Shown: positions 1 through 64,000 of the stretch, in pieces
How positions within the stretch are numbered: the stretch's first letter is position 1
Layout: the number at the start of each line of letters is the position of its first letter
Notes under the pieces: model-generated
The model's database searches: none
What the model saw: only the letters and a program-made list of their open reading frames with translations
Told to the model about the DNA's origin: nothing
Made by a program: the position numbers and the translations under genes
Source: Candidatus Latescibacterota bacterium
Lineage (GTDB): Bacteria; Latescibacterota; UBA2968
NCBI GenBank assembly: GCA_022823725.1
Contig: JAJEHL010000026.1
Location: 124,001 to 188,000, forward strand
Length of the DNA stretch: 64,000 bases
Reading direction: 5' to 3'

Positions 1-2
1 GG

Positions 3-152
3 ATACGCTCCGTATTGATACCGGGTGAGAACGGACAATTGACGCCTTTTTTCACAACAAACCGATCTTACTTTGGCCCACTCAGCGAATCCATCCTCGC
101 ACAACAACCTCAAACTATGGATATAAACTATGCCTCCCCGCCGTTCTTCTGA
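3..152 (+). CDS. 3' end of an unidentified protein gene (partial)
   Basis: A reading frame is open from the left edge of the window to a TGA at 150-152, giving about 49 residues ending in ASPPFF. It overlaps the start of the next gene by 23 bases, as the next two genes also overlap each other by 26 bases. The visible part has no recognisable motif. An open frame this short can arise by chance, so this is a tentative call that rests on the overlap pattern and the absence of another gene here. Confidence 0.3.
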   Translation: MRSVLIPGENGQLTPFFTTNRSYFGPLSESILAQQPQTMDINYASPPFF

Positions 153-2538
153 AAAAAAAACCCCTTCTACACTCACCAACTTCCTATCCCGTCCATGGGT
201 ACCCATTGTATTCTTCGCCCTGCTCACAGCCGGCTACTTCTATCACCTCCTCATCACGGGCGATGTGATCTACGGCACCGACACCGGTGCAGAACTTCAC
301 AGAGGCAACGAACCCTTTGCGGAAGCCCTGAAAAAATTACCACCCAAAAACTGGAGCCGATTCATGGGCGGTACCCCGGAATCGTCCGCCCTGCGATCCC
401 AATACTACCCCCTCGTCGTCATCGACCTCTTCACCAGCGAACACCGCTATTTTGGCTGGCGTTACATCTTCGCCATGTTCACAGCAGGCTACTTCATGTA
501 CCTCTGCGCACGCAGCTTTGGCCTCCACCCCCTCGCAGCCCTCATCGCAGGTGCGGCCTACGCCTCTGCACCCGCATTCCTCTCCTTCACGCATGCCGGG
601 CACTATGCAAAAATGACCGTCATCGGCCTCTTCCCCCTCATGTACTGGGCACTCAACCGCGGCATGGACACGCGACGCATCATCTACTTTTTTATCCTCG
701 GCGGCACCGTCGGCATCGCCATCTACAGCCCGCACCTCCAGATGGCTTACTTTGCCCTCTGGGCACTGGGCCTGCTCTTTCTCTACAAACTCTTACGGGG
801 TCTGTTCCACACCCGAAACACAAAAACCGCCCTCTACCAAACCCTCCTATCGGCAGGCGCGATCTGCCTGGGCCTCGCCATAGGTGCAGAAGGCGTCATC
901 CCCCAATACTGGAACACACAAACATCTTCAAAACGCGCCGCCACCGAACAAACATCCGACGATGGCTACGAATTTGCCTCATCCTGGTCGCTTCACCCCG
1001 AAGAAATATTCGCCCTCGCCATACCCGAATTCGTCAGCTTTGACACAAACACAACACCCCATAAATACTGGGGACGCAACGCCTTCAAAATCAACTCGGA
1101 ATACGTCGGCATCGTCCCCTTCTTCTTCGCCATCTTTGCCCTCTCGCGCACGCGCAAAAAAGCCCACATCGCATTCCTCCTCGGCCTCTTCATACTCGCC
1201 GTCGCCTATTCACTCGGTCCCCACACCCCCCTGCACAAACTCCTGTACCACCTCGTCCCGGGCGTCAGCGTACTGCGCGCACCCGGCATGATCGCCTTCC
1301 TCTTCTCCTTTGCGCTATGCGCCCTCGCCGCGTACGGCCTCCACCGCCTCATCACCGACGACATCACCCCTGAAACCGCGAAAAAACTCGGCATCGCAGG
1401 CGGAATATGCACCGCAATCCTCCTCTTATTCGCCTTCGTCCCCTCCGCACTCTTATCCCTCTGGCAAAACATCGTCTGGACGGACATATCCGCCTGGCAA
1501 GAGATTATATGGCAAAATAGAGATACATCCTTCACCCGCCTCCAAATCGCCCAAAACAACCTCCCCCTCACAGGACAGGGCGCACTGCTCGCCGCACTCT
1601 TCGTCGGCACACTCACCGTCATCTCGTATCTCCGCGCACAAAACAAACTCAAAATCCACACCTTCTTCCTCATCCTCCTCACCATCATCCTCATCGACAC
1701 CTGGCGCATCGACAAAATGTTTCTCAACTACGCCAACCCCAACCGCGTTCTACCAGAAGAGCGCGTCAACGCCGACGCCGTTGCATTCCTCAAACGCGAC
1801 AACAGCCTCTTTCGCGTACTCGCCCTACCCGACCACAACCAGATGCCCCTGCCCGGCATAGACCTCGTAACCGGCTTTAACGACTTCGCCATCAGGCGTT
1901 ACGACCACATCCTCAAATCCGGAACCATCAACTTCTCAAATCCCGCGATCCTCAACCTCCTCAACACCAAATACATCGTCGTGCCGTCTGAACTAAACAT
2001 CCCCTATCTCCAAAAAATTGCCGGACGCCAGGGTCTGCACATCTACCGCAACCCCGGCGCACTACCGTGGTTTTACCTCGCACCCCAACACGAAATCGTC
2101 CCCGATGAAAATCAAATCCTCCAAAAACTGACCGACCGCAACGCCAACCCCATGCAAACAGCACTACTCGAAGAAGACCCCGGCATCTCCTCCACCCCCA
2201 ATGCCAGCGAAGCAGACAGCGTCGAACGCCTCGAATACAACGAACACCAGGGCCATCTCAAACTCAGAACAACAGCCCCCGGACCCCGCATTCTCGTCAT
2301 CTCGCAAAACCACCACCCCAACTGGACTGCCACCGTCAACGGCGAACCCAAACCCCTCATACGCGCCAACTACCTCTGGACCGCAGTCGCACTTGCACCC
2401 GGCGAACACATCGTCGAACTCACCTACCGGGACCCTATCGTAGCCACCACGCGCTGGATCACACTCGGTGGCGTTATCCTCCTCATCGCTGCAATCGCAC
2501 TGTGCATATACAATGAAAAAACCCACAACACCAACTGA
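130..2538 (+). CDS. YfhO-family multispanning membrane protein
   Basis: The 802-residue protein has a hydrophobic helix near residues 24-45, many further membrane segments to about residue 530, and a mostly soluble C-terminal part (about 540-770) followed by a last helix (about 775-795). The early loop with YGTD, the RFMGG region and the AGAAYA helix, and the late 'LLNTKYIVVP' segment, are typical of YfhO-type proteins, which resemble GT-C glycosyltransferases and are linked to glycosylating surface polymers. Its acceptor cannot be read from sequence. It overlaps the downstream flippase by 26 bases, so the two are almost certainly translated from one message. Family call firm; activity inferred. 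Confidence 0.85.
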   Translation: MPPRRSSEKKTPSTLTNFLSRPWVPIVFFALLTAGYFYHLLITGDVIYGTDTGAELHRGNEPFAEALKKLPPKNWSRFMGGTPESSALRSQYYPLVVIDLFTSEHRYFGWRYIFAMFTAGYFMYLCARSFGLHPLAALIAGAAYASAPAFLSFTHAGHYAKMTVIGLFPLMYWALNRGMDTRRIIYFFILGGTVGIAIYSPHLQMAYFALWALGLLFLYKLLRGLFHTRNTKTALYQTLLSAGAICLGLAIGAEGVIPQYWNTQTSSKRAATEQTSDDGYEFASSWSLHPEEIFALAIPEFVSFDTNTTPHKYWGRNAFKINSEYVGIVPFFFAIFALSRTRKKAHIAFLLGLFILAVAYSLGPHTPLHKLLYHLVPGVSVLRAPGMIAFLFSFALCALAAYGLHRLITDDITPETAKKLGIAGGICTAILLLFAFVPSALLSLWQNIVWTDISAWQEIIWQNRDTSFTRLQIAQNNLPLTGQGALLAALFVGTLTVISYLRAQNKLKIHTFFLILLTIILIDTWRIDKMFLNYANPNRVLPEERVNADAVAFLKRDNSLFRVLALPDHNQMPLPGIDLVTGFNDFAIRRYDHILKSGTINFSNPAILNLLNTKYIVVPSELNIPYLQKIAGRQGLHIYRNPGALPWFYLAPQHEIVPDENQILQKLTDRNANPMQTALLEEDPGISSTPNASEADSVERLEYNEHQGHLKLRTTAPGPRILVISQNHHPNWTATVNGEPKPLIRANYLWTAVALAPGEHIVELTYRDPIVATTRWITLGGVILLIAAIALCIYNEKTHNTN

Positions 2539-4042
2539 AGCATCCGCCATCCAGCGCATTGCCCGCGGCGCGATACAAACCTTCGGCAGCACCTACCCCG
2601 CGCGAATCATCAACTTCGCGGTACTCCTCCTGCTCTACCAGATCCTCGTCCCCGAAGACTTTGGCGCCATCACAACAGCCTATTCAATCCTCGCCCTCGT
2701 CATCGCCATCCGCGACCTCGGATTGCATTACGCCCTCTTGCACGAACACGACAACGTCCACGACCTCGCACCCACACACTTTGTACTCAGCGTCAGCCTG
2801 GGCAGCATCAGCACACTCCTCGCCCTGTGCATCGCCCTCTATTCCGAACACCTGTTTGAACTCACCCGCACATTCAACACCTACATCACAGACGCCGATA
2901 CAGAACAAACCTACCCCAAAGTCGCCATTGCCCTGGGCATACTGGGCGCATTCGACCTCCTCCGAACAGCCGCACTCACCGCCGAAACCCAGCTACAGCG
3001 CGACCTCGAATTTGGGCGCCTCGCCTTTGCACATGCAGGAGGAACCATCCTCGCAGCCCTCGTCGGCCTCGCCCTCGCCTACCTCGGATACGGCAAATGG
3101 GCACTTATCCTCGGATTCTTCCCATACAGCGTCACCTATATCCTCGTCTATTGCACCGTCGTCTGGCTCCGCCATCCCCCGCCCCTGAATCAGCTACACG
3201 CCTTCAACGCACAAGCCGCGCGACGCCTGATCCGCTACGGCTTATGGTTCTGGATCGGCGGCATACCCAAAATTTTCATCCAACACTACGACAAACTCAT
3301 CATCAGCCTGTTCTTCACCTTGAGCCTGCGCGGGATATACGACGCCGCACACAGCTTTGCACAGATACCCACTGGGGCCATCACCATGGTCATGGTACGC
3401 ATCACCGCCACAGTGTACGCACGCTACCAGAACAACCGCGACCAACTCTCCGCAGCATACCGCAGAACCTCGCGCCTCATCCTGCGCACCACAGTCCCCA
3501 TCTCCCTCGTGCTCGCGCTCGAAGCCAACCGATGGATACACATCTTCAAACCCGACTGGGCACCCGCAGCCCCGCTCCTCCAATGGCTCATCATCTACGC
3601 CCTCTGCCGCCCCCTGCTCGACGATGTACACGCCCTATTCTACAGCGCAGGCAGCCCCAAAAGCATTGCAAAATTCTCTGCGGCTCAAGCCCTCATCCTC
3701 CTCATCCTCGCCCCCTATCTCGCCCATCACCTGGACGCGATAGGCATCGCCATCAGCATGAACGCCATCGCCCTCGTCGGCCTCATCCTCGCACTCATCC
3801 TCGTACGCTCTTATGTCGATATCCCCATCGCCAAAACTTACGCCCCCCCGCTCATCGCCGCAGCCATCGGCGCGGGCATGCACTTTGCCCTTGCCGAATG
3901 GCTCAACACATTGCCAATCCCAATCGGCGTCCTCGCCGGCAGCGCAATCTTCACCACGGGTTATGGCTCGGGCCTCCTCATCGTTGAACGCAAAACAATA
4001 ATCGACGAAATCAAAACCGTCATCCGCGCGATCAGATCATGA
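2513..4042 (+). CDS. Wzx/MATE-type polysaccharide flippase
   Basis: About 509 residues starting MKKPTTPTEA, with roughly a dozen hydrophobic segments typical of the MOP (Wzx, RfbX, WzxC) exporter superfamily. Known members flip lipid-linked oligosaccharides across the inner membrane. I chose the ATG at 2513 because the 15 residues encoded upstream are read from inside the preceding gene and look unlike a protein N-terminus. Position after the YfhO protein and before epimerases and glycosyltransferases supports a role in surface-glycan export. The stop codon lies directly against an iterated AGGAT repeat. Confidence 0.85.
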   Translation: MKKPTTPTEASAIQRIARGAIQTFGSTYPARIINFAVLLLLYQILVPEDFGAITTAYSILALVIAIRDLGLHYALLHEHDNVHDLAPTHFVLSVSLGSISTLLALCIALYSEHLFELTRTFNTYITDADTEQTYPKVAIALGILGAFDLLRTAALTAETQLQRDLEFGRLAFAHAGGTILAALVGLALAYLGYGKWALILGFFPYSVTYILVYCTVVWLRHPPPLNQLHAFNAQAARRLIRYGLWFWIGGIPKIFIQHYDKLIISLFFTLSLRGIYDAAHSFAQIPTGAITMVMVRITATVYARYQNNRDQLSAAYRRTSRLILRTTVPISLVLALEANRWIHIFKPDWAPAAPLLQWLIIYALCRPLLDDVHALFYSAGSPKSIAKFSAAQALILLILAPYLAHHLDAIGIAISMNAIALVGLILALILVRSYVDIPIAKTYAPPLIAAAIGAGMHFALAEWLNTLPIPIGVLAGSAIFTTGYGSGLLIVERKTIIDEIKTVIRAIRS

Positions 4043-4077
4043 TCAGGATTCTCAGGATGAAAGGATGGACAGGATAG
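4042..4077. repeat. Iterated AGGAT intergenic repeat
   Basis: Four copies of AGGAT spaced 8-10 bases apart begin at the last base of the flippase stop codon. This kind of intergenic filler is seen in many environmental bacterial genomes; its function is unknown. Confidence 0.6.
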
Positions 4078-4098
4078 AGTCAAAATCAAAAGCGAAAA

Positions 4099-4134
4099 CC
4101 TCTGGATCGCGGCTCAGAGGCATACCGCGATGAC
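4099..4134. repeat. Nested palindromic repeat, copy 1 (short form)
   Basis: The outer arms ATCGCGG and CCGCGAT enclose a short insert, followed by the characteristic TGAC. It is one of eight copies in the window (see the finding on modular repeats). Confidence 0.8.
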
Positions 4135-4148
4135 AAACAACAGCAAAA

Positions 4149-4236
4149 CCTTCTGGATCGCGGCTTACGCTTGCCTCCCGTATAAAGGCACTACGGGACA
4201 GGCTCTGTATGCTTTAAGCAGGGGCCGCGATGACGG
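4149..4236. repeat. Nested palindromic repeat, copy 2 (long form)
   Basis: Outer arms ATCGCGG/CCGCGAT enclose two inner hairpins: CCCGTA/TACGGG, then an imperfect GCTTTAAGC-type block with GGGGC. It lies just upstream of the promoter of the ATPase gene. An in-frame extension of that gene would translate this repeat, which argues against the longer start. Confidence 0.85.
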
Positions 4237-4255
4237 CTTTACCCTCTTAATTACA

Positions 4256-4300
4256 TTGACATTTGTCCCTATTTCAATTATTATTCTAAAAATAATAATT
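4256..4300 (+). promoter_or_regulatory. Sigma70-type promoter with overlapping palindrome
   Basis: A perfect TTGACA (4256-4261) is followed after exactly 17 bases by TATTAT (4279-4284). A perfect inverted repeat with 10-base arms, AATTATTATT (4276-4285) and AATAATAATT (4291-4300), overlaps the -10 box. A repressor bound there would block transcription. It points to tight control, possibly autoregulation, of the downstream ATPase. Sequence is direct; the operator role is inference. Confidence 0.7.
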
Positions 4301-4315
4301 ATTGAGAGAATAATA

Positions 4316-5716
4316 ATGAAATTCTACGACAGAGAAACAGAACTCGCACTCCTGCGAGACCTCACCGACAGATCAACCCAATATTCTCAATTCACCGCGA
4401 TCTTTGGGCGACGTCGCATAGGAAAAACAGAACTCGTGCGCCAGCATCTCCAGACCATCTATTTCTTTGTCGAAAAACGCCCTTCAAATGCCCTCCTCGC
4501 CGAATTCTCCGCCACCCTCAAATCTCACATAGCCCACGCGCCCGCATTTACAGATTGGAAAGACTTTCTCGTATTCCTCTTTGCCGAAACCCAGCACAGG
4601 AACCTGATCGTCGTCCTCGATGAATTTCAAAACTTTCTCTCTGTCGAACCCGCCCTCTACTCCATCCTCCAGGGCGTATGGGACACCTATCACAAACAAT
4701 CCAGCATCCATCTCATCGCCATAGGCTCTGTCGTCGGCCTGATGAAAAAAGTCTTCCAGGACGCCAAAGAACCCCTCTACGGTCGCCTCACCCGGGAAAT
4801 TGACCTCAGCCCTTTACCCATCGCAGCCATCTATCAAATCGCCACAGACCTCGGCTTTCAATCGCCCACAGACATCCTGACCCTGTACGGCATCTTTGGC
4901 GGCATGCCCCGGTACTACGAAATCATAGAAAGCATGGACTTGGGCGGCAGCACCATTCCCCACATACTCCATCGCGCACTATTCACCCCCTTTGCCCCCT
5001 TTCGCAACGAAATGCGCGACATCATCCTCTCTGAATTCGGGGGCACAGCCCACACCTATCTGGCAATCCTCGAAGCCATTGCCACCGGCAAAACCCGCCG
5101 GTCTGAAATCGCAGGTCCCGTTGGCCTCCCAGCCACGAGCCTGTCCAAATACCTGCGCGAATTATCCGACCTGTTCGACCTCATCGAACGCGAAGTACCC
5201 ATCACCGAGCAATCGTGGAAAACAAAAAAAAGCCGCTATAAAATCCGCGACCCCTTTATCACATTCTGGATGCGATTCATCTACCGGCAATTGAGCATCT
5301 ACGAATCGGGCAATTTCCCGTATTTTCTCAATCGCCTCGACACTTACATATCGGAATTCATGGGCTTTGCCTTTGAAAATATCACGCGAGAACTCTTAAT
5401 CCAACGCAACCACCACAACGCCACGCCCTTCTACTTTCACCGAATCGGACGCTGGTGGGACAGACAAAGCGAAATAGACCTCGTCGCCCTCAACCCCGAA
5501 ACCCGGCAAACCCTCTTTGTCGAATGCAAATGGACATCCACCCCCGTTGGCACAGACGTCCTGCAAACCCTCAAACACCGCGCACAAAAGCTCCCAACCT
5601 CGGAGGCTTTTTATCTCATCGCCTCAAAATCCGGATTTACCGACACCCTCAAAAATCTCCGCGACCCGCACCTCCACCTCTGGGACCCGCACGACATCGC
5701 GACATTTTTGATTTAG
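4316..5716 (+). CDS. AAA-family ATPase with DUF234-type PD-(D/E)XK-like C-terminal domain
   Basis: 466 residues. Walker A is GRRRIGKTEL (about 31-40) and Walker B is VVLDEFQNF (about 99-107), as in the archaeal-type ATPase family PF01637. A winged-helix-like region sits around 260-330. The C-terminus has EIDLVA (from 386) and VECKW (about 402-406), spaced like the D and ExK of PD-(D/E)XK nucleases, the fold assigned to DUF234. The start at 4316 follows the promoter and its palindrome; a longer frame would cross an intergenic repeat. Neighbours are glycan genes with no evident link, so this looks like an inserted single-gene unit. Cellular role unknown; DNA processing or defence is possible. 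Confidence 0.8.
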   Translation: MKFYDRETELALLRDLTDRSTQYSQFTAIFGRRRIGKTELVRQHLQTIYFFVEKRPSNALLAEFSATLKSHIAHAPAFTDWKDFLVFLFAETQHRNLIVVLDEFQNFLSVEPALYSILQGVWDTYHKQSSIHLIAIGSVVGLMKKVFQDAKEPLYGRLTREIDLSPLPIAAIYQIATDLGFQSPTDILTLYGIFGGMPRYYEIIESMDLGGSTIPHILHRALFTPFAPFRNEMRDIILSEFGGTAHTYLAILEAIATGKTRRSEIAGPVGLPATSLSKYLRELSDLFDLIEREVPITEQSWKTKKSRYKIRDPFITFWMRFIYRQLSIYESGNFPYFLNRLDTYISEFMGFAFENITRELLIQRNHHNATPFYFHRIGRWWDRQSEIDLVALNPETRQTLFVECKWTSTPVGTDVLQTLKHRAQKLPTSEAFYLIASKSGFTDTLKNLRDPHLHLWDPHDIATFLI

Positions 5717-5795
5717 AATTTGACCTTTCCCCATCAAAACCCTATGTTTTTCCCCAATCTTATTTTTTGCCAAACCACGCACTAAAAGCGCATCC

Positions 5796-6848
5796 ATGAA
5801 AACCCTCCTCGTCACTGGATCCTCGGGCCTCATAGGCTCGGAAGTCTGCATCTATTTCGCCGAACAGGGATATATTGTCCACGGCATCGACAACAACCAG
5901 CGCGCCGTCTTTTTTGGTCCCCAGGGAGACACGCGCTGGAATCAAAAACGTCTGGAAAACGTCACAAAACACTTCCACCACCACGAAATAGACATCCGCG
6001 ACCGCACGGGCATTTGCGAACGCCTCTCCAAAATAAAACCCAACGCCATCATACATGCAGCCGCCCAACCCTCGCACGACCTCGCCGCACGCATCCCCTT
6101 CGACGACTTTGACACCAACGCCGTCGGCACGCTCAACCTCCTCGAAGCCGCGCGTCAAACCTGTCCCGAATCTCCCTTTATCCACATGTCCACCAACAAA
6201 GTCTATGGCGATGCCCCCAACCACATCCCCTTAAAAGAACTGGACACCCGCTGGGATTACGACGACCCCGCGTACAAACACGGCATCTCCGAAACCTTTA
6301 CCATTGACCAGTCCAAACACTCGCTCTTCGGCGCATCCAAAGTCGCTGCCGACATCATGGTACAGGAATACGGGCGTTATTTTGACATGCCCACCTGCTG
6401 CCTGCGCGGCGGATGCCTCACCGGACCCAATCACAGCGGCGTTGAACTACACGGCTTCTTGAGCTATCTGATCAAATGCAACATGGAAGGTCGCACATAC
6501 ACCATCTACGGCTACAAAGGCAAACAGGTACGCGACAATATCCACGCCCTCGACGTCGCCCGCTTCATGTGGGCCTTTGTCCAATCGCCCCGATGCGGCG
6601 AAGTCTATAACCTCGGCGGCGGAAAAAACAACAGTTGCTCCATCCTCGAAGCATTTGACCTCGCTGCCCAATACTCCAATAAAAAAATGCAATACACCTA
6701 CACCGACCAGAACCGCGAAGGCGACCATATATGCTATTACAGCGACCTCCGCAAAATGAAATCGCACTATCCCAACTGGGACATCACAAAAACCCTCGAA
6801 GACACCTTTGCCGAAATAGTCGCAAGCTGGCAGAAGCGACTCATATAA
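5796..6848 (+). CDS. NAD-dependent sugar epimerase/dehydratase (CDP-paratose 2-epimerase-like)
   Basis: 350 residues of the extended short-chain dehydrogenase family. The dinucleotide motif GSSGLIGSE is at about 8-16 and the STNKVYG segment at about 130-136. The helix carrying the usual YxxxK reads LFGASK here, so phenylalanine replaces the catalytic tyrosine. [11 protein letters not shown] and KQVRDNIH resemble CDP-paratose/tyvelose 2-epimerases. A nucleotide-sugar conversion for the surface glycan is likely; the exact substrate is not known. The downstream glycosyltransferase starts 16 bases after the stop. Confidence 0.82.
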
Positions 6849-6864
6849 TCCGGAGAACCTCATT

Positions 6865-7818
6865 ATGAAAATCCAGGTCTATGCGTGCCACGAAGGCGTA
6901 CAGGAAAGTCTATTGCGCGAATGGGTCGCACGCGGCCACGAAGTCTATCTCACCGAAGGCGTTGGAAAATGGGATGAAACACGGGCACCCGTAGCCCAGG
7001 GCGTCAAACGCGAATGGCCGAACAACCCCGACGTCTTATGGGTCGGCTCAACGCAGGACGTGGGACATGCCTTCTTGTACAAATGGAAAAAATTCCGTCC
7101 CAGCATTCCCATCGCACTCACGCACTGGTGGATTCCGTCAATCAAGAGATTTGCAGGAACCGTGTACAAATTCGCACATCAAATCAGCGTATGCGAATGG
7201 GGCCGCGAATACCTCCTGAAACGCTGGAACATAGACTCCGCAGTCATGTACTGCCCGGTAGATCCGGACATCTTCACCTTAAGAGAAGAAGACCCCGACC
7301 CCAAGCGCGTCTTATGCGTGGGCAACCACTTTGCCTCGCGCGACATTATGGGCTGGGAGTATCTGGAACCCATCATGCACAAAGTCTATGAACAAGACCC
7401 CGAAGTACACTTCGAATTCCTCGGCGTCAATCCCGAAATCGACCCCAAAAACTATCCCAACGTCTCCAAACGCGCCCTCCCCCAAAACGAAATGCCCGAC
7501 TACCAGGCCAGAGCGCGGTGCGTCGTCATCACCACCACCTTCAACCTCATCCCGCACTCGCTATTGGGCGCAATGGCACTGGGACGCAACATAGTCGCAT
7601 TTGATCTCCCGTCCCTGCACGAAGTCATCGAACACGAAAAAAGCGGGTACCTCATCCCGCGTTACGACACCGACGCCTTTGCCAGACAAATACTCCAACT
7701 CACCAGCACACCCGTCAATCCAGAAATAGGCCGCAAAGCACGCGAAAACGTACTGGCCAAATGCGACTACCGACTCGTGGCATCGCAGTATGAAGAATTT
7801 TTTAATAGCGTATCATAG
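6865..7818 (+). CDS. GT4-like glycosyltransferase (GT-B fold)
   Basis: 317 residues. After MKIQVYACHEG the protein has a GT-B layout: N-terminal half to about 150, and a nucleotide-sugar-binding half with 'RVLCVGNHF' and a late 'SLLGAMALGRNIVAF' followed by LHEVIEHEKSGYLI, the region that in GT4 enzymes binds the donor. The usual EX7E is weak, with G or S in place of the first glutamate. A GGAG ribosome site lies 5' of the ATG. It shares a transcript with the epimerase 16 bases upstream. Donor and acceptor unknown. Confidence 0.78.
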   Translation: MKIQVYACHEGVQESLLREWVARGHEVYLTEGVGKWDETRAPVAQGVKREWPNNPDVLWVGSTQDVGHAFLYKWKKFRPSIPIALTHWWIPSIKRFAGTVYKFAHQISVCEWGREYLLKRWNIDSAVMYCPVDPDIFTLREEDPDPKRVLCVGNHFASRDIMGWEYLEPIMHKVYEQDPEVHFEFLGVNPEIDPKNYPNVSKRALPQNEMPDYQARARCVVITTTFNLIPHSLLGAMALGRNIVAFDLPSLHEVIEHEKSGYLIPRYDTDAFARQILQLTSTPVNPEIGRKARENVLAKCDYRLVASQYEEFFNSVS

Positions 7819-7823
7819 GACAT

Positions 7824-8903
7824 TCAAGGAGCCAGTGCCTCTTCATATACTCGAGCAGTTTGTTCGGCGGCGCGTTGCCATGAAAACTGTGAAGCTCTGC
7901 GAATTCCTTCAGCACTCATTTTAGTACACAATCCTGCATCAATTGTCAGATTGTACATAGCGTTCTTTATCTCTTCTATCTGGTACGGATCTACAAGAAG
8001 AGCTGTGTCGCCCGCTACTTCGGGCATACTCGATGTATTACTCGTTATGACAGGACATCCACAGGCCATGGCCTCGAGAATAGGAAGGCCGAACCCTTCG
8101 TACATTGAAGCATAAATAAAAAAACGGGCGGTCTGAAATAGGCGAATCAACTCATCTTCAGATACATAGCCTTTGAAGATAATGTCATCCTGGAATTCTT
8201 CTGGGATGGTCAAAATATCATCAAAAAGCCATCCTTGTTTTCCTACAATAATCAGTTTGTCACTGATCTTTTCTTTCACGCGAAGAGAGATATAGGCTTC
8301 AATGATTCTCTTGAAATTTTTTCTCGGCTCCAGAGTACCGACAGTTAGGATGAAATCTTCTCTTTTTTTCTTTTTAGGTCTAAACTGCTCAGAAACCCCC
8401 TCATAGACAACATCAATTCTGTGATCAGGTATCTCGAAGAGATCAATAAGATCCTGTTTGGTGGTGTTGCTAACGGCAATAAAACGATCTACAAACCGGA
8501 ATCGATACTTTAAAAAATATTTAAAATACAGGACCCGCCTGGTGGTCTGCCACCTGGGAAAAAGAAGAGGAATCAGGTCGTGAACGGTCATAACGACCCT
8601 GGAATTGGGTCGAAAAAAAAATGGCGCAGTCACTGTGGGGCAATGAACCAGATCGAAATTTGAAAGATTTTTTGGGGGAAAAAAAACAGCCGAAACAAAA
8701 CCACTCCCCAAGACCAGAGTCGGATCATGATAGATCACACGGGTACGAGCAGGAAAAAGGGAATGAGGAAGATCTGATGGTGCAATAAGCGTCAGATCAA
8801 GCTCACTGCGACTTAAAAGTTGGTAGGTGAGATTGTAAATATACTGCTCAACCCCTGCAAAATATTCATTTTTTAGTGCCTCAACAGTAATGGCAATTTT
8901 CAA
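7824..8903 (-). CDS. GT4 family glycosyltransferase (group 1), atypical composition
   Basis: 359 residues starting LKIAITVEAL from a TTG. That start is chosen because a perfect AAGGAG (8913-8918) lies 9 bases upstream; an upstream TTG at 8922-8924 has no such site. The acceptor half contains HDLIPLLFP, the donor half GTLEPRKN (about 195-202) and EGFGLPILEAMACGCPV with the EX7E motif. The gene is visibly richer in A+T and less C-biased in codon endings than the genes either side, and it is the only minus-strand gene in the glycan cluster, both suggesting lateral gain. Divergent from the next gene across 76 bases. Confidence 0.88.
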   Translation of the reverse strand: MKIAITVEALKNEYFAGVEQYIYNLTYQLLSRSELDLTLIAPSDLPHSLFPARTRVIYHDPTLVLGSGFVSAVFFPPKNLSNFDLVHCPTVTAPFFFRPNSRVVMTVHDLIPLLFPRWQTTRRVLYFKYFLKYRFRFVDRFIAVSNTTKQDLIDLFEIPDHRIDVVYEGVSEQFRPKKKKREDFILTVGTLEPRKNFKRIIEAYISLRVKEKISDKLIIVGKQGWLFDDILTIPEEFQDDIIFKGYVSEDELIRLFQTARFFIYASMYEGFGLPILEAMACGCPVITSNTSSMPEVAGDTALLVDPYQIEEIKNAMYNLTIDAGLCTKMSAEGIRRASQFSWQRAAEQTARVYEEALAP

Positions 8904-8979
8904 AACGGAATTCTCCTTTTCCAATCGCGGTGATAGACAACGCTACACTCAAAACGATCATCTCCTAAAGTTACTTATC

Positions 8980-10545
8980 ATGAACAAAAAACGCCAACAA
9001 AAGACATCCCCTCCCCTCTTTAACCTCGCGCGGCACGAACGCAAACCCTATTTCTTGCCCGCGCTGGGCCTGTGCGGCTTGCTCATGGGCATCCTCCTCT
9101 TCGACGCCAACCTCTCCCTCACCGGCGACAACGCCCAATTCATCAACCTGGGGCGATCTCTTGCAGAGGGACATGGACTCTCGGAAACCATAGAAGGCGA
9201 ACCCATCCCACACACCAAATACCCCTTTGGATTTCCGCTCCTCCTCGCCATAGTCCATATCCTCTTCCCGGGCAACCTCATCGCACTCAAAAGCCTAATC
9301 GTCCTGCTCTACGCCATCTCAATCCCCTTCACCTATCTCCTCATCCGCCGCTTTGCCGCGCCCCCCTTATCACTCGGCGTAAGCGCGCTATGTCTCGTCT
9401 CTCCTCTCCTGTTAGATTACTCGCACCAGATCATGTCCGAAATTCCTTTTCTGCTATTTTCTCTCATCGCACTCCTCCTCATCCACCGCGCACACAATGA
9501 CTCATCCACGAAGGATCCGGGTGAGGGTCTTCTTCGTGTTCCTTGGTGTTCTTCGTGGATCCTTCTCGCAATCATCGCCATAATCGCAGCCTACTACATC
9601 CGCAGCGCGGGCATCATCCTCATCGCCACCGGCATCATCTTCTTTGCCCTGCACAAAAAATGGAAAGAAGCGGGCCTCATCGCCATAGGCAGCCTCCTCT
9701 TCACCCTACCCTATCAAATCCGCAACGCATCACTCGGCGGCACCCCCTACATCCAACAACTCCTCAGCATAAATCCCTATCGCCCGGAAGAAGGCGCACT
9801 CACATTCACCACGCTAACCGAACGCATCCTCGCAAATCTCGAACTCTACGGCCTGAAAATCATCCCCTACATCTTGCTACCCAGTTCTATCGACACCCAC
9901 TACTTCGTCGGCGCCGTCTTCTCCGTCCTGATCCTATACGCCCTGATCGCCGGACTCCTGAAACGGCACTTACTCATCGTGTACCTCACCTGCTATTTGA
10001 TCCTCTACATCCTCTGGCCTTACGTCTGGTCTGACACGCGCTTTCTCGTCCCGGTCATACCCATCCTCTTCTACACCATCCTCACCAGCATGGACGAACT
10101 TCTCCACCTTCTTGCCCGAGCACTAAAAAAAACCGCCTCGCGTGTGGGCATCGTACTCTTCTTTATCCTCCTCCTCGGCTCAAATATCTATGAAACCAAC
10201 AACCTCGCCGAGTACACCGGACAATTGTCTCCCGAATGGAACAATTACTTTACCGCTGCAGAATGGATAAAAGACAACACCGAACCCGATGCCAAAATCG
10301 CCTGCCGCAAACCCTATCTCCTGAACGCGATTGCCAGCCGCAAAGCCACGGGCTACGCCTGGAAAGCACCAGATGAGGTCATTGCCGAATTTGAACAAAA
10401 GGGCATCGACATCGTCGTTGTTGACCAGATCGGATTCCGTTCCACACCTGAATTTCTCGTCCCCGCTGTTCGGACACATGCAAATCGTTTTAAAATCCTC
10501 CACATCGTACGCAATCCCGATACTTTCGTCTTAAAATTCGAATGA
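8980..10545 (+). CDS. GT39/ArnT-like integral membrane glycosyltransferase
   Basis: 521 residues starting MNKKRQQ. About ten membrane segments follow a cytoplasmic N-terminus, with an early periplasmic loop carrying D and the GDNAQFINLGR segment, as in PMT_2/ArnT lipid-phosphate-sugar transferases. The C-terminal soluble part (about 430-521) is typical too. A hydrophilic stretch around residues 175-194 is encoded by an intergenic-type repeat that lies in frame between two helices. The start at 8980 is preferred because the 30 codons upstream run into the divergent gene. Likely transfers a sugar from a polyprenyl phosphate to the glycan or to protein. Confidence 0.8.
   Translation: MNKKRQQKTSPPLFNLARHERKPYFLPALGLCGLLMGILLFDANLSLTGDNAQFINLGRSLAEGHGLSETIEGEPIPHTKYPFGFPLLLAIVHILFPGNLIALKSLIVLLYAISIPFTYLLIRRFAAPPLSLGVSALCLVSPLLLDYSHQIMSEIPFLLFSLIALLLIHRAHNDSSTKDPGEGLLRVPWCSSWILLAIIAIIAAYYIRSAGIILIATGIIFFALHKKWKEAGLIAIGSLLFTLPYQIRNASLGGTPYIQQLLSINPYRPEEGALTFTTLTERILANLELYGLKIIPYILLPSSIDTHYFVGAVFSVLILYALIAGLLKRHLLIVYLTCYLILYILWPYVWSDTRFLVPVIPILFYTILTSMDELLHLLARALKKTASRVGIVLFFILLLGSNIYETNNLAEYTGQLSPEWNNYFTAAEWIKDNTEPDAKIACRKPYLLNAIASRKATGYAWKAPDEVIAEFEQKGIDIVVVDQIGFRSTPEFLVPAVRTHANRFKILHIVRNPDTFVLKFE
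9503..9559. repeat. Intergenic-type repeat inserted in frame in a coding sequence
   Basis: The arms ATCCACGAAG and CTTCGTGGAT flank a stretch rich in TTCGTG and TTCTTCGT. The same wording is common in intergenic DNA of environmental genomes. Here it is a multiple of three and keeps the frame open. Confidence 0.6.
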
Positions 10546-10630
10546 CCACCTCATTCACATTTGTAAAAAAACGCGCGCTTTGCTATCTTTATTGCACGAT
10601 GTGTAACTTCAAAACCGCCACAGACAAAAA

Positions 10631-10680
10631 CCTCTGGATTGCCTTGCGCAATGATGGGCGAGGCATGCCTCGCCCCTACA
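10631..10680. repeat. Hybrid palindromic repeat, copy 3
   Basis: CTCTGGATTGC and GCAATGATG form outer arms of the ATCGCGG family type, followed by the perfect 20-base palindrome at 10656-10675 (half-site GGGCGAGGCA). It fills most of the 157-base gap before the GT2 gene. Confidence 0.75.
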
Positions 10681-10702
10681 ATCGGATAACTAACCACTAA
10701 CC

Positions 10703-11632
10703 ATGCCCGACCTCAGCCTCGTCATACCCCTGCTCAACGAAGAAGAAAGCCTGCGCCCGCTCATGGAACAAATCCGCGGCGTGCTCGCCACCCAGGACCG
10801 TACCTACGAAGTCATCTTCATCGACGACGGCAGCACCGATGGGTCAATCGCCGTATTGGAAGACCTGCACAACACCTATCCCGAAGTCAAAGTCATCCAA
10901 TTTCGACGCAACTTTGGCAAAGCCGCGGCTTATACAGCTGGATTTCAACGCGCACGCGGCACTTATGTCATCACCATGGACGCCGACCTGCAAGACGACC
11001 CGGCGGAAATTCCCAACCTGCTGGCCAAAATCGAAGAAGGCTATGACCTCGTCTCTGGATGGAAGAAAAAACGCTTTGACCCCCTGGGCAAAACCCTGCC
11101 CTCCAAATTTTTCAACTGGGTCACTGGCTTTGTCTCGGGCATTGACATACACGACTTTAATTGCGGCCTCAAAATCTATCGCAGCGAAGTCACAAAAGAC
11201 ATACGCGTACTCGGCGAACTCCACCGCTACATCCCCGTACTCGCCCACCTGGAAGGATATCGCATCGGTGAAATCCCCGTCCAGCACCACCCGCGGCAAT
11301 ACGGCGTAACCAAATACGGTTGGGGACGCCTGCTCAAAGGATTTTTTGACCTCCTCACCGTCATGTACATCGGCAAATACATGGGCCGACCACTCCACCT
11401 CTTTGGCACAGTGGGCCTCATCTTTGGCATCACAGGCATGCTCGTCAACGCATATATTGCATCCCTATGGCTCCAAACCGGCACCATTCAATACCGGTAT
11501 CCCCTGCTCATGCTCGGGGTCTTTCTCTCTGTGCTCGGCGTACAATTCATCTGCACGGGCTTGCTCGCCGACATGTTAACCCGGGGTCCTCAACCCAACG
11601 AAAAATTCAACATTCGAAAAATTTTGGAATAA
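10703..11632 (+). CDS. GT2 family glycosyltransferase, DPM1/GtrB-like
   Basis: 309 residues. The GT-A domain has IPLLNEEESL (about 8-17), IDDGSTDGS (about 40-48) and DADLQDDP (about 93-100), the last carrying the metal-binding acidic pair. Two C-terminal membrane helices (about 230-250 and 265-290) match GtrB/ArnC-type polyprenyl-phosphate glycosyltransferases. These make the lipid-linked sugar used by GT39/GT-C enzymes such as the gene upstream. Its TAA stop is directly followed by the ATG of the epimerase, so the two are co-translated. Confidence 0.9.
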   Translation: MPDLSLVIPLLNEEESLRPLMEQIRGVLATQDRTYEVIFIDDGSTDGSIAVLEDLHNTYPEVKVIQFRRNFGKAAAYTAGFQRARGTYVITMDADLQDDPAEIPNLLAKIEEGYDLVSGWKKKRFDPLGKTLPSKFFNWVTGFVSGIDIHDFNCGLKIYRSEVTKDIRVLGELHRYIPVLAHLEGYRIGEIPVQHHPRQYGVTKYGWGRLLKGFFDLLTVMYIGKYMGRPLHLFGTVGLIFGITGMLVNAYIASLWLQTGTIQYRYPLLMLGVFLSVLGVQFICTGLLADMLTRGPQPNEKFNIRKILE

Positions 11633-12757
11633 ATGACCACCAAAAACATCCTCGTCACCGGCGGCATGGGATTCGTCGGCTCTTACCTCGTCGATGAACT
11701 CATCCAACGCGGACATCGCGTACGCATCTTTGACAACCTGGACCCACAGGTACACCCCAACCGCGAATTGCCGGACTACGCCAATCCCCATGCCGAATTT
11801 ATCCAGGGCGACATCCGCGATTACGACGCCCTGAAAAAAGCCCTTCGAGGCATTGAAATCATCTTTCACAAAGCCGCCGCCGTCGGCGTAGGACAATCGC
11901 AATACGAAATCAAAAAATACGTTGACGTCAACACCGGTGGCACCGCAAACCTGCTCGACATCCTCGTCAACAACAAACACAATATAGAAAAACTCATTGT
12001 CGCAGCCTCGCAAACCAGCTATGGCGAGGGCCTCTACACCTGTGCAGAACACGGCACACAGCACCCTGATCTCCGTCCAGATAGCCAGCTAAAAAATGCC
12101 CACTGGGAACACAGGTGTCCCCAATGCAACAAAGACATGTCCCCAGCACCTGCCCCCGAAAACACCCAACGCATCTGCCATACCATCTACGCACAAACCA
12201 AAACGCATCAAGAAGACATGGTTCTCAACATAGGCCGAGCCTACAAAATACCCTCAGTAGCCCTGCGCTACTTCAACATCTTCGGACCCCGGCAGTCGCT
12301 CTCCAACCCCTACACGGGTGTAACCGCCATCTTCATGAGCCGCCTCAAAAACGGCAACCGTCCCGTCATCTATGAAGACGGCATACAATCGCGGGACTTC
12401 ATCTCCGTCCACGACATCGTCCAGGCCAACATCCTCGCCATGGAAAAATCCGAAGGGGATTATCAGGCCTTCAACGTCGGCAGCGGAATCGGCACATCCA
12501 TCAAACACATCGCCCTGACCCTGTCCAATATCCTGGGCACGGAACACCTCTCCCCCGACATCACGGGAACCTATCGCCAGGGCGACATCCGCCACAGCAT
12601 TGCCGACATCTCGCGCATAAAAAAAACACTGGGCTTTAAGCCCAGTGTCAGTTTTCAACACGGCATGGAAGAACTCGTCGAATGGGGGCGAGACCGCGAA
12701 GCCATAGACGGCTTTGCAAAAGCGCAAAGCGCACTACAACAAAGAGGTCTCATTTAA
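11633..12757 (+). CDS. NAD-dependent epimerase, dTDP-L-rhamnose 4-epimerase-like
   Basis: 374 residues of the extended SDR family. The NAD motif is GGMGFVGS (about 10-17). The catalytic triad region has QTSYGEG and YAQTK, so unlike the first epimerase the YxxxK is intact. An insert between them contains a Cys, two His and a CPQC pair, arranged like a zinc site and typical of the rhamnose 4-epimerase-like branch. RYFNIFGPRQ and QSRDFISVHD are standard substrate-domain motifs. It starts immediately after the GT2 gene. The 3' end overlaps a minus-strand small gene by 4 bases. Confidence 0.88.
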   Translation: MTTKNILVTGGMGFVGSYLVDELIQRGHRVRIFDNLDPQVHPNRELPDYANPHAEFIQGDIRDYDALKKALRGIEIIFHKAAAVGVGQSQYEIKKYVDVNTGGTANLLDILVNNKHNIEKLIVAASQTSYGEGLYTCAEHGTQHPDLRPDSQLKNAHWEHRCPQCNKDMSPAPAPENTQRICHTIYAQTKTHQEDMVLNIGRAYKIPSVALRYFNIFGPRQSLSNPYTGVTAIFMSRLKNGNRPVIYEDGIQSRDFISVHDIVQANILAMEKSEGDYQAFNVGSGIGTSIKHIALTLSNILGTEHLSPDITGTYRQGDIRHSIADISRIKKTLGFKPSVSFQHGMEELVEWGRDREAIDGFAKAQSALQQRGLI

Positions 12758-12921
12758 ACCGGAACAAATTCACGAATGGTAACTGGAATCCGTTTCAGCG
12801 TTTCATGATCCCGGCGCAGTACAGTCCGAATCTTCTCGGACCGATCAACATCACCGTGAATCGCGTAATACAGTGCGCGATACGCCATCTGGTCGCGTTT
12901 TTCCAGATCGATGCACATCAT
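12754..12921 (-). CDS. 55-residue small protein of unknown function
   Basis: The frame runs from ATG at 12921 to TAA at 12754 and encodes MMCIDLEKRDQMAYRALYYA and on to a C-terminal VTIREFVPV. A perfect AAGGAG (12929-12934) sits 7 bases upstream of the start, which is strong support for translation. The product is charged, probably helical, without signal peptide or membrane segment, and with a single Cys. It converges on the epimerase with a 4-base overlap. I recognise no family. Codons end often in G and T as in other minus-strand genes here. A homology search with this peptide would settle it. Confidence 0.65.
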   Translation of the reverse strand: MMCIDLEKRDQMAYRALYYAIHGDVDRSEKIRTVLRRDHETLKRIPVTIREFVPV

Positions 12922-13152
12922 GTCATATCTCCTTCTATGGGTGACAGTATTTCGGTATCTCTATTCATGAGCAAATCCCGTGCCATTTATCCTGATCTTT
13001 TGAAAAATTTTGTTTAATATTTGATTTTACACAACTTATCACAAAAAATCTCATATATAGCTGAAAAATACATGTGACAAAAATGGAACATTATGGTCAA
13101 AAAGACCACATATCGACTAACAAATTGGCACATTTTGCTCAATGACAAGTAC

Positions 13153-13172
13153 GGGCGAGGCATGCTTCGCCC
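13153..13172. repeat. Palindrome GGGCGAGGCATGCTTCGCCC
   Basis: A second copy of the 20-base palindrome seen at 10656-10675, differing at one position. It lies in the leader of serS, 37 bases before the start codon. Confidence 0.75.
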
Positions 13173-13208
13173 TAACCACTATCCACTGCCTTTCAGGAGT
13201 ACCTCTTC

Positions 13209-14492
13209 ATGCTCGACATCAATCTCATTCGCAAAAACCCCGAACAAGTCGCTCAGGCATTAAAAAAACGCATGGACGACATCGACTTTACAGATCTGCT
13301 CGCCTGGGATGAAAAACGCCGCACGCACATCGCAGAAGCGGGTCAACTGCGCGCCAAACGCAACAGCGTCTCTGCCCAAATCCCCCAAATAAAAAAAGCG
13401 GGCGGAGACATCGCCCAGATACAAACCGAAATGCGCGACGTCTCGACCCGCATCAAAACCATTGAAACCGAGCTCGCGGAAATCGAGCAAAACATCCATC
13501 AATTTATCGAAAGCCTCCCCAACATACCCGCAGACGACGTCCCCCCCGGCGACAAAGAAAACAACCGCGTCGTACGCACATGGGGCGAAAAACCCGCACC
13601 CGACTTCGATCCCCAGGACCACATCGACCTCGTCACTCAGCTTCGCCTGATCGACTACGAACGCGGCGTCAAAATGGGCGGAACGGGCTTCTGGCTCTAT
13701 ATCGGTGACGGCGCGCGCCTCGAATGGGCCTTGCTCAACTACTTCATCGACAGCCACATCGCCGACGGCTACGAATTTGTATTGCCCCCACACATACTCA
13801 ACGAAGCCTGTGGCTTCACCGCCGGACAATTCCCCAAATTTGCCGACGACGTATTCCATCTTAAAACGAGCGACAACAAAGTGCAATTCCTCTTGCCCAC
13901 CTCTGAAACCGCCTTGATCAACTTCTACCGGGACGAAATCCTCCCGGAAACAGACCTGCCCAAAAAATTCTTTTCCTACACCCCCTGCTATCGGAAAGAA
14001 GCCGGTAGTTATCGGGCACAGGAAAGGGGCATGATTCGCGGTCACCAATTCAACAAAATCGAAATGTTCCAATTCACCCGCCCCGAAGACTCTGAAGACG
14101 CGCTCGAAGAACTCATCCACAAAGCCGAACAACTCACCCGGGACCTGGGCCTGCATCACCGCGTCTCCATGCTCGCCGCAAAAGACGTCAGCGCATCCAT
14201 GGCCAAAACTTATGATATTGAAGTCTGGATCCCCAGCATGAACGAATACAAAGAAGTCAGTTCCGCATCCAATGCCAGCGACTACCAGGCAAGACGCGGC
14301 AGCATCCGATTCAAACGCACAGAAACCGGCAAAAACGAACTCGTACACACCCTCAACGCCTCGGGCCTGGCGACCAGCCGCATCATCCCCGCAATCGTCG
14401 AACAAAATCAAAACAGTGACGGCAGCGTCACCATCCCCGAAATCCTGCGACCCTATCTGGGGGGAAAAGAAATTTTTGAACCCGTGGATTAA
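13209..14492 (+). CDS. serS: Seryl-tRNA synthetase
   Basis: 427 residues, the normal length for bacterial SerRS, a cytoplasmic enzyme charging tRNA-Ser. The N-terminal LDINLIRKNPEQV begins the long antiparallel coiled coil (about 25-105). The class II core has motif 2 'FSYTPCYRKEAGS' (about 257-269) with RGMIRGHQFNKIE after it, and motif 3 near the end with ASGLATSRIIPAIVE. 'VSSASNASDYQARR' is the serine-site segment. A CAGGAG-type site precedes the ATG. The gene ends in a clear terminator. Confidence 0.97.
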   Translation: MLDINLIRKNPEQVAQALKKRMDDIDFTDLLAWDEKRRTHIAEAGQLRAKRNSVSAQIPQIKKAGGDIAQIQTEMRDVSTRIKTIETELAEIEQNIHQFIESLPNIPADDVPPGDKENNRVVRTWGEKPAPDFDPQDHIDLVTQLRLIDYERGVKMGGTGFWLYIGDGARLEWALLNYFIDSHIADGYEFVLPPHILNEACGFTAGQFPKFADDVFHLKTSDNKVQFLLPTSETALINFYRDEILPETDLPKKFFSYTPCYRKEAGSYRAQERGMIRGHQFNKIEMFQFTRPEDSEDALEELIHKAEQLTRDLGLHHRVSMLAAKDVSASMAKTYDIEVWIPSMNEYKEVSSASNASDYQARRGSIRFKRTETGKNELVHTLNASGLATSRIIPAIVEQNQNSDGSVTIPEILRPYLGGKEIFEPVD

Positions 14493-14509
14493 TCCCTATC
14501 CACACAAAC

Positions 14510-14549
14510 AAAGCCCGCCGGAAAAACCGACGGGCTTTGTTATTTTTTT
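14510..14549 (+). terminator. Rho-independent terminator of serS
   Basis: AAAGCCCGCCGG, a five-A loop and CCGACGGGCTTT form a 12-pair stem with one mismatch, followed by GTTATTTTTTT. Confidence 0.9.
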
Positions 14550-14718
14550 GCTCAACTGATCCAATCTGCGATACAAGTCCTTAAATTCGATAGGACCTTT
14601 GGGTAGGGACATGGATCACCTCGGTAAAATGGAAGAGATACACGGAACCAGAAACCCTACATGATATGGTCTTTATTTAATTCGGCAACAGCATCTAAAA
14701 CGGGTCAAGTCCAGATAT

Positions 14719-15042
14719 TTAGCGAGACGATACTGTTTCTTGCAGAGGATAAAAAGAAATTCGAATCTGTTTATGTAAAGCGGCGGCGATTCGCCGTAGC
14801 ATAGCAAGTGAGTGTCCTTCGTAGTCTGCATTTTCAAGTCTGCAGATGACAGATGCCGATGTCCCAACCTTTTTTGCCAATTCTCGTTGGGACAGTCCAG
14901 ACTCAATTCTGATCTGGTAAAGTTGGGCAGCAACTTCGGCGTGTATTCTTTCTGTTTTTAACAGGGCTTCCATTTCCTGGTCGCCTTCAACATAGCGTTT
15001 GTGAAGAATCGCTACGGCATCGGTAGTTTTGTGTGTTTTCAT
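14719..15042 (-). CDS. higA: HigA-type antitoxin, XRE helix-turn-helix
   Basis: 107 residues. The HTH lies at about 43-97, with RIESGLSQRELAKKVGTSAS containing the recognition helix and RLENADYEGHSLAMLRRIA after it. HigA antitoxins neutralise the toxin and repress their own operon. I place the start at the ATG 15042-15040, which overlaps the toxin's TGA by one base (TGATG), with AGGAG 8 bases upstream inside the toxin gene. The toxin-first order fits HigBA systems. Confidence 0.88.
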   Translation of the reverse strand: MKTHKTTDAVAILHKRYVEGDQEMEALLKTERIHAEVAAQLYQIRIESGLSQRELAKKVGTSASVICRLENADYEGHSLAMLRRIAAALHKQIRISFYPLQETVSSR

Positions 15043-15416
15043 CAATAATTCTCCTGCGAATAGGTGTGTCGCCCGGGGTTCTCTTCAAAGTTTCTTTTTC
15101 TTTGAATTGCGAGGTTAATTTCTGTGGAAGGTACGCGCTGTTCTTTAACAATACCGTGTGAAATCACAGTGGCATTACGTCCCCAAAAAAAGTAAAGAAG
15201 CCGATATTGAATGCCGCGATAAGCGATGCGAAGCTCATAGATGTCGTCTCTCAAGTAATCAGATTCGGGCCTCCGAAGTTCATAACCTAATTTTTGGAGT
15301 CGTTCAATTTTCACGATGCATTTGGCTTTGACTTTAGGAAGGAGTGCATCAAGCCAGGCGAGAACTGGAACGTTTCCATTCGTTTCTTGATAGAATATGA
15401 CCTGGATTTCCGGCAT
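15042..15416 (-). CDS. higB: HigB/RelE-type toxin, phage Gp49-like family
   Basis: 124 residues. The core YELRIAYRGIQYRLLYFF (about 65-82), then ISHGIVKEQR and a final KRNFEENP, matches the Gp49/HigB family (PF05973) of ribosome-dependent mRNA interferases. The basic residues in the ELR..YRG..YR region are where the family places its active surface. It is the first gene of the operon, with a one-base overlap into the antitoxin. No good ribosome site lies near the ATG, consistent with low toxin translation. Confidence 0.88.
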   Translation of the reverse strand: MPEIQVIFYQETNGNVPVLAWLDALLPKVKAKCIVKIERLQKLGYELRRPESDYLRDDIYELRIAYRGIQYRLLYFFWGRNATVISHGIVKEQRVPSTEINLAIQRKRNFEENPGRHTYSQENY

Positions 15417-15462
15417 TGAGTATCGTTATTTCCTGAGTGAAGCTTTCTATATTTATTTTAAT

Positions 15463-15488
15463 GTTCTCAAATTTAAGAACAAAGTCAA
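15463..15488 (-). promoter_or_regulatory. HigBA promoter and candidate operator
   Basis: On the minus strand TTGACT (15483-15488) is a good -35 box. Just inside it an 18-base imperfect palindrome, GTTCTCAAATTTAAGAAC (15463-15480), has a single mismatched pair. This is the expected position and symmetry for a HigA operator between -35 and -10. The -10 box is less clear (AT-rich, about 15450-15462). Confidence 0.6.
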
Positions 15489-15543
15489 CAAATTTTATTC
15501 TTGAGCAAATGGAGTTACCCCTCTACTCTCCTCAATTACAAAC

Positions 15544-15588
15544 AAAAGCCCGTCAATCGGTGGTGATCAACGGGCTTTATTATTTTTT
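15544..15588 (-). terminator. Terminator of tRNA-Met (bidirectional form)
   Basis: AAAGCCCGT and ACGGGCTTT form a 9-pair stem. U-runs follow on both strands (TTTTGTTTG on minus, ATTATTTTTT on plus). The tRNA transcribed on the minus strand runs directly into it. Confidence 0.8.
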
Positions 15589-15589
15589 G

Positions 15590-15665
15590 TGGTAGCGGCA
15601 GAGGGACTCGAACCCCCGACCCATGGATTATGATTCCACTGCTCTACCAGCTGAGCTATGCCGCC
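15590..15665 (-). tRNA. tRNA-Met (anticodon CAU)
   Basis: 76 bases reading GGCGGCATAGCTCAGCTGG at the 5' end and finishing with an encoded CCA. The anticodon stem GTGGA/TCCAT encloses the loop ATCATAA with CAU at 34-36. The T-arm GGGGGTTCGAGTCCC is canonical. The 1:72 pair is G-U rather than C-A, so it looks like the elongator type and not initiator. A tRNA-Ile with lysidine also carries CAU and cannot be excluded from sequence alone. Confidence 0.92.
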
Positions 15666-15756
15666 ACATGATATCAGGGCGAGAAAAATACAGGAAAACC
15701 CGCAGAGTGTCAAGCATTGGGAAGCAAGCTATCAGCCCCCGCTCTGCCATCACCCA

Positions 15757-15816
15757 CTGGATCGCGGCCCCGTATTACAACCTACGGGGCATGCTTTAAG
15801 CATGCCGCGATGACGG
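15757..15816. repeat. Nested palindromic repeat, copy 4
   Basis: Outer arms ATCGCGG/CCGCGAT enclose CCCCGTA/TACGGGG and then GCATGCTTTAAGCATGC. It sits in the 271-base gap between tRNA-Met and nfeD; the rest of that gap holds only the candidate nfeD promoter. Confidence 0.85.
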
Positions 15817-15878
15817 GCGATCCTATCACCTTCCTCTTGCAACCTATCCCCTTCACCACGCATCAAACCTCAAAACCA

Positions 15879-15907
15879 TTGACAACCACATCAATATAAG
15901 GTATTCA
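15879..15907 (+). promoter_or_regulatory. Candidate promoter of the nfeD operon
   Basis: TTGACA (15879-15884) is followed after 17 bases by TATTCA (15902-15907). The -35 is perfect, the -10 weak. Confidence 0.35.
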
Positions 15908-15936
15908 TGAAAATATATATATGGAGGATCCTATTG

Positions 15937-17271
15937 ATGAAACCCGCACTCACATTCCTCGTACTCCTTCTGGGACTCGGTTTGCCCACCCGGGCAGAAG
16001 AAGTACACGTCGCCAAAATCAACGGCACCATTGAAGGCGGCGTTGCAGCTTTTGTCACGCGCGTCATGAGCGACGCAGAAGACGCGGGCGTCAAAGCCGT
16101 CGTCTTCGAAATCGACACCCCTGGCGGTGCCCTCGATGCCGCGCTCACCATCCGGGACGCCATCCTCTACAGCGAGACCAAAACCATCGCCTTTATCAAC
16201 CCCCGCGCAATATCTGCAGGCGCCCTCATCGCGCTATCTACCGACCACATCATCATGGCCGAAGGCGGCACCATTGGTGCGGCCACAGCCGTTGATATGC
16301 AGGGCAACAAAGCCAGTGAAAAAATCATCTCGTACTTCCGCAACGAAATGAAAGCCACAGCGGAAAAAACCGGACGCTCCTCCAAACTGGCCGAAGCCAT
16401 GGTCGATGAAGACGTCGATATCGAGGGCCTGGCGCCCAAAGGCAAGCTCCTCACCCTCACCACTGAAGAAGCCATTGAACAAGGCATCGCCGACCACAAA
16501 ATCTCCGAAAAAAACGAATCGGAAAAACTCATCGCCGTACTCAAATACTACGACCTCGTACAGGCCAACATCATTCACCAATCGACCAACTGGGCCGAAC
16601 AACTCGTGCGCTATCTCACCAACCCCTACCTGGCGTCGCTGCTCATGACCCTGGGATTTCTGGGCCTGATCTTCGAGATTCAAAGCCCCGGCTGGGGCAT
16701 CGGCGGTACCATCGGCTTAGTCTGTCTGGGCCTCTTTTTTGGCAGCCATCTGCTCGTCAACCTCGCCGACTGGTCTGAAATCCTCATCTTTTTTATCGGC
16801 ATCGCGCTCATTCTCATCGACCTGTTCTTTGTCATGGGTTTTGGCCTCCTCGCCATTCCCGGAGCAATCCTGATCTTGACCAGTCTGTTCTTAAGCCTCA
16901 TGGGGCGCTATGACCTCTGGACCTGGCACGACATCAACGCCGCGCTCACCCCCCTGCTCTTATCTTTCATTCTCACCGGTGTCCTTGCCATTCTCATTTT
17001 GCGCTCTCTCCCAAAATCCAGAATATGGAATCGCCTGGTACTCGACACCGAAGAAAAATCTTCTGAGGGATATGTTGCGGCCCCCTACAGCGACCTCCTC
17101 GGTGTATCCGGCACCGCATTTACAGACCTGCGCCCCGGAGGCACAGGCGTGTTTGATGGTCGCCGCATCAGCGTATCGACCGAAGGCGAATACTTAACCA
17201 AAGACACACCCGTCACAATCATCGAAATCGAAGGCAGTCGCGTCATTGTGCGAAAAATAGAAGACGCATAA
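15937..17271 (+). CDS. NfeD1b-type membrane-bound ClpP-class serine protease
   Basis: 444 residues with a signal peptide ending near PTRAEE (about 20). The protease half has DTPGGALD (about 57-64), the nucleophile serine in RAISAGALIA (about 90-99) and the general-base lysine in the MKATAEKTG segment, as in the STOPP/NfeD Ser-Lys proteases. Four or five membrane helices span about 225-355. The C-terminal OB-fold NfeD domain begins about 380 with LLGVSGTAFTDLRPGG. The ATG at 15937 is chosen over one 30 bases upstream because GGAGG lies 11 bases 5' of it. Next to floA, the usual partner gene. Confidence 0.92.
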   Translation: MKPALTFLVLLLGLGLPTRAEEVHVAKINGTIEGGVAAFVTRVMSDAEDAGVKAVVFEIDTPGGALDAALTIRDAILYSETKTIAFINPRAISAGALIALSTDHIIMAEGGTIGAATAVDMQGNKASEKIISYFRNEMKATAEKTGRSSKLAEAMVDEDVDIEGLAPKGKLLTLTTEEAIEQGIADHKISEKNESEKLIAVLKYYDLVQANIIHQSTNWAEQLVRYLTNPYLASLLMTLGFLGLIFEIQSPGWGIGGTIGLVCLGLFFGSHLLVNLADWSEILIFFIGIALILIDLFFVMGFGLLAIPGAILILTSLFLSLMGRYDLWTWHDINAALTPLLLSFILTGVLAILILRSLPKSRIWNRLVLDTEEKSSEGYVAAPYSDLLGVSGTAFTDLRPGGTGVFDGRRISVSTEGEYLTKDTPVTIIEIEGSRVIVRKIEDA

Positions 17272-17298
17272 GACCGACCATTTTTTAAGGAGCTTTTC

Positions 17299-18288
17299 AT
17301 GGACGCCGTATTTCTTCTCCTCATTGTTGCCGCAGGTATTCTGGGACTCTCCCTCTTCTTCTACTTCATCCCCGTCGGCCTCTGGATCTCTGCCATTGCC
17401 GCGCGCGTGCGCATCGGCATTGGCGAACTCATCGGCATGCGCCTGCGTCGCGTCCCCCCGCGCATCATCCTCGGCTCGCAAATCAACGCAACCAAAGCGG
17501 GCCTCGACATTCCCACCGCATTTCTCGAAGCCCACTACCTCGCCGGGGGGCATGTCGAAAACGTCGTCAACGCACTCATCGCCGCAGACAAAGCGGGCAT
17601 TGGACTAACCGGAGAACGCGCCGCCGCCATCGACCTTGCCGGACGCGACGTACTCGAAGCCGTACAGGTCAGCGTCAACCCCAAAGTCATCTCCACCCCC
17701 ATGGTCACCGCCGTTGCCAAAGACGGCATACAGGTCAAAGCCACCTCGCGCGTCACCGTTCGCGCCAACATAGAACGCCTGGTCGGTGGCGCAGGTGAAG
17801 AAACCATCATGGCCCGCGTGGGCGAAGGCATCGTCACCACCATCGGCTCCGCAGAAACCCACAAAGACGTGCTCGAAAATCCCGACATGATCTCCAAAAC
17901 CGTACTCGACAAGGGCCTCGACTCGGGCACCGCCTACGAAATTCTCTCCATCGACATCGCCGATGTCGATGTGGGCGACAACATCGGTGCAAAACTCCAG
18001 ACAGACCAGGCTGAAGCCGACAAAAACATCGCACAGGCGCGCGCCGAAGAACGCAGGGCAATGGCCGTTGCACAAGAACAAGAAATGGCCGCCCGCGTTG
18101 AGGAAATGCGCGCCCGCGTCGTCGAAGCCGAAGCCGAGGTACCCCTCGCAATGGCCGACGCATTCCGCAGTGGCAACATGGGCATCATGGACTACTACCG
18201 CATGCGCAACATCGAAGCCGACACGCAAATGCGCGAAGGCATCGCTGGTGAAACCGAAGAAGACGAAGACAATAATGAAAGCAGGTAA
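17299..18288 (+). CDS. floA: Flotillin-like protein FloA
   Basis: 329 residues, the standard length for FloA/YqfA (UPF0365). It has an N-terminal membrane hairpin (about 4-28), an SPFH-like domain with [20 protein letters not shown] (about 150-169), and an alanine/glutamate-rich coiled coil (about 235-290). FloA organises membrane microdomains and is usually encoded beside nfeD, as here, with a 27-base gap and an AAGGAG site. It ends with an acidic tail, [10 protein letters not shown]. Confidence 0.95.
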
Positions 18289-18291
18289 AAC

Positions 18292-18334
18292 GTGAGACGT
18301 AAGAGGGGGGTAGGGCGGTCCTCTTACGTCTCAC
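18292..18334. repeat. Perfect 15-base inverted repeat (GTGAGACG family)
   Basis: GTGAGACGTAAGAGG and its exact complement CCTCTTACGTCTCAC flank a 13-base G-rich loop. There is no U-run, so it is not a simple terminator. Related half-sites lie around 37756-37762, 37908-37914 and 47194-47313, where they flank the nested palindrome family. Confidence 0.75.
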
Positions 18335-18370
18335 CTCTTGCTCATATCCCTTAAGAAACGGATCTCCATC

Positions 18371-18931
18371 ATGGAACTGGAAGTAATCATACCGATAATC
18401 GTGTTTCTCCTCTTCAGCCTTGTCTCAACGCTCATGAAAAAGCTGCGAGGATCTCCCGACGAAACCAAACGCCAGCGCAGGCATCCGTCCCGCGACGCAG
18501 GTGCCGACGACCCCTTTGAAGAGGAGATCGACCTCTCTGAATGGGAAGTGCTCTTCGGATCTCCCGAACCTGACCCCAAGCCAGAACCCAAACCAGAATT
18601 CCAGGAAGTGCATGGCAAACGCCCTGTCTCCGAAGCGGATACCGGACCAGAATTTCAAGAGGTTGAAGGCAAACGCCCTGTCTCTGAAGCAGACACCGGA
18701 CCAGAATTTCAAGAGGTTGAAGGCAAACGCCCTGTCTCTGACGAATCGTCTTACATCGAAGGCAAAACGCCATTTACACGCGCATCTGAAACCGAAACAC
18801 GCCTGCGCCCCAAACGCAAAAAACGCCGCATAAAACTCGATTTTGAACCCGACACCATCCGCAAAGCCATCATCTACAACGAAATCATCGGACCACCCCG
18901 CGCTGAAACTGATCACTTCAAAAATCCTTGA
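18371..18931 (+). CDS. Membrane-anchored protein with 18-residue tandem repeats
   Basis: 186 residues. It begins MELEVIIPIIVFLLFSLVS, a single N-terminal helix, and then turns charged. A proline/lysine/glutamate stretch leads into three near-identical 18-residue units with the core FQEVEGKRPVS (about residues 75-123), then a basic segment KRKKRR. I know no family. As third gene of the nfeD-floA unit it may be an interaction partner of the microdomain proteins; that is inference from position. The start is the ATG at 18371; codons upstream derive from the inverted repeat region. Confidence 0.7.
   Translation: MELEVIIPIIVFLLFSLVSTLMKKLRGSPDETKRQRRHPSRDAGADDPFEEEIDLSEWEVLFGSPEPDPKPEPKPEFQEVHGKRPVSEADTGPEFQEVEGKRPVSEADTGPEFQEVEGKRPVSDESSYIEGKTPFTRASETETRLRPKRKKRRIKLDFEPDTIRKAIIYNEIIGPPRAETDHFKNP
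18593..18740. repeat. 54-base tandem repeat, about 2.7 copies
   Basis: Units begin at 18593, 18647 and 18701. The second and third are almost identical at DNA level, so they duplicated recently or are kept alike by gene conversion. Confidence 0.9.
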
Positions 18932-18977
18932 CACGCAATCCCGCGTTTGGGATATTGTTCAGCACGGAACATCAGGT

Positions 18978-19064
18978 GCCGAAGTGGTGGAATTGGTAGA
19001 CGCGCTGGACTCAAAATCCAGTGGCCGCAAGGCCGTGTGGGTTCGAGTCCCACCTTCGGCACCA
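18978..19064 (+). tRNA. tRNA-Leu (anticodon CAA)
   Basis: 87 bases including an encoded CCA. The acceptor stem is GCCGAAG/CTTCGGC, the anticodon loop CTCAAAA gives CAA, and a long variable arm GTGGCCGCAAGGCCGT identifies a class II tRNA. The T-arm GTGGGTTCGAGTCCCAC is canonical. Confidence 0.97.
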
Positions 19065-19079
19065 CAAATTCGTTTTTTG

Positions 19080-19112
19080 AGGAGGTGACATTACAACGTC
19101 ACCTCCTTTTTT
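19080..19112 (+). terminator. Terminator of tRNA-Leu
   Basis: AGGAGGTGAC and GTCACCTCCT form a perfect 10-pair stem around ATTACAAC, followed by TTTTTT. Confidence 0.92.
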
Positions 19113-19119
19113 CTTTGCC

Positions 19120-19148
19120 TTGACAGCGGGAACAAACTGTATTAGGAT
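19120..19148 (+). promoter_or_regulatory. Sigma70-type promoter of the flavoprotein-sulfatase operon
   Basis: TTGACA (19120-19125), a spacer of exactly 17 bases, and TAGGAT (19143-19148). It starts right after the tRNA-Leu terminator. Confidence 0.7.
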
Positions 19149-19176
19149 GCGTCCTGATATGCACAGGAGAAACAGA

Positions 19177-20523
19177 ATGTCTGACCATTACGACGTCATA
19201 GTAGCCGGCGCGGGCATAGGCGGATTGTGTGCGGCGTTGCGCGCGCGGGAAAAAGGCGCATCCGTAGCCATCATCGAAAAAGCCGAAACAATCGGCGGAT
19301 CCGCGGCAGCATCGGGCGGCACCATCTGGTGTGCAAAAAACATCGACGAATGGCTCAAAGTGCAGCCCAACGGCGACATCGCACTCGGCACCGCGCTCAT
19401 CGACCACTTCTACACAGGCATCGAATGGCTCAGCAAACAGGGCGTATCCCTACAAGCGCGCGAAGACAAACCGTACAAATTTCAACGCACCATCTACCAA
19501 TTCACACCCGACGCGCACACCGCAATGGAAATCCTCGGTTATCAGTTCCAACACAGGGGCGGCACCCTCCTCACACACACCGGTCTGACCGGCCTCATCG
19601 GCGGCAACGGCAAACCCATCACCGGCGTACAAACCACACACGCAGAAATAACAGCCCAGTCCGTCATCCTATCAACTGGCGGATATCAGGCCAACCCCAA
19701 ATTGCGCGCGCAGTATTTCGGCACAGAATCCGATCACATGATCGTCCGCGGCGTCCCTCAAAACACCGGCGGCGGATTTCAAAGCGCACTTGAAGCAGGG
19801 GCGCAACCCACAGGACCATTAAACCGCTTCTACGGCCACCTCCTCCCGGCACCCCCCGCACAAGTCGGCCTGCACAACTTCCTCTCAGTCAAGCCCGACT
19901 TCAGCGAATATGCCATCTTAATCAACCTCAAAGGCGAGCGATTCGACGACGAATATCTCGGCGACGAAGTCACCTGCCACACCCTCGTCCAACAACCCCG
20001 TGCCACTGCCATACTCATCTTTGACCAGCACATCCGCGACAACCAGAACACACTCTCGCAATGGCCCACCCCGGACAATGACCGCGTCAAAAACATCCGC
20101 GAAGCAGGCGGCGAAGTCATCGAAACAGCCTCCTTGCCCGAACTCACTCGCGCATTGACCAACCGCTGGCACATCCCCGCCCAAGCATTCAAAAAAACAA
20201 TGGCCGAATACGCCACCGCATGCGCCACCGGCAACGGCCAAACCCTCTCAGTACCAAAAACCGGCGGCCTCATCCCCCTCAACACACCGCCCTATTACGC
20301 CATCCGCACACTGCCCGGCATCACCTTCACCTACGGCGGGGCCAAAGTCAATGCCCAGGCACAAGTCATAGACAAAAACGACCAGCCCATCCCGGGCCTC
20401 TACGCAGCCGGTGCCGACTGCGGGGGCATCTACACCCGGGGCTACACAGGTGGCCTGTGTATGGGCCTCGCGTATGGCCTCATCGCAGGCGAAAACGCGG
20501 CAGAATACACCGCACCGGGATAG
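19177..20523 (+). CDS. FAD-dependent oxidoreductase (FAD_binding_2, fumarate reductase/ketosteroid dehydrogenase type)
   Basis: 448 residues. The FAD dinucleotide motif is VAGAGIGGLCAA (about 10-21) with the acidic end IEK (about 36-38), then GGSAAASGGTIWCA. Near the C-terminus the FAD-contacting LYAAGADCGGIYTRGYTGG (about 408-426) is diagnostic of the family. The ATG at 19177 is preceded by AGGAG and lies downstream of a good promoter. It has no signal peptide. It is co-transcribed with the sulfatase 30 bases on, so a role in modifying a sulfated or desulfated substrate is possible but unproven. Confidence 0.88.
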   Translation: MSDHYDVIVAGAGIGGLCAALRAREKGASVAIIEKAETIGGSAAASGGTIWCAKNIDEWLKVQPNGDIALGTALIDHFYTGIEWLSKQGVSLQAREDKPYKFQRTIYQFTPDAHTAMEILGYQFQHRGGTLLTHTGLTGLIGGNGKPITGVQTTHAEITAQSVILSTGGYQANPKLRAQYFGTESDHMIVRGVPQNTGGGFQSALEAGAQPTGPLNRFYGHLLPAPPAQVGLHNFLSVKPDFSEYAILINLKGERFDDEYLGDEVTCHTLVQQPRATAILIFDQHIRDNQNTLSQWPTPDNDRVKNIREAGGEVIETASLPELTRALTNRWHIPAQAFKKTMAEYATACATGNGQTLSVPKTGGLIPLNTPPYYAIRTLPGITFTYGGAKVNAQAQVIDKNDQPIPGLYAAGADCGGIYTRGYTGGLCMGLAYGLIAGENAAEYTAPG

Positions 20524-20553
20524 TCAGTCACCATACACCAAATGGAGAAATGC

Positions 20554-22098
20554 ATGCAACCCAACATCCTCTTTGCTTTTGCCGACGACTGGGGGCGTTA
20601 CGCCAGTGCTTATCGGCGCATAGAAGGCCCCAACTCCCTCAACCAACTCATCGACACCCCCAACTTTGACCGCATAGCCCGCGAAGGCGCGTTATTCACC
20701 AACGCCTTTGTACCCGCGCCGAGTTGCACCCCCTGCCGAAGCTCTATCCTCTCTGGACAATACTTCTGGCAAACCGGCCTCGGCGCCATCTTACAAGGCG
20801 CGATATGGGACGAAAGCATCCCCACCTACCCCCTCGAACTCGAAAAAGCCGGATACCACATCGGCTACACCTACAAAGTCTGGTCCCCCGGAAAAGCCGC
20901 CAATGCCCCTTATGGCGCCGACCGAACCCGCTACGAAACCGCCGGCACCAACTACCGCAGATTCTCCCACTGGGTAACCCAAAACGCCGACGAACTGGGC
21001 ATTGAAGGCGCCAAACGAGCACTCCTGAACGAAACCCGCGACAACTTCAACGCATTCCTCGACGCGCGCCCCCAGAACACACCCTTCTGCTACTGGTGGG
21101 GACCCACCAACACCCACCGCTCCTGGGAACGCGGCTCCGGCAAAGCCCTGTGGGGTTTAGAACCCGACGACCTCAAAGGCCGCCTGCCCGACTTCTTGCC
21201 CGACGTACACGACATCCGCGAAGACGTAGCCGACTACCTCGGCGAATGTCAGGCTGTTGACGCGGGCCTGGGCGTCTTAATCCAGCGCCTCGAAGAAATC
21301 GGCGAAGTCGATAACACCCTCATCGTCGTCAGCGGCGACCACGGCATACCGGGCTTTCCCCGCGGCAAATGCAACCTCTATGACATCGGCTGCGAAGTCA
21401 CCCTCGCCGCGCGCTGGCCCAACAACATCCCCGCGGAACGCACCGTTGAAGACTTCGTCAACCTCATGGACCTCGCCCCCACATTCCTCGAAGCCGCGGG
21501 CGCAGACATCCCCAATACCATGACCGGCAAAAGCCTGCTCCCCGTCCTCAAAAGCGAGCAGAGCGGCCTGATCGATCCCAACCGTACCTTTGTCATCACC
21601 GGCAGAGAACGGCACGTCGGCACCGCAAGAGAAGGCCAGCTACCCTATCCGCAACGCGCCATTCGCACCGCTGACTTCCTCTACATCCACAACTTTGCAC
21701 CCGACCGCTGGCCCATGGGCGATCCTCAAGGACTCGATGACCTCCATGCAGAAGTCCCCTCGGCTGAAGAACTGACAAAAAACACCCGCGTCGCCTATCC
21801 CGACATGGACGCCAGCCCCACAAAATCCTATATGATTCACCACCGCGCAGAACAAGACGTACAGGAACTATTCGAAATCGGCTTTGGCAAACGCCCGCGC
21901 GAAGAACTCTACGACCTGCGCGTTGACCCGCACTACATGAACAACATCGCCGACGACCCCGAATACGAACCCATCCGCAAAGAACTCTCTACCGCACTCA
22001 TGCAAATCCTGCGCGAACAAAACGACCCGCGCCTCGTCGAATCGCCCTGTCGCTTTGAGCACGCGCCCTATGCTGGGCCCGTTGACGAAAACTGGTAA
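20554..22098 (+). CDS. Sulfatase (arylsulfatase-type, formylglycine-dependent)
   Basis: 514 residues of the alkaline-phosphatase-like sulfatase family. The N-terminal metal-binding pair is in FADDWGRY (about 9-16). The formylglycine signature is CTPCR (58-62), that is C-x-P-C-R with a second cysteine in place of the common serine or alanine. SGDHGI (about 268-273) supplies further metal ligands. It lacks a signal peptide, which is unusual for polysaccharide sulfatases and suggests cytoplasmic action. I start at 20554 because GGAG lies 6 bases upstream, while the ATG 12 bases earlier has no site. Confidence 0.92.
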   Translation: MQPNILFAFADDWGRYASAYRRIEGPNSLNQLIDTPNFDRIAREGALFTNAFVPAPSCTPCRSSILSGQYFWQTGLGAILQGAIWDESIPTYPLELEKAGYHIGYTYKVWSPGKAANAPYGADRTRYETAGTNYRRFSHWVTQNADELGIEGAKRALLNETRDNFNAFLDARPQNTPFCYWWGPTNTHRSWERGSGKALWGLEPDDLKGRLPDFLPDVHDIREDVADYLGECQAVDAGLGVLIQRLEEIGEVDNTLIVVSGDHGIPGFPRGKCNLYDIGCEVTLAARWPNNIPAERTVEDFVNLMDLAPTFLEAAGADIPNTMTGKSLLPVLKSEQSGLIDPNRTFVITGRERHVGTAREGQLPYPQRAIRTADFLYIHNFAPDRWPMGDPQGLDDLHAEVPSAEELTKNTRVAYPDMDASPTKSYMIHHRAEQDVQELFEIGFGKRPREELYDLRVDPHYMNNIADDPEYEPIRKELSTALMQILREQNDPRLVESPCRFEHAPYAGPVDENW

Positions 22099-22099
22099 A

Positions 22100-22133
22100 A
22101 AAAAACGGCTTCTCAATTGAGAAGCCGTTTTTT
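22100..22133. terminator. Bidirectional terminator between convergent genes
   Basis: A perfect 34-base palindrome centred on AATT with arms containing ACGGCTTCTC, flanked by A-run and T-run. It serves both the sulfatase and the aldehyde dehydrogenase gene. Confidence 0.93.
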
Positions 22134-22150
22134 CGCATCTTATAGATGGC

Positions 22151-23560
22151 TTAATGAAACACCACCATCTTCGTCTCCGTCATCTCCTCCACCGCGTACT
22201 TCGGCCCCTCCTTGCCCATCCCGCTATCCTTCAGCCCGCCGTAGGGCATCAAATCCGCGCGCCACTGCGTACCCCAATTGACGTGGATATTGCCCGAATG
22301 GACCTCTCGTGCAAACCGCATTGCCCAGTGGATATTCTCGGTGAACAGTGCCGCACTCAAACCGTAATTCGTATCATTGGCCATCGCAATCGCAGCGTCG
22401 ATATCGTCAAACCGCGTAATACCCACCGCAGGCCCGAACAACTCATCGCACGAAATTTTCATACTCGGATCCACATCGGCGAGAATCGTCGGTTGATAAA
22501 TCGCACCATCGCGCTCGCCGCCCGTCACCAGACGCGCGCCAGCCCCCACCGCATCCTGAATCCACGCCTGCACGCGCTCGGCATCGCGCTCCCTCACCAT
22601 CGGCCCCATCATCACGCCATCAGCAACGGGATCGCCCGTCGTCAGCGCCTCGACCTTTGGCGTCAACGCATCGATAAAATCGCCGTAAACCGCATCATTG
22701 ACAATCACCCGCTGCGCTGAAATGCACACCTGCCCGGCATTGGCAAAACCCGTCGTCGCAGTCGCCGCCGCCACCTGATCCAGATCCGCATCGGGCATCA
22801 CAATCAAAGGCGCGTTGGACCCGAGTTCCATCGTCACCTTCTTCAACCCGGCCATATTGCAAATCTCCTCACCCACATCGCGGCTACCCGTAAAACTAAT
22901 TTTGCGCACGCGGCTATCCGAACAAAGCGCACTGCCCAATTCATTCCCCGGACCCGTAATACACTGCACGGCCTCGGCAGGCACACCGGCCTCCACCAAA
23001 ATCTCCACCAGCTTCAGCGCCGAAAGCGGCGTATCCGTAGCCGGCTTCACAATCACCGCATTGCCCGCAGCGAGTGCAGGACCCACCTTGTGACACACCA
23101 GATTCAGGGGAAAATTAAACGGCGTAATCGCCAGCACCACCCCACACGGCACGCGCAGCGTAAAACCAAACTGATCGCGCACACCCGAACCGCCATCCAG
23201 CGGAATGGTCTCGCCGTACAACCGCTTGGCCTCCTCTGCAGACAGTGTCATCGTCTCAATCGCCCGACCGGCCTCGCCAATCCCCTCGGCCAGAACCTTG
23301 CCTTCTTCCAGCGTAATCGTGCGCCCCAAATCCTCGACCCGTTCCTGCATCAAATTCACGGCCCGGTGCAAAATCTCATACCGCTCATAAGCCGTCAAAG
23401 CCGCCATCGCCCTGGCACCGCGCACGGCCGTCGCAACCGCCACCTCCGCATCTGCGGCATCGCCTTTTGGCACCGTATCCACCACCGAATTGTCAAATGG
23501 ATTGATCACATCGATCTTCTCGGCCTTATCCACCCATTGACCACCAATATGCATCTTCAC
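22151..23560 (-). CDS. NAD(P)-dependent aldehyde dehydrogenase
   Basis: 469 residues of the ALDH superfamily. The Rossmann region includes ITPFNFPLNLVCHKV (about 145-159) and FTGSRDVGEE; the catalytic glutamate is in MELGSN and the nucleophile cysteine in FANAGQVCISAQRV (about 280-293). Close relatives act on lactaldehyde, glyceraldehyde-3-phosphate or sulfolactaldehyde-like substrates. The GTG at 23560 has GGAGG 6 bases upstream. With the sugar-acid enzymes in this window, oxidation of lactaldehyde from rhamnose is plausible, not shown. Confidence 0.92.
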   Translation of the reverse strand: MKMHIGGQWVDKAEKIDVINPFDNSVVDTVPKGDAADAEVAVATAVRGARAMAALTAYERYEILHRAVNLMQERVEDLGRTITLEEGKVLAEGIGEAGRAIETMTLSAEEAKRLYGETIPLDGGSGVRDQFGFTLRVPCGVVLAITPFNFPLNLVCHKVGPALAAGNAVIVKPATDTPLSALKLVEILVEAGVPAEAVQCITGPGNELGSALCSDSRVRKISFTGSRDVGEEICNMAGLKKVTMELGSNAPLIVMPDADLDQVAAATATTGFANAGQVCISAQRVIVNDAVYGDFIDALTPKVEALTTGDPVADGVMMGPMVRERDAERVQAWIQDAVGAGARLVTGGERDGAIYQPTILADVDPSMKISCDELFGPAVGITRFDDIDAAIAMANDTNYGLSAALFTENIHWAMRFAREVHSGNIHVNWGTQWRADLMPYGGLKDSGMGKEGPKYAVEEMTETKMVVFH

Positions 23561-23672
23561 GACAAACCTCCTTAAATCAGATAAAAATTACCATTCTCGA
23601 ACTTCTATTTCATCTCAGAACACTCATCATGCACAGCGACACCTTGCAAGTCAACAAAATTCATCCCAACCC

Positions 23673-24722
23673 TCACCGCAACCAGTCATCCAAATGCTCC
23701 GCCACAAAATCGTCGTCATTCAAATGCGGATAAGCAGCATACACGCGATCGATCTCCTCCGCTTGTCCCGGCGACAGACCTTCCTCGGGATTCAGACACC
23801 AGACCCCCTCCAAAAGTCCCTGCCTTCGCAACACCTCGTGAACCCCGGCAATACACCCGTGAAAATCATTGGGCACATCAAAAAACGCCGCATTGCAATC
23901 CGTCACCTCAATCGCCCGCGTCAGCATCTCTCCTGGCACAGCATCCAATTGTGCAATCTCGTGACACTTTCTCAATATTTCCACCGCCCTCTTCGTCCAC
24001 ACCGCCCAGTGCCCCAACAACCCACCCACAACGCGCACATCCACACACGCGCCATCGCACACAAATCGGTGCGTCGTCAACAAATCCATCATAATATTGT
24101 CGTCATTCCCCGTATAGAGCGCAATATCCTCCACCCGCCCCGCAGCCACAACCCCTCGAATTACATCCAGCGTTTGGTACCGATTAAAAGGCGCGATCTT
24201 AATCCCCACCACAGACTCAATCTCTGCAAAACGCCGCCAAAAATCAAACGGCAACACACGCCCGCCCACAGCCGGTTGCAGATAAAACCCCATCACCGGA
24301 ATCACATCGGCCACCGCGCGGCAGTGTGCAACCATCGCATCGACACCCGCATTGGCAAAAGCACGCAAACTCACCAACCCGATCTCATAGCCGCAATCGC
24401 GCGCTATTTCTGCCTCTGACACGCCTTGTCGCGTATTGCCCACAATACCAGCCACGCGGATAAAATCAGCCGGTGCCTCGGCATCCATCACACCGGCAGT
24501 TAATTCCAAAACGGGCCGATACAAATCCCATTTGGGATCGCGGATTTCAAATTGTGTCGTATGCACGCCCACGGCCAATCCCCCCGCGCCAGCGGCAATA
24601 TAATAGCGCGACAACGCCTGCTGCCGCCGCGCGTCCAACTTCCGCTCGGCAGTCAGAGCCAATGGATGTGCGGGAATCACCTGCCCTTTTTTCAATGCAC
24701 TCTCGACATCTTGTGTTAACAT
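23673..24722 (-). CDS. DapA-like (dihydrodipicolinate synthase/N-acetylneuraminate lyase family) protein
   Basis: 349 residues with a TIM-barrel pattern. The Schiff-base lysine is in VVGIKIAPFNRYQ (about 192-204). The start MLTQDVESALKKGQVIPAHP and the GGLAVGVHTTQF segment resemble class I lyases of 2-keto-3-deoxy acids. The C-terminal 80 residues extend beyond standard DapA. GGAG lies 8 bases before the ATG, inside the end of the upstream gene 3 bases away, so translation is coupled. Likely an aldolase or lyase for a sugar-acid intermediate; substrate unknown. Confidence 0.82.
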   Translation of the reverse strand: MLTQDVESALKKGQVIPAHPLALTAERKLDARRQQALSRYYIAAGAGGLAVGVHTTQFEIRDPKWDLYRPVLELTAGVMDAEAPADFIRVAGIVGNTRQGVSEAEIARDCGYEIGLVSLRAFANAGVDAMVAHCRAVADVIPVMGFYLQPAVGGRVLPFDFWRRFAEIESVVGIKIAPFNRYQTLDVIRGVVAAGRVEDIALYTGNDDNIMMDLLTTHRFVCDGACVDVRVVGGLLGHWAVWTKRAVEILRKCHEIAQLDAVPGEMLTRAIEVTDCNAAFFDVPNDFHGCIAGVHEVLRRQGLLEGVWCLNPEEGLSPGQAEEIDRVYAAYPHLNDDDFVAEHLDDWLR

Positions 24723-24725
24723 CTG

Positions 24726-25337
24726 TCATTCTCCATTTGTTGCACGCCTCTCAATCTCCGCCCGATAATCTTCTGGCGTATCCAGATCCCGCAAAATCCC
24801 TTCATCATCTACCGGCACCTCCCTCGTATCTTGCGGGTGCCCCCGCATAACCGGCTTGAGACCCTCATCCCCAGCAAGCGCCAGAATCTCGTCTCGGTAA
24901 CGCGACAAATTTATCAGCACTGGATGCCCGCGCTTGCCACCCGATATGGGAATCACAATACCCCGATCGCCTTCGCGGTATGCCCGCACCACAGCCTGAA
25001 CAACGCGCAATTCAATCTGAGGCTGATCGCCAAGCGCGATAAGCACAGCATCTGCATCTGCAGGCAAATGGTGGAGACCGCAAAGCACACTGGAAAACAT
25101 CCCTTCGCGGTAGGCATCATTCACACAACACAGCACGGGCCGACCGCGCAAACTCTCGCGCACAGCATCTGCATCGTGCCCCAAAACCACCACAACACCG
25201 GCCAGATCAGCACCTGACAGCGTATCAACCACTGTTTGAAGAACCGTTCTATCGCCAAAAGGCAACAACTGTTTGGTTGACCCCATGCGCCGAGCCATAC
25301 CCGCGGCCAGCACAAGACCGTAAATTTGTTCGTTCAT
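24726..25337 (-). CDS. MocA/MobA-like nucleotidyltransferase
   Basis: 203 residues. LVLAAGMARRMGSTKQLLPF (about 8-27) is the NTP-binding signature of molybdenum-cofactor cytidylyl- or guanylyltransferases, and LGDQP (about 102-106) holds the metal-binding aspartate. In molybdenum hydroxylase systems MocA makes the cytosine dinucleotide form of the cofactor. No molybdoenzyme gene is visible here; its partner is the DapA-like gene 3 bases downstream, so a different NTP transfer is possible. Confidence 0.85.
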   Translation of the reverse strand: MNEQIYGLVLAAGMARRMGSTKQLLPFGDRTVLQTVVDTLSGADLAGVVVVLGHDADAVRESLRGRPVLCCVNDAYREGMFSSVLCGLHHLPADADAVLIALGDQPQIELRVVQAVVRAYREGDRGIVIPISGGKRGHPVLINLSRYRDEILALAGDEGLKPVMRGHPQDTREVPVDDEGILRDLDTPEDYRAEIERRATNGE

Positions 25338-25445
25338 AATACCCCGGTACTATAAAGATAAGACTCACGATTGACAAGTGCGTATTTTAACAACTCATAT
25401 ACCATTTCATAAACTTATAATAAAATAATAATTTATTAAAATACC

Positions 25446-25473
25446 TTGACTTTTTCTATTCAGGCATTAAATT
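25446..25473 (+). promoter_or_regulatory. Candidate promoter of the zinc-ribbon/glycosidase operon
   Basis: TTGACT (25446-25451), a 16-base spacer and TAAATT (25468-25473), within a very AT-rich stretch (25375-25490). Confidence 0.45.
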
Positions 25474-25528
25474 TTTCGGGGTTATAAACAAACGGAACGC
25501 GGGCATCTCAAAACGCGAGGTCACACCA

Positions 25529-25762
25529 TTGATTTGCGAACAATGTGGCAAAGTTCCGGCTACAAAAGCACAAACGCATATCGAAAACGGCATAAAACGC
25601 GTCCTTTATCGCTGCGATACCTGCGCGACCCTTACCGCACCCAAATTGGACCGTCCGTGCGCGCAGTGCAAACAGCGAGAAGGCGAGATTAAACTCATCC
25701 GTATTCGTCCGCATGGCCGAGTGATTACATATATTTGTCGTGCCTGTGCTGACATAAACTAA
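25529..25762 (+). CDS. Small zinc-ribbon protein, McsA N-terminus-like
   Basis: 77 residues with four CxxC pairs, CEQC, CDTC, CAQC and CRAC, enough for two zinc sites. The opening ICEQCGKVPATKAQTHIENG resembles the first zinc finger of McsA/UvrB-motif proteins. No UvrB/UvrC motif follows, so it is not full-length McsA. The TTG start has GAGGT 7 bases upstream; no ATG or GTG is available in frame. The glycosidase gene begins one base after its stop. Function unknown. Confidence 0.75.
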   Translation: MICEQCGKVPATKAQTHIENGIKRVLYRCDTCATLTAPKLDRPCAQCKQREGEIKLIRIRPHGRVITYICRACADIN

Positions 25763-25763
25763 T

Positions 25764-28700
25764 ATGAACCCTAAAAATTTCATTACCCCTCCTGCTGCTG
25801 ACCGCCTCGTTCCATTTTGGATATGGAACGGCATAATAGAAGAAAACGAACTCGTTCGTCAAATCCGCGAAATGAGCGAAAAAGGACTTGGTGGATTTTG
25901 CCTATCAACAGGTCCTGGGCTAAAAACGCCTTATTTGTCTCACATCTGGTTCGATCGCGTAAAATTGGCACTCGAAACAGCAGAAGAATGTGGCCTCCAA
26001 GTCTGGGTCCACGACGAATACCGCTATCCAGGTGGTATTGGATCAACCCAAATCACCCTGGATCATCCCCAATTCATCGCACAGCAACTCACCTTTCGCG
26101 AAACCGTTGTACAGGGCGGGCAACAAGTTGACCTGACGTTGCCCTGGGCACCCGTGTTGCATACACTTGCTGTTCCCTTGCGAAGAGACCGCTGTCTATG
26201 GGAAGACAAACAAGATATCAGTGCTTATCTGGGAGTCAATCATCAACACCACGCACTGCGCGACAACAAAGATGTACCCGCCCCCCGTCCCCACACTTAT
26301 GTATCTTTTAATCCCACCCGCCGACTGTACTGGAAAGCACCTGCCGGACGCTGGCGCGTGCTCGTGTTTTTGCAAGAACCCTCGGCAAATAGCGACTGCC
26401 CTGGTTCACATCTCGATAGGTTCAATCCAGAATCTGTCCGCACCCTGCACCAGACTGTTCAGCAACCCTATATCGAGCGATTTTCCGCTTATCAGGGCAA
26501 AACTTTAAAGGGCATTTTAACCGCAGAAACGCATTTCCCCAACGATCGCCTGCCCTGGTCACCCGCATTGCCCGAATACTTCAAAACGCGCAATGGCTAC
26601 GATCTCCTCTCTTGCTTGCCTGCCCTCATAACCTACTTTGGTCCCAACACGAGCCGCATTCGCTACGATTATTTTCAAGCCCTGGGCGAACTGCAACAGC
26701 GACACGACAGCGCGCGCAGTGCCGACTGGTGCAAAGAGCATGACCTCAATTATGCGAGCGATATAACCCCGCTTCGCAATGCCCATCGCGCCTCTATATC
26801 CATACCTGGTACAAGCGGTGATCTCGGCGTTGAACGCGCCAAAGAATACACCGTATCATATCGCCACAGCCCGGAATTTGCAACAGCACTCGCCGCGCAA
26901 ACAAGCACTTCCCGCGTGCTCAATACCTGTTTCCAAAACGCGGGCTGGGCAACCACGCTGCAAGATATGAAAGCACACCTCGATACTCTCGGAACCCATG
27001 GAGCCAACTTCTTTGCCCCTCAGGCTCTCTACTACACACTCGACGGGTTGCGCAAACACGCCACATCTCTGTTCCACCAAAATCCCTACTGGGAACACTT
27101 CCACCTGCTATCTGACTACGCAGGGCGACTTGCCCATCTCTTGTGCCAGGGGCATCAAGTAGCCGATATTGCACTCCTCGACCCCGTCACCAGCTTGTGG
27201 GCACATCTCGCACACCCGCTTCACAACTGGTCTTATGTCGGCTATGATCCCGATGAAGAAACACTGACCAATCACCTCGTTGCCGACTGGGCCTGTATTG
27301 CCCGCGCCCTGTATCAGATGCAGCGGCCATTTCAAAGCCTTGACCCGGCCCTCCTCGCCCAGGCGAAAATCATCGACCGCCAATTGCAGATCGGCAAAAC
27401 GCGATATAAGGTCCTGATCATTCCCCCCATCACCAATCTGGAACGCGAAGCATTTGATAAGCTACGCGCATTTATCAATGCAGGTGGTCTCGTCATCGCC
27501 CTGGGATTATTGCCCATCGAGGATATTCAAGAGGGCACATCGGTCGTCGAGGGATTTTCGCGGTTGACCGACATGGACTCCGGGCGAATGATCCGCGATT
27601 ATATCGGCCACGAATCGGGCGTCCACTTGCTGAGTCGAGACAACTTCATGTTTATCCGCACGGGGGGTACTGTAGAAAAAAATCAGGCAACCTCCATGCT
27701 GGAACGCCTGCTCGACGAAATACTGCCTCGGCGAGTACACATCATGTCAGACGGAAAAAGCGCCGACACAATACAATATCACCACCGAACAGATGAAAAG
27801 CATCGCATATTCTTTTTTGCCAATCGGGGAAATTCGCCCGTTACAACACAAATTTTTATACCCGCCTCCGACGGACATATAGAAAAATGGGATTTAGAAA
27901 CGGGCAAACGCACACCACTTGTGGTCGAACCTGCCGGAGAAATGAGTCGCATTAACCTCTCCTTTGATCGGCTGCAATCACATATGATCGTAACCTCTCC
28001 GGGCCACCCCAAAAAAGAAAAAGAAGAGCCTCTGATTGAAACGCTCAAACTCAATTTAACAGGTCACTGGAAAGTTGATCCAGAAGACGATAATGCCTTG
28101 CGCCTGGACAAATTCAAAACGAAATTCGACCCGTCTAACACGGGCGTACACCAGGGCTGGCATCAACCAGCCTATAGCGACAGCAGATGGCCCGAAACGC
28201 GCCCGCAATTTTTTGACAATCCAGAAGAAAAAACGATTTGTTGGTACCGAACAACCTTTGTCTCGGACATCGTCCCCAACAAACTATCTCTGGTCATGGA
28301 TCGAAGTGCCATTCAAGGAGAGCACCAGATCTACATCAACGGTTCCAAATTGCCGAGCAATGCTTTTCGCCCCACCTTCCGGTTCGATCACGCCAATGCC
28401 ACCTGCTCCATAGGACAACACATAAACAAAGGCAAAAATGTGATTGCTATCCGCGTGGAAGTCAACAATCCGGGCGATGGCCTCGCCGATGCCATGTATC
28501 TCTTTGGACGTTTTCAGCTCAAATCCTGGCGAAACATCTATCCCAGGCTCACACCCTCTCAAGATAGCGGTCCAGTTTTTGACTTCAACGCGCAGGGGCT
28601 GCCCTTCTATGCTGGCACGGTGTCATATACCCGAGACATCGATATCAAAACCCTGCCCGCGACCGCGCGTTTCAAAATTGACCTCGAACACACTGTAAAA

Positions 28701-28907
28701 AACCTCGCCGACATCGTCGAAATAATCATCAACGGCCAATCTATGGGTGTGCGCGCCTGGGCACCTTATTGCTGGACTGGCAAAACAGCTTATCTCAAAC
28801 AAGGCAAAAATCGCGTTGTCTTCCGCGTCACCAATACACTCGAAAAATTGCTCACTGGCGCGGTATATCAGCCAAAAACGCGGAAATTGATTCCAGTTGA
28901 GATCTAA
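25764..28907 (+). CDS. GH106-like glycoside hydrolase (alpha-L-rhamnosidase type)
   Basis: 1047 residues, within the GH106 size range. The N-terminal region has VPFWIWNGIIEENELVRQI and WVHDEYRYPGGIGS (about 84-97), typical of the catalytic barrel of GH106 rhamnosidases. A GH2-like jelly-roll sugar-binding module lies near 770-920 and a further beta domain to the end. There is no signal peptide, so it may act on imported oligosaccharides. It starts one base after the zinc-ribbon gene. The stop overlaps that of the convergent ligase gene by 3 bases. Confidence 0.82.
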   Translation: MNPKNFITPPAADRLVPFWIWNGIIEENELVRQIREMSEKGLGGFCLSTGPGLKTPYLSHIWFDRVKLALETAEECGLQVWVHDEYRYPGGIGSTQITLDHPQFIAQQLTFRETVVQGGQQVDLTLPWAPVLHTLAVPLRRDRCLWEDKQDISAYLGVNHQHHALRDNKDVPAPRPHTYVSFNPTRRLYWKAPAGRWRVLVFLQEPSANSDCPGSHLDRFNPESVRTLHQTVQQPYIERFSAYQGKTLKGILTAETHFPNDRLPWSPALPEYFKTRNGYDLLSCLPALITYFGPNTSRIRYDYFQALGELQQRHDSARSADWCKEHDLNYASDITPLRNAHRASISIPGTSGDLGVERAKEYTVSYRHSPEFATALAAQTSTSRVLNTCFQNAGWATTLQDMKAHLDTLGTHGANFFAPQALYYTLDGLRKHATSLFHQNPYWEHFHLLSDYAGRLAHLLCQGHQVADIALLDPVTSLWAHLAHPLHNWSYVGYDPDEETLTNHLVADWACIARALYQMQRPFQSLDPALLAQAKIIDRQLQIGKTRYKVLIIPPITNLEREAFDKLRAFINAGGLVIALGLLPIEDIQEGTSVVEGFSRLTDMDSGRMIRDYIGHESGVHLLSRDNFMFIRTGGTVEKNQATSMLERLLDEILPRRVHIMSDGKSADTIQYHHRTDEKHRIFFFANRGNSPVTTQIFIPASDGHIEKWDLETGKRTPLVVEPAGEMSRINLSFDRLQSHMIVTSPGHPKKEKEEPLIETLKLNLTGHWKVDPEDDNALRLDKFKTKFDPSNTGVHQGWHQPAYSDSRWPETRPQFFDNPEEKTICWYRTTFVSDIVPNKLSLVMDRSAIQGEHQIYINGSKLPSNAFRPTFRFDHANATCSIGQHINKGKNVIAIRVEVNNPGDGLADAMYLFGRFQLKSWRNIYPRLTPSQDSGPVFDFNAQGLPFYAGTVSYTRDIDIKTLPATARFKIDLEHTVKNLADIVEIIINGQSMGVRAWAPYCWTGKTAYLKQGKNRVVFRVTNTLEKLLTGAVYQPKTRKLIPVEI

Positions 28908-30991
28908 TCCTTACCTCCCAGCAAATATTTCTGCACCAGATACTGATAAATTTGTACAAAATCGCCTCGTCCATTATCCGCATTGTAAAAATGACAGATG
29001 GGATTGGGATTCACTTCCAAAACAAAAAGCCCATTGGAATTGGCGATCAAATCAATCGCGTAAAAACCCAAATTTAGCACCCGATTTAACGCCTGTGTCA
29101 AAGCGCGAAATTCCTCCAATAATCCCTCATCTACAACTGCAACTGCTCTGCCCCCTGCCCGATGCAGCGGATTGATATCCTCTCCCTCAATATCCGAATC
29201 ATTTTGCTTTTCATAAGCGAGCAACAACGCATCCTCACTGCCCACAATGCGATACTCAGGTCCCTCGACATAAGCCTGGATCAACAACACATTGTCAAAT
29301 CGGCTACTTTCCTCACACAACGCTTGCAAACGCGATTGCAAATCCTCTGCATTCGCCTCCAAATACACACCCTGTGCCATAGAGCCGTGACTGCGTTTCA
29401 GCACAACGGGAAAAGACATCTGTTGCACCACATCGCTCACAATATCTGCGACAGAAGCATGCGTCTTATACCGATCAAACCGCCGGTCAGATAGAGGATT
29501 GAACACCGTCATCGTCCTGGGCACTGTGATATTCGCTCGATCAAACAGCTCGTATTGATATCCCTTATCTTCCGCCAACTTGCCAGAAACATAATCGTTA
29601 AACGGATGTTTATTTCGCAAAAAATACAGCGGCTTTCCCTCTCTCTCCACCCGAATCACATTGCCATTTGCCGATACCGCCTCATACCCAACGCCCAACT
29701 GCCGACACGCGATTTCAAGACACCGCAAACTCTCTAAAATCACATCCTCCCCAAAACTATCCACCTCTCTGGGCAAATCCAACACCTCGCGTGCCAACGC
29801 CACCAGATGCAGCGATCCGAGTACACACGTAGGTCGCATAGATGCCTGCATCAAAAAATCCAATCCCCCAGTTTCACGCCGCACGCACAGCCCCTCTGGA
29901 ACCAGCGATCTCAAGCTCGCCACAGAAATAGCTTTGGGATGCGCCGACTGCGTCAAAACAACCTCGGCGGCCAGGGGCGCAATTGCATGCAAAATACCTC
30001 GTGCATCGTGTCCTTTATTAACACCCACCACAAAACGCCACTTATCCGATAGAACTTGCAAATCGCCCACCAGAGCGCGAGCCGCATCCGGATTGTGAGC
30101 ACCATCTAAAATCAAAGGAGGCGTCTTCCGAATCACCTCAAAACGCCCGGGCAACGAACCATTCAAAATCACTTCTCTCACCCGCTCATCCGACAAAACC
30201 ATCCCGCACCCATCTACAATATGACGCGCCACAGCCACTGATAGCGCGGCATTCTCCCGATACGCAACCGGCCGATCCGCAATATCGCCTATTTCCGTAT
30301 CGACCACATGCAACGCCGCACCCCGACGCACACACTCCTTTTCCAACAACTTCAAAACCTCGGGAACCTGCCCTGACCCCGTAAACAGCGGCCTTCCCGA
30401 ACGCGCAATATGTACCTTATCCGCCGCAATCTCACACAGCGTATCGCCCAACACATCCGTGTGATCCAGATGAACAGCCGTCAACACAGCAACTTTTGAA
30501 TCCCATGCATTGGTCGCGTCAAATTGCCCACCCAGCCCCACCTCAAAAACAGCCCAATCCACATTTGCCCGCGCAAAATGATGCGCCGCCAAAACCGAGA
30601 GTGCCTCAAACTTGCTAAACGCGCCCCAGCCCTCGCGCTCAAAATCGCGGCTCTTTTCGTAAAAATGCGCGACACCTTCGGCCCACACATCGCGCGCGAG
30701 CACCTCGCCATCAACACATATCCGCTCGCGCACCGTATGCAAATGCGGCGACGTATAAAGCCCCACGCGAAAACCCGCTGCCCGCAATAACTCCGCCAGC
30801 AAATAACTCACCGTACCTTTGCCATTTGTACCCCCCACAATAACAGAGTCAAACCGCGCCTGGGGATTATCCAGGCGGTGCAACAGCGCACGCACACGCG
30901 GCAAATAATTTTCCAGCGCACCCTCTATCGGCTCACCCGTTTCCCAATCGGGCAACGTATTGAGAAACCGATTGCTCCGAAAATAGTTCAT
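28904..30991 (-). CDS. Folylpolyglutamate synthase-like Mur ligase fused to an ATP-grasp domain
   Basis: 695 residues, far longer than FolC (about 420-450). Residues 1-408 are a Mur-ligase-family FolC-like unit: P-loop GGTNGKGT (53-60), TSPHLHTVRERI (80-91), FEVGLGGQFDATN and the C-terminal-domain motif LILDGAHNPDAA (293-304). Residues about 420-695 are an ATP-grasp domain: FPVVLKRSHGSMAQG (527-541) with the ATP-binding lysine, EGPEYRI, and LEVNPNPICHFYN (658-670) with metal ligands. Both active sites look intact. Cyanophycin synthetase joins the same two folds but in opposite order. It probably ligates amino acids twice, perhaps making a peptide-tailed cofactor; substrate unknown. It is divergent from the tail-anchored gene. 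Confidence 0.88.
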   Translation of the reverse strand: MNYFRSNRFLNTLPDWETGEPIEGALENYLPRVRALLHRLDNPQARFDSVIVGGTNGKGTVSYLLAELLRAAGFRVGLYTSPHLHTVRERICVDGEVLARDVWAEGVAHFYEKSRDFEREGWGAFSKFEALSVLAAHHFARANVDWAVFEVGLGGQFDATNAWDSKVAVLTAVHLDHTDVLGDTLCEIAADKVHIARSGRPLFTGSGQVPEVLKLLEKECVRRGAALHVVDTEIGDIADRPVAYRENAALSVAVARHIVDGCGMVLSDERVREVILNGSLPGRFEVIRKTPPLILDGAHNPDAARALVGDLQVLSDKWRFVVGVNKGHDARGILHAIAPLAAEVVLTQSAHPKAISVASLRSLVPEGLCVRRETGGLDFLMQASMRPTCVLGSLHLVALAREVLDLPREVDSFGEDVILESLRCLEIACRQLGVGYEAVSANGNVIRVEREGKPLYFLRNKHPFNDYVSGKLAEDKGYQYELFDRANITVPRTMTVFNPLSDRRFDRYKTHASVADIVSDVVQQMSFPVVLKRSHGSMAQGVYLEANAEDLQSRLQALCEESSRFDNVLLIQAYVEGPEYRIVGSEDALLLAYEKQNDSDIEGEDINPLHRAGGRAVAVVDEGLLEEFRALTQALNRVLNLGFYAIDLIANSNGLFVLEVNPNPICHFYNADNGRGDFVQIYQYLVQKYLLGGKD

Positions 30992-31009
30992 CCTTACCTT
31001 TCGAATTCA

Positions 31010-31018
31010 TGCTATTAT
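31010..31018 (+). promoter_or_regulatory. Candidate extended -10 promoter for the tail-anchored protein
   Basis: TGCTATTAT fits the extended -10 form TGn-TATTAT, 37 bases before the start codon, in the 63-base divergent gap. Confidence 0.45.
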
Positions 31019-31054
31019 GTTGTATCTACCGTCCATCCCCACCAGGAGGAACCG

Positions 31055-32308
31055 ATGGAACGCATTGTCGATCCAAAATACCGCTTCGCTTTCTCCTCCA
31101 AAACCGACCGGACATACTACCGCAAGTGCTATTGGGAAAATCTCTACGTCTTCACATACCGCGCAGATCGCGCACTCGTCGCAACGCGCGTGGTTCCCTT
31201 CACCTCACTGCACGAAGCACTCTACACCGCCTTCAAAGGACAGCGGGGCAACACCCTCACACAGCATCTGTTGCCCGAAGCAATACAACAACCCCATCTC
31301 AATGTATTCAACAACAAATCTCAAGTTCAAATCTTTGCAGACAACATCTCTGCCCTCGTGCCCGAACAGAACGCAGAACTCCCCGAAGAACTCATAGAAA
31401 AAACAGAAGCGGAAATAGAAGAAGCCGCTTCTCGGGTCCTGATCAGACAGGGCATAGAAGGCGGGCTTGGTAGCTTTGCCTCGGGAGAAACCACGCCTTT
31501 TATCGCCCGCGACGAACCCGATGACCCAACCCGGTCCATTGTGCGGGAAGACGACGAAGACACCGCACTGATCCAGATGAGCGTACAAATCGACGCCGCC
31601 ATCAAAAAACACATACGCGAATCGGGCGAAGGCTCATTCGACATCGCTGCGCGACTATACACAAACCCCCGTTACCTCGGCTTTGTGCGTCGTCTCATCA
31701 ACGCCAAAGGCAGCTATACCTCGCCCGTTGTCCGGGACTTTCTCAAATTTTATGCCCGATGCTTCAACCTCAAAGTCTCCGAACATATTCGCCAAAGCAA
31801 AGACGACCCCGATATCTTGCGCCAGCGCATTGAAAGCCTATTGGGCCGCGAAAAAGGCGGACGCTATCACTACCTCAACTATCACGACCTCACCATATTG
31901 GGACGCATTGTCAAAGGCAAAACAGAACCCGACCCGGACGACCCCGACAAGACCACACACTGCTTCAAACTATCCAACACCATTGACGCACAAACCCTTC
32001 GCCTATCCGAAATTCACGATCCGGTGCAGCGTTTCGCAATCCGAAAATTCGTCGAACACACCTTCAATGCCCGCCACAACATCAAAAATATTCAATACAT
32101 CGACGAAATCTCTCGGCGAAAAATCCCCTTCGTCGAGCACCTTCCCGACCCCATCGAACGCGCTTTGCGCTCGGGCATCGAAACACTCGAAAAATATCTC
32201 GACCACCTTGAACCCAAAATGCTTCACATAGCCATCGGCGCCCTTCTCTTATCACTCCTCGGCGTCGTTGCCCTCGTCCTGGGCACATTTATCGGCCTGG
32301 CACAATGA
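31055..32308 (+). CDS. Tail-anchored hypothetical protein
   Basis: 417 residues starting MERIVDPKYRFAFSSKTDRT after AGGAGG (31044-31049). The bulk is soluble and charged, with an acidic linker (about 120-180) and a compact region of FDIAARLYTNPRYLGF and FLKFYARCFNLK. The last 29 residues form one hydrophobic helix ending in FIGLAQ, the pattern of a C-terminal membrane anchor. I recognise no domain. The longer in-frame extension upstream is read through the neighbour's start region and is rejected. It is divergent from the ligase fusion, so shared regulation is possible. Confidence 0.75.
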   Translation: MERIVDPKYRFAFSSKTDRTYYRKCYWENLYVFTYRADRALVATRVVPFTSLHEALYTAFKGQRGNTLTQHLLPEAIQQPHLNVFNNKSQVQIFADNISALVPEQNAELPEELIEKTEAEIEEAASRVLIRQGIEGGLGSFASGETTPFIARDEPDDPTRSIVREDDEDTALIQMSVQIDAAIKKHIRESGEGSFDIAARLYTNPRYLGFVRRLINAKGSYTSPVVRDFLKFYARCFNLKVSEHIRQSKDDPDILRQRIESLLGREKGGRYHYLNYHDLTILGRIVKGKTEPDPDDPDKTTHCFKLSNTIDAQTLRLSEIHDPVQRFAIRKFVEHTFNARHNIKNIQYIDEISRRKIPFVEHLPDPIERALRSGIETLEKYLDHLEPKMLHIAIGALLLSLLGVVALVLGTFIGLAQ

Positions 32309-32313
32309 AAAAA

Positions 32314-32381
32314 CCTTCTGGATCGCGGCTTAAAACCATGCCTGCCCCTGTATGCTTTAAGCAGGGGCCGCGATGACGGCT
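32314..32381. repeat. Nested palindromic repeat, copy 5
   Basis: Outer arms ATCGCGG/CCGCGAT enclose GCCCCTG/CAGGGGC around a TATGCTTTAAG loop. Confidence 0.85.
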
Positions 32382-32449
32382 TTGGTGACGGGTCGGGAAA
32401 AGGATTTCCCTCCTACATGACTGACGTTGGGCTATTCTGTAGAGCCTTT

Positions 32450-32480
32450 CATCTGCCTTTATCTGCGTCATCTGCGGATC
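32450..32480. repeat. ATCTGC repeat overlapping the dsbD stop codon
   Basis: CATCTGCCTTTATCTGCGTC and the following ATCTGCGGAT belong to a filler repeat widespread in environmental bacterial genomes. Its right part encodes the final residues and the stop codon of dsbD. Confidence 0.65.
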
Positions 32481-34357
32481 ACACTCGCCACTGTCGGACT
32501 CAGCCCCTGTTTCAAAAAGCTAACAAACGTACCCACATCGCGCGTCATCCCCGGAAAATGTGCAATCTCTTTTCCTTCGGGCGACACAATAGCGTACAAA
32601 GGCAGTGCTACCGTACCAAAATTGGCCTCCTGCAAATCGCGATTGCGCTTGTATTTTTCCCCCCGCCCATCTGTGTACAACTGAACCCGCACAAACTGCT
32701 TTAACAATGCATGCACCTCCTTTTCAGGAAAAATATTCGCCTCCATCCAGCGGCAATTCGTACACGCATAGCCCGTAAAATCGATAAACACCGGTTTATT
32801 CGTCGCCCTTGCCTCTGCCAGACCCGCCTCGTAATCATCGCGCCAGGTCAGTTCGGGTTCACCGCTCCTGATCTTGGCAATCTCGCCATAACTCCCATAA
32901 GGCGGGAAAAATGCGTCCCACTCGCCCAGAGGCGCGCCAAAAAGACCCGTCATCAAATACAGCCCAAAAGCCAAACATCCACTACTCGCCAGCAAACGCA
33001 ACGGACCAATCGTATCGAGCACAGAATCGTGCGGCAATCGGATTTTGCCCAACAAATAAAAACCACACAGGAAAAATATCGCAATCCACCCCGCAATAAA
33101 GACCTCGCGCGAAATAATACCCCACTGCCACACCAGATCGACATTGCTCAAAAATTTCAACGCAGCGGCCAATTCCAAAAACCCCATTACCACCTTCACG
33201 GAATTTAACCAGCCACCGCTTTGGGGCAGAGAAGAAAGCGCCTGCGGAAAAAGTGCCAAAAAGAAAAACGGGGAGGCAAAAGCAGCCGAAAATACCAGCA
33301 TGCCCAAAATGGGCCACGCCCACGTTCCCTGAGCCGTCAGCACCAGCAGCGTCCCCACAAAAGGCGCAGTACACGTAAACGACGTAAGAGAAAACGTGAA
33401 CCCCATAATTAGAATCGCGCCATAACTCCCACCCTGAACCTGGTTCAACTTATTGAGCAAACCGTAAGGCAACCGAATCTCAAACAGCCCAAACAACGCC
33501 AGCGCAAAAGCCACAAAAATCGCAGTAATCAACAAATTGACCCAGGGATTGGCCGCAAACAGAGCCGCACCAGACGCGCCCAGAGTCGCCGCCAACACCA
33601 TACCCAGCCCGGTAAATGTAAAAATAATACCCCCGCAATAAACCAGCGACTTGGCAACAGACTCCCTCCGGCTCTGCGTTTCCTGCTTGGTAAAAAACGA
33701 CACCGTAATGGGAATCATCGGAAACACACAGGGCGTGAGCAAAGCCAGAAAACCCATCCACAAAGACAGGTACAAAAACGCGCTCAAACCCTCTGTAATG
33801 GCACGCTCAACATCGGCTACGCTACCCGTGCCATCCAACGGCACCGCGGGCGCTTCAACAGCAGAAAACACATACTCAGCCCGCGCAGGTCCCGCTTCCA
33901 CCATCACGGGAACCTCAAAAGTGTACGTATTTGGCGGCAAACACTGCGTCGCATTGCAAAGCATATAAATCACTTCACCCGACAGCACCCGCTCGCCCGG
34001 CATCCCCTCACCCACCTCTGCCCGCACGCCAAACCGCACTTTGGGATGATAATATTCCACATTCATCTCAAAATTTGGATCGTATTCCACAATAGGCTTT
34101 GGCTGAATCACCGCCCCCACCTGTCGAAACCCCGCGCCCGACAGCACAAACTCCGTGGGATAAGGACCACCCGGCGGTGTGGTCGCCGAATAAATATGCC
34201 AATCTTCGGAAAGATCGACATCGATCCAAACTGTAACAGCCTCCCCAACGCGCGCCTTCTCTGGCGCCACCGTCACGCCAAACGCAGCCTCATTCTGAGC
34301 CAATACGGCACCGCTTTGAAGCACCATCAAAACGCATACCGCGACAAAAATCCGCAT
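32468..34357 (-). CDS. dsbD: Thiol:disulfide interchange protein DsbD
   Basis: 629 residues in the full three-domain layout. A signal peptide (to about LAQ, 21) leads to the periplasmic alpha domain with CNATQC. Eight membrane helices (about 190-440) carry the two electron-relay cysteines in LLTPCVFPM and FTCTAPFVG. The C-terminal thioredoxin-like domain has ACTNCRW, so the CxxC is CTNC. DsbD moves electrons from cytoplasmic thioredoxin to periplasmic partners. The ATG at 34357 has AAGGAG 6 bases upstream. The gene starts 27 bases after the SpoIIE-type gene, on the same strand. Its last codons come from a repeat. Confidence 0.95.
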   Translation of the reverse strand: MRIFVAVCVLMVLQSGAVLAQNEAAFGVTVAPEKARVGEAVTVWIDVDLSEDWHIYSATTPPGGPYPTEFVLSGAGFRQVGAVIQPKPIVEYDPNFEMNVEYYHPKVRFGVRAEVGEGMPGERVLSGEVIYMLCNATQCLPPNTYTFEVPVMVEAGPARAEYVFSAVEAPAVPLDGTGSVADVERAITEGLSAFLYLSLWMGFLALLTPCVFPMIPITVSFFTKQETQSRRESVAKSLVYCGGIIFTFTGLGMVLAATLGASGAALFAANPWVNLLITAIFVAFALALFGLFEIRLPYGLLNKLNQVQGGSYGAILIMGFTFSLTSFTCTAPFVGTLLVLTAQGTWAWPILGMLVFSAAFASPFFFLALFPQALSSLPQSGGWLNSVKVVMGFLELAAALKFLSNVDLVWQWGIISREVFIAGWIAIFFLCGFYLLGKIRLPHDSVLDTIGPLRLLASSGCLAFGLYLMTGLFGAPLGEWDAFFPPYGSYGEIAKIRSGEPELTWRDDYEAGLAEARATNKPVFIDFTGYACTNCRWMEANIFPEKEVHALLKQFVRVQLYTDGRGEKYKRNRDLQEANFGTVALPLYAIVSPEGKEIAHFPGMTRDVGTFVSFLKQGLSPTVASVIRR

Positions 34358-34384
34358 ATTGATCTCCTTTCTCACTTCACACTT

Positions 34385-37300
34385 CTACCGCCTCTTAATA
34401 ACCAGAAGCGTCACATCATCTGTCTGTGCCGCCGACGCGCGAAACCGAACCAGGTCATCGATCACCGTATCGATCAAACCATCGGCACTCGCGCCCGCGT
34501 GTTCTTTCAGCAAAACTTCCAGCCGCGTCTCCTCGTAAAACTCTCCCACGGCATTTTGCATATCCGTCACCCCATCGCTGTAGAGCACCAGCATATCGCC
34601 AAAATCCAAAAACACACCCGCCTCTTTAGGCTCGGTATCCACCTCGGGCGGCAACGTCATACCCAGAGGCACAGACATCAATTCTATCATCTGCAAATCA
34701 CCACCCACAGACACCCGATAGGGATAGGGATGCCCGGAATTGGCCAAAACAATCTCCCCGGTCTCTAAATCCAGCGTCCCCAAACAGCACGTCACAAAAC
34801 TCGCCTCATCAAATTGCTCTTGCAAAACGAGATTCAAATTCCGCAACACATCTATCGGCGTCTGTGCCGCGCGCACCTCATAGTGCAACATCCCGCTCAA
34901 TTGCATAGCCCGCACAGCACCCTGCATCGCCTTGCCCGACACATCTGCAGCCCCAAACCCCAGTATTTTTCGATCGTCGTCCAACCAGAAATACGTAAAA
35001 TAATCACCACCGACATGATTGGCTGGCAAACATCTACCCACCACTTCAAAACCCTTTTCGCGCACGGGATCTCGAGGCAACAGACCCATCTGCATATCGT
35101 GGGCTTCCTGAAGTTCCGTCTCCAATTCATCAATCAACTGCGCCTGTGCCATGCGCCAGCGCTTGTGCTTTTGAAACGCATATCCCGTCGTGACCAGCAC
35201 AATGAGCAGCGAAACACCGCTCAACCCCACAAACCACGGTCGTTGCCACACAGGCGCCAACACCTCAAATACCTGCACAGCAGACGTCTTATCCACATTA
35301 AAAGCCAGATCCATAGCGCGCACTTCAAATTTGTGAACACCCGCGTCCAAATCCTCCAACAAAACCCGGTTATTGCGCGAAAACCCCGACCACGCCCCCT
35401 CACCGAGCCGCCAGGAATATTGCAATGACCCATCTGGCGTCTGCTTCCACACATCCTGCCCCGAAAATTCAAACAACGCATTTTGATACGGCGCAATTTG
35501 AACTGGCGGAGCCAAAAGACGTGTTTCGGGCGCATCGCCATCGGGATCATAACAGCCCAATCCCTCAGATGTCGCAAACCACAACTGACCATCGGCATCT
35601 TGTGCCACATCCCAAACCTGTGTACTCGGCAACCCCTCCTGAACCGTATAGCGCACCCATGCAAAACCATCGGTGTGAATTGCGCCATCAATCGGCGAAG
35701 CCAACCACACCGTGCCATCATTCGCCGGAAATATCCGCCTCACCCCATTAAACTGCGCCTGATCTGCGCCCGGAACCCGTCGCCACCTCTGCCCATTAAA
35801 ATATGCCACACCCTCGAGCGGCGAACTAATCCATATCCGTCCGCCAATATCTTCGGCAACCCCAGTAATCGGCCCACCGGGTATGCCATCAGCCACCGTG
35901 TATTTTCGCTGCTCTCCATCCACTACCTGCACCACGCCATCCACCTGCCCCAGCCACAAACTCCCATCGCTCGCCTCGCAAATCGAAATCCCGGACCGTT
36001 CGCGATTGTCCCCTATCTGCGCCAGGCCCTCGGCAGTAGATAGAGCCGTCCATACCTGTCCATCGAACCGATAACTCCCTCCCGAGCGCGCAACTGCCCA
36101 CACACCGCCATCTTGTGCAGGGCTTACAGATCGAAATCCCAATCCCATCTGGCGATTGGGATTTATCACCTCCCATATCTCGCCATCATAACGCAACAAT
36201 TGAAACGGCGTTACAGCCCAGAGGTGTCCTTTTCCATCGACAAACAAATCGACCAATATCCCGCGCAGATCTCGCTCTAAATCGCGCGCCACATGCCAGG
36301 AACCCCGCTCAAATTTGTAAAGCGCATCATTACCCACCCAGAGCTGACCCTTTTCATCGAGCGCGAAAATCGAAGCCCCGCGATCATCCATCCCCGGCCA
36401 GTTCCTGTGGTGCAACCATCCCGAAAGACCCAACCGCGCAACGCCACCGCGCGTACCCACCCAAATAGCCCCATCCGCAGCAATACAAATATCGACCACA
36501 TAGTTATTGGGCAATCCCTCGCGCTCTGTAAAAACTCGCCATTTTCTACCCGCATCTCGAAAAGCAGCGCCAGCCGGCGTACCAATCCACACCTTTCCAT
36601 CTCGTGCAAAGCTAATCACCTGCACCCGATTGGAAGGCAACCCATCCTCAGTTGTAAATGTTTCCCATCTCCCCGAATCATACCGCTTAAGCCCACTCTC
36701 ATTCGTGCCAAACCAGAGCGCGCCATCGTCACTTTGCGCCATCGCCAACACCGACACATCGCGCAAACTGTCCATATCTGCTATCGTTGTCCACTCGCCC
36801 GTATCCACATCCAATAAACCCATGCCCTGTGCAAACCCGCCAGGTCTTCCACCTCGTCCACCACGACCATCTGGACCATCTACATCCCCAAAACCACCGC
36901 GTCTGCCTCTGCCACCCGGTTCACCTCGTCCACCACGGCCATCTGGGCCTTCCATATCCCTCAAACCACCACGCCCTCTACCGCCTTCGGGACCGTCTGC
37001 CCCTCTAAAACCACCGCGTCTGCCTCTGCCACCCGGTTCACCTCGTCCACCCTGTCTCATTCCAGGACCAAACAAAGCATTGCCCCCTCGCCCCCCATAA
37101 GCGACCCAAACTTTTCCATCTGCATCGGCCATCAAACTCTGAACATCTTGAAGCCGCTGACCATCTACAGTCACCACATAAAGTTCTGCACCATCGAAGC
37201 GCAACAAATAACCGTCATCGGTCACCAGACAGGCGCGACCACCACTATCCAGCCCCAAAATCTGGCGCAAGCCCCCTCGTCCCCTGAACTCTTCTGGCGT

Positions 37301-37672
37301 ATCAACACCACTCCACTCCTCGCCAGAAAAATAAGCCAGCCCCTGTCCTGCACGACGATCAAAACCCCGTCCCACAGCAGCCCACAATGCCCCATCAAGC
37401 CCGGCAACCAGATCCTGAACAGCGTTTCCCGGCAAACCTTCTTCGACCCCGTACTTCTTCCAGGAACGCCCATCATAGCGCGACACCCCACCCATCGTGG
37501 CAAACCACATCGCCCCATCAGGCGTCTGCACCACAGCTGTCACCACATTGTGCGCCAGACCATCTTCTTGCCGAAAAGACGTCCACACATGCCTGGCCTC
37601 GCCCGCAAAAATCTCGGCATTGAGACAAAGAATGAACATACATATAAAAAACAAAAATCTTTGACCGACCAT
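34385..37672 (-). CDS. Propeller-sensor SpoIIE/PP2C-type serine phosphatase
   Basis: 1095 residues. After a signal peptide (MVGQRFLFFICMFILCLNAE) come about a dozen WxxxxxGGVSRYDG-type beta-propeller repeats to about 720, as in the sensor region of hybrid two-component proteins, then a Y_Y_Y domain (about 745-805), one membrane helix (about 815-835), a short coiled coil and a SpoIIE phosphatase (about 855-1095) with GGDYFTYFWL, FGAADVSGKAMQGA and LYSDGVTDMQN. Family members dephosphorylate anti-anti-sigma factors. Residues about 193-284 are an RGG-rich insert in one propeller blade. The ATG at 37672 has AAGGAG 8 bases upstream. Confidence 0.9.
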   Translation of the reverse strand: MVGQRFLFFICMFILCLNAEIFAGEARHVWTSFRQEDGLAHNVVTAVVQTPDGAMWFATMGGVSRYDGRSWKKYGVEEGLPGNAVQDLVAGLDGALWAAVGRGFDRRAGQGLAYFSGEEWSGVDTPEEFRGRGGLRQILGLDSGGRACLVTDDGYLLRFDGAELYVVTVDGQRLQDVQSLMADADGKVWVAYGGRGGNALFGPGMRQGGRGEPGGRGRRGGFRGADGPEGGRGRGGLRDMEGPDGRGGRGEPGGRGRRGGFGDVDGPDGRGGRGGRPGGFAQGMGLLDVDTGEWTTIADMDSLRDVSVLAMAQSDDGALWFGTNESGLKRYDSGRWETFTTEDGLPSNRVQVISFARDGKVWIGTPAGAAFRDAGRKWRVFTEREGLPNNYVVDICIAADGAIWVGTRGGVARLGLSGWLHHRNWPGMDDRGASIFALDEKGQLWVGNDALYKFERGSWHVARDLERDLRGILVDLFVDGKGHLWAVTPFQLLRYDGEIWEVINPNRQMGLGFRSVSPAQDGGVWAVARSGGSYRFDGQVWTALSTAEGLAQIGDNRERSGISICEASDGSLWLGQVDGVVQVVDGEQRKYTVADGIPGGPITGVAEDIGGRIWISSPLEGVAYFNGQRWRRVPGADQAQFNGVRRIFPANDGTVWLASPIDGAIHTDGFAWVRYTVQEGLPSTQVWDVAQDADGQLWFATSEGLGCYDPDGDAPETRLLAPPVQIAPYQNALFEFSGQDVWKQTPDGSLQYSWRLGEGAWSGFSRNNRVLLEDLDAGVHKFEVRAMDLAFNVDKTSAVQVFEVLAPVWQRPWFVGLSGVSLLIVLVTTGYAFQKHKRWRMAQAQLIDELETELQEAHDMQMGLLPRDPVREKGFEVVGRCLPANHVGGDYFTYFWLDDDRKILGFGAADVSGKAMQGAVRAMQLSGMLHYEVRAAQTPIDVLRNLNLVLQEQFDEASFVTCCLGTLDLETGEIVLANSGHPYPYRVSVGGDLQMIELMSVPLGMTLPPEVDTEPKEAGVFLDFGDMLVLYSDGVTDMQNAVGEFYEETRLEVLLKEHAGASADGLIDTVIDDLVRFRASAAQTDDVTLLVIKRR
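36821..37096. repeat. Imperfect tandem repeat encoding an RGG-rich insert
   Basis: A 117-base unit encoding RGEPGGRGRRGGF is repeated (copies around 36904 and 37021), with further GPDGRGG variants. Confidence 0.85.
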
Positions 37673-37992
37673 TTGCGCTACTCCTTCACAGTCACATCGC
37701 GTCGTCCGTATATAATACCAATCATTACACACCGCACAAAGAATAAACGCCTGTGCCCGCCTTTCGTCTCACTTGATATCCCGCCTGTAATATCATATTT
37801 TATGCGGGCTGGATCGCGGCCCCGTATTACACCCTACGGGACAGGCTTTAAGCCTGCCCCTGTATGCTTGAAGCAGGGGCCTGCCGCGATGATGAGTGCC
37901 TTTCGCGTCTCACCTTCTTTCACTTTACCGTGAACTTTGACCGCGACCAGCCGCACATCGTTCCCTACTTCTCACTTCAAAAGGAGCCTCAC
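37673..37992. other. 320-base intergenic region between divergent genes
   Basis: Contains an AT-rich TATATAATA (around 37710) that may be the -10 of the minus-strand phosphatase gene, GTCTCAC half-sites near 37756 and 37909, and repeat copy 6. An AAGGAG (37981-37986) precedes the sulfatase. No gene is seen. Confidence 0.6.
37809..37893. repeat. Nested palindromic repeat, copy 6 (longest, three inner hairpins)
   Basis: Inside outer arms ATCGCGG/CCGCGAT lie CCCGTA/TACGGG, CAGGCTTTAAGCCTG, and CCCCTG/CAGGGG in series. It shows the modular build of the family most clearly. Confidence 0.88.
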
Positions 37993-39405
37993 TTGCCCAC
38001 AGACCGTCCCAACATCCTCTTTATCATGTCCGACGATCACGCATCGCATGCCATGAGTTGCTACAACAGCCGCATCAACCAGACCCCCAACCTCGACCGC
38101 ATTGCAAATGAAGGCATGCGCTTTGACAACTGCTTTTGCACCAACTCAATCTGCGCCCCCAGCCGAGCGGTAATCCTCACCGGCACATACAACCACATCA
38201 ACGGCGTAACCACACTGGCGACCCATCTCGACGGCAGGCAACTCACATTTCCCAAATTATTCCAACAGGCGGGATATCAAACCGCCATGATCGGCAAATG
38301 GCATCTCGGTCACGGCGGCATCCACGACCCCACCGGCTTTGACTACTGGAATGTCCTGCCCGGACAGGGATTATACCACAACCCCAAAATGATAGAAATG
38401 GGCGAAGAAAAAGTCTATGAAGGCTATGTCACCGACATCATCACAGACTTATGCCTCGACTGGCTCAAAGCGCGGGACACAAATCGCCCCTTCATGCTCA
38501 TGTACCACCACAAAGCACCCCACCGCGCCTGGGAACCCGATGAAAAACACGCCCACATGTATGAAAACGAAGACATACCCGAACCCGAAACCTTCTGGGA
38601 CGACTACAGCAACCGCGCCAGCGCTGCCGAAGCCGCCAAAATGCGCGTTGACCGCGACATGAACAAAAATGACCTCAAGGGATTACCCCCTGAAGGTCTC
38701 TCTCCTGAAGAAGATAAAAAATGGAAATACCAGCGCTACATCAAAGACTACCTGCGCTGTGTGGCCTCTATCGACGACAATGTCGGGCGCATGCTCGACT
38801 ATCTCGACGCTGAGGGCCTCACCGACAACACCATCGTCATTTACACATCTGACCAGGGCTTTTTCCTCGGTGACCACGGCTGGTATGACAAGCGTTTTAT
38901 GTACGAAGAATCGCTGCGCATGCCCTTCATCATTCGCTATCCCAAAGAAATTAAACCCGGCAGCATCAATACCGACATGATCCTCAACACCGACTTTGCC
39001 CCCACCTTCCTCGACTACGCGGGCATTGACATTCCCGAGACCTTCCAGGGATCGAGCATTCGCCCCTTGCTCAACGGCGAAACACCGGAAAACTGGCAAA
39101 CATCGATGTATTACCGCTACTGGATGCACCTTGCACACCACCATGTCTATGCCCATTACGGCGTGCGAACCCACCAGTACAAACTCATCTATTACTACGC
39201 CGACGGCCTCAATCAAAAAGGATCAATCGAAGACACCAAAGAACCCGAATGGGAACTCTTCGACCTCCAAAAAGACCCTTGTGAACTCAACAGCGTGTAC
39301 GATGATCCCGAATACGCCGATATCGTGCGCGAACTCAAAGACGAACTCTACCGCCTTCAGGAAAAAGTACAAGACGAGCGGTATGTGAAGGACGTGGACG
39401 AATAG
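37993..39405 (+). CDS. Sulfatase (N-sulfoglucosamine/iduronate sulfatase-like)
   Basis: 470 residues. The start [20 protein letters not shown] gives the paired metal-binding aspartates, and CAPSR (54-58) is a canonical formylglycine motif. GKWHLGHGG (about 115-123) and [17 protein letters not shown] (about 321-337) are further family motifs. The TTG at 37993 is chosen because AAGGAG lies 6 bases upstream; earlier in-frame codons are translated from the palindromic repeat. No signal peptide. Activity likely on a sulfated sugar; the substrate is not readable. Confidence 0.92.
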
Positions 39406-39438
39406 ACGAATAGACGAACCCCGCCCCACCACCCAAAA

Positions 39439-39502
39439 CCTCTGGATTGCGGCTTAAAGCATGCCTGCCCCTGTATGATTTAAGCAGGGGCCGCAATGAC
39501 GA
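39439..39502. repeat. Nested palindromic repeat, copy 7 (compensated arms)
   Basis: Arms are ATTGCGG/CCGCAAT instead of ATCGCGG/CCGCGAT. Both sides changed, so the pairing is kept. Confidence 0.85.
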
Positions 39503-39527
39503 TGGATGGGATTGATTCGTTGATTCA

Positions 39528-40931
39528 CTACTTCGGCACCTTGAGCACAGCGTACAAATTGGTATAGTACTGGCGGGTCTCTCTGCGAATGAGCAGGACA
39601 ACTTCGTCACCGGGTTTCAACTCTGCCAATACCTCTTTATAATCTTCAATCGAACGCATGGACCTGCGATTGATCTGGCGAATCACATCCCCTCGTCGCA
39701 AACCCGCTGAATCAGCCGCGCTTCCCGTTCTCACATCGGTAATGAGCATGCCCGATTGTGCATTATAACCAAACTGACGGGCAATTGTGGGCGTCATCTC
39801 CTGAACATTCAACCCCAGGGCGCGTTGTCGCTCTACCTCTTGCAGGCCGCGAAAGGGATCAAACGCATCCACAATTGCACTCAGTTCTCTATTTTCCCCA
39901 CTTCGGATCACCTCAATGATCACCCGTGCGCCCGGAGGCGTTCGCGCAATACGCGTCAGAAACTCATCTGCACTGGAAATCTCGCGATCATTTAGCCCCA
40001 CAATCACATCGCCGGGTTGTAAACCCGTTTGCTCGGCAAATTCCCCCACCTCCTGAATCAGCGCGCCCCGATTCACAGATAATCCCAGTGCTTCGGAAAG
40101 TCCCGGCGTAAGATCTTGAACCACCACATCCAGATACCCGCGTTTAACCTCTCCATCTTCGATAATCTGCTGCATAATATTGCGCGCCATATTAATTGGC
40201 ACAGCTAACCCAATACCCTGACTGCCTCCACTGCGCGACAAAATTGCCGTATTCAGACCCACCAATTCCCCGCGCAAATTCACCATCGCCCCACCGCTAT
40301 TGCCCGGGTTAATCGCCGCATCTGTCTGAATAAAATCTTCGTAATCCACAATATCTAAATTGCCCCGCCCAATCGCGCTCACGATACCGTACGTCACCGT
40401 ATGTCGCAAACCGTACGGATTGCCAATTGCCAGCACCCAGGAACCGACCTTCAACTTATCCGAATTGCCCATCTTCAGCGCGGGCAAATCGCGCCCATCA
40501 ATTTTCAACACCGCGACATCGCTCTGCGGATCTGTCCCCACCAGCGTTGCGCCGAACTTTCTGCCATCGTCGAGTTCTACTTCAATAGAATCGGCCTCTG
40601 CAACAACGTGGTTATTGGTCAAAACATAGCCATCCCGAGAAACAATAACCCCCGACCCCAAACCTTGCTGCCGCTGTTCTCTGCGATACTGCAGACCACC
40701 GCCAAAAAAATGATCGAAAAACGGATTGCCCGTTGATCTTCGCACCCCAACCACCACATCTCTTTTCTTAATAACCGCGACCACACCCGGATTGACCTCG
40801 GAAGCCACTGCTGCAAAAGCCTCGCTGAACTTTTCCATTTGCGCGATCGTCGCCTGAGCTTCGGGATCAATTTTTGCCTCAACCTGCAACACCGTAAATC
40901 CCACAATCAGTATCCAAATACACCATTTCAT
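39528..40931 (-). CDS. DegP/HtrA-family serine endopeptidase
   Basis: 467 residues with a short signal peptide (MKWCIWILIVGFTVLQVEAK). The trypsin-like domain has the triad H108 (TNNHVV), D138 (SDVAVL) and S212 (GNSGGAM). Two PDZ domains follow (about 255-345 and 365-460), each with the GLQPGDVI or GLRRGDVI core. Periplasmic Do-type proteases degrade or refold damaged envelope proteins. The ATG at 40931 has GGAG 8 bases upstream; an ATG two codons earlier is too close to that site. Confidence 0.95.
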   Translation of the reverse strand: MKWCIWILIVGFTVLQVEAKIDPEAQATIAQMEKFSEAFAAVASEVNPGVVAVIKKRDVVVGVRRSTGNPFFDHFFGGGLQYRREQRQQGLGSGVIVSRDGYVLTNNHVVAEADSIEVELDDGRKFGATLVGTDPQSDVAVLKIDGRDLPALKMGNSDKLKVGSWVLAIGNPYGLRHTVTYGIVSAIGRGNLDIVDYEDFIQTDAAINPGNSGGAMVNLRGELVGLNTAILSRSGGSQGIGLAVPINMARNIMQQIIEDGEVKRGYLDVVVQDLTPGLSEALGLSVNRGALIQEVGEFAEQTGLQPGDVIVGLNDREISSADEFLTRIARTPPGARVIIEVIRSGENRELSAIVDAFDPFRGLQEVERQRALGLNVQEMTPTIARQFGYNAQSGMLITDVRTGSAADSAGLRRGDVIRQINRRSMRSIEDYKEVLAELKPGDEVVLLIRRETRQYYTNLYAVLKVPK

Positions 40932-41024
40932 ACCCATTTCTCCGTTTTAGCGATTGAACGTTAGTTATATCTCGCGAGGCGTCAAAAGTTCCTGAAATTG
41001 TCCAATCCCGTCAACTATAAAGAA

Positions 41025-41055
41025 AAAGCCGAGATCCTCAATGGATCTCGGCTTT
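41025..41055 (-). terminator. Rho-independent terminator of the 109-residue protein gene
   Basis: AAAGCCGAGATCC and GGATCTCGGCTTT form a perfect 13-pair stem around TCAAT. On the minus strand it is followed by TTTTTCTTT. Confidence 0.9.
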
Positions 41056-41076
41056 CTTGAATATTAAAAAATACAC

Positions 41077-41406
41077 TTAAGCAGCTGACTTATCCGACGG
41101 ACGCACCTTTTTCAGTGCAGACATCCAGGTCAACTCATAGACCACCAGCGCACCTCGCCATACCTCGACATTTTCAAGTCCGCTGTACACCAATCGCGCA
41201 GCCTGTTCAATCGTCGCTTCTGCGGCTTTTACCTCGGGCTGATCGGCCACTATTTTCATGGGAACGGGACCATAAGCGGCGCGAATGCGATTAATCACCT
41301 CACAGACCTCCCGACGAAACTGAGGGACGAAACGAGACCGAGAGGTAGCCCGTTGTACCCCGTTTGATCGCGAACCGATAGCCGACATAGAAAAAATACG
41401 TCTCAT
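41077..41406 (-). CDS. 109-residue hypothetical protein
   Basis: Starts MRRIFSMSAIGSRSNG with AGGAG 8 bases upstream and ends before a strong terminator, so it is an independent transcription unit. The N-terminus is basic and serine-rich; the rest looks helical, with EVWRGALVVYELTWMSALKK near the end. It has one cysteine, no signal peptide and no membrane segment of convincing length. No family is recognised. An AT-rich upstream region with a CGACGA/TCGTCG inverted repeat (41442-41456) may regulate it. Confidence 0.7.
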   Translation of the reverse strand: MRRIFSMSAIGSRSNGVQRATSRSRFVPQFRREVCEVINRIRAAYGPVPMKIVADQPEVKAAEATIEQAARLVYSGLENVEVWRGALVVYELTWMSALKKVRPSDKSAA

Positions 41407-41441
41407 GGGAACATCTCCTGTCTAAATTAGGTGAAATACAT

Positions 41442-41456
41442 CGACGAAAATCGTCG
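41442..41456. promoter_or_regulatory. Inverted repeat CGACGA-AAA-TCGTCG upstream of a small gene
   Basis: Six-base perfect arms 36 bases upstream of the minus-strand start, next to TATATAATC. It is a candidate operator; the gap to 41661 is otherwise AT-rich without a gene. Confidence 0.35.
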
Positions 41457-41660
41457 TATATAATCACAAAAACTTTCCTAAACTCAATTTTTACATAATA
41501 TTATATACTATTTTCCAACCGCCATAAATATAGTGAACATTTGTATATGCGTCAAGGGTAAAATATCACAATCTCACAAAAAAAACTTTCCCTTAACCCG
41601 CTGCGATATTATCTTTTGCCTTTATTCAAGAGATTCCAACTAACACGAGAAAGGAGCATC

Positions 41661-42728
41661 ATGACAGACAAACTCAAAGTCGGTATCATCGGCGTTGGCG
41701 GCATTGCACGCACGCACATACCCGGATGGGCCGCTTCCCAACATGCCGATCTGATAGCCGGCAGCGACATCAACTCAGACGTACTGAATCAATGGGGCGA
41801 AAATAACGACATATCCATCCTATCCACCGATTCGGAAGACCTGTTCAAAAATCCCGATATCGACATCATCGACATCTGTACCCCCAACAATTATCACGCG
41901 CCATTGGCCATTGCCGCGCTTGAAGCGGGCAAACACGTCATCTGCGAAAAACCACTTGCCCCCAATCCGGAACTCATCAAAAACATGATTGCCGCACGCG
42001 ACAAATCCGGCAAAACCCTGATGACAGCGCAACATTTTCGTTTCTCGGGCAAATCAAAAGCCATGCGAGCCGAACTCGACACGGGTATTCTCGGAGACAT
42101 CTACCACGCGCGAAGCTGGATGCTCCGCCGCTCAGGGGCACCAAACACACCGGGCTTTATACAAAAACAACACAGCGGCGGCGGTCCCTGCATCGACATC
42201 GGCGTACACATCCTGGACCTCACACTCTGGTTTATGAATAACCCCAGTCCCGTATCTGTCACCGGCGTCGCCCGTGCAGAAATCGCCCACCAGAAAGGTG
42301 CCTTCAGCAATTGGGGTCTCATCCCATCGGAGCAGTTTGACGTGGAAGACTTCGCCGCAGCTTTTGTGCGCTTTGAAAATGGGGCAACCCTCATGCTCGA
42401 AGTTAGCTGGTTGCTCCACCACAAAACGCAGGGCGAAGACATGCAAATGTGGCTCTACGGCACCAAAGGGGGCAGTCACTGGCCCAGTTGTGAAATCTAT
42501 CAAAGCAACAACGACACGAGACAGCACTACAACCGCGCCCTGCAAAATACCAGAGACCTGCTCGAACCCCACGCACAAGAATGCGTCGAATTTGCCCGGG
42601 CCATCGCCGAAGGCAAGCCCTCGCCCGTGCCCGCCGAGCAATCGCTGCAAGTCATGGCAATCCTCAACGGCATCTATCGCAGCCAGGAAACGGGCGAAGA
42701 AGTAAAAATCACCCAGGAAACATCGTGA
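41661..42728 (+). CDS. Gfo/Idh/MocA-family NAD(P)-dependent oxidoreductase
   Basis: 355 residues. The Rossmann motif is GIIGVGGIARTH (about 8-19). EKPLA (about 98-102) carries the catalytic lysine and GGGPCIDIGVHILDL (about 173-187) the acidic and histidine residues of the active site. Members oxidise sugars or inositols. The ATG at 41661 is preceded by AAGGAG. The GTG of the next gene overlaps its stop (GTGA). A catabolic role on an uncommon sugar fits the neighbourhood. Confidence 0.92.
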   Translation: MTDKLKVGIIGVGGIARTHIPGWAASQHADLIAGSDINSDVLNQWGENNDISILSTDSEDLFKNPDIDIIDICTPNNYHAPLAIAALEAGKHVICEKPLAPNPELIKNMIAARDKSGKTLMTAQHFRFSGKSKAMRAELDTGILGDIYHARSWMLRRSGAPNTPGFIQKQHSGGGPCIDIGVHILDLTLWFMNNPSPVSVTGVARAEIAHQKGAFSNWGLIPSEQFDVEDFAAAFVRFENGATLMLEVSWLLHHKTQGEDMQMWLYGTKGGSHWPSCEIYQSNNDTRQHYNRALQNTRDLLEPHAQECVEFARAIAEGKPSPVPAEQSLQVMAILNGIYRSQETGEEVKITQETS

Positions 42729-43345
42729 TCTTTATATCCACCATCGTCGGTCCGCTCGAAGTCAATTGTTACATCCTCGCCTGCGAAAAAACGCGCGAAG
42801 GCATTGTAATAGATCCCGGCGACGATACCGACACCATATTTCAGCTCATTGAAGATCACAACATCAAAATCGTCGAAATAATTGCCACGCACGGACATTT
42901 TGACCACATCGGGCGCGTCGCATCGCTCAAAGAAAAAACCGGCGCACCATTCGCCATCCACAAAGCCGACGTATGCAGGGTCGAGAGCCTGACAAGCATT
43001 GTCGTACCCCTGGGCCTTCAAGCCGATCCACCGCCTAAAATCGACCGCTTCATCGATGAAGGCGATACCATTGTCTTTGGCCGCGAAACCCTGAACATTC
43101 TCCATGTACCGGGTCATGCGCCCGGCAACATCGCGCTCACATGGCCGGGCCACGCTATTGTTGGCGATACTATTTTCGCTGGCTCTATTGGCAGAACCGA
43201 TCTCGAAGGCGCAGACCTGCAAACGCTCATGGACTCGATCCACACCAAAATCCTCACCCTCCCCGACGACACAGTACTTTATCCCGGACATGGGCCAGAC
43301 ACAACCATAGACCGCGAAAAACGCATCAACCCATTTCTCTTATAG
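42725..43345 (+). CDS. MBL-fold metallo-hydrolase (glyoxalase II-like)
   Basis: 206 residues. THGHFDHIG (about 57-65) is the HxHxDH zinc motif; VPGHAPGN supplies a further His, GDTIFAGSIGRTD the bridging Asp, and YPGHGP the last His. The GTG at 42725 overlaps the previous stop by 4 bases with AGGAAA upstream. The length fits the YcbL/glyoxalase II-like single-domain group, so thioester hydrolysis is likely. Confidence 0.9.
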   Translation: MIFISTIVGPLEVNCYILACEKTREGIVIDPGDDTDTIFQLIEDHNIKIVEIIATHGHFDHIGRVASLKEKTGAPFAIHKADVCRVESLTSIVVPLGLQADPPPKIDRFIDEGDTIVFGRETLNILHVPGHAPGNIALTWPGHAIVGDTIFAGSIGRTDLEGADLQTLMDSIHTKILTLPDDTVLYPGHGPDTTIDREKRINPFLL

Positions 43346-43358
43346 GACCACTTCTCAC

Positions 43359-44858
43359 ATGAACATCTCCACCACCATCGGCAACATCCTCGAAAGTACA
43401 ACAGACGCCATCGTGCTCAACCTCTTTGAAGGCGTCACAGAACCGGGTGGCGCAACAGGTGCAGCCAATCGCGCACTGGACGGGCTTATTGCCGACCTCA
43501 TCGCGGGCGGCGACTTCAGCGGCAAATGCAACCAAACCGCCGTACTCTATCCCCGTCGGGGTGTAGCCTCATCGCGCCTCATTCTCGTCGGCCTGGGCAA
43601 ACGAGAAGCCTTCACAACCAATCAAGTGCGTCTCGCATCTGCATCTGCGACCAGAGAAGCCATCAAACTCGGCGCAAAAACCCTCGCCTCCATAATCCAC
43701 GGGGGCGGCATAGGCGGTCTCGATGTCTCAGATGCCGCACAAGCCACTGTTGAAGGTGCCATTCTCGGCAATTACAAATTCACCAATTACAAAACAGACA
43801 ATAACGATCCCAAACGTCTCGACGCCTTTACCCTCGTCGAATTTGACACATCCAAACAAACCGAAGTAGAAAAAGGCGCAAATACCGGACAAATCATCGC
43901 CGAAAGCGTGTGTTTTGCCCGCGACCTGAGCAATACCCCCGGCAACGACTTGCCACCGGCAACCCTGGCCGAACGCGCTTCAGAAATGGCCCGTGAAACA
44001 GGGCTTTCCTGTGAAATATTTGACGAACAGCGCATCTCAAATGAAGGCATGGGTGCCCTCAGCGCCGTGGGACAGGGGAGTGCTCGGCCCCCCCGTTTTG
44101 TCATCCTGGAACACGCGGGTGCCGATCCCAATGCCGCGCCCATCATCTTCATTGGCAAAGGCATAACCTTTGACACCGGCGGCATATCCCTCAAAGGTGG
44201 CGACGGCATGTGGAACATGAAATTTGACATGAGTGGCTCCGCAGCCGTCATCGGCGCAATGCGAGCCGTGTCAAAACTCGACCTTCCCCACCGCGTCATT
44301 GGCCTGGTTGCCGCCGCAGAAAACATGCCCGATGGCCGCGCGTATCGGCCCGGCGACATCTTGCATCCCCTCGGCACCAAAACCGTTGAAATTCACAGCA
44401 CAGATGCCGAAGGTCGCCTCGCCCTCATCGACGCCATCGCATACAGCGCGCGCTACACGCCCAAAGCAGCCATTGACCTTGCCACACTAACCGGGGCTTG
44501 CGTCACCGCACTCGGCAACGAAGTTAGTGGCTTGATGGGCAACAATAACGACCTCATCGCTCAGATTCACGAAGCGGGCAATCGCACCGGTGAAATTGCC
44601 TGGCATCTTCCCATTCTCGACAGTCACAGAGACAGCATCAAAAGCAATGTGGCCGACCTCAAAAACTCAGGTGGTCGGCCCGCGGGCGCACTCACCGCCG
44701 CCGCATTCCTCGAAGCCTATGTCCAGAACTTTCCCTGGGCACACCTCGACATCGCCGGCACTGCATCGACAAGTTCCGCCAAACCCGACGCCCCCATCGG
44801 AGCCACAGGCGTTGGCGTGCGCTTATTGATCGATTTCCTGCGCCATCAACCGGTTTAA
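43359..44858 (+). CDS. pepA: Leucyl aminopeptidase (M17 family)
   Basis: 499 residues, normal for PepA. The C-terminal catalytic domain has GKGITFDTGGISLK (about 265-278) with the lysine and aspartate ligands, and NTDAEGRL-type STDAEGRLALIDAI (about 347-360) with the aspartate, glutamate and arginine. These bind two metal ions. The enzyme is a cytoplasmic hexamer that removes N-terminal residues. It lies 13 bases after the MBL-fold gene, probably in one transcript. Confidence 0.96.
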   Translation: MNISTTIGNILESTTDAIVLNLFEGVTEPGGATGAANRALDGLIADLIAGGDFSGKCNQTAVLYPRRGVASSRLILVGLGKREAFTTNQVRLASASATREAIKLGAKTLASIIHGGGIGGLDVSDAAQATVEGAILGNYKFTNYKTDNNDPKRLDAFTLVEFDTSKQTEVEKGANTGQIIAESVCFARDLSNTPGNDLPPATLAERASEMARETGLSCEIFDEQRISNEGMGALSAVGQGSARPPRFVILEHAGADPNAAPIIFIGKGITFDTGGISLKGGDGMWNMKFDMSGSAAVIGAMRAVSKLDLPHRVIGLVAAAENMPDGRAYRPGDILHPLGTKTVEIHSTDAEGRLALIDAIAYSARYTPKAAIDLATLTGACVTALGNEVSGLMGNNNDLIAQIHEAGNRTGEIAWHLPILDSHRDSIKSNVADLKNSGGRPAGALTAAAFLEAYVQNFPWAHLDIAGTASTSSAKPDAPIGATGVGVRLLIDFLRHQPV

Positions 44859-44863
44859 TAAAT

Positions 44864-44887
44864 AAAAAAACCGGGGCTAAACCCCGG
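44864..44887 (-). terminator. Rho-independent terminator for the minus-strand OMP-like gene
   Basis: CCGGGG/CCCCGG around CTAAA; on the minus strand the stem is followed by seven T residues. Confidence 0.8.
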
Positions 44888-44915
44888 CCTGGATATAAAC
44901 TTCTGGTTCGTCCAG

Positions 44916-45485
44916 CTATCTCTCACCCAAAGAGAACATCAGCCCGGCGTGAATGCCAAAATTATTTGTTGACCCGGATGCAAAAGCGCGAAACCAGCGA
45001 CCCTGCACAAATGCGCCTATGCCCTCGGAAACATCAAATCGCATACCACCCGCTACGGCAATCAACGCCTCGGTTGACGTTTCTGTTATAACTTCTTCGG
45101 TCACTGGATCTCTTGACAGGCTTACTATAACTTCTCCGGTCACTGGATCTACACCCACTGGAACAAGCACAGGAAATCCCCGTGCGTGCAACACCCCGCC
45201 AGAAACCCCGAAAAACACCGTGCCGTATTGATCGGACAAAGGAGCTTTGTAAACCAGACTAACACCCGCTGGAATTTCTGAAATACCGCCCTTCCGATAA
45301 AACTCAACAAAAGGTGCCAAATATGTCGGATATAGATCTCCAATGGGAAACTCTATGGACAGGTGCCCGCCCGCCCGCGTGGGATCAAAAAGAGCGCCCC
45401 CGCCTATCTTGACATCCACCTGTGCATCTGCCCGACCAAAAAACGCGATCATGAACAAAAAAAACACCGCAACCATTGACTTCAT
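44916..45485 (-). CDS. Small secreted outer-membrane-like beta protein
   Basis: 189 residues with a clear signal peptide, MKSMVAVFFLFMIAFFGRAD followed by AQ. The rest alternates polar and hydrophobic residues in short glycine-rich strands and ends LMFSLGER, as in small eight-stranded barrels. A duplicated DPVTGEVI/DPVTEEVI motif (about 118-137) looks like a loop duplication. The ATG at 45485 has AGGAGG 5 bases upstream. No specific function is recognised. Confidence 0.72.
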   Translation of the reverse strand: MKSMVAVFFLFMIAFFGRADAQVDVKIGGGALFDPTRAGGHLSIEFPIGDLYPTYLAPFVEFYRKGGISEIPAGVSLVYKAPLSDQYGTVFFGVSGGVLHARGFPVLVPVGVDPVTGEVIVSLSRDPVTEEVITETSTEALIAVAGGMRFDVSEGIGAFVQGRWFRAFASGSTNNFGIHAGLMFSLGER

Positions 45486-45518
45486 ACACACCTCCTGATG
45501 ATAAAATAAGGAACACAC

Positions 45519-46148
45519 ATGCCAACCGACCTCATACTAATCTGCCATGGACAGGCCAGAGAACGCGACGGCGAACACCACTACGGATGGTGGGCCGACA
45601 TGCCCCTCTCGCACCGGGGCAAACAACAAGCCCTGCTCATTGGCGAACGCCTCAAAAACGACTTTGACATTCGCAGCCTCTACACCAGCCCCCAGAAATG
45701 CGCCCGCCAAACAGCCGAATGGATAGGCGATTTGCTACATATCGTGCCCGAAGTAGAAAATGACCTGCGCGAACTCGAAAGCGGCGACCTCGCCACACTC
45801 TCCAGCGAAGAAGTCCAAAAATATTACCCCGGCTTTTTTGGTGGACAATCCCTCGAAGATGCGCGCGTTCCGGGCAGTGAAAGCTATGCCGACCTGCACA
45901 CCCGCGTTGCCAGTACCGTGAGCCAACTCGTCAACGAATCGCCCGACCAACAAATTGCGTGCATCACTCACGTCCGACCTATTGTCGCCTGCTTACAAGC
46001 GATCATGGGATACACGCCCGAAGACGAGTACAAACCCCAATTCTCGTGCCACCCTGCCTCCATTCACCATCTTCAATTGAACCCCGGAGGCGAACCCACC
46101 TTCATGTCACTCAACGATATTGCCCATCTCGCAGACCTTCCCAGATAG
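45519..46148 (+). CDS. Histidine phosphatase superfamily protein with degenerate RHG motif
   Basis: 209 residues. The fold is recognisable from LSHRGKQQALLIGERL (about 30-45), YTSPQKCARQTAEWI (about 55-69) with the conserved arginine, ELESGDL with the acid, and ITHVRPIV with the second histidine. The N-terminal signature should read RHG but is CHG (residues 9-11), replacing the phosphate-binding arginine. It may be a weak or altered phosphatase, or a non-catalytic binder. AAGGAA precedes the ATG. Divergent from the OMP-like gene across 33 bases. Confidence 0.82.
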   Translation: MPTDLILICHGQARERDGEHHYGWWADMPLSHRGKQQALLIGERLKNDFDIRSLYTSPQKCARQTAEWIGDLLHIVPEVENDLRELESGDLATLSSEEVQKYYPGFFGGQSLEDARVPGSESYADLHTRVASTVSQLVNESPDQQIACITHVRPIVACLQAIMGYTPEDEYKPQFSCHPASIHHLQLNPGGEPTFMSLNDIAHLADLPR

Positions 46149-46149
46149 T

Positions 46150-46335
46150 TCACACGTCGTCCGCCAGAGGACCGCGCGTTTCCATAGCCATAGAAATCCG
46201 CTCGCTGCGCGTGCCATCGCCATTGCAGTGGTAGAACCGCAACGTGAGGCTCAAACTGGATGCGACCAACTCGGCATTCATATTGAGCATGCGCCAGTCA
46301 ACGTCACATTCAGTTGTACCCGTCAGAACATCCAT
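46150..46335 (-). CDS. Putative 61-residue protein of unknown function
   Basis: Starts MDVLTGTTECDVDWRMLNMN. An ATG at 46335 has GAGGG 5 bases upstream; an alternative GTG at 46347 would overlap the stop of the upstream keto-acid enzyme gene (GTGA). Codon use resembles other minus-strand genes, and it lies in an otherwise empty 195-base gap between two genes. It has three cysteines and no signal peptide. No homologue is recognised. Confidence 0.5.
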   Translation of the reverse strand: MDVLTGTTECDVDWRMLNMNAELVASSLSLTLRFYHCNGDGTRSERISMAMETRGPLADDV

Positions 46336-46343
46336 CTCATCCC

Positions 46344-47177
46344 TCACCCAGGATACGTAAGCCCCAGCATCTCTCGAGCATCATTTGGCGTGGCAATCTC
46401 ACCCTGAAGTTTCTCCACAATACTCGCCGCGAGATCGACCATCTGCGCATTGCTCTTGAGCAAAACACCTCTCCGAAGATAAATATTATCTTCAAAACCC
46501 ACCCGTATATGCCCTCCCATGAGAAAAGCCATAGTAATCATCGGCAACTGTCCTTTACCCACACCCAGAGCGGACCAGATCACATCGGGCGGCAAAAGAT
46601 TTTTCATAAAAATCAGGTTTTCCGGTGTGGCTTCAATACCCCATCCGGGACCCATACACAACTGAATAAACGGGGGATCTTCGAACAACCCCTCCTCAAT
46701 CATATACCGCGCCTGGCGGATATGACCGGCATCAAAAACCTCGATCTCCGGCTTAACGCGATGCTCGCGCATGCGCTTTGCCGCGGCAACACCCCACTCG
46801 GGCGGATTCATAAACACCCGAGTGCCAAAATTCACCGAACCGATATCCAGAGAACAAATCTCGGGCTTCAGCATAACCGGTTCAAGCCGCTCTTCAATAA
46901 TATTTTCCCCTTTAATATTTCCCCCACTCGTCGTCAAATTAATCGCAATATCGCAGGCTTGCCGAATCCGATCCACCACCTCCTTGAAAAGCTCGATCCG
47001 CGAACACACAATACCCGTCTCGGGATCGCGCACATGGATATGCGTAATTGCCGCACCCGCCTTATGGCATTCAATTGCCGCATCTGCAATCTCCTTTGGC
47101 GTATAAGGCACAGCCGGATTCATATCCTTCGTAGGACCCGATCCCACAACCGCCACTGAAATAATTGTCTTATCCAT
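46344..47177 (-). CDS. Beta-keto acid cleavage enzyme (BKACE, DUF849)
   Basis: 277 residues, the normal family length. [12 protein letters not shown] (about 44-55) contributes two zinc-binding histidines, and [13 protein letters not shown] (about 223-235) the late glutamate ligand. BKACE enzymes, such as Kce of lysine fermentation, condense a beta-keto acid with acetyl-CoA and release acetoacetate plus a new acyl-CoA. The substrate here is unknown. An AGAGGAAA site precedes the ATG. A short repeat-filled gap separates it from the dehydratase gene upstream. Confidence 0.92.
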
Positions 47178-47193
47178 TTTTTCCTCTTGTCTT

Positions 47194-47313
47194 TAGGTAA
47201 GACGTAAAGGTAAGACGACCCCACCCTACCCCCTCTGGATCGCGGCTTAAAACATGCCGCGATGACGGCTTTGTTGATAGGTGTTATCACGTCTTTCGTC
47301 TCACGTTTTGTAC
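47194..47313. repeat. Nested palindromic repeat, copy 8, with flanking GTAAGACG/CGTCTCAC half-sites
   Basis: The core at 47232-47271 has arms ATCGCGG/CCGCGAT around CTTAAAACATG. It is flanked on the left by two GTAAGACG units and on the right by CGTCTTTCGTCTCAC, half-sites of the 18292 family. Confidence 0.75.
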
Positions 47314-48515
47314 GGCACCAACCAATCCTCTTCAATCCCCAGATCAAAACCCGGACCACTCGGCGAAAACGCCAGATAGCTATCGCGCGGCACGCGCGCG
47401 CCGGGACCCGCCACTTCTTCAAGCGGCACCCCCGGATCGGAACCGATATAATACTCACACCAGGGCGTATTGGGCATTGCCCAACTCAAATGCTGACCGT
47501 ACGCATCGCGTCCCCCGCCGTGCAGACAAACCTCCAGACCAGCCGCAGCAGCCATATTACAAATCTTGACACACGCAGTCAAACCACCCACCCACTGAAT
47601 ATCGGGCTGGAGAATATCGAGACATCGATTTTCGATCATCAACTGGTAGGGATACGGCGTGTAAAAATGCTCGCCACTGGCAAGGGTCAACCACGGCAGG
47701 CGTTTCTTCAGTTCAATATGCCCGCCCACATCTTCGGGAATCAGGCACTCTTCCATCCAGCGCAAATTATAAGGACGCAACCGATTGGCCAGACGCGTTG
47801 TATATTCCACATCAAAAGCCATATAACAATCGAGCATAAGATCGCACTCATCGCCGATCAACTCGCGGACCTCGGCTATTCGCCTCTCGTTCTCCCCCAA
47901 TCCCCACACCCCATCAACCGGACCGTATTGACAGGGCAATTTAAACGCCCGAAATCCCAACTCTCTGTACCAATCGACATCGTCACCCGTCGCATACACA
48001 AACAAACGGTCGCGCGCCGGACCACCCAGAAGCTCATAAACGGGCTTGCCCTGCAATTTCCCCGCCAGATCCCACAGTGCCAGATCTACGGCACTAATCG
48101 CCAACGAGGCAATCCCCACAGTCCCAAAAGATTTGGACACGCGAAACATCATATCCCACAGCTTTTCAATTGCCAGACAACTCTCGCCCTCTAATATATG
48201 CGCGAAAGCATCTTCCACCACCATCGCAACCGGGCGTCCCGCCGATGTGCCGAGGCCCCATGTCCCATCTTCCGCTGTCACCTTAACCGAGAACCGGGGC
48301 CATTGTCTGGCGCCGTAAAGCTGACGCCGCGCCTTAAACCGCGGGAACTTAGACATTGGATTTGCCACCTCTATCTGCGAGGGCCATGCCTTTCGATACC
48401 CCTTTGTCCTCGGCGCTGCACCTGTTGACGCAGCGAGCGTCGTGCCAGAACCCGTTGAGGTCTGGCTTGCATTTGGCCGCTCAACGCGAACGACTTCGAC
48501 GGATTTGATTTTCAT
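47301..48515 (-). CDS. Enolase-superfamily dehydratase, L-rhamnonate dehydratase-like
   Basis: 404 residues. KFPRFKARRQLYGARQWPRF (about 56-75) is characteristic of the rhamnonate dehydratase branch. Metal ligands are expected in LMLDCYMAFD (about 224-233), WMEECL and LASGEHF (about 276-282); LHGGGRDAYG (about 331-340) carries the catalytic histidine region. The family dehydrates an acid sugar to its 2-keto-3-deoxy form. AAAGGAA precedes the ATG. It lies 48 bases downstream of the PL6 lyase, consistent with one operon for an algal-type polysaccharide. The exact sugar acid is inference. Confidence 0.87.
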   Translation of the reverse strand: MKIKSVEVVRVERPNASQTSTGSGTTLAASTGAAPRTKGYRKAWPSQIEVANPMSKFPRFKARRQLYGARQWPRFSVKVTAEDGTWGLGTSAGRPVAMVVEDAFAHILEGESCLAIEKLWDMMFRVSKSFGTVGIASLAISAVDLALWDLAGKLQGKPVYELLGGPARDRLFVYATGDDVDWYRELGFRAFKLPCQYGPVDGVWGLGENERRIAEVRELIGDECDLMLDCYMAFDVEYTTRLANRLRPYNLRWMEECLIPEDVGGHIELKKRLPWLTLASGEHFYTPYPYQLMIENRCLDILQPDIQWVGGLTACVKICNMAAAAGLEVCLHGGGRDAYGQHLSWAMPNTPWCEYYIGSDPGVPLEEVAGPGARVPRDSYLAFSPSGPGFDLGIEEDWLVPYKT

Positions 48516-48563
48516 GTGATTTCCTTTTCTGGTATTAGAAATAGCCTCAGACGATTAACACCC

Positions 48564-49877
48564 CTACCACCCTGGCCCCACATCTGCCGCAGTCAAAGGA
48601 CCGCCATCCTCCATCCCCGTCGGGAACTCAACGCAACCAATCGTCTTCCGCTCGCCTCGTGAATGCCCCAGAGCATCTGTCGCAATCTCTGGATAATCCC
48701 CCTCCGCATTGCCAATCAAACCACTGGACTCTGCTGGCGCAACAACCCCATTCGGCAGATAATCCACATCGACCCGCCCAGTTTTTATCCCATCGCGAGC
48801 GGGCATACCCAAATCCCCATCCGTCACATTCCCCTCCCACCTCCAATTCACCGGCTCATCGTCCTGCACCAGCCGCACAGTCCTATCGGATCTCACAAAA
48901 GCATTATTCGCAATCACGCAATCCTTAGGCGCTGTACCATTGGGATACCTGCTGTGATTTAGACCCACATCCATCGCCGGACTACACCCCACAAACGTAT
49001 TAAACGCAATCAGCGCGCGCGCCACCCGCACATAGAGCTTATCCGTTGTCCCATCCATCATACCCACCCCAAACGCATTGAGCGAGTGGAACAAATTATT
49101 CACCACAACCTGATCCGTCCCCTGCAAACGCACACCGCCAGCCCGGCGTTCGCCCTCGCCAAAAAAGAAATTCTCAGACACCACATTGCCATCCCCATGC
49201 CGAAGCACCAGCGCCCCCCGGCAATCGCGAAACGTATTCCTGCGAAGCGTATTGCCATTGGACTTCACAGAAATAATCTCCGCCTCTCCACTACAACGCT
49301 CAAAAAGATTGTACTCAATCACCGTCTCACAATCGCCCGACTCTGGATCGTACGGATTCCCCTCTGTAATCAGTTGAAGTGTCTCGTACCCATTGCTCCC
49401 CTTGCCATCCGGAACATCGACAAAATAATTGTGGTGAACATGGTGTCTCTCGCCCTGATTCCGAACATAAATCTGCATCAACTGGCAGCCGCGCATCTCC
49501 TCGAGATTATTCGTCTTATTCTCAAACCGGCAGCGATCAATCTCAACCTCCCGGCTCTCTGCCCTCACCCGTATCCACTTGCCAGCCTGCACATCCGTCA
49601 TCACACAACGGCTTATGCGACAACCCCGCCCCCGAATCTCCATACTCCCTTTCTCCACAAAGTGCAGCCCCACAAAACTGATATAGTCACCCACCACCAA
49701 CAACGGCACCTTTATAACCGCCCGCCCCATATTCTCCGCCCGAATAACAATCGGCTGATCTGCGGTCCCCCTCGCCTCCAGCTTACACCTCTCGCCATCA
49801 TACATGCCATCGGCCAGCGCAACAACATCACCCGGCTGCGCCTCAGCCACCCGCGCTTCTATTTCAGATAGAGTCAT
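48564..49877 (-). CDS. PL6-family polysaccharide lyase (alginate lyase/chondroitinase B-like)
   Basis: 437 residues of right-handed beta helix. It opens MTLSEIEARVAEAQPGDVVA, as mature PL6 enzymes do, but without a signal peptide. The active-site run is IISVKSNGN (about 199-207) with the catalytic lysine and RGALVLRHGDGN (about 217-228) with the catalytic arginine; the glutamates in GYETLQL and GEAEI fit the calcium site. PL6 enzymes cleave alginate or dermatan/chondroitin by beta-elimination. It begins one base after the stop of the secreted esterase gene, so the pair is translationally coupled. Confidence 0.88.
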   Translation of the reverse strand: MTLSEIEARVAEAQPGDVVALADGMYDGERCKLEARGTADQPIVIRAENMGRAVIKVPLLVVGDYISFVGLHFVEKGSMEIRGRGCRISRCVMTDVQAGKWIRVRAESREVEIDRCRFENKTNNLEEMRGCQLMQIYVRNQGERHHVHHNYFVDVPDGKGSNGYETLQLITEGNPYDPESGDCETVIEYNLFERCSGEAEIISVKSNGNTLRRNTFRDCRGALVLRHGDGNVVSENFFFGEGERRAGGVRLQGTDQVVVNNLFHSLNAFGVGMMDGTTDKLYVRVARALIAFNTFVGCSPAMDVGLNHSRYPNGTAPKDCVIANNAFVRSDRTVRLVQDDEPVNWRWEGNVTDGDLGMPARDGIKTGRVDVDYLPNGVVAPAESSGLIGNAEGDYPEIATDALGHSRGERKTIGCVEFPTGMEDGGPLTAADVGPGW

Positions 49878-49878
49878 C

Positions 49879-50841
49879 TTATTTCGCCTTTAACACGCGA
49901 TTAAAAAAAGCTTCACGGGCAGGCTCGGTAAACGCGATATTGCGCTGAAAAGCACCGTGCCCACTCTCATCGCCCAGAAGAATATAACTGACATTTTTGG
50001 CACCGGCTTCTCGCAGCGCTTTGACCAACTTATCCGAATGATAGACGCCAACCGTGCGATCAGATATTGCATGCACGAGCAAAATAGGCGGTGCATCAGC
50101 CGAGGCATAAGTCACAGGAGAAGTTTTGGCGCGAACCTCTTCGGATTCCAGTCTAAGCTCATTTTTGCGAGGCGGGCGTGCTGCTTGCGCATTGCTGCGA
50201 TTGCGTTGGCGGTCACTCATAACAGACAGAAAGTCAGTAGGCGTGGCACTCGCGACAACAGCCTGAACCATACTGGAATACTCCTGATAGGGGCCATCGC
50301 CCTCAAGACCGGCTGAAGGCGGACACACACCCAGCATAACAGCCAGATGCGCCCCAGCGGAATTTCCACTCGCGCCAATCCGTTCCGGATCAATATTGTA
50401 CTCCTCGGCATGGGCACGCAACCAGCGCACGGCATTCTTCACATCCTCAACACACGCGGTAATAGGCGCTTCATCGAGCATCCGATAGTTCACCGTGACA
50501 CAAACATAGCCCTTATCTGCATAACTGATAGTAGGACGAAGAAAACCTCCCCGGCGTTTATCCCCACCTCTCCATCCACCCCCATGAATAAAAACAAGGG
50601 CTGGACGGGGCGTCTCGCCGCGCTCTGTGGGCATCGCGAGATCGAGTTTCCAGGCCTCGTTGCCCTCGCGATACGCAATATCGGGAATAAAAGTCACACC
50701 TTCGGGTAATTGTTGCATAATTTGCTCCACGGTAACTGTGCGTTGCTGACGTCGGTTTTGTTGTTGTGGTTGTTGTGGTTGCTGAGCACCAACAGATTGA
50801 AACAGCAAAACAACGAACAGAAAACTGATAAATTTGGACAT
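49879..50841 (-). CDS. Secreted alpha/beta hydrolase (esterase/lipase, BD-FAE-like)
   Basis: 320 residues with a signal peptide (MSKFISFLFVVLLFQSVGAQ) followed by a Gln/Pro-rich linker (about 21-35). FIHGGGWRGG (about 84-93) forms the oxyanion hole, GNSAGAH (about 158-164) holds the nucleophile serine, AISDRTVG the aspartate and ESGHGAF the histidine. It resembles carbohydrate esterases and feruloyl-type hydrolases. AGGAGG precedes the ATG. With the lyase coupled behind it, it may de-acylate the polymer before cleavage. Confidence 0.9.
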   Translation of the reverse strand: MSKFISFLFVVLLFQSVGAQQPQQPQQQNRRQQRTVTVEQIMQQLPEGVTFIPDIAYREGNEAWKLDLAMPTERGETPRPALVFIHGGGWRGGDKRRGGFLRPTISYADKGYVCVTVNYRMLDEAPITACVEDVKNAVRWLRAHAEEYNIDPERIGASGNSAGAHLAVMLGVCPPSAGLEGDGPYQEYSSMVQAVVASATPTDFLSVMSDRQRNRSNAQAARPPRKNELRLESEEVRAKTSPVTYASADAPPILLVHAISDRTVGVYHSDKLVKALREAGAKNVSYILLGDESGHGAFQRNIAFTEPAREAFFNRVLKAK

Positions 50842-50864
50842 AGAAACCTCCTAAAAAATAATTT

Positions 50865-53762
50865 TCACTTCTCTCCCAACTCCGTGCGTATCTGCGTGAG
50901 GGCGCGCTTTACCCCTGTAAAATTCGGCCGCAGAGCGAGTGCCTTCTCCAAATAGGGAACAGCCTCTCGCAACCGCCCCGCCTGTGCCAGCGCCATACCC
51001 AGATCGGCATACGTATCGGGCCTATCCGGATGCAAGCGAATCGCATCCTTATAGTGCTGAATCGCATCGTCAAAGCGTCCCAGCCTGTGAAGCGCCATAG
51101 CAATACCATTTTGCGACAGCGCATTATCCGGATGATGGCGGATCGCATCCTCGTAATAGCGAACCGCATCTTCAAGCCGTCCCGCGCGGTGAAACGCCAC
51201 AGCGCGACCATTCAGCGCGCGCGCATCTGCGGGATCGAGTTCCAAAACCCGCGCATAGTGTCTTTCTGCATCCTGCAAGCGTCCGAGCTGCATCATCGCA
51301 TCGGCAAACATGCGATGCGCCTCGAGATATTCGGGAAGTCGGCGAATCGCCTCCTCACAAAGCGTAGCAATACGCCTGTGTTCGCGCGCGGGAATCAAAT
51401 CCGATGCCTGGCGAACAAAAACGCGCGCCGCAATCTCTCTCAAATTTTTATTTTGAACATCCGCAATACGCGCATCCACCTCACCCGGTATCAACGCATC
51501 AATAGAATCCCGGTATTTATACAGCATCTCCGCAAACACAAGCCCATCGCTCTCCGCATTCTGAACCGTCTCATAGTCCAGAACCGGCCGGTCATCCCAA
51601 TACACATCCGCCTCAACCGTCGCAGAAGCCAGACCCTCCGCCCCCATCAAATAACCACCCCAAAAAACATGCGGCTGATTGAGAGAATACGCCATCCCAC
51701 CCCAGTGGCTGTATTGGAGATCCGCCTGAATCTCCTCATCCATCCTCAACAATTTCCCCTGCGCGATATTAAACACATCATCCGCCACACCAATAAGCAA
51801 AAGCTCAGACGTATTATACCACAAAACACTCTGCGGAAAAACCATCAAAAAACTGCGCACAACACCGCGGAACTGATCCTCCGAAAGAAAGTGCAAAGGC
51901 ACAAACTGCACCAGATACCCCCCTGGCGCCAGACGCTCTCGGGCGCGCGCATAGAAATCAACCGTATAAAAAAACGCCACACCCGGACGGGACACCTCGC
52001 CAAGCTCAAGGGAAATAATATCATAAGTCCCCGCCGTATGGCGCAAGAAATTGCGTCCATCCTCAGCGACAATCTCCACGCGCGGATCGCGCATCCAATC
52101 CGTCTCAAAATATTCCTCAACAAACGGAAAAAGCGCAGGCTCGATATCCACACACGCCAGATAATCGATGGGATACATCAAAAAACGACTAACCGTCTGC
52201 CCCGTACCAGCCCCCACAACAACGACCCGTCTGGGATCGGGATGCAAAAGCATCGGCACATGTGCCGCCATAATCTGGTGATTCTTTTTACGCCCACCCT
52301 GCCACCAGCGATCGATCTCCAACTCCAGATCGTCCTCCCGCCGAACAACCGCCATATTCGCGCCATAACCCTCTCGGAACGCCACCAGATCCCGCCCCTC
52401 ACCGATAAAATCCGCAGGCACCTGCGTCTGCGAAAAATACGGAATCCCCAGATAGACCAGAACCGCGACCAGTGCGGCTACATATTTGAACACGCGATAT
52501 TTTTCATCCAACAAAAACCATGCAGAAATACCTATGACGAGATTCGCGCCCGTAATAAAAAACAGACACTTCTCAAGACCAAAAAAGGGAATCCCTGCAA
52601 AACCAATCAAAAGAGACCCGAGAATACCCCCAAGCGTATTCACCGCAATCAGATTCCCAGCGACCCCAGACGTATATTCCGCATTATCAGTTACCAGACG
52701 AATCGCAAGCGGAAAAGCCGCGCCACTCAACACAGCAGGGGGCAAAAGCACCGCAAAATAGATATACAGATCATTGCCCAATCCTCGCCATGCCCCGGGC
52801 GAAAGCATCAGAAGCGCCAGCACAACAAGACCCGTCGCAACCTGAAACGCGCCAAAAAAATGCGCCCGTCTGTCTGTCCTATCGGAAAACAGGGAAGCCA
52901 AAATACTCCCCAGAACCAGCCCAACCAGCACAACGCTCAACGCCAGCGTATAAGTATAAACCGTATTATTGATCAAAAGCCCCAGATACCGCACCCACAG
53001 CACCTCCGCACCCAACGCCACAAATCCAACAGCAAAAAACAGAACAAATACAACTCGACTCCGCGGAAGTCCGCCACGCACACCGCGAGACTGCTCTGAA
53101 GAAGAAACCACATCACCCCGCGCAATAGACAGCGCGCGAACAACAACACCACTCAGAATATTGCATACCACGCCAATATAGACAGCACCGCGTAGCCCCA
53201 CATCCGGCAAAAAAACAAAACCCGTAACCGCGCAACCCAACGCAGCCCCCAGCGTATTGACACCGTAGAGAAGACCAACAGCGCGAGCAATCGTACCGCT
53301 ATCGCGCGAATACTGACGACAAAAAAGAGGAAGCGTACCGCCCATCAGAACAGTGGGCGGCAGGACGACGAGCGCAACGAGAAAGAGTCGCGTAGTGAAC
53401 CGCAGGAAGGGTGCATCGCTCAATACTCTATACGCGATGCCATAGAGAAAATCTGCAAAATCAAACGCATAGGGACTGATCAGAGCCAGAAGACCCAGAC
53501 CAATCTCAATATACGCAAAAAGAATAAGCGGTCGGGAACTCTGCTGACCAACGCGCCCAAAAAGATACGCACCAATAGCCAAACCCAGAAAAAAAACCGC
53601 CAGAACCGCGCTCACCGCAAACGTCGTGGACCCAAACAAAAGCGCGGCCTGCCGTATCCAGGCAACCTCGTAAACCAGCCCGGCAAAACCCGACAAAAAA
53701 AAACATATCAACGCGGTGATATGCTGCGTTACTGGAAAGGCTTTTCCGGGACGTTTACTCAC
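50865..53762 (-). CDS. Membrane-embedded aminopropyltransferase (spermidine synthase)-like protein with TPR tail
   Basis: 965 residues in three parts. About 12-14 hydrophobic helices (1-440) resemble the MFS-like membrane half of fused spermidine synthases. A Rossmann methyltransferase-like domain (about 460-740) has RVVVVGAGTGQTVSRF and EDGRNFLRH. Three to four TPR units fill about 800-955, with LELDPADARALNGRAVA and related 34-residue repeats. The GTG at 53762 is the only sensible start. The polyamine substrate residues cannot be judged without alignment. It lies 23 bases upstream of the esterase gene and may head that operon. Confidence 0.88.
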   Translation of the reverse strand: MSKRPGKAFPVTQHITALICFFLSGFAGLVYEVAWIRQAALLFGSTTFAVSAVLAVFFLGLAIGAYLFGRVGQQSSRPLILFAYIEIGLGLLALISPYAFDFADFLYGIAYRVLSDAPFLRFTTRLFLVALVVLPPTVLMGGTLPLFCRQYSRDSGTIARAVGLLYGVNTLGAALGCAVTGFVFLPDVGLRGAVYIGVVCNILSGVVVRALSIARGDVVSSSEQSRGVRGGLPRSRVVFVLFFAVGFVALGAEVLWVRYLGLLINNTVYTYTLALSVVLVGLVLGSILASLFSDRTDRRAHFFGAFQVATGLVVLALLMLSPGAWRGLGNDLYIYFAVLLPPAVLSGAAFPLAIRLVTDNAEYTSGVAGNLIAVNTLGGILGSLLIGFAGIPFFGLEKCLFFITGANLVIGISAWFLLDEKYRVFKYVAALVAVLVYLGIPYFSQTQVPADFIGEGRDLVAFREGYGANMAVVRREDDLELEIDRWWQGGRKKNHQIMAAHVPMLLHPDPRRVVVVGAGTGQTVSRFLMYPIDYLACVDIEPALFPFVEEYFETDWMRDPRVEIVAEDGRNFLRHTAGTYDIISLELGEVSRPGVAFFYTVDFYARARERLAPGGYLVQFVPLHFLSEDQFRGVVRSFLMVFPQSVLWYNTSELLLIGVADDVFNIAQGKLLRMDEEIQADLQYSHWGGMAYSLNQPHVFWGGYLMGAEGLASATVEADVYWDDRPVLDYETVQNAESDGLVFAEMLYKYRDSIDALIPGEVDARIADVQNKNLREIAARVFVRQASDLIPAREHRRIATLCEEAIRRLPEYLEAHRMFADAMMQLGRLQDAERHYARVLELDPADARALNGRAVAFHRAGRLEDAVRYYEDAIRHHPDNALSQNGIAMALHRLGRFDDAIQHYKDAIRLHPDRPDTYADLGMALAQAGRLREAVPYLEKALALRPNFTGVKRALTQIRTELGEK

Positions 53763-53938
53763 ATGTTATTCTTTCAATATCCGCTATTCTCACAGCGGGC
53801 AAATTGTCCACTATCTATCTTTTCTGTGGAGAACCGAAATAAAAAAATAGAAAGCTGAACGCACCAAAACTACCCATTTACCACTATTTTGGCAACTCCA
53901 GAAATATAAACCATCTGATTGACGAATAAAATTGAAAA

Positions 53939-53978
53939 ATGGGCGATACATACTCCCAAAGAGAATATATCGCCCATA
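53939..53978 (-). terminator. Terminator of the WD40 metalloprotease gene
   Basis: ATGGGCGATA and TATCGCCCAT form a perfect 10-pair stem with a 20-base loop; on the minus strand TTTTTCAATTTTATT follows. Confidence 0.75.
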
Positions 53979-54000
53979 TCAGAAGAAACAAGTTCTGTTC

Positions 54001-57000
54001 TCATTCGCCAAAAGCAGTGGCAAAAATCAGAAAATCGCTAATACCAACAGTCCCATTCCCATCCAGATCAAACCGCGCGTCATATCCCGCATCGCCTCGG
54101 CTTAAACCGAACTGGGTTGCAAACAGCAAAAAATCGCTAATGCCAACTGTCCCATCGCCATTAAAGTCGGCCATTGGCGGCCTGGCAAATAAGACCTCAA
54201 CACCTCTACCTTGAAGGGATGGAATATGCGTGCTAATGGATAGTGAACTCAGCGGATTATCCGTAAGATTTAACATGGTCAGATTGGTTGCAGACTCAAG
54301 CCCGGTCAAATCGCGGATATTGCGGTTGCTCGCATCGAGAGTAGTCAAACTCGTTATATCCGTCACTGTAATGGGTGCGAAACGCGACTTGCCCAGCGCA
54401 CTTCGAATCACCGCTCTAAGGTTAGCATCGGGAACATAGACCACAGGCGTGACATACGCCGACATATCCCAAAGCAGAGCCGTGCCATCCTCTGATCCAG
54501 AAGCGAGGGTTGTGCCATCGGGCGAAAAGACTATAGAATTGATCCTCTTCTGTCCTTCAAGGGTAACAACATCTGTTTTTGTCGCAATATTCCACAGTTT
54601 GATCTGACCCGACTCTGCCGAGGCAAGAACTGTCCCATCGGCCGAAAATGCTACAGACTTGATCCAATCCGTATGCCCTTCAAGCGTGGCAATATTCGTT
54701 TGCGTCAAAACATCCCATACCTTGACCGCCCTATCATGTGATCCTGAAGCAATTATCGTACCATCAGGCGAAAACGCAATAGATCTGACACTACCCGTAT
54801 GCCCTTCAAGCGTAGCGATATTCGTGCGCGTCGAAACATCCCACACCTTGACTGTTTGATCATCAGATCCCGAGGCAATTGTTGTGCCATCGGGCGAAAA
54901 CGCTACAGGATGGACCCAATCTGTATGCCCCTCAAGGGAGGCGATGGTTGTTTGTGTCGAAACATCCCACACCTTGACCTTTCCATCAGGAAATCCGAAA
55001 GCGAGGGTCGTGCCATCGGGTGAAAACGCTACAGAACGGATCGTACCCCGCCCCACAAGGATGCCAATATACGTGCGCGTCGAAACATCCCATAGATGAA
55101 CGTCTGATCCCCCTCCCGCGAGCGTTGTACCATCCGGAGAAAATGCAACAGTATTGATCGAACCCAAAAAACGCCGCCCCTCAAGAGCAGCGATGTTGGA
55201 GCCCGTTGCAACATCCCAAAGATGAACCACACGCTCTGATCCCGTAGCAAAGATCTTACTGTCAGGCGCAAAGGCTACAGCACGGATCCGTTGCGTATGC
55301 CCTGCAAGGATAGAGATATTTTCCGTCGCAATATCCCACAGCCTGACCGTATTATCCTTAACTCCCGAAGCGAGCTTTGTCCCATCGGATGAAAATGCAA
55401 CAGACCCAGCTCCCGTATGCCCTGCAAGGATCGCGACATTTTTACCTGTCGCAACATCCCACAGCGTGACATCACTGCTCGTCGCCACAGCGAAAGTAGC
55501 CCCATCGGGTGAGAATGCTATTGAATTGACTGCATACTCATCATATCTATAGGTTGCGATATTCTTTCTCGTCGCAACATCCCACAACTTGCCTATGCCA
55601 CCCTTTGCTCCCGAAACGAGCTTTGTCCCATCGGGCGAAAACGCCACAGTATAGACCCAATCCGTATGCTCTTCAAGAGTCGCGATATTTTTACCTGTAA
55701 CAACATCCCACAGCTTGACTGTTTGATCGTGAGACCCAGAGGCAATAGTGGTACCTTTCGACGAAAACGCTACAGAATTAACCGCATCTGTATGTCCCTC
55801 AAAGGTCACGATATTCGTTCGCGTCGCAACATCCCACACCTTTACTGTGCGATCATAAGATCCTGAGGCGAGTTTTGTCCCATCAGGAGAAAACGCAACA
55901 GAATTGATCCAACTCGTATGCCCTTCAAGCGTAGTGATAGTTTTCCCTGTCGAGACATCCCACACCTTTACTGTGCGATCATAAGATCCTGAGGCGAGTT
56001 TTGTACTGTTGGGTGAAAATGCAACAGCATTGACACCTTGTGTATGCCCAGTGAGTAGCGCGAGTTCACGAGACGTCGCCACATCGTAAACCCACACACC
56101 TATATCACTTGCCACGGCAAAACGCTGACCATCGGGCGAAAGCGCCACTGCCCTATCACTTCCACTGATGCGTCCTTTGCCCAGACGAGCGATGGCGCCA
56201 TCGGGTAAATTCCACTTATGGTAAGCACCACCTATGGCAGGTGTAATAGACGTCTCAATACCTGTAGCGTTAAAGATCACCTCCGGCCCACCAATGGATG
56301 CTTTAACGGTGTTTGTTCCCGCATTTGAACCGAGACTAAATGTGTTCTGCGCCCTACCATTGACATCCGTCGTTACATTTTCAACAGTAAATCGCCCACT
56401 GAGTTTTCCATCGCCTGCTGTAACGGTAAATGTAACCTGAGCACCTTCTACGGGATTACCGTATTGATCTCGTACCTCAACGACATAAGGGTTCGCCAAT
56501 ACGGCACGGAGCGTGCCTTGCTGGTTATCACCTGAGATCTTCTCAAGCGTTTGAGGTCGGGGAGTCTGTATCAATTCAGAGGTATCCCACAGATTGATCT
56601 CCCCATGCCATGATCCCGAAACGAGCCTCGTTCCGTCGGGAGAAAATGCCACAGATACTACAGCATCATGGTATTCTCTATTAAATATGGCGATAGTGGT
56701 TCGCGTCGCAACATCCCATAGCCTGACCGTGTTATCCATTGATCCAGAAGCCAGCATCCTACCATCGGGTGAAAACGCCACAGAATTGACGATTCCACCC
56801 TGCTCATAATATCCGGAGCCGAGGATCGCGATAGTTTCACTTGTCGCAACATCCCATAGCCTGACCGTGTTATCCATTGATCCAGAAGCCAGCATCCTAC
56901 CATCGGGTGAAAACGCCACAGAATTGACCGAATACATATGGCCTTCAAGGATCGCGATAGTTTCACCTGTCGAAGCACCCCATAGCTTGACTGTATTATC

Positions 57001-58578
57001 ATTTGATCCAGAAGCGAGCGTACCATCGGGTGAAAACGCTACAGAATTGACCCAATCTGTATGCCCTTCAAGAGTCGCGATATGCGTTTGCGTCGCAACA
57101 TCCCATAGCCTGACCTTGCCATCTCCTGACGCAGTAGCCAGTATTTTCCCATCAGGCGAAAACGCCATAGATCTGACACTATTCGAACCTTCAATTACAG
57201 AGATAATTTCACCTGTCGAAACATCCCATAGTCTGACTCTATGATCACCCTTGGCCCCGGAAGCCACTATCTTTCCATCAGGTGAAAATGCTATAGCCGT
57301 GGCAGTAAACATTTCAAGGGTAGTGGTATTTTCTTTTTTCGCAATATCCCACAGCCTGACCGTACCATCATTTCCCGTAGTAGCGAGCGTACCATCAGGC
57401 GAAAATGCGATGGAAAAGACCTCACCTTCATGTTTCTCAAGGGTAGCGATATGGTAGGGCGATATTTCAAAAATACTAAAATAAAGAGAACTCACATTTC
57501 CATCCGTATCAACTACCGTGACGTACATTGGATACGCAGGAGAATCTGAAAGACTCGTATAGCCAAGAGAGGGTATAACACCATCATAATCGAATTCAAC
57601 GACCGTATCTTTTTCACCTCCCAACCTGCGATACGTCTTTACTTCACGAAATCCGGCGGAAGGGTGTGGTGCTATTGTTGCAACAAATAGGATCACCTGA
57701 TGAAGCCCTTCTGTATCGCTGACTTTGAGCTGGATAGAGGCGCTCGTTGAACCGGCTGGATATCCAGCAGATGACACGAGTTCAACGGTTGGCACAACAC
57801 CTCGCCCTTCAGCACCTGTACTGCTCAGAGTATCGGAATTGAAGTAGGGATGCACAGTCAAATATTCGGCATGGCCCACAGATAACCGATCCCGATGTGA
57901 ACCAAACGACATCATATACGCATCATCGCTGAAATCGTGCTCCAACCCAAAGGCATGGCCGAGTTCATGTGCCGCTGTCCGCCAGCTAAATCCACTGGGA
58001 AACACCGCGATACCACCATTTTCTCCTTGTCGGCCGCCCCTACCTATCACACCCCCCCCAACCGCTTCAATACTCTTATCAAAGACGATAAAGTAAATGT
58101 TCTCATTGAGGTCAAAGATTCCTTCCAGTTCGCGCTTCATTCTGGAAAGTCTGGAAAGCGTATAGTAACTTTCGGGATGTTGACCATCCACGCGGTGAAC
58201 CATCGGTTCACCCTGGGCATCAGTCTCTAAATGGAAAGTCTTATCTCCGTATCCGTGCGCCTGCATCTGCTCGGCATAAAAGATCTGAATCTGGCGAATT
58301 GTCACTTTCATCGAATCAACCACTGCTTGCTGAAACGGACGGTCACTCGGCAAAAGGTAGATCATCCGCACCGTGCGAGGTTCCCCAACATACAAATCAA
58401 GTGCCTGCTTGCGAGCAGCATATTGATTATCCCTCTTGTCTTCTGATTCGAACGGCAAACAGAAATGCACATTATCTGCTTCAGATGAAGCATATCCTAC
58501 AGACGAAAGACACACCAACGCGAAAAAGCACACGCTCAATCTGAGTAAAAAATAAAATTGAAAAAATGATCTTTTCAT
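54001..58578 (-). CDS. Secreted zinc metalloprotease with 21 WD40 repeats, Ig-like domain, LRR cap and dockerin-like end
   Basis: 1525 residues with a signal peptide (to about 30). A zincin domain holds HELGHAFGLEH (204-214), the full HExxHxxGxxH zinc motif. Seven WD40 blades (about 375-670) follow, each with a VAFSPDG and a VRLWDV core, then a Big_1-type Ig domain (about 676-775), then fourteen more blades (about 780-1380), enough for two further seven-bladed propellers. An LRR-like cap starts VPDANLRAVIRSALG. The C-terminus has two 12-residue calcium-loop motifs, DFNGDGTVGISD (1471-1482) and DLDGNGTVGISD (1504-1515). GGAAGG precedes the ATG. Probably a large extracellular assembly protein; substrate unknown. 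Confidence 0.92.
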   Translation of the reverse strand: MKRSFFQFYFLLRLSVCFFALVCLSSVGYASSEADNVHFCLPFESEDKRDNQYAARKQALDLYVGEPRTVRMIYLLPSDRPFQQAVVDSMKVTIRQIQIFYAEQMQAHGYGDKTFHLETDAQGEPMVHRVDGQHPESYYTLSRLSRMKRELEGIFDLNENIYFIVFDKSIEAVGGGVIGRGGRQGENGGIAVFPSGFSWRTAAHELGHAFGLEHDFSDDAYMMSFGSHRDRLSVGHAEYLTVHPYFNSDTLSSTGAEGRGVVPTVELVSSAGYPAGSTSASIQLKVSDTEGLHQVILFVATIAPHPSAGFREVKTYRRLGGEKDTVVEFDYDGVIPSLGYTSLSDSPAYPMYVTVVDTDGNVSSLYFSIFEISPYHIATLEKHEGEVFSIAFSPDGTLATTGNDGTVRLWDIAKKENTTTLEMFTATAIAFSPDGKIVASGAKGDHRVRLWDVSTGEIISVIEGSNSVRSMAFSPDGKILATASGDGKVRLWDVATQTHIATLEGHTDWVNSVAFSPDGTLASGSNDNTVKLWGASTGETIAILEGHMYSVNSVAFSPDGRMLASGSMDNTVRLWDVATSETIAILGSGYYEQGGIVNSVAFSPDGRMLASGSMDNTVRLWDVATRTTIAIFNREYHDAVVSVAFSPDGTRLVSGSWHGEINLWDTSELIQTPRPQTLEKISGDNQQGTLRAVLANPYVVEVRDQYGNPVEGAQVTFTVTAGDGKLSGRFTVENVTTDVNGRAQNTFSLGSNAGTNTVKASIGGPEVIFNATGIETSITPAIGGAYHKWNLPDGAIARLGKGRISGSDRAVALSPDGQRFAVASDIGVWVYDVATSRELALLTGHTQGVNAVAFSPNSTKLASGSYDRTVKVWDVSTGKTITTLEGHTSWINSVAFSPDGTKLASGSYDRTVKVWDVATRTNIVTFEGHTDAVNSVAFSSKGTTIASGSHDQTVKLWDVVTGKNIATLEEHTDWVYTVAFSPDGTKLVSGAKGGIGKLWDVATRKNIATYRYDEYAVNSIAFSPDGATFAVATSSDVTLWDVATGKNVAILAGHTGAGSVAFSSDGTKLASGVKDNTVRLWDIATENISILAGHTQRIRAVAFAPDSKIFATGSERVVHLWDVATGSNIAALEGRRFLGSINTVAFSPDGTTLAGGGSDVHLWDVSTRTYIGILVGRGTIRSVAFSPDGTTLAFGFPDGKVKVWDVSTQTTIASLEGHTDWVHPVAFSPDGTTIASGSDDQTVKVWDVSTRTNIATLEGHTGSVRSIAFSPDGTIIASGSHDRAVKVWDVLTQTNIATLEGHTDWIKSVAFSADGTVLASAESGQIKLWNIATKTDVVTLEGQKRINSIVFSPDGTTLASGSEDGTALLWDMSAYVTPVVYVPDANLRAVIRSALGKSRFAPITVTDITSLTTLDASNRNIRDLTGLESATNLTMLNLTDNPLSSLSISTHIPSLQGRGVEVLFARPPMADFNGDGTVGISDFLLFATQFGLSRGDAGYDARFDLDGNGTVGISDFLIFATAFGE

Positions 58579-58667
58579 CTTATACCTTCCCTAAGTCTGA
58601 ATGAAAAAACAGCCTCCTATTCCTCGCTCCTCAACAGTTCCATCATCCCACGGAGTATGTCTCATTC

Positions 58668-60155
58668 TCACTCCTCCACAGCGGGCTTCAACGCGCCAAA
58701 GCGCACATTAACCCCTCTGCTCAGAAGGGCTGGAATGTGCGTGCTGATTGATGTGGCACTCAACGGGTTGCCCCTCATATCAACCAGATCTCCACTGCCC
58801 AATCCCGTATTTGCAACCAGCGGTGCGAGACCCGAGACGTTGTTGGCGTAAAGATACAGAATTCCCAGACGGGTCAAGCCGGATAACCCGGACACATCCG
58901 AAATGCTGTTGCTGTTCAGATTTAGTATTTCCAGACGGGTCAAGCCAGATAGCACTGACACATCCGAAATGCTGTTGCTGTAAAGAGACAACTCTATCAG
59001 ACGGGTCAAGCCAGATAGCGCTGACACATCCGAAATGTTGTTATTGGAAAGCTTTAGCGTTTTCAGACGGGTCAAGCCAGATAGCACAGATACATCCGAA
59101 ATGCTGTTATTAGAAAGATACAGTTGTTCCAGACGGGTCAAGCCGGATAACCCGGACACATCCGAAATGCTGTTGCTGTTCAGATTTAGTATTCTCAGAC
59201 TGGTCACGCTAGATAGCACTGACACATCCGAAATGCTGTTGCTGCCAAGATCCAGTTCTATCAGGCTGGTCGCAAATTCAAGCCCAGTCAAGTTCCTGAT
59301 GTTTGCATTCCAAGCCTCAAGACGAGTTAGGGTTGCCATTTCATCCTTGGTAATCGGCGCACCCCTCGCCTTGTCAAGCTTAGCCTCGATGGCTGCACGT
59401 AGATTCGCATCCGGAATGGCAACCTGCATCGCCCCGCTACCACTACCGCCACTGGGCGTAGATACCTCTTGACCATAGTTATCGACAAAGATCAGAAAAT
59501 CGGGAAAATCTATCTCGCCATTACTGTTCAGATCGTATTTTGCTTCATACTTCTCCTGACCTTCTCGGGAATCAAACGCACCGACAAAGAGCAAAAAGTC
59601 GGGAAATCCCACAACCCTATCGCCATTAAAGTCTGGAGAAGGTGCTGTAAAAACAGATACATGTAATTCAACGCGCAAATTCAGGGGCACGCTTTGAATT
59701 TGCCTACCTTGGACAAGATCGGCACGCGCCAACCGAATTGCACTGCCCGAAAACGTACTCAGCGTGCGAAAACGTATCGTACCAATAAGACCATTGTTGA
59801 CTGTGGCTTGACCGCCCAAAGACACAAGTCCAATCTCCACAAAGGTCGGACTTGTGCCCTGCTCTGTGAGTGCTTGTGCATTGGGCAACACAGTGCCTAC
59901 TTCAAAACCCTCATAGGTAACTTGATTTGCATCGTATTCAAAACGCACTGAAACACCTACCGCATTCTGAATATTTTTGCCGAAAATCTGAATAGTAACA
60001 ACCTCAGCTTCAGACACAGCCGCAGATGTAAAACCTTGATCACCTGCCGCACTATTTACATCCAGCGAAAAAGAAAAGCTATTCTGCGCTGAAAGAGACA
60101 GCGGATGCATCAAAAGCGCGAGTATTGATAGGATAAACAAAATCTGGTTACGCAT
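58668..60155 (-). CDS. Secreted cohesin-like, dockerin-like and leucine-rich repeat protein
   Basis: 495 residues. After a signal peptide (to about SAQ, 23) a beta-rich domain (about 27-170) resembles cohesin, with NAVGVSVRFEYDANQVTYEG and LIGTIRFR. Two dockerin-type loops follow, DFNGDRVVGFPD (175-186) and DLNSNGEIDFPD (208-219). A Gly/Ser linker leads to IPDANLRAAIEAKL and then seven 22-residue internalin-type LRRs (about 298-450) with the core LxxLxLxxNSISDVS. The C-terminal STHIPALLSRGVNVRF matches the end of the LRR cap in the neighbouring metalloprotease. AAGGAG precedes the ATG. Confidence 0.9.
   Translation of the reverse strand: MRNQILFILSILALLMHPLSLSAQNSFSFSLDVNSAAGDQGFTSAAVSEAEVVTIQIFGKNIQNAVGVSVRFEYDANQVTYEGFEVGTVLPNAQALTEQGTSPTFVEIGLVSLGGQATVNNGLIGTIRFRTLSTFSGSAIRLARADLVQGRQIQSVPLNLRVELHVSVFTAPSPDFNGDRVVGFPDFLLFVGAFDSREGQEKYEAKYDLNSNGEIDFPDFLIFVDNYGQEVSTPSGGSGSGAMQVAIPDANLRAAIEAKLDKARGAPITKDEMATLTRLEAWNANIRNLTGLEFATSLIELDLGSNSISDVSVLSSVTSLRILNLNSNSISDVSGLSGLTRLEQLYLSNNSISDVSVLSGLTRLKTLKLSNNNISDVSALSGLTRLIELSLYSNSISDVSVLSGLTRLEILNLNSNSISDVSGLSGLTRLGILYLYANNVSGLAPLVANTGLGSGDLVDMRGNPLSATSISTHIPALLSRGVNVRFGALKPAVEE
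58850..59290. repeat. 66-base tandem repeats encoding LRRs
   Basis: About seven units of 66 bases; several share long identical blocks such as CATCCGAAATGCTGTTGCTG, so the array is young or is homogenised. Confidence 0.9.
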
Positions 60156-60293
60156 TGTTTCTCCTTATCGTGACACATTCCTCTTAACACACGTTTGAAC
60201 ATACGTTTGTGTGGAAGATAAAGGGATTTCCCTATAAGTCAAATTTTTCATGTTACATGTTACCCAACTTTTTGGCTCGCGTCGTAAAACCAA

Positions 60294-61925
60294 TCACCCA
60301 TCCACCAACCCCGCGGCGTGACGATTTGCTTTGGGATCACCTGCCGCGTAATACCTGCCCTCTTCTCGATCCACATAAACCATAACAGGCGTCGCAATAT
60401 TAGATGCTTTCGCCTCGACCTGATGCCCCCGTCTAACGAGATCATCCTGCACATCCTGGCTTATCGCATCATTCAGCGTCAACGACCCCGCCTGTTTGAA
60501 CGTCTGCTCACGGACGGGATTGGGATCAAAAGAATCGAGATGATGCGCCGTGGCAAAACGGGGTGCAGTCACAGCCTCCTCCGGCATAATCCCAAACTCG
60601 ATAAAATCCAGCAACAAATTCAAAGTCGTCTGATCCTGCAAATCGCCACCCGCAACACTAATCCCGAGAATGGGGCGCCCATCTTTCAGCACCAGCGTAG
60701 GCGTCAGCGTAATCCGCGGACGCTTCCCCGGCTGGATGCAATTTGGATGACCCGCCGTCGTATTCAGACTGCGCAGGCGATTCCCATACGTAACCCCCGT
60801 ACGCCCCCCATCAATCGTGGGACGGTGAACATTGGCACTCGGCGTAGCCGCGACCACATTGCCCCAGCGGTCCGCCACCACACAAGTCGTCGTACCCCCC
60901 GTACCCGGACGAAACACACCACCTTCTTTAACTGACTGCATCAGATACGGATCGCCCGGACGCGCCTCCAGAGAAGCCGCTTGCATATCAATAAGCGGCA
61001 CGCGCAAATCCGTGTACGCATCGGAAAACAACGCCCCCAAAGGCACACCCGAAAAATCGGGATCGGCATAATACGCATCGCGATCCGCCATCGCGAGCTT
61101 GATCGCCTCCGTAACCACATGAACATAATCCGCCGAAAGATGGCCCATCGCTTTGACATCGAAATTCTCGAGCAAGCGCAACGCCTGACACAAATAAGGA
61201 CCCTGTGTCCACGGCCCGCACTTGCAAACCGTGTACCCCCGATAAGAAACCGCAACCGGATCTTCAATCGTCGTAACATGCGTCGCCAGATCTTCCCGAC
61301 GCAAAAAGCCTCCCTTTGCGATATAAAAAGCCTCAAGCTCCTCCGCAATATCATTGCGATACTTATTCCGCCCGTAAAAGCGATCCGCAGCAGCCTGCAA
61401 TTTCTCCTCTCGACTCCCCGACGTCAGATGCTCTTCCTCGACCAGTTTTCGCAACGTCCTCGCAAGATTGGGATGCCAGTCATCCTCGCCCGCATCGAGC
61501 AGAGCAAGCACAGGCGCAATAATCTCTTCAAAAGACATCGTACCATATCGCCTGAGCGTCGTAATACACAAATCCACAACCGAAGGCACGGGCGCCATCT
61601 TCATATCGCCATCGCCTGGAATACCATGCTTCATATACCAGTCAATCGCCTCCTGAGAACGCGGTGCCCGCCCCTGTCCGCTCAGTGCCTTCACCTCAGA
61701 ATTCTCAGCATTATAAATAAGAAGCGGAACCTCCCCGCCAATCGAACACGCACCGTGATCCGTGACATTCAACGCAAAAATAGTCGCCGCGGCTGCATCG
61801 GCCGCATTGCCCCCCCTATCCAAAATCTCAATTCCCGCAGCAACAGCACCTGCACCCCCCGCCGCCACAACACCCGTCTTACTCTCAGCCTTCCATCCAA
61901 TTTGACCCACATCTATACCCGACAT
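60294..61925 (-). CDS. ggt: Gamma-glutamyltransferase family protein
   Basis: 543 residues. The nucleophile threonine sits in GTGGTTTCVVADRWGN (about 341-356), where the precursor self-cleaves to large and small subunits. AGGDLQDQT and the conserved GNAADAAAAT (about 39-48) support the family. There is no signal peptide, so unlike E. coli Ggt it would be cytoplasmic, as are many acylase-like members. The ATG at 61925 has AAGGAG 6 bases upstream. Substrate may be a gamma-glutamyl amide or another acylated amine. Confidence 0.9.
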   Translation of the reverse strand: MSGIDVGQIGWKAESKTGVVAAGGAGAVAAGIEILDRGGNAADAAAATIFALNVTDHGACSIGGEVPLLIYNAENSEVKALSGQGRAPRSQEAIDWYMKHGIPGDGDMKMAPVPSVVDLCITTLRRYGTMSFEEIIAPVLALLDAGEDDWHPNLARTLRKLVEEEHLTSGSREEKLQAAADRFYGRNKYRNDIAEELEAFYIAKGGFLRREDLATHVTTIEDPVAVSYRGYTVCKCGPWTQGPYLCQALRLLENFDVKAMGHLSADYVHVVTEAIKLAMADRDAYYADPDFSGVPLGALFSDAYTDLRVPLIDMQAASLEARPGDPYLMQSVKEGGVFRPGTGGTTTCVVADRWGNVVAATPSANVHRPTIDGGRTGVTYGNRLRSLNTTAGHPNCIQPGKRPRITLTPTLVLKDGRPILGISVAGGDLQDQTTLNLLLDFIEFGIMPEEAVTAPRFATAHHLDSFDPNPVREQTFKQAGSLTLNDAISQDVQDDLVRRGHQVEAKASNIATPVMVYVDREEGRYYAAGDPKANRHAAGLVDG

Positions 61926-62063
61926 AACTTTCTCCTTTTTCACTCTTGACGCCACGCGAAACTGTTGTCGAACGCATTATAGCATAATCGTTGGTTAAAG
62001 ACAAAACAATCCCTATTCCTTCAGACAGCCAGTTCCCTGTCCTAAAGAACGGGTATCAAACAC

Positions 62064-62094
62064 GCCCTCTGTGCGATGCAGAGGGCTTTTTTTT
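62064..62094 (+). terminator. Orphan intrinsic terminator in a divergent gap
   Basis: GCCCTCTG/CAGAGGGC around TGCGATG, followed by eight T residues on the plus strand. No plus-strand gene lies upstream in the 61926-62063 interval. Confidence 0.8.
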
Positions 62095-62147
62095 ATGCTA
62101 CATTTTGACCCAACAGATAATCTCTCACCCTTACAGGAGGATTCAAC

Positions 62148-62849
62148 ATGTCCACACAAACAGCTCTCATCACCGGTGCATCTCGCGGACTGGGCCTGGC
62201 ACTCGCGCGTGAACTCGCACAGCAAAACTGGCGACTACTCATCAACGCAAGGGGCGCAGAAGCACTCGAAGACGCGAGCAAAGAACTGAGCCAATGGACC
62301 GAAGTCATCGCCATTGCCGGAGACGTCACAGACCCCCAACATCGGAAAACGCTAACGCAAGCAGCAAAAGAAATGGGGGGCCTGGACGCCGTAATCAACA
62401 ACGCGGGCATATTGGGACCGAGTCCCCAGCCCGAACTGCTCAATTACCCGCTCGATATATTGGCAGATGTCTATCGCGCCAACGTCATCGCGCCCCTGGG
62501 TGTGCTCCAGGCACTACAACACACATTAAAATCAGGTGCCCGCGTAATCAACATCACCAGCGATGCCGCCCGCGAGGCATACCCTGGCTGGGGCGGATAC
62601 GGCTCTTCTAAAGCCGCATTTGAACAACTCTCAAACGTACTTGCAGCAGAACGTCCCGACTGGCGCATCTACTGGGTAGATCCCGGCGACATGCGAACGC
62701 AAATGCACCAGGAGGCATTTCCCACAGAAGACATCAGCGACCGCCCCTTGCCGGAAACGAGTGTACCGGGATTCATCGAACTCCTGAACAGCAATTACCC
62801 CAGTGGCCGCTATGCCGCACGCGAGTTACTCACCGCCCTCGCAAAATAG
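62148..62849 (+). CDS. Short-chain dehydrogenase/reductase (classical SDR)
   Basis: 233 residues. TGASRGLGLALA (about 9-20) binds the nucleotide, NNAG (about 84-87) is conserved, the catalytic serine is in NITSDAA and YGSSK (about 147-151) gives Tyr and Lys. Arginine at position 35-36 (NARG) suggests NADPH. An AGGAGG site precedes the ATG. It is followed after 13 bases by the QueA-like gene, so they share a transcript. Substrate unknown. Confidence 0.92.
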   Translation: MSTQTALITGASRGLGLALARELAQQNWRLLINARGAEALEDASKELSQWTEVIAIAGDVTDPQHRKTLTQAAKEMGGLDAVINNAGILGPSPQPELLNYPLDILADVYRANVIAPLGVLQALQHTLKSGARVINITSDAAREAYPGWGGYGSSKAAFEQLSNVLAAERPDWRIYWVDPGDMRTQMHQEAFPTEDISDRPLPETSVPGFIELLNSNYPSGRYAARELLTALAK

Positions 62850-62862
62850 AAAGGAGATTCTC

Positions 62863-63972
62863 ATGACCACAATACCCAACACAGTACTCCCCATCACAAT
62901 GATGGACTCAAAACTGGACTCTCTAACATTTGACCTGCCCTCCGACCTGGAAGCGGGAGAACCGCCCGAAGCGCGGGGACTCAGTCGGGACCAGGTTCGG
63001 CTGATGGTCTCCTGGCAAAGGGATGATGCGATAGAACACATCGCATTTCGCGACCTGCCCGACGTACTACATGCGGGCGACGTCGTCGTCATCAACACCA
63101 GCGGCACGCGCAAAGCATCTCTACCCATCATTCGGCCCGATGGAACAGAACTCAGACTGCATCTATCAACACAATTGCCCGCCGACATGTGGGCAGTTGA
63201 AATACGTCAACCCAACGGTATAGCAACACTGCCTTTTTCTCATGCACACGCGGGCGAAGTCTTTACATTACCCGGTAGTGGATCCGCACAACTGCACGCG
63301 CCTTATCGCCCCGAACAGCGGCACAACCCCGACGCCCCTGTTCGCCTGTGGGTAGCAACCTTAAACTTGCCCTATGATCTGGATACCTACCTGGACATAT
63401 ACGGCCTGCCCATCCGGTATAGCTATGTGCAAAACGACTGGCCCATTGAATATTATCAAACCGTATATGCAACAGAAGTGGGCAGCGCTGAAATGCCATC
63501 AGCTGGCAGAGCATTCACACCCAAAATCATCACAAAACTGGTCGCAAAAGGCATACAAATTGCCCCCCTGATCTTGCACACCGGTGTGGCGAGTCTGGAA
63601 GCCTATGAACCGCCTTACGAGGAATACTACCGCGTATCAGCCGAAACAGCGCGGGTAATCAACAACGCGCGAAAAAACGGCGGACGGATCATCGCCGTTG
63701 GCACAACCGTCGTGCGCGCGCTCGAGACCGTAGCCGATAAAACCGGACATGTCTTTCAAGGCGAAGGATGGACATCCCTGATAATCTCACCCGACCACCC
63801 CATGCAGATCGTAGATGGCCTGCTCACCGGAATGCACGAACCGAGTGCCACACATCTATCCATGCTCCAGGCATTGGCGGGATTAGACCACTTGAAACTG
63901 ACCTATGAAGCCGCACTCAACAAACATTATTTGTGGCACGAGTTCGGCGATCTACATTTGATTTTGCCTTGA
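62863..63972 (+). CDS. queA: Divergent QueA-like S-adenosylmethionine:tRNA ribosyltransferase-isomerase
   Basis: 369 residues. The N-terminal FDLPSDLEAGEPPEARG and VVVINTSGTRKASLP resemble QueA, as do YYQTVYATEVGSAEMPSAGR (about 205-224) and VGTTVVRALET. Canonical QueA has AGLHFT in the latter region; here it is AGRAFT, with the LH pair lost. This places it with the divergent QueA-like group rather than standard QueA. The ATG at 62863 has AAGGAG upstream. True queuosine synthesis or a related transfer cannot be decided; no other queuosine gene is in the window. Confidence 0.8.
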   Translation: MTTIPNTVLPITMMDSKLDSLTFDLPSDLEAGEPPEARGLSRDQVRLMVSWQRDDAIEHIAFRDLPDVLHAGDVVVINTSGTRKASLPIIRPDGTELRLHLSTQLPADMWAVEIRQPNGIATLPFSHAHAGEVFTLPGSGSAQLHAPYRPEQRHNPDAPVRLWVATLNLPYDLDTYLDIYGLPIRYSYVQNDWPIEYYQTVYATEVGSAEMPSAGRAFTPKIITKLVAKGIQIAPLILHTGVASLEAYEPPYEEYYRVSAETARVINNARKNGGRIIAVGTTVVRALETVADKTGHVFQGEGWTSLIISPDHPMQIVDGLLTGMHEPSATHLSMLQALAGLDHLKLTYEAALNKHYLWHEFGDLHLILP

Positions 63973-64000
63973 ACACGCGGTATATTGAGCCATTAGCAAT

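Follow-up and report, generated by a model that had tools for sequence, protein, structure and literature searches.

Location and structure of the fused gene

In the window, the whole analysed stretch of 64,000 nucleotides from a Latescibacterota genome, the minus strand carries an open reading frame without internal stop, the 695-residue product of which joins a FolC-type Mur ligase (residues 1-408) to an ATP-grasp domain (about residues 455-690), with AAAGGTAAGG directly 5' of its ATG start. The initial annotation had placed the gene, its motifs GAHNPDAA, LKRSHG and LEVNPNP and the order of its domains correctly, leaving out only the strand. The features of the gene are the following:

28904..30991, minus strand: whole fused gene, FolC followed by a RimK-like ATP-grasp module; open frame of 695 codons plus stop
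29768..30991, minus strand: FolC half (predicted dihydrofolate/folylpolyglutamate synthase), residues 1-408; from the TIGR01499 score and Foldseek matches to FolC/FPGS structures
30812..30835, minus strand: FolC P-loop GGTNGKGT, residues 53-60; read from the sequence, G54, G57, K58 and G59 invariant in 36 sequences
30080..30103, minus strand: FolC motif GAHNPDAA, residues 297-304; read from the sequence, D296-P301 invariant in 36 sequences
28907..29767, minus strand: C-terminal module, residues 409-695, made up of a short linker, a small N-terminal subdomain and the ATP-grasp domain; from PF08443, the structural model and RimK 5zct
29597..29617, minus strand: RNKHPFN, residues 459-465, counterpart of the RimK PLNE/PxN motif ahead of the shared DK; R459, N460 and H462-N465 invariant, aligned to E. 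coli RimK PLNESVAIARARDK
29384..29401, minus strand: LKRSHG, residues 531-536, including the predicted ATP-contacting Lys532; K532 invariant, matching the lysine of RimK and of DdlB in the alignment
29150..29173, minus strand: NPLHRAGG, residues 607-614, counterpart of RimK SNLHRGG; N607-H610 and G614 invariant, aligned with RimK NLHRGG, missing from DdlB
29000..29020, minus strand: LEVNPNP, residues 658-664, with predicted metal-binding Glu659 and Asn661 (together with Asp647); D647, E659 and N661 invariant, aligned to RimK MEVN and DdlB LEAN

An AlphaFold2 model of the full 695-residue protein shows two well-formed domains (mean pLDDT 85.2), with low confidence at residues 537-540, a loop past Lys532. 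That the fusion is genuine is confirmed: 35 aligned homologues, 50-95% identical, share both domains and their order, which excludes chance and assembly error, and the joining of two separate genes by the assembly, named beforehand as the alternative to be feared, is ruled out by the same fusion in 42 genomes. We rate the fusion as a new domain architecture built from known ligase types, with chemistry of a known kind.

The gene stands alone in the window, divergent from a neighbour without a Pfam match and convergent with a gene for a GH106-like α-L-rhamnosidase of 1047 amino acids (25764-28907, plus strand), the ends of the two genes overlapping by 4 bases. A MobA-like nucleotidyltransferase (24726-25337, minus strand; PF12804, 130.6 bits) is encoded at a distance of some 3.6 kb from the fused gene.

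The FolC half

The N-terminal half matches TIGR01499 (folC) over residues 30-403 with 269.9 bits against a cut-off of 162.65, covering model positions 1-399 of 400, and Foldseek retrieves FolC/FPGS structures for this domain. Its catalytic motifs, the P-loop, LDH and GAHNP, are invariant across 36 homologues and align with those of solved FolCs. In every test that could be run, this half behaved as a FolC.

The fused protein provides the only FolC match over the cut-off in a genome estimated to be 98% complete, in which folC and folP were each checked individually; folP, encoding dihydropteroate synthase, is present with 309.6 bits. The search for a separate folC, proposed with the first description of the gene, retrieved elsewhere in the genome only weak Mur-type matches on contig 31, which are taken for peptidoglycan ligases. 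Since folP is present and the fused FolC is the sole one, the established pathway predicts that the fused protein should be the cell's normal dihydrofolate/folylpolyglutamate synthase, making dihydrofolate and its glutamate tail.

The ATP-grasp half

The second half is matched over residues 519-667 by PF08443 (RimK) with 36 bits at a cut-off of 21, as are 35 of the 36 homologues at E <= 0.001, and K532, D647, E659 and N661 are invariant in all 36 sequences. Together with the conserved FolC motifs, this shows the catalytic residues of both sites to be intact, in keeping with the initial annotation, to which both halves looked active. Among the NCBIfam families the RimK family ranks first with 60.7 bits and LysX second with 39 bits; the RimK-family model TIGR00768 is nevertheless missed (60.7 versus 143.4 bits, the match beginning at model position 83), as is the MptN equivalog NF040720 (19.4 versus 350 bits). 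Profile comparison by hhalign gives E 2.8e-8 for E. coli RimK and 2.1e-7 for DdlB, a small difference. In an alignment of the ATP-grasp half with E. coli RimK, the genome's own RimK and DdlB, however, the fused half retains RimK features that DdlB is missing, namely PxN ahead of DK, the arginine in the DIR strand (here EYR) and NLHRGG (here NPLHRAGG). Modelled alone, the half reaches a mean pLDDT of 85.6, and its best PDB match by Foldseek is RimK (5zct), followed by cyanophycin synthetase, Ddl, GshF and ArgX; CphA, Ddl, ArgX and GshF match the fold nearly as well as RimK does.

By family cut-offs the second half is therefore classified as RimK-like, and not as a RimK, MptN or CphA, the score lying well under the RimK-family cut-off of 143.4 bits. 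A canonical RimK is encoded on contig 18 of the same genome (NF007764, 450.8 bits versus 331), which rules out the fused domain as a substitute RimK; with a true RimK encoded elsewhere, the fused domain need not be a ribosomal protein S6 ligase. The canonical RimK gene is followed directly by a gene that, judged by eye, resembles AstE/succinylglutamate desuccinylase (L094, 1498-3360).

Distribution, origin and conservation of the fusion

A scan of a large genome collection, conducted with patterns from the single protein, which distant relatives could escape, retrieved 13 relatives of 50-95% identity that cover the whole or almost the whole protein. Of 64 genomes of the phylum examined, 46 belong to families f1, f2 and f4, and 42 of these carry both halves, counting G048 with a stop inside the gene. 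Of the remaining four, G044 and G051 are apparent losses in which contig ends cut the gene, and no FolC whatsoever was found in G041 and G057. In families f3 and f5-f10, an ordinary FolC without the second domain is present where any FolC was found. No free-standing ATP-grasp module was found in the phylum. Elsewhere, the module gave weak generic matches only, up to 50 bits in 296 Nitrospirota genomes and up to 46 bits in a set of about 230 non-Latescibacterota genomes, compared with 417-495 bits for the fusions; it was not found on plasmids, and phages gave weak RimK-like matches only.

In a tree of the FolC half, all 20 sampled fused FolCs lie on one side of a fully supported branch, so that one fusion event suffices. 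Between close pairs, dN/dS is 0.14-0.29 for the FolC half and 0.08-0.21 for the ATP-grasp half. Column identity averages 66% in the second half, compared with 65% over the entire protein. Purifying selection thus acts on both halves of a fusion that is old and fixed in one lineage.

Two sets of records deserve comment. A second FolC-like copy on L060 (G019:C48, record 1690-3048) matches residues 1-446, after which the frame continues into unrelated sequence to give 960 amino acids; this open reading frame is probably an assembly chimera or a strain variant. The fusion-bearing records L006, L011 and L013 are labelled Gemmatimonadota, 'bacterium' or Gemmatimonadaceae, names which are probably wrong because the positions coincide with the phylum genomes G036, G062 and G063 of the GTDB set.

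Gene neighbourhood in related genomes

The surroundings of the fused gene differ between the families. In f2, thyA, folA and rimO lie on the opposite strand 2-5 kb from the fused gene. In f4, moaA is located directly upstream, with 0-36 bases between its end and the fused gene in 14 of the 14 loci examined (L009-L011, L013, L041, L050-L056, L058 and L059); moaA encodes the GTP 3',8-cyclase, with TIGR02666 matched in the single one tested. A Cys/Met PLP enzyme is encoded downstream in most f4 loci. No moaA adjoins the fused gene in the window, nor in f1 and f2 as sampled. The neighbouring genes are compatible with one-carbon and pterin metabolism, without specifying what the second half acts on.

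Proposed function and alternatives

The fusion, its conservation, the intact catalytic residues of both halves, the single FolC and the kinship with RimK-type ligases are established here. On these grounds we consider, with about even chances, that the protein is a bifunctional folate-tail enzyme, in which FolC would make the γ-linked glutamates and the ATP-grasp half would add a further amino acid, most likely an α-linked glutamate. The FolC half would form an acyl phosphate from ATP and add glutamate first to dihydropteroate and then via the γ-carboxylates, whereupon the ATP-grasp half would use ATP to activate a carboxylate left free on the glutamate tail, again as acyl phosphate, and couple another amino acid, most likely L-glutamate at the α-carboxylate, with a tail capped or extended by an α linkage as the outcome. 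We infer that both halves act on the same molecule, that glutamate is the amino acid and that the bond is α. Several observations argue for this reading: the sole FolC accompanies folP in an almost complete genome; the fusion arose once, is fixed in the lineage, and shows low dN/dS and invariant catalytic residues in both halves; family models, profile and fold all place RimK closest to the second half, which also keeps RimK motifs that DdlB lacks; thyA and folA are nearby in one family; and MptN, MyfA/MyfB and the α-linked folates of E. coli provide precedents. Against it stand the RimK-family score far under the cut-off, the lack of most of the RimK N-terminal domain, the nearly equal fold matches to CphA, Ddl, ArgX and GshF, enzymes of other specificities, and the unfused relatives in the phylum, which manage without a second domain. 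The initial annotation had suggested a folate-like cofactor with a mixed peptide tail, which comes close to this reading, although an ordinary folate appears likelier than a special cofactor and the second site would add glutamate via the other carboxylate, not necessarily a second amino acid.

The divergence of the second half from all named families would also accommodate a different amino acid, such as aspartate, glycine or alanine, leading to a mixed tail or cap, given that the substrates of similarly folded ATP-grasp ligases include Asp for CphA, Gly for GshF and D-Ala for Ddl. Characterised members of the RimK family, which is the nearest by sequence and fold, mostly add glutamate, however, and we regard a non-glutamate extension as a minority possibility of perhaps one chance in five. 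Rather unlikely, at about one in six, is that the second half serves another acceptor, be it a protein, a small metabolite or another pterin cofactor such as a molybdopterin precursor, with the fusion coupling only expression or location. The main support for such an acceptor is the moaA gene immediately upstream in f4, and RimK itself has a protein substrate; yet moaA is not found beside the gene in the window or in the sampled f1 and f2 loci, we know of no amino-acid ligation in molybdopterin synthesis, S6 is already served by the canonical RimK, and a shared substrate is the simplest explanation for a domain that is always fused to FolC.

Fused accessory domains often become regulatory, and the low-confidence loop after Lys532 (residues 537-540) might be read as a trace of an ex-ligase that merely regulates or stabilises FolC. 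The residues for ATP and metal binding and those of the motifs do not vary even at 50% identity, and the ATP-grasp half is conserved as strongly as FolC, which makes this improbable. Still more improbable is a polymer maker akin to cyanophycin synthetase, although that enzyme unites the same two ligase superfamilies. The Mur half is a FolC and not MurE-like, it is the genome's only one, TIGR02068 gives 44.8 bits versus a cut-off of 850, and the surroundings of the fused gene showed no peptide gene cluster; the storage or secondary peptide that had been considered as a product accordingly finds no support.

Folate tails are usually viewed as γ-glutamyl chains, α linkages having been reported for E. 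coli in the 1980s. If the bifunctional folate-tail reading is widened to a lineage-specific, chemically distinct folate with a mixed tail, in which FolC γ-glutamates would be followed by another linkage or amino acid introduced by the ATP-grasp domain, we hold it to be plausible at somewhat less than even chances; the fusion would then, to our knowledge, be the first gene with an assigned role in modifying the distal folate tail. In this Latescibacterota lineage the only enzyme for the folate glutamate tail is permanently joined to a second peptide-bond-forming domain, which suggests that the lineage completes the vitamin B9 tail with a second kind of linkage. The lineage-wide FolC/RimK-like fusion points to a second tail reaction, and the single protein offers a test of it.

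Comparison with known enzymes

No characterised enzyme with the same domain order was found in the papers and genomes searched, nor a report of FolC joined with RimK or ATP-grasp in a literature collection with few subscription papers. The N-terminal half agrees with ordinary FolC (TIGR01499; E. coli 1w78, T. maritima 1o5z) in its family score above the cut-off, its P-loop, GAHNP motif and fold; ordinary FolC, however, with about 420-450 amino acids, ends where the second domain starts, and the fused protein has about 285 extra residues. With the RimK-type α-L-glutamate ligases RimK, MptN, CofF and MyfB, the second half has the ATP-grasp fold, the invariant K, D, E and N and the PxN/DIR/NLHRGG motifs in common, but it is less than 25% identical, scores below the cut-offs, is shortened in its N-terminal part and is always fused to FolC.

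We know of no gene assigned to the α-linking folate activity of E. coli. This α-carboxyl-linked folylpolyglutamate activity is known from an enzyme preparation, and α linkages are reported in the distal tail of E. coli folates (Ferone et al. 1986, as cited in PMC1971073); E. coli FolC is unfused. Other cofactors undergo comparable steps: MptN adds an α-Glu to tetrahydromethanopterin and the polyglutamate chain of methylofuran requires the ATP-grasp enzymes MyfA and MyfB, the latter of which makes polyglutamate in vitro (PMC8141765).

The fusion represents a second case of the joining of Mur-type and ATP-grasp ligases, reversed relative to cyanophycin synthetase, as the initial annotation had recognized: in CphA, named in a survey of 3,398 Mur-family proteins as the member born from an ATP-grasp fusion (PMC11915815), the ATP-grasp domain stands ahead of the Mur ligase (PMC9427784, PMC11915815). 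The reversed order and the low TIGR02068 score rule out a cyanophycin-type identity; moreover, the Mur half belongs to another branch and another product is expected. CphA1 likewise holds an ATP-grasp and a Mur-type ligase in one chain that use different carboxylates, the former extending the chain at the backbone carboxylate and the latter working on that of the side chain (PMC9427784). By analogy, the parallel with a FolC that would use γ-carboxylates and an ATP-grasp half that may use an α-carboxylate appears close in logic.
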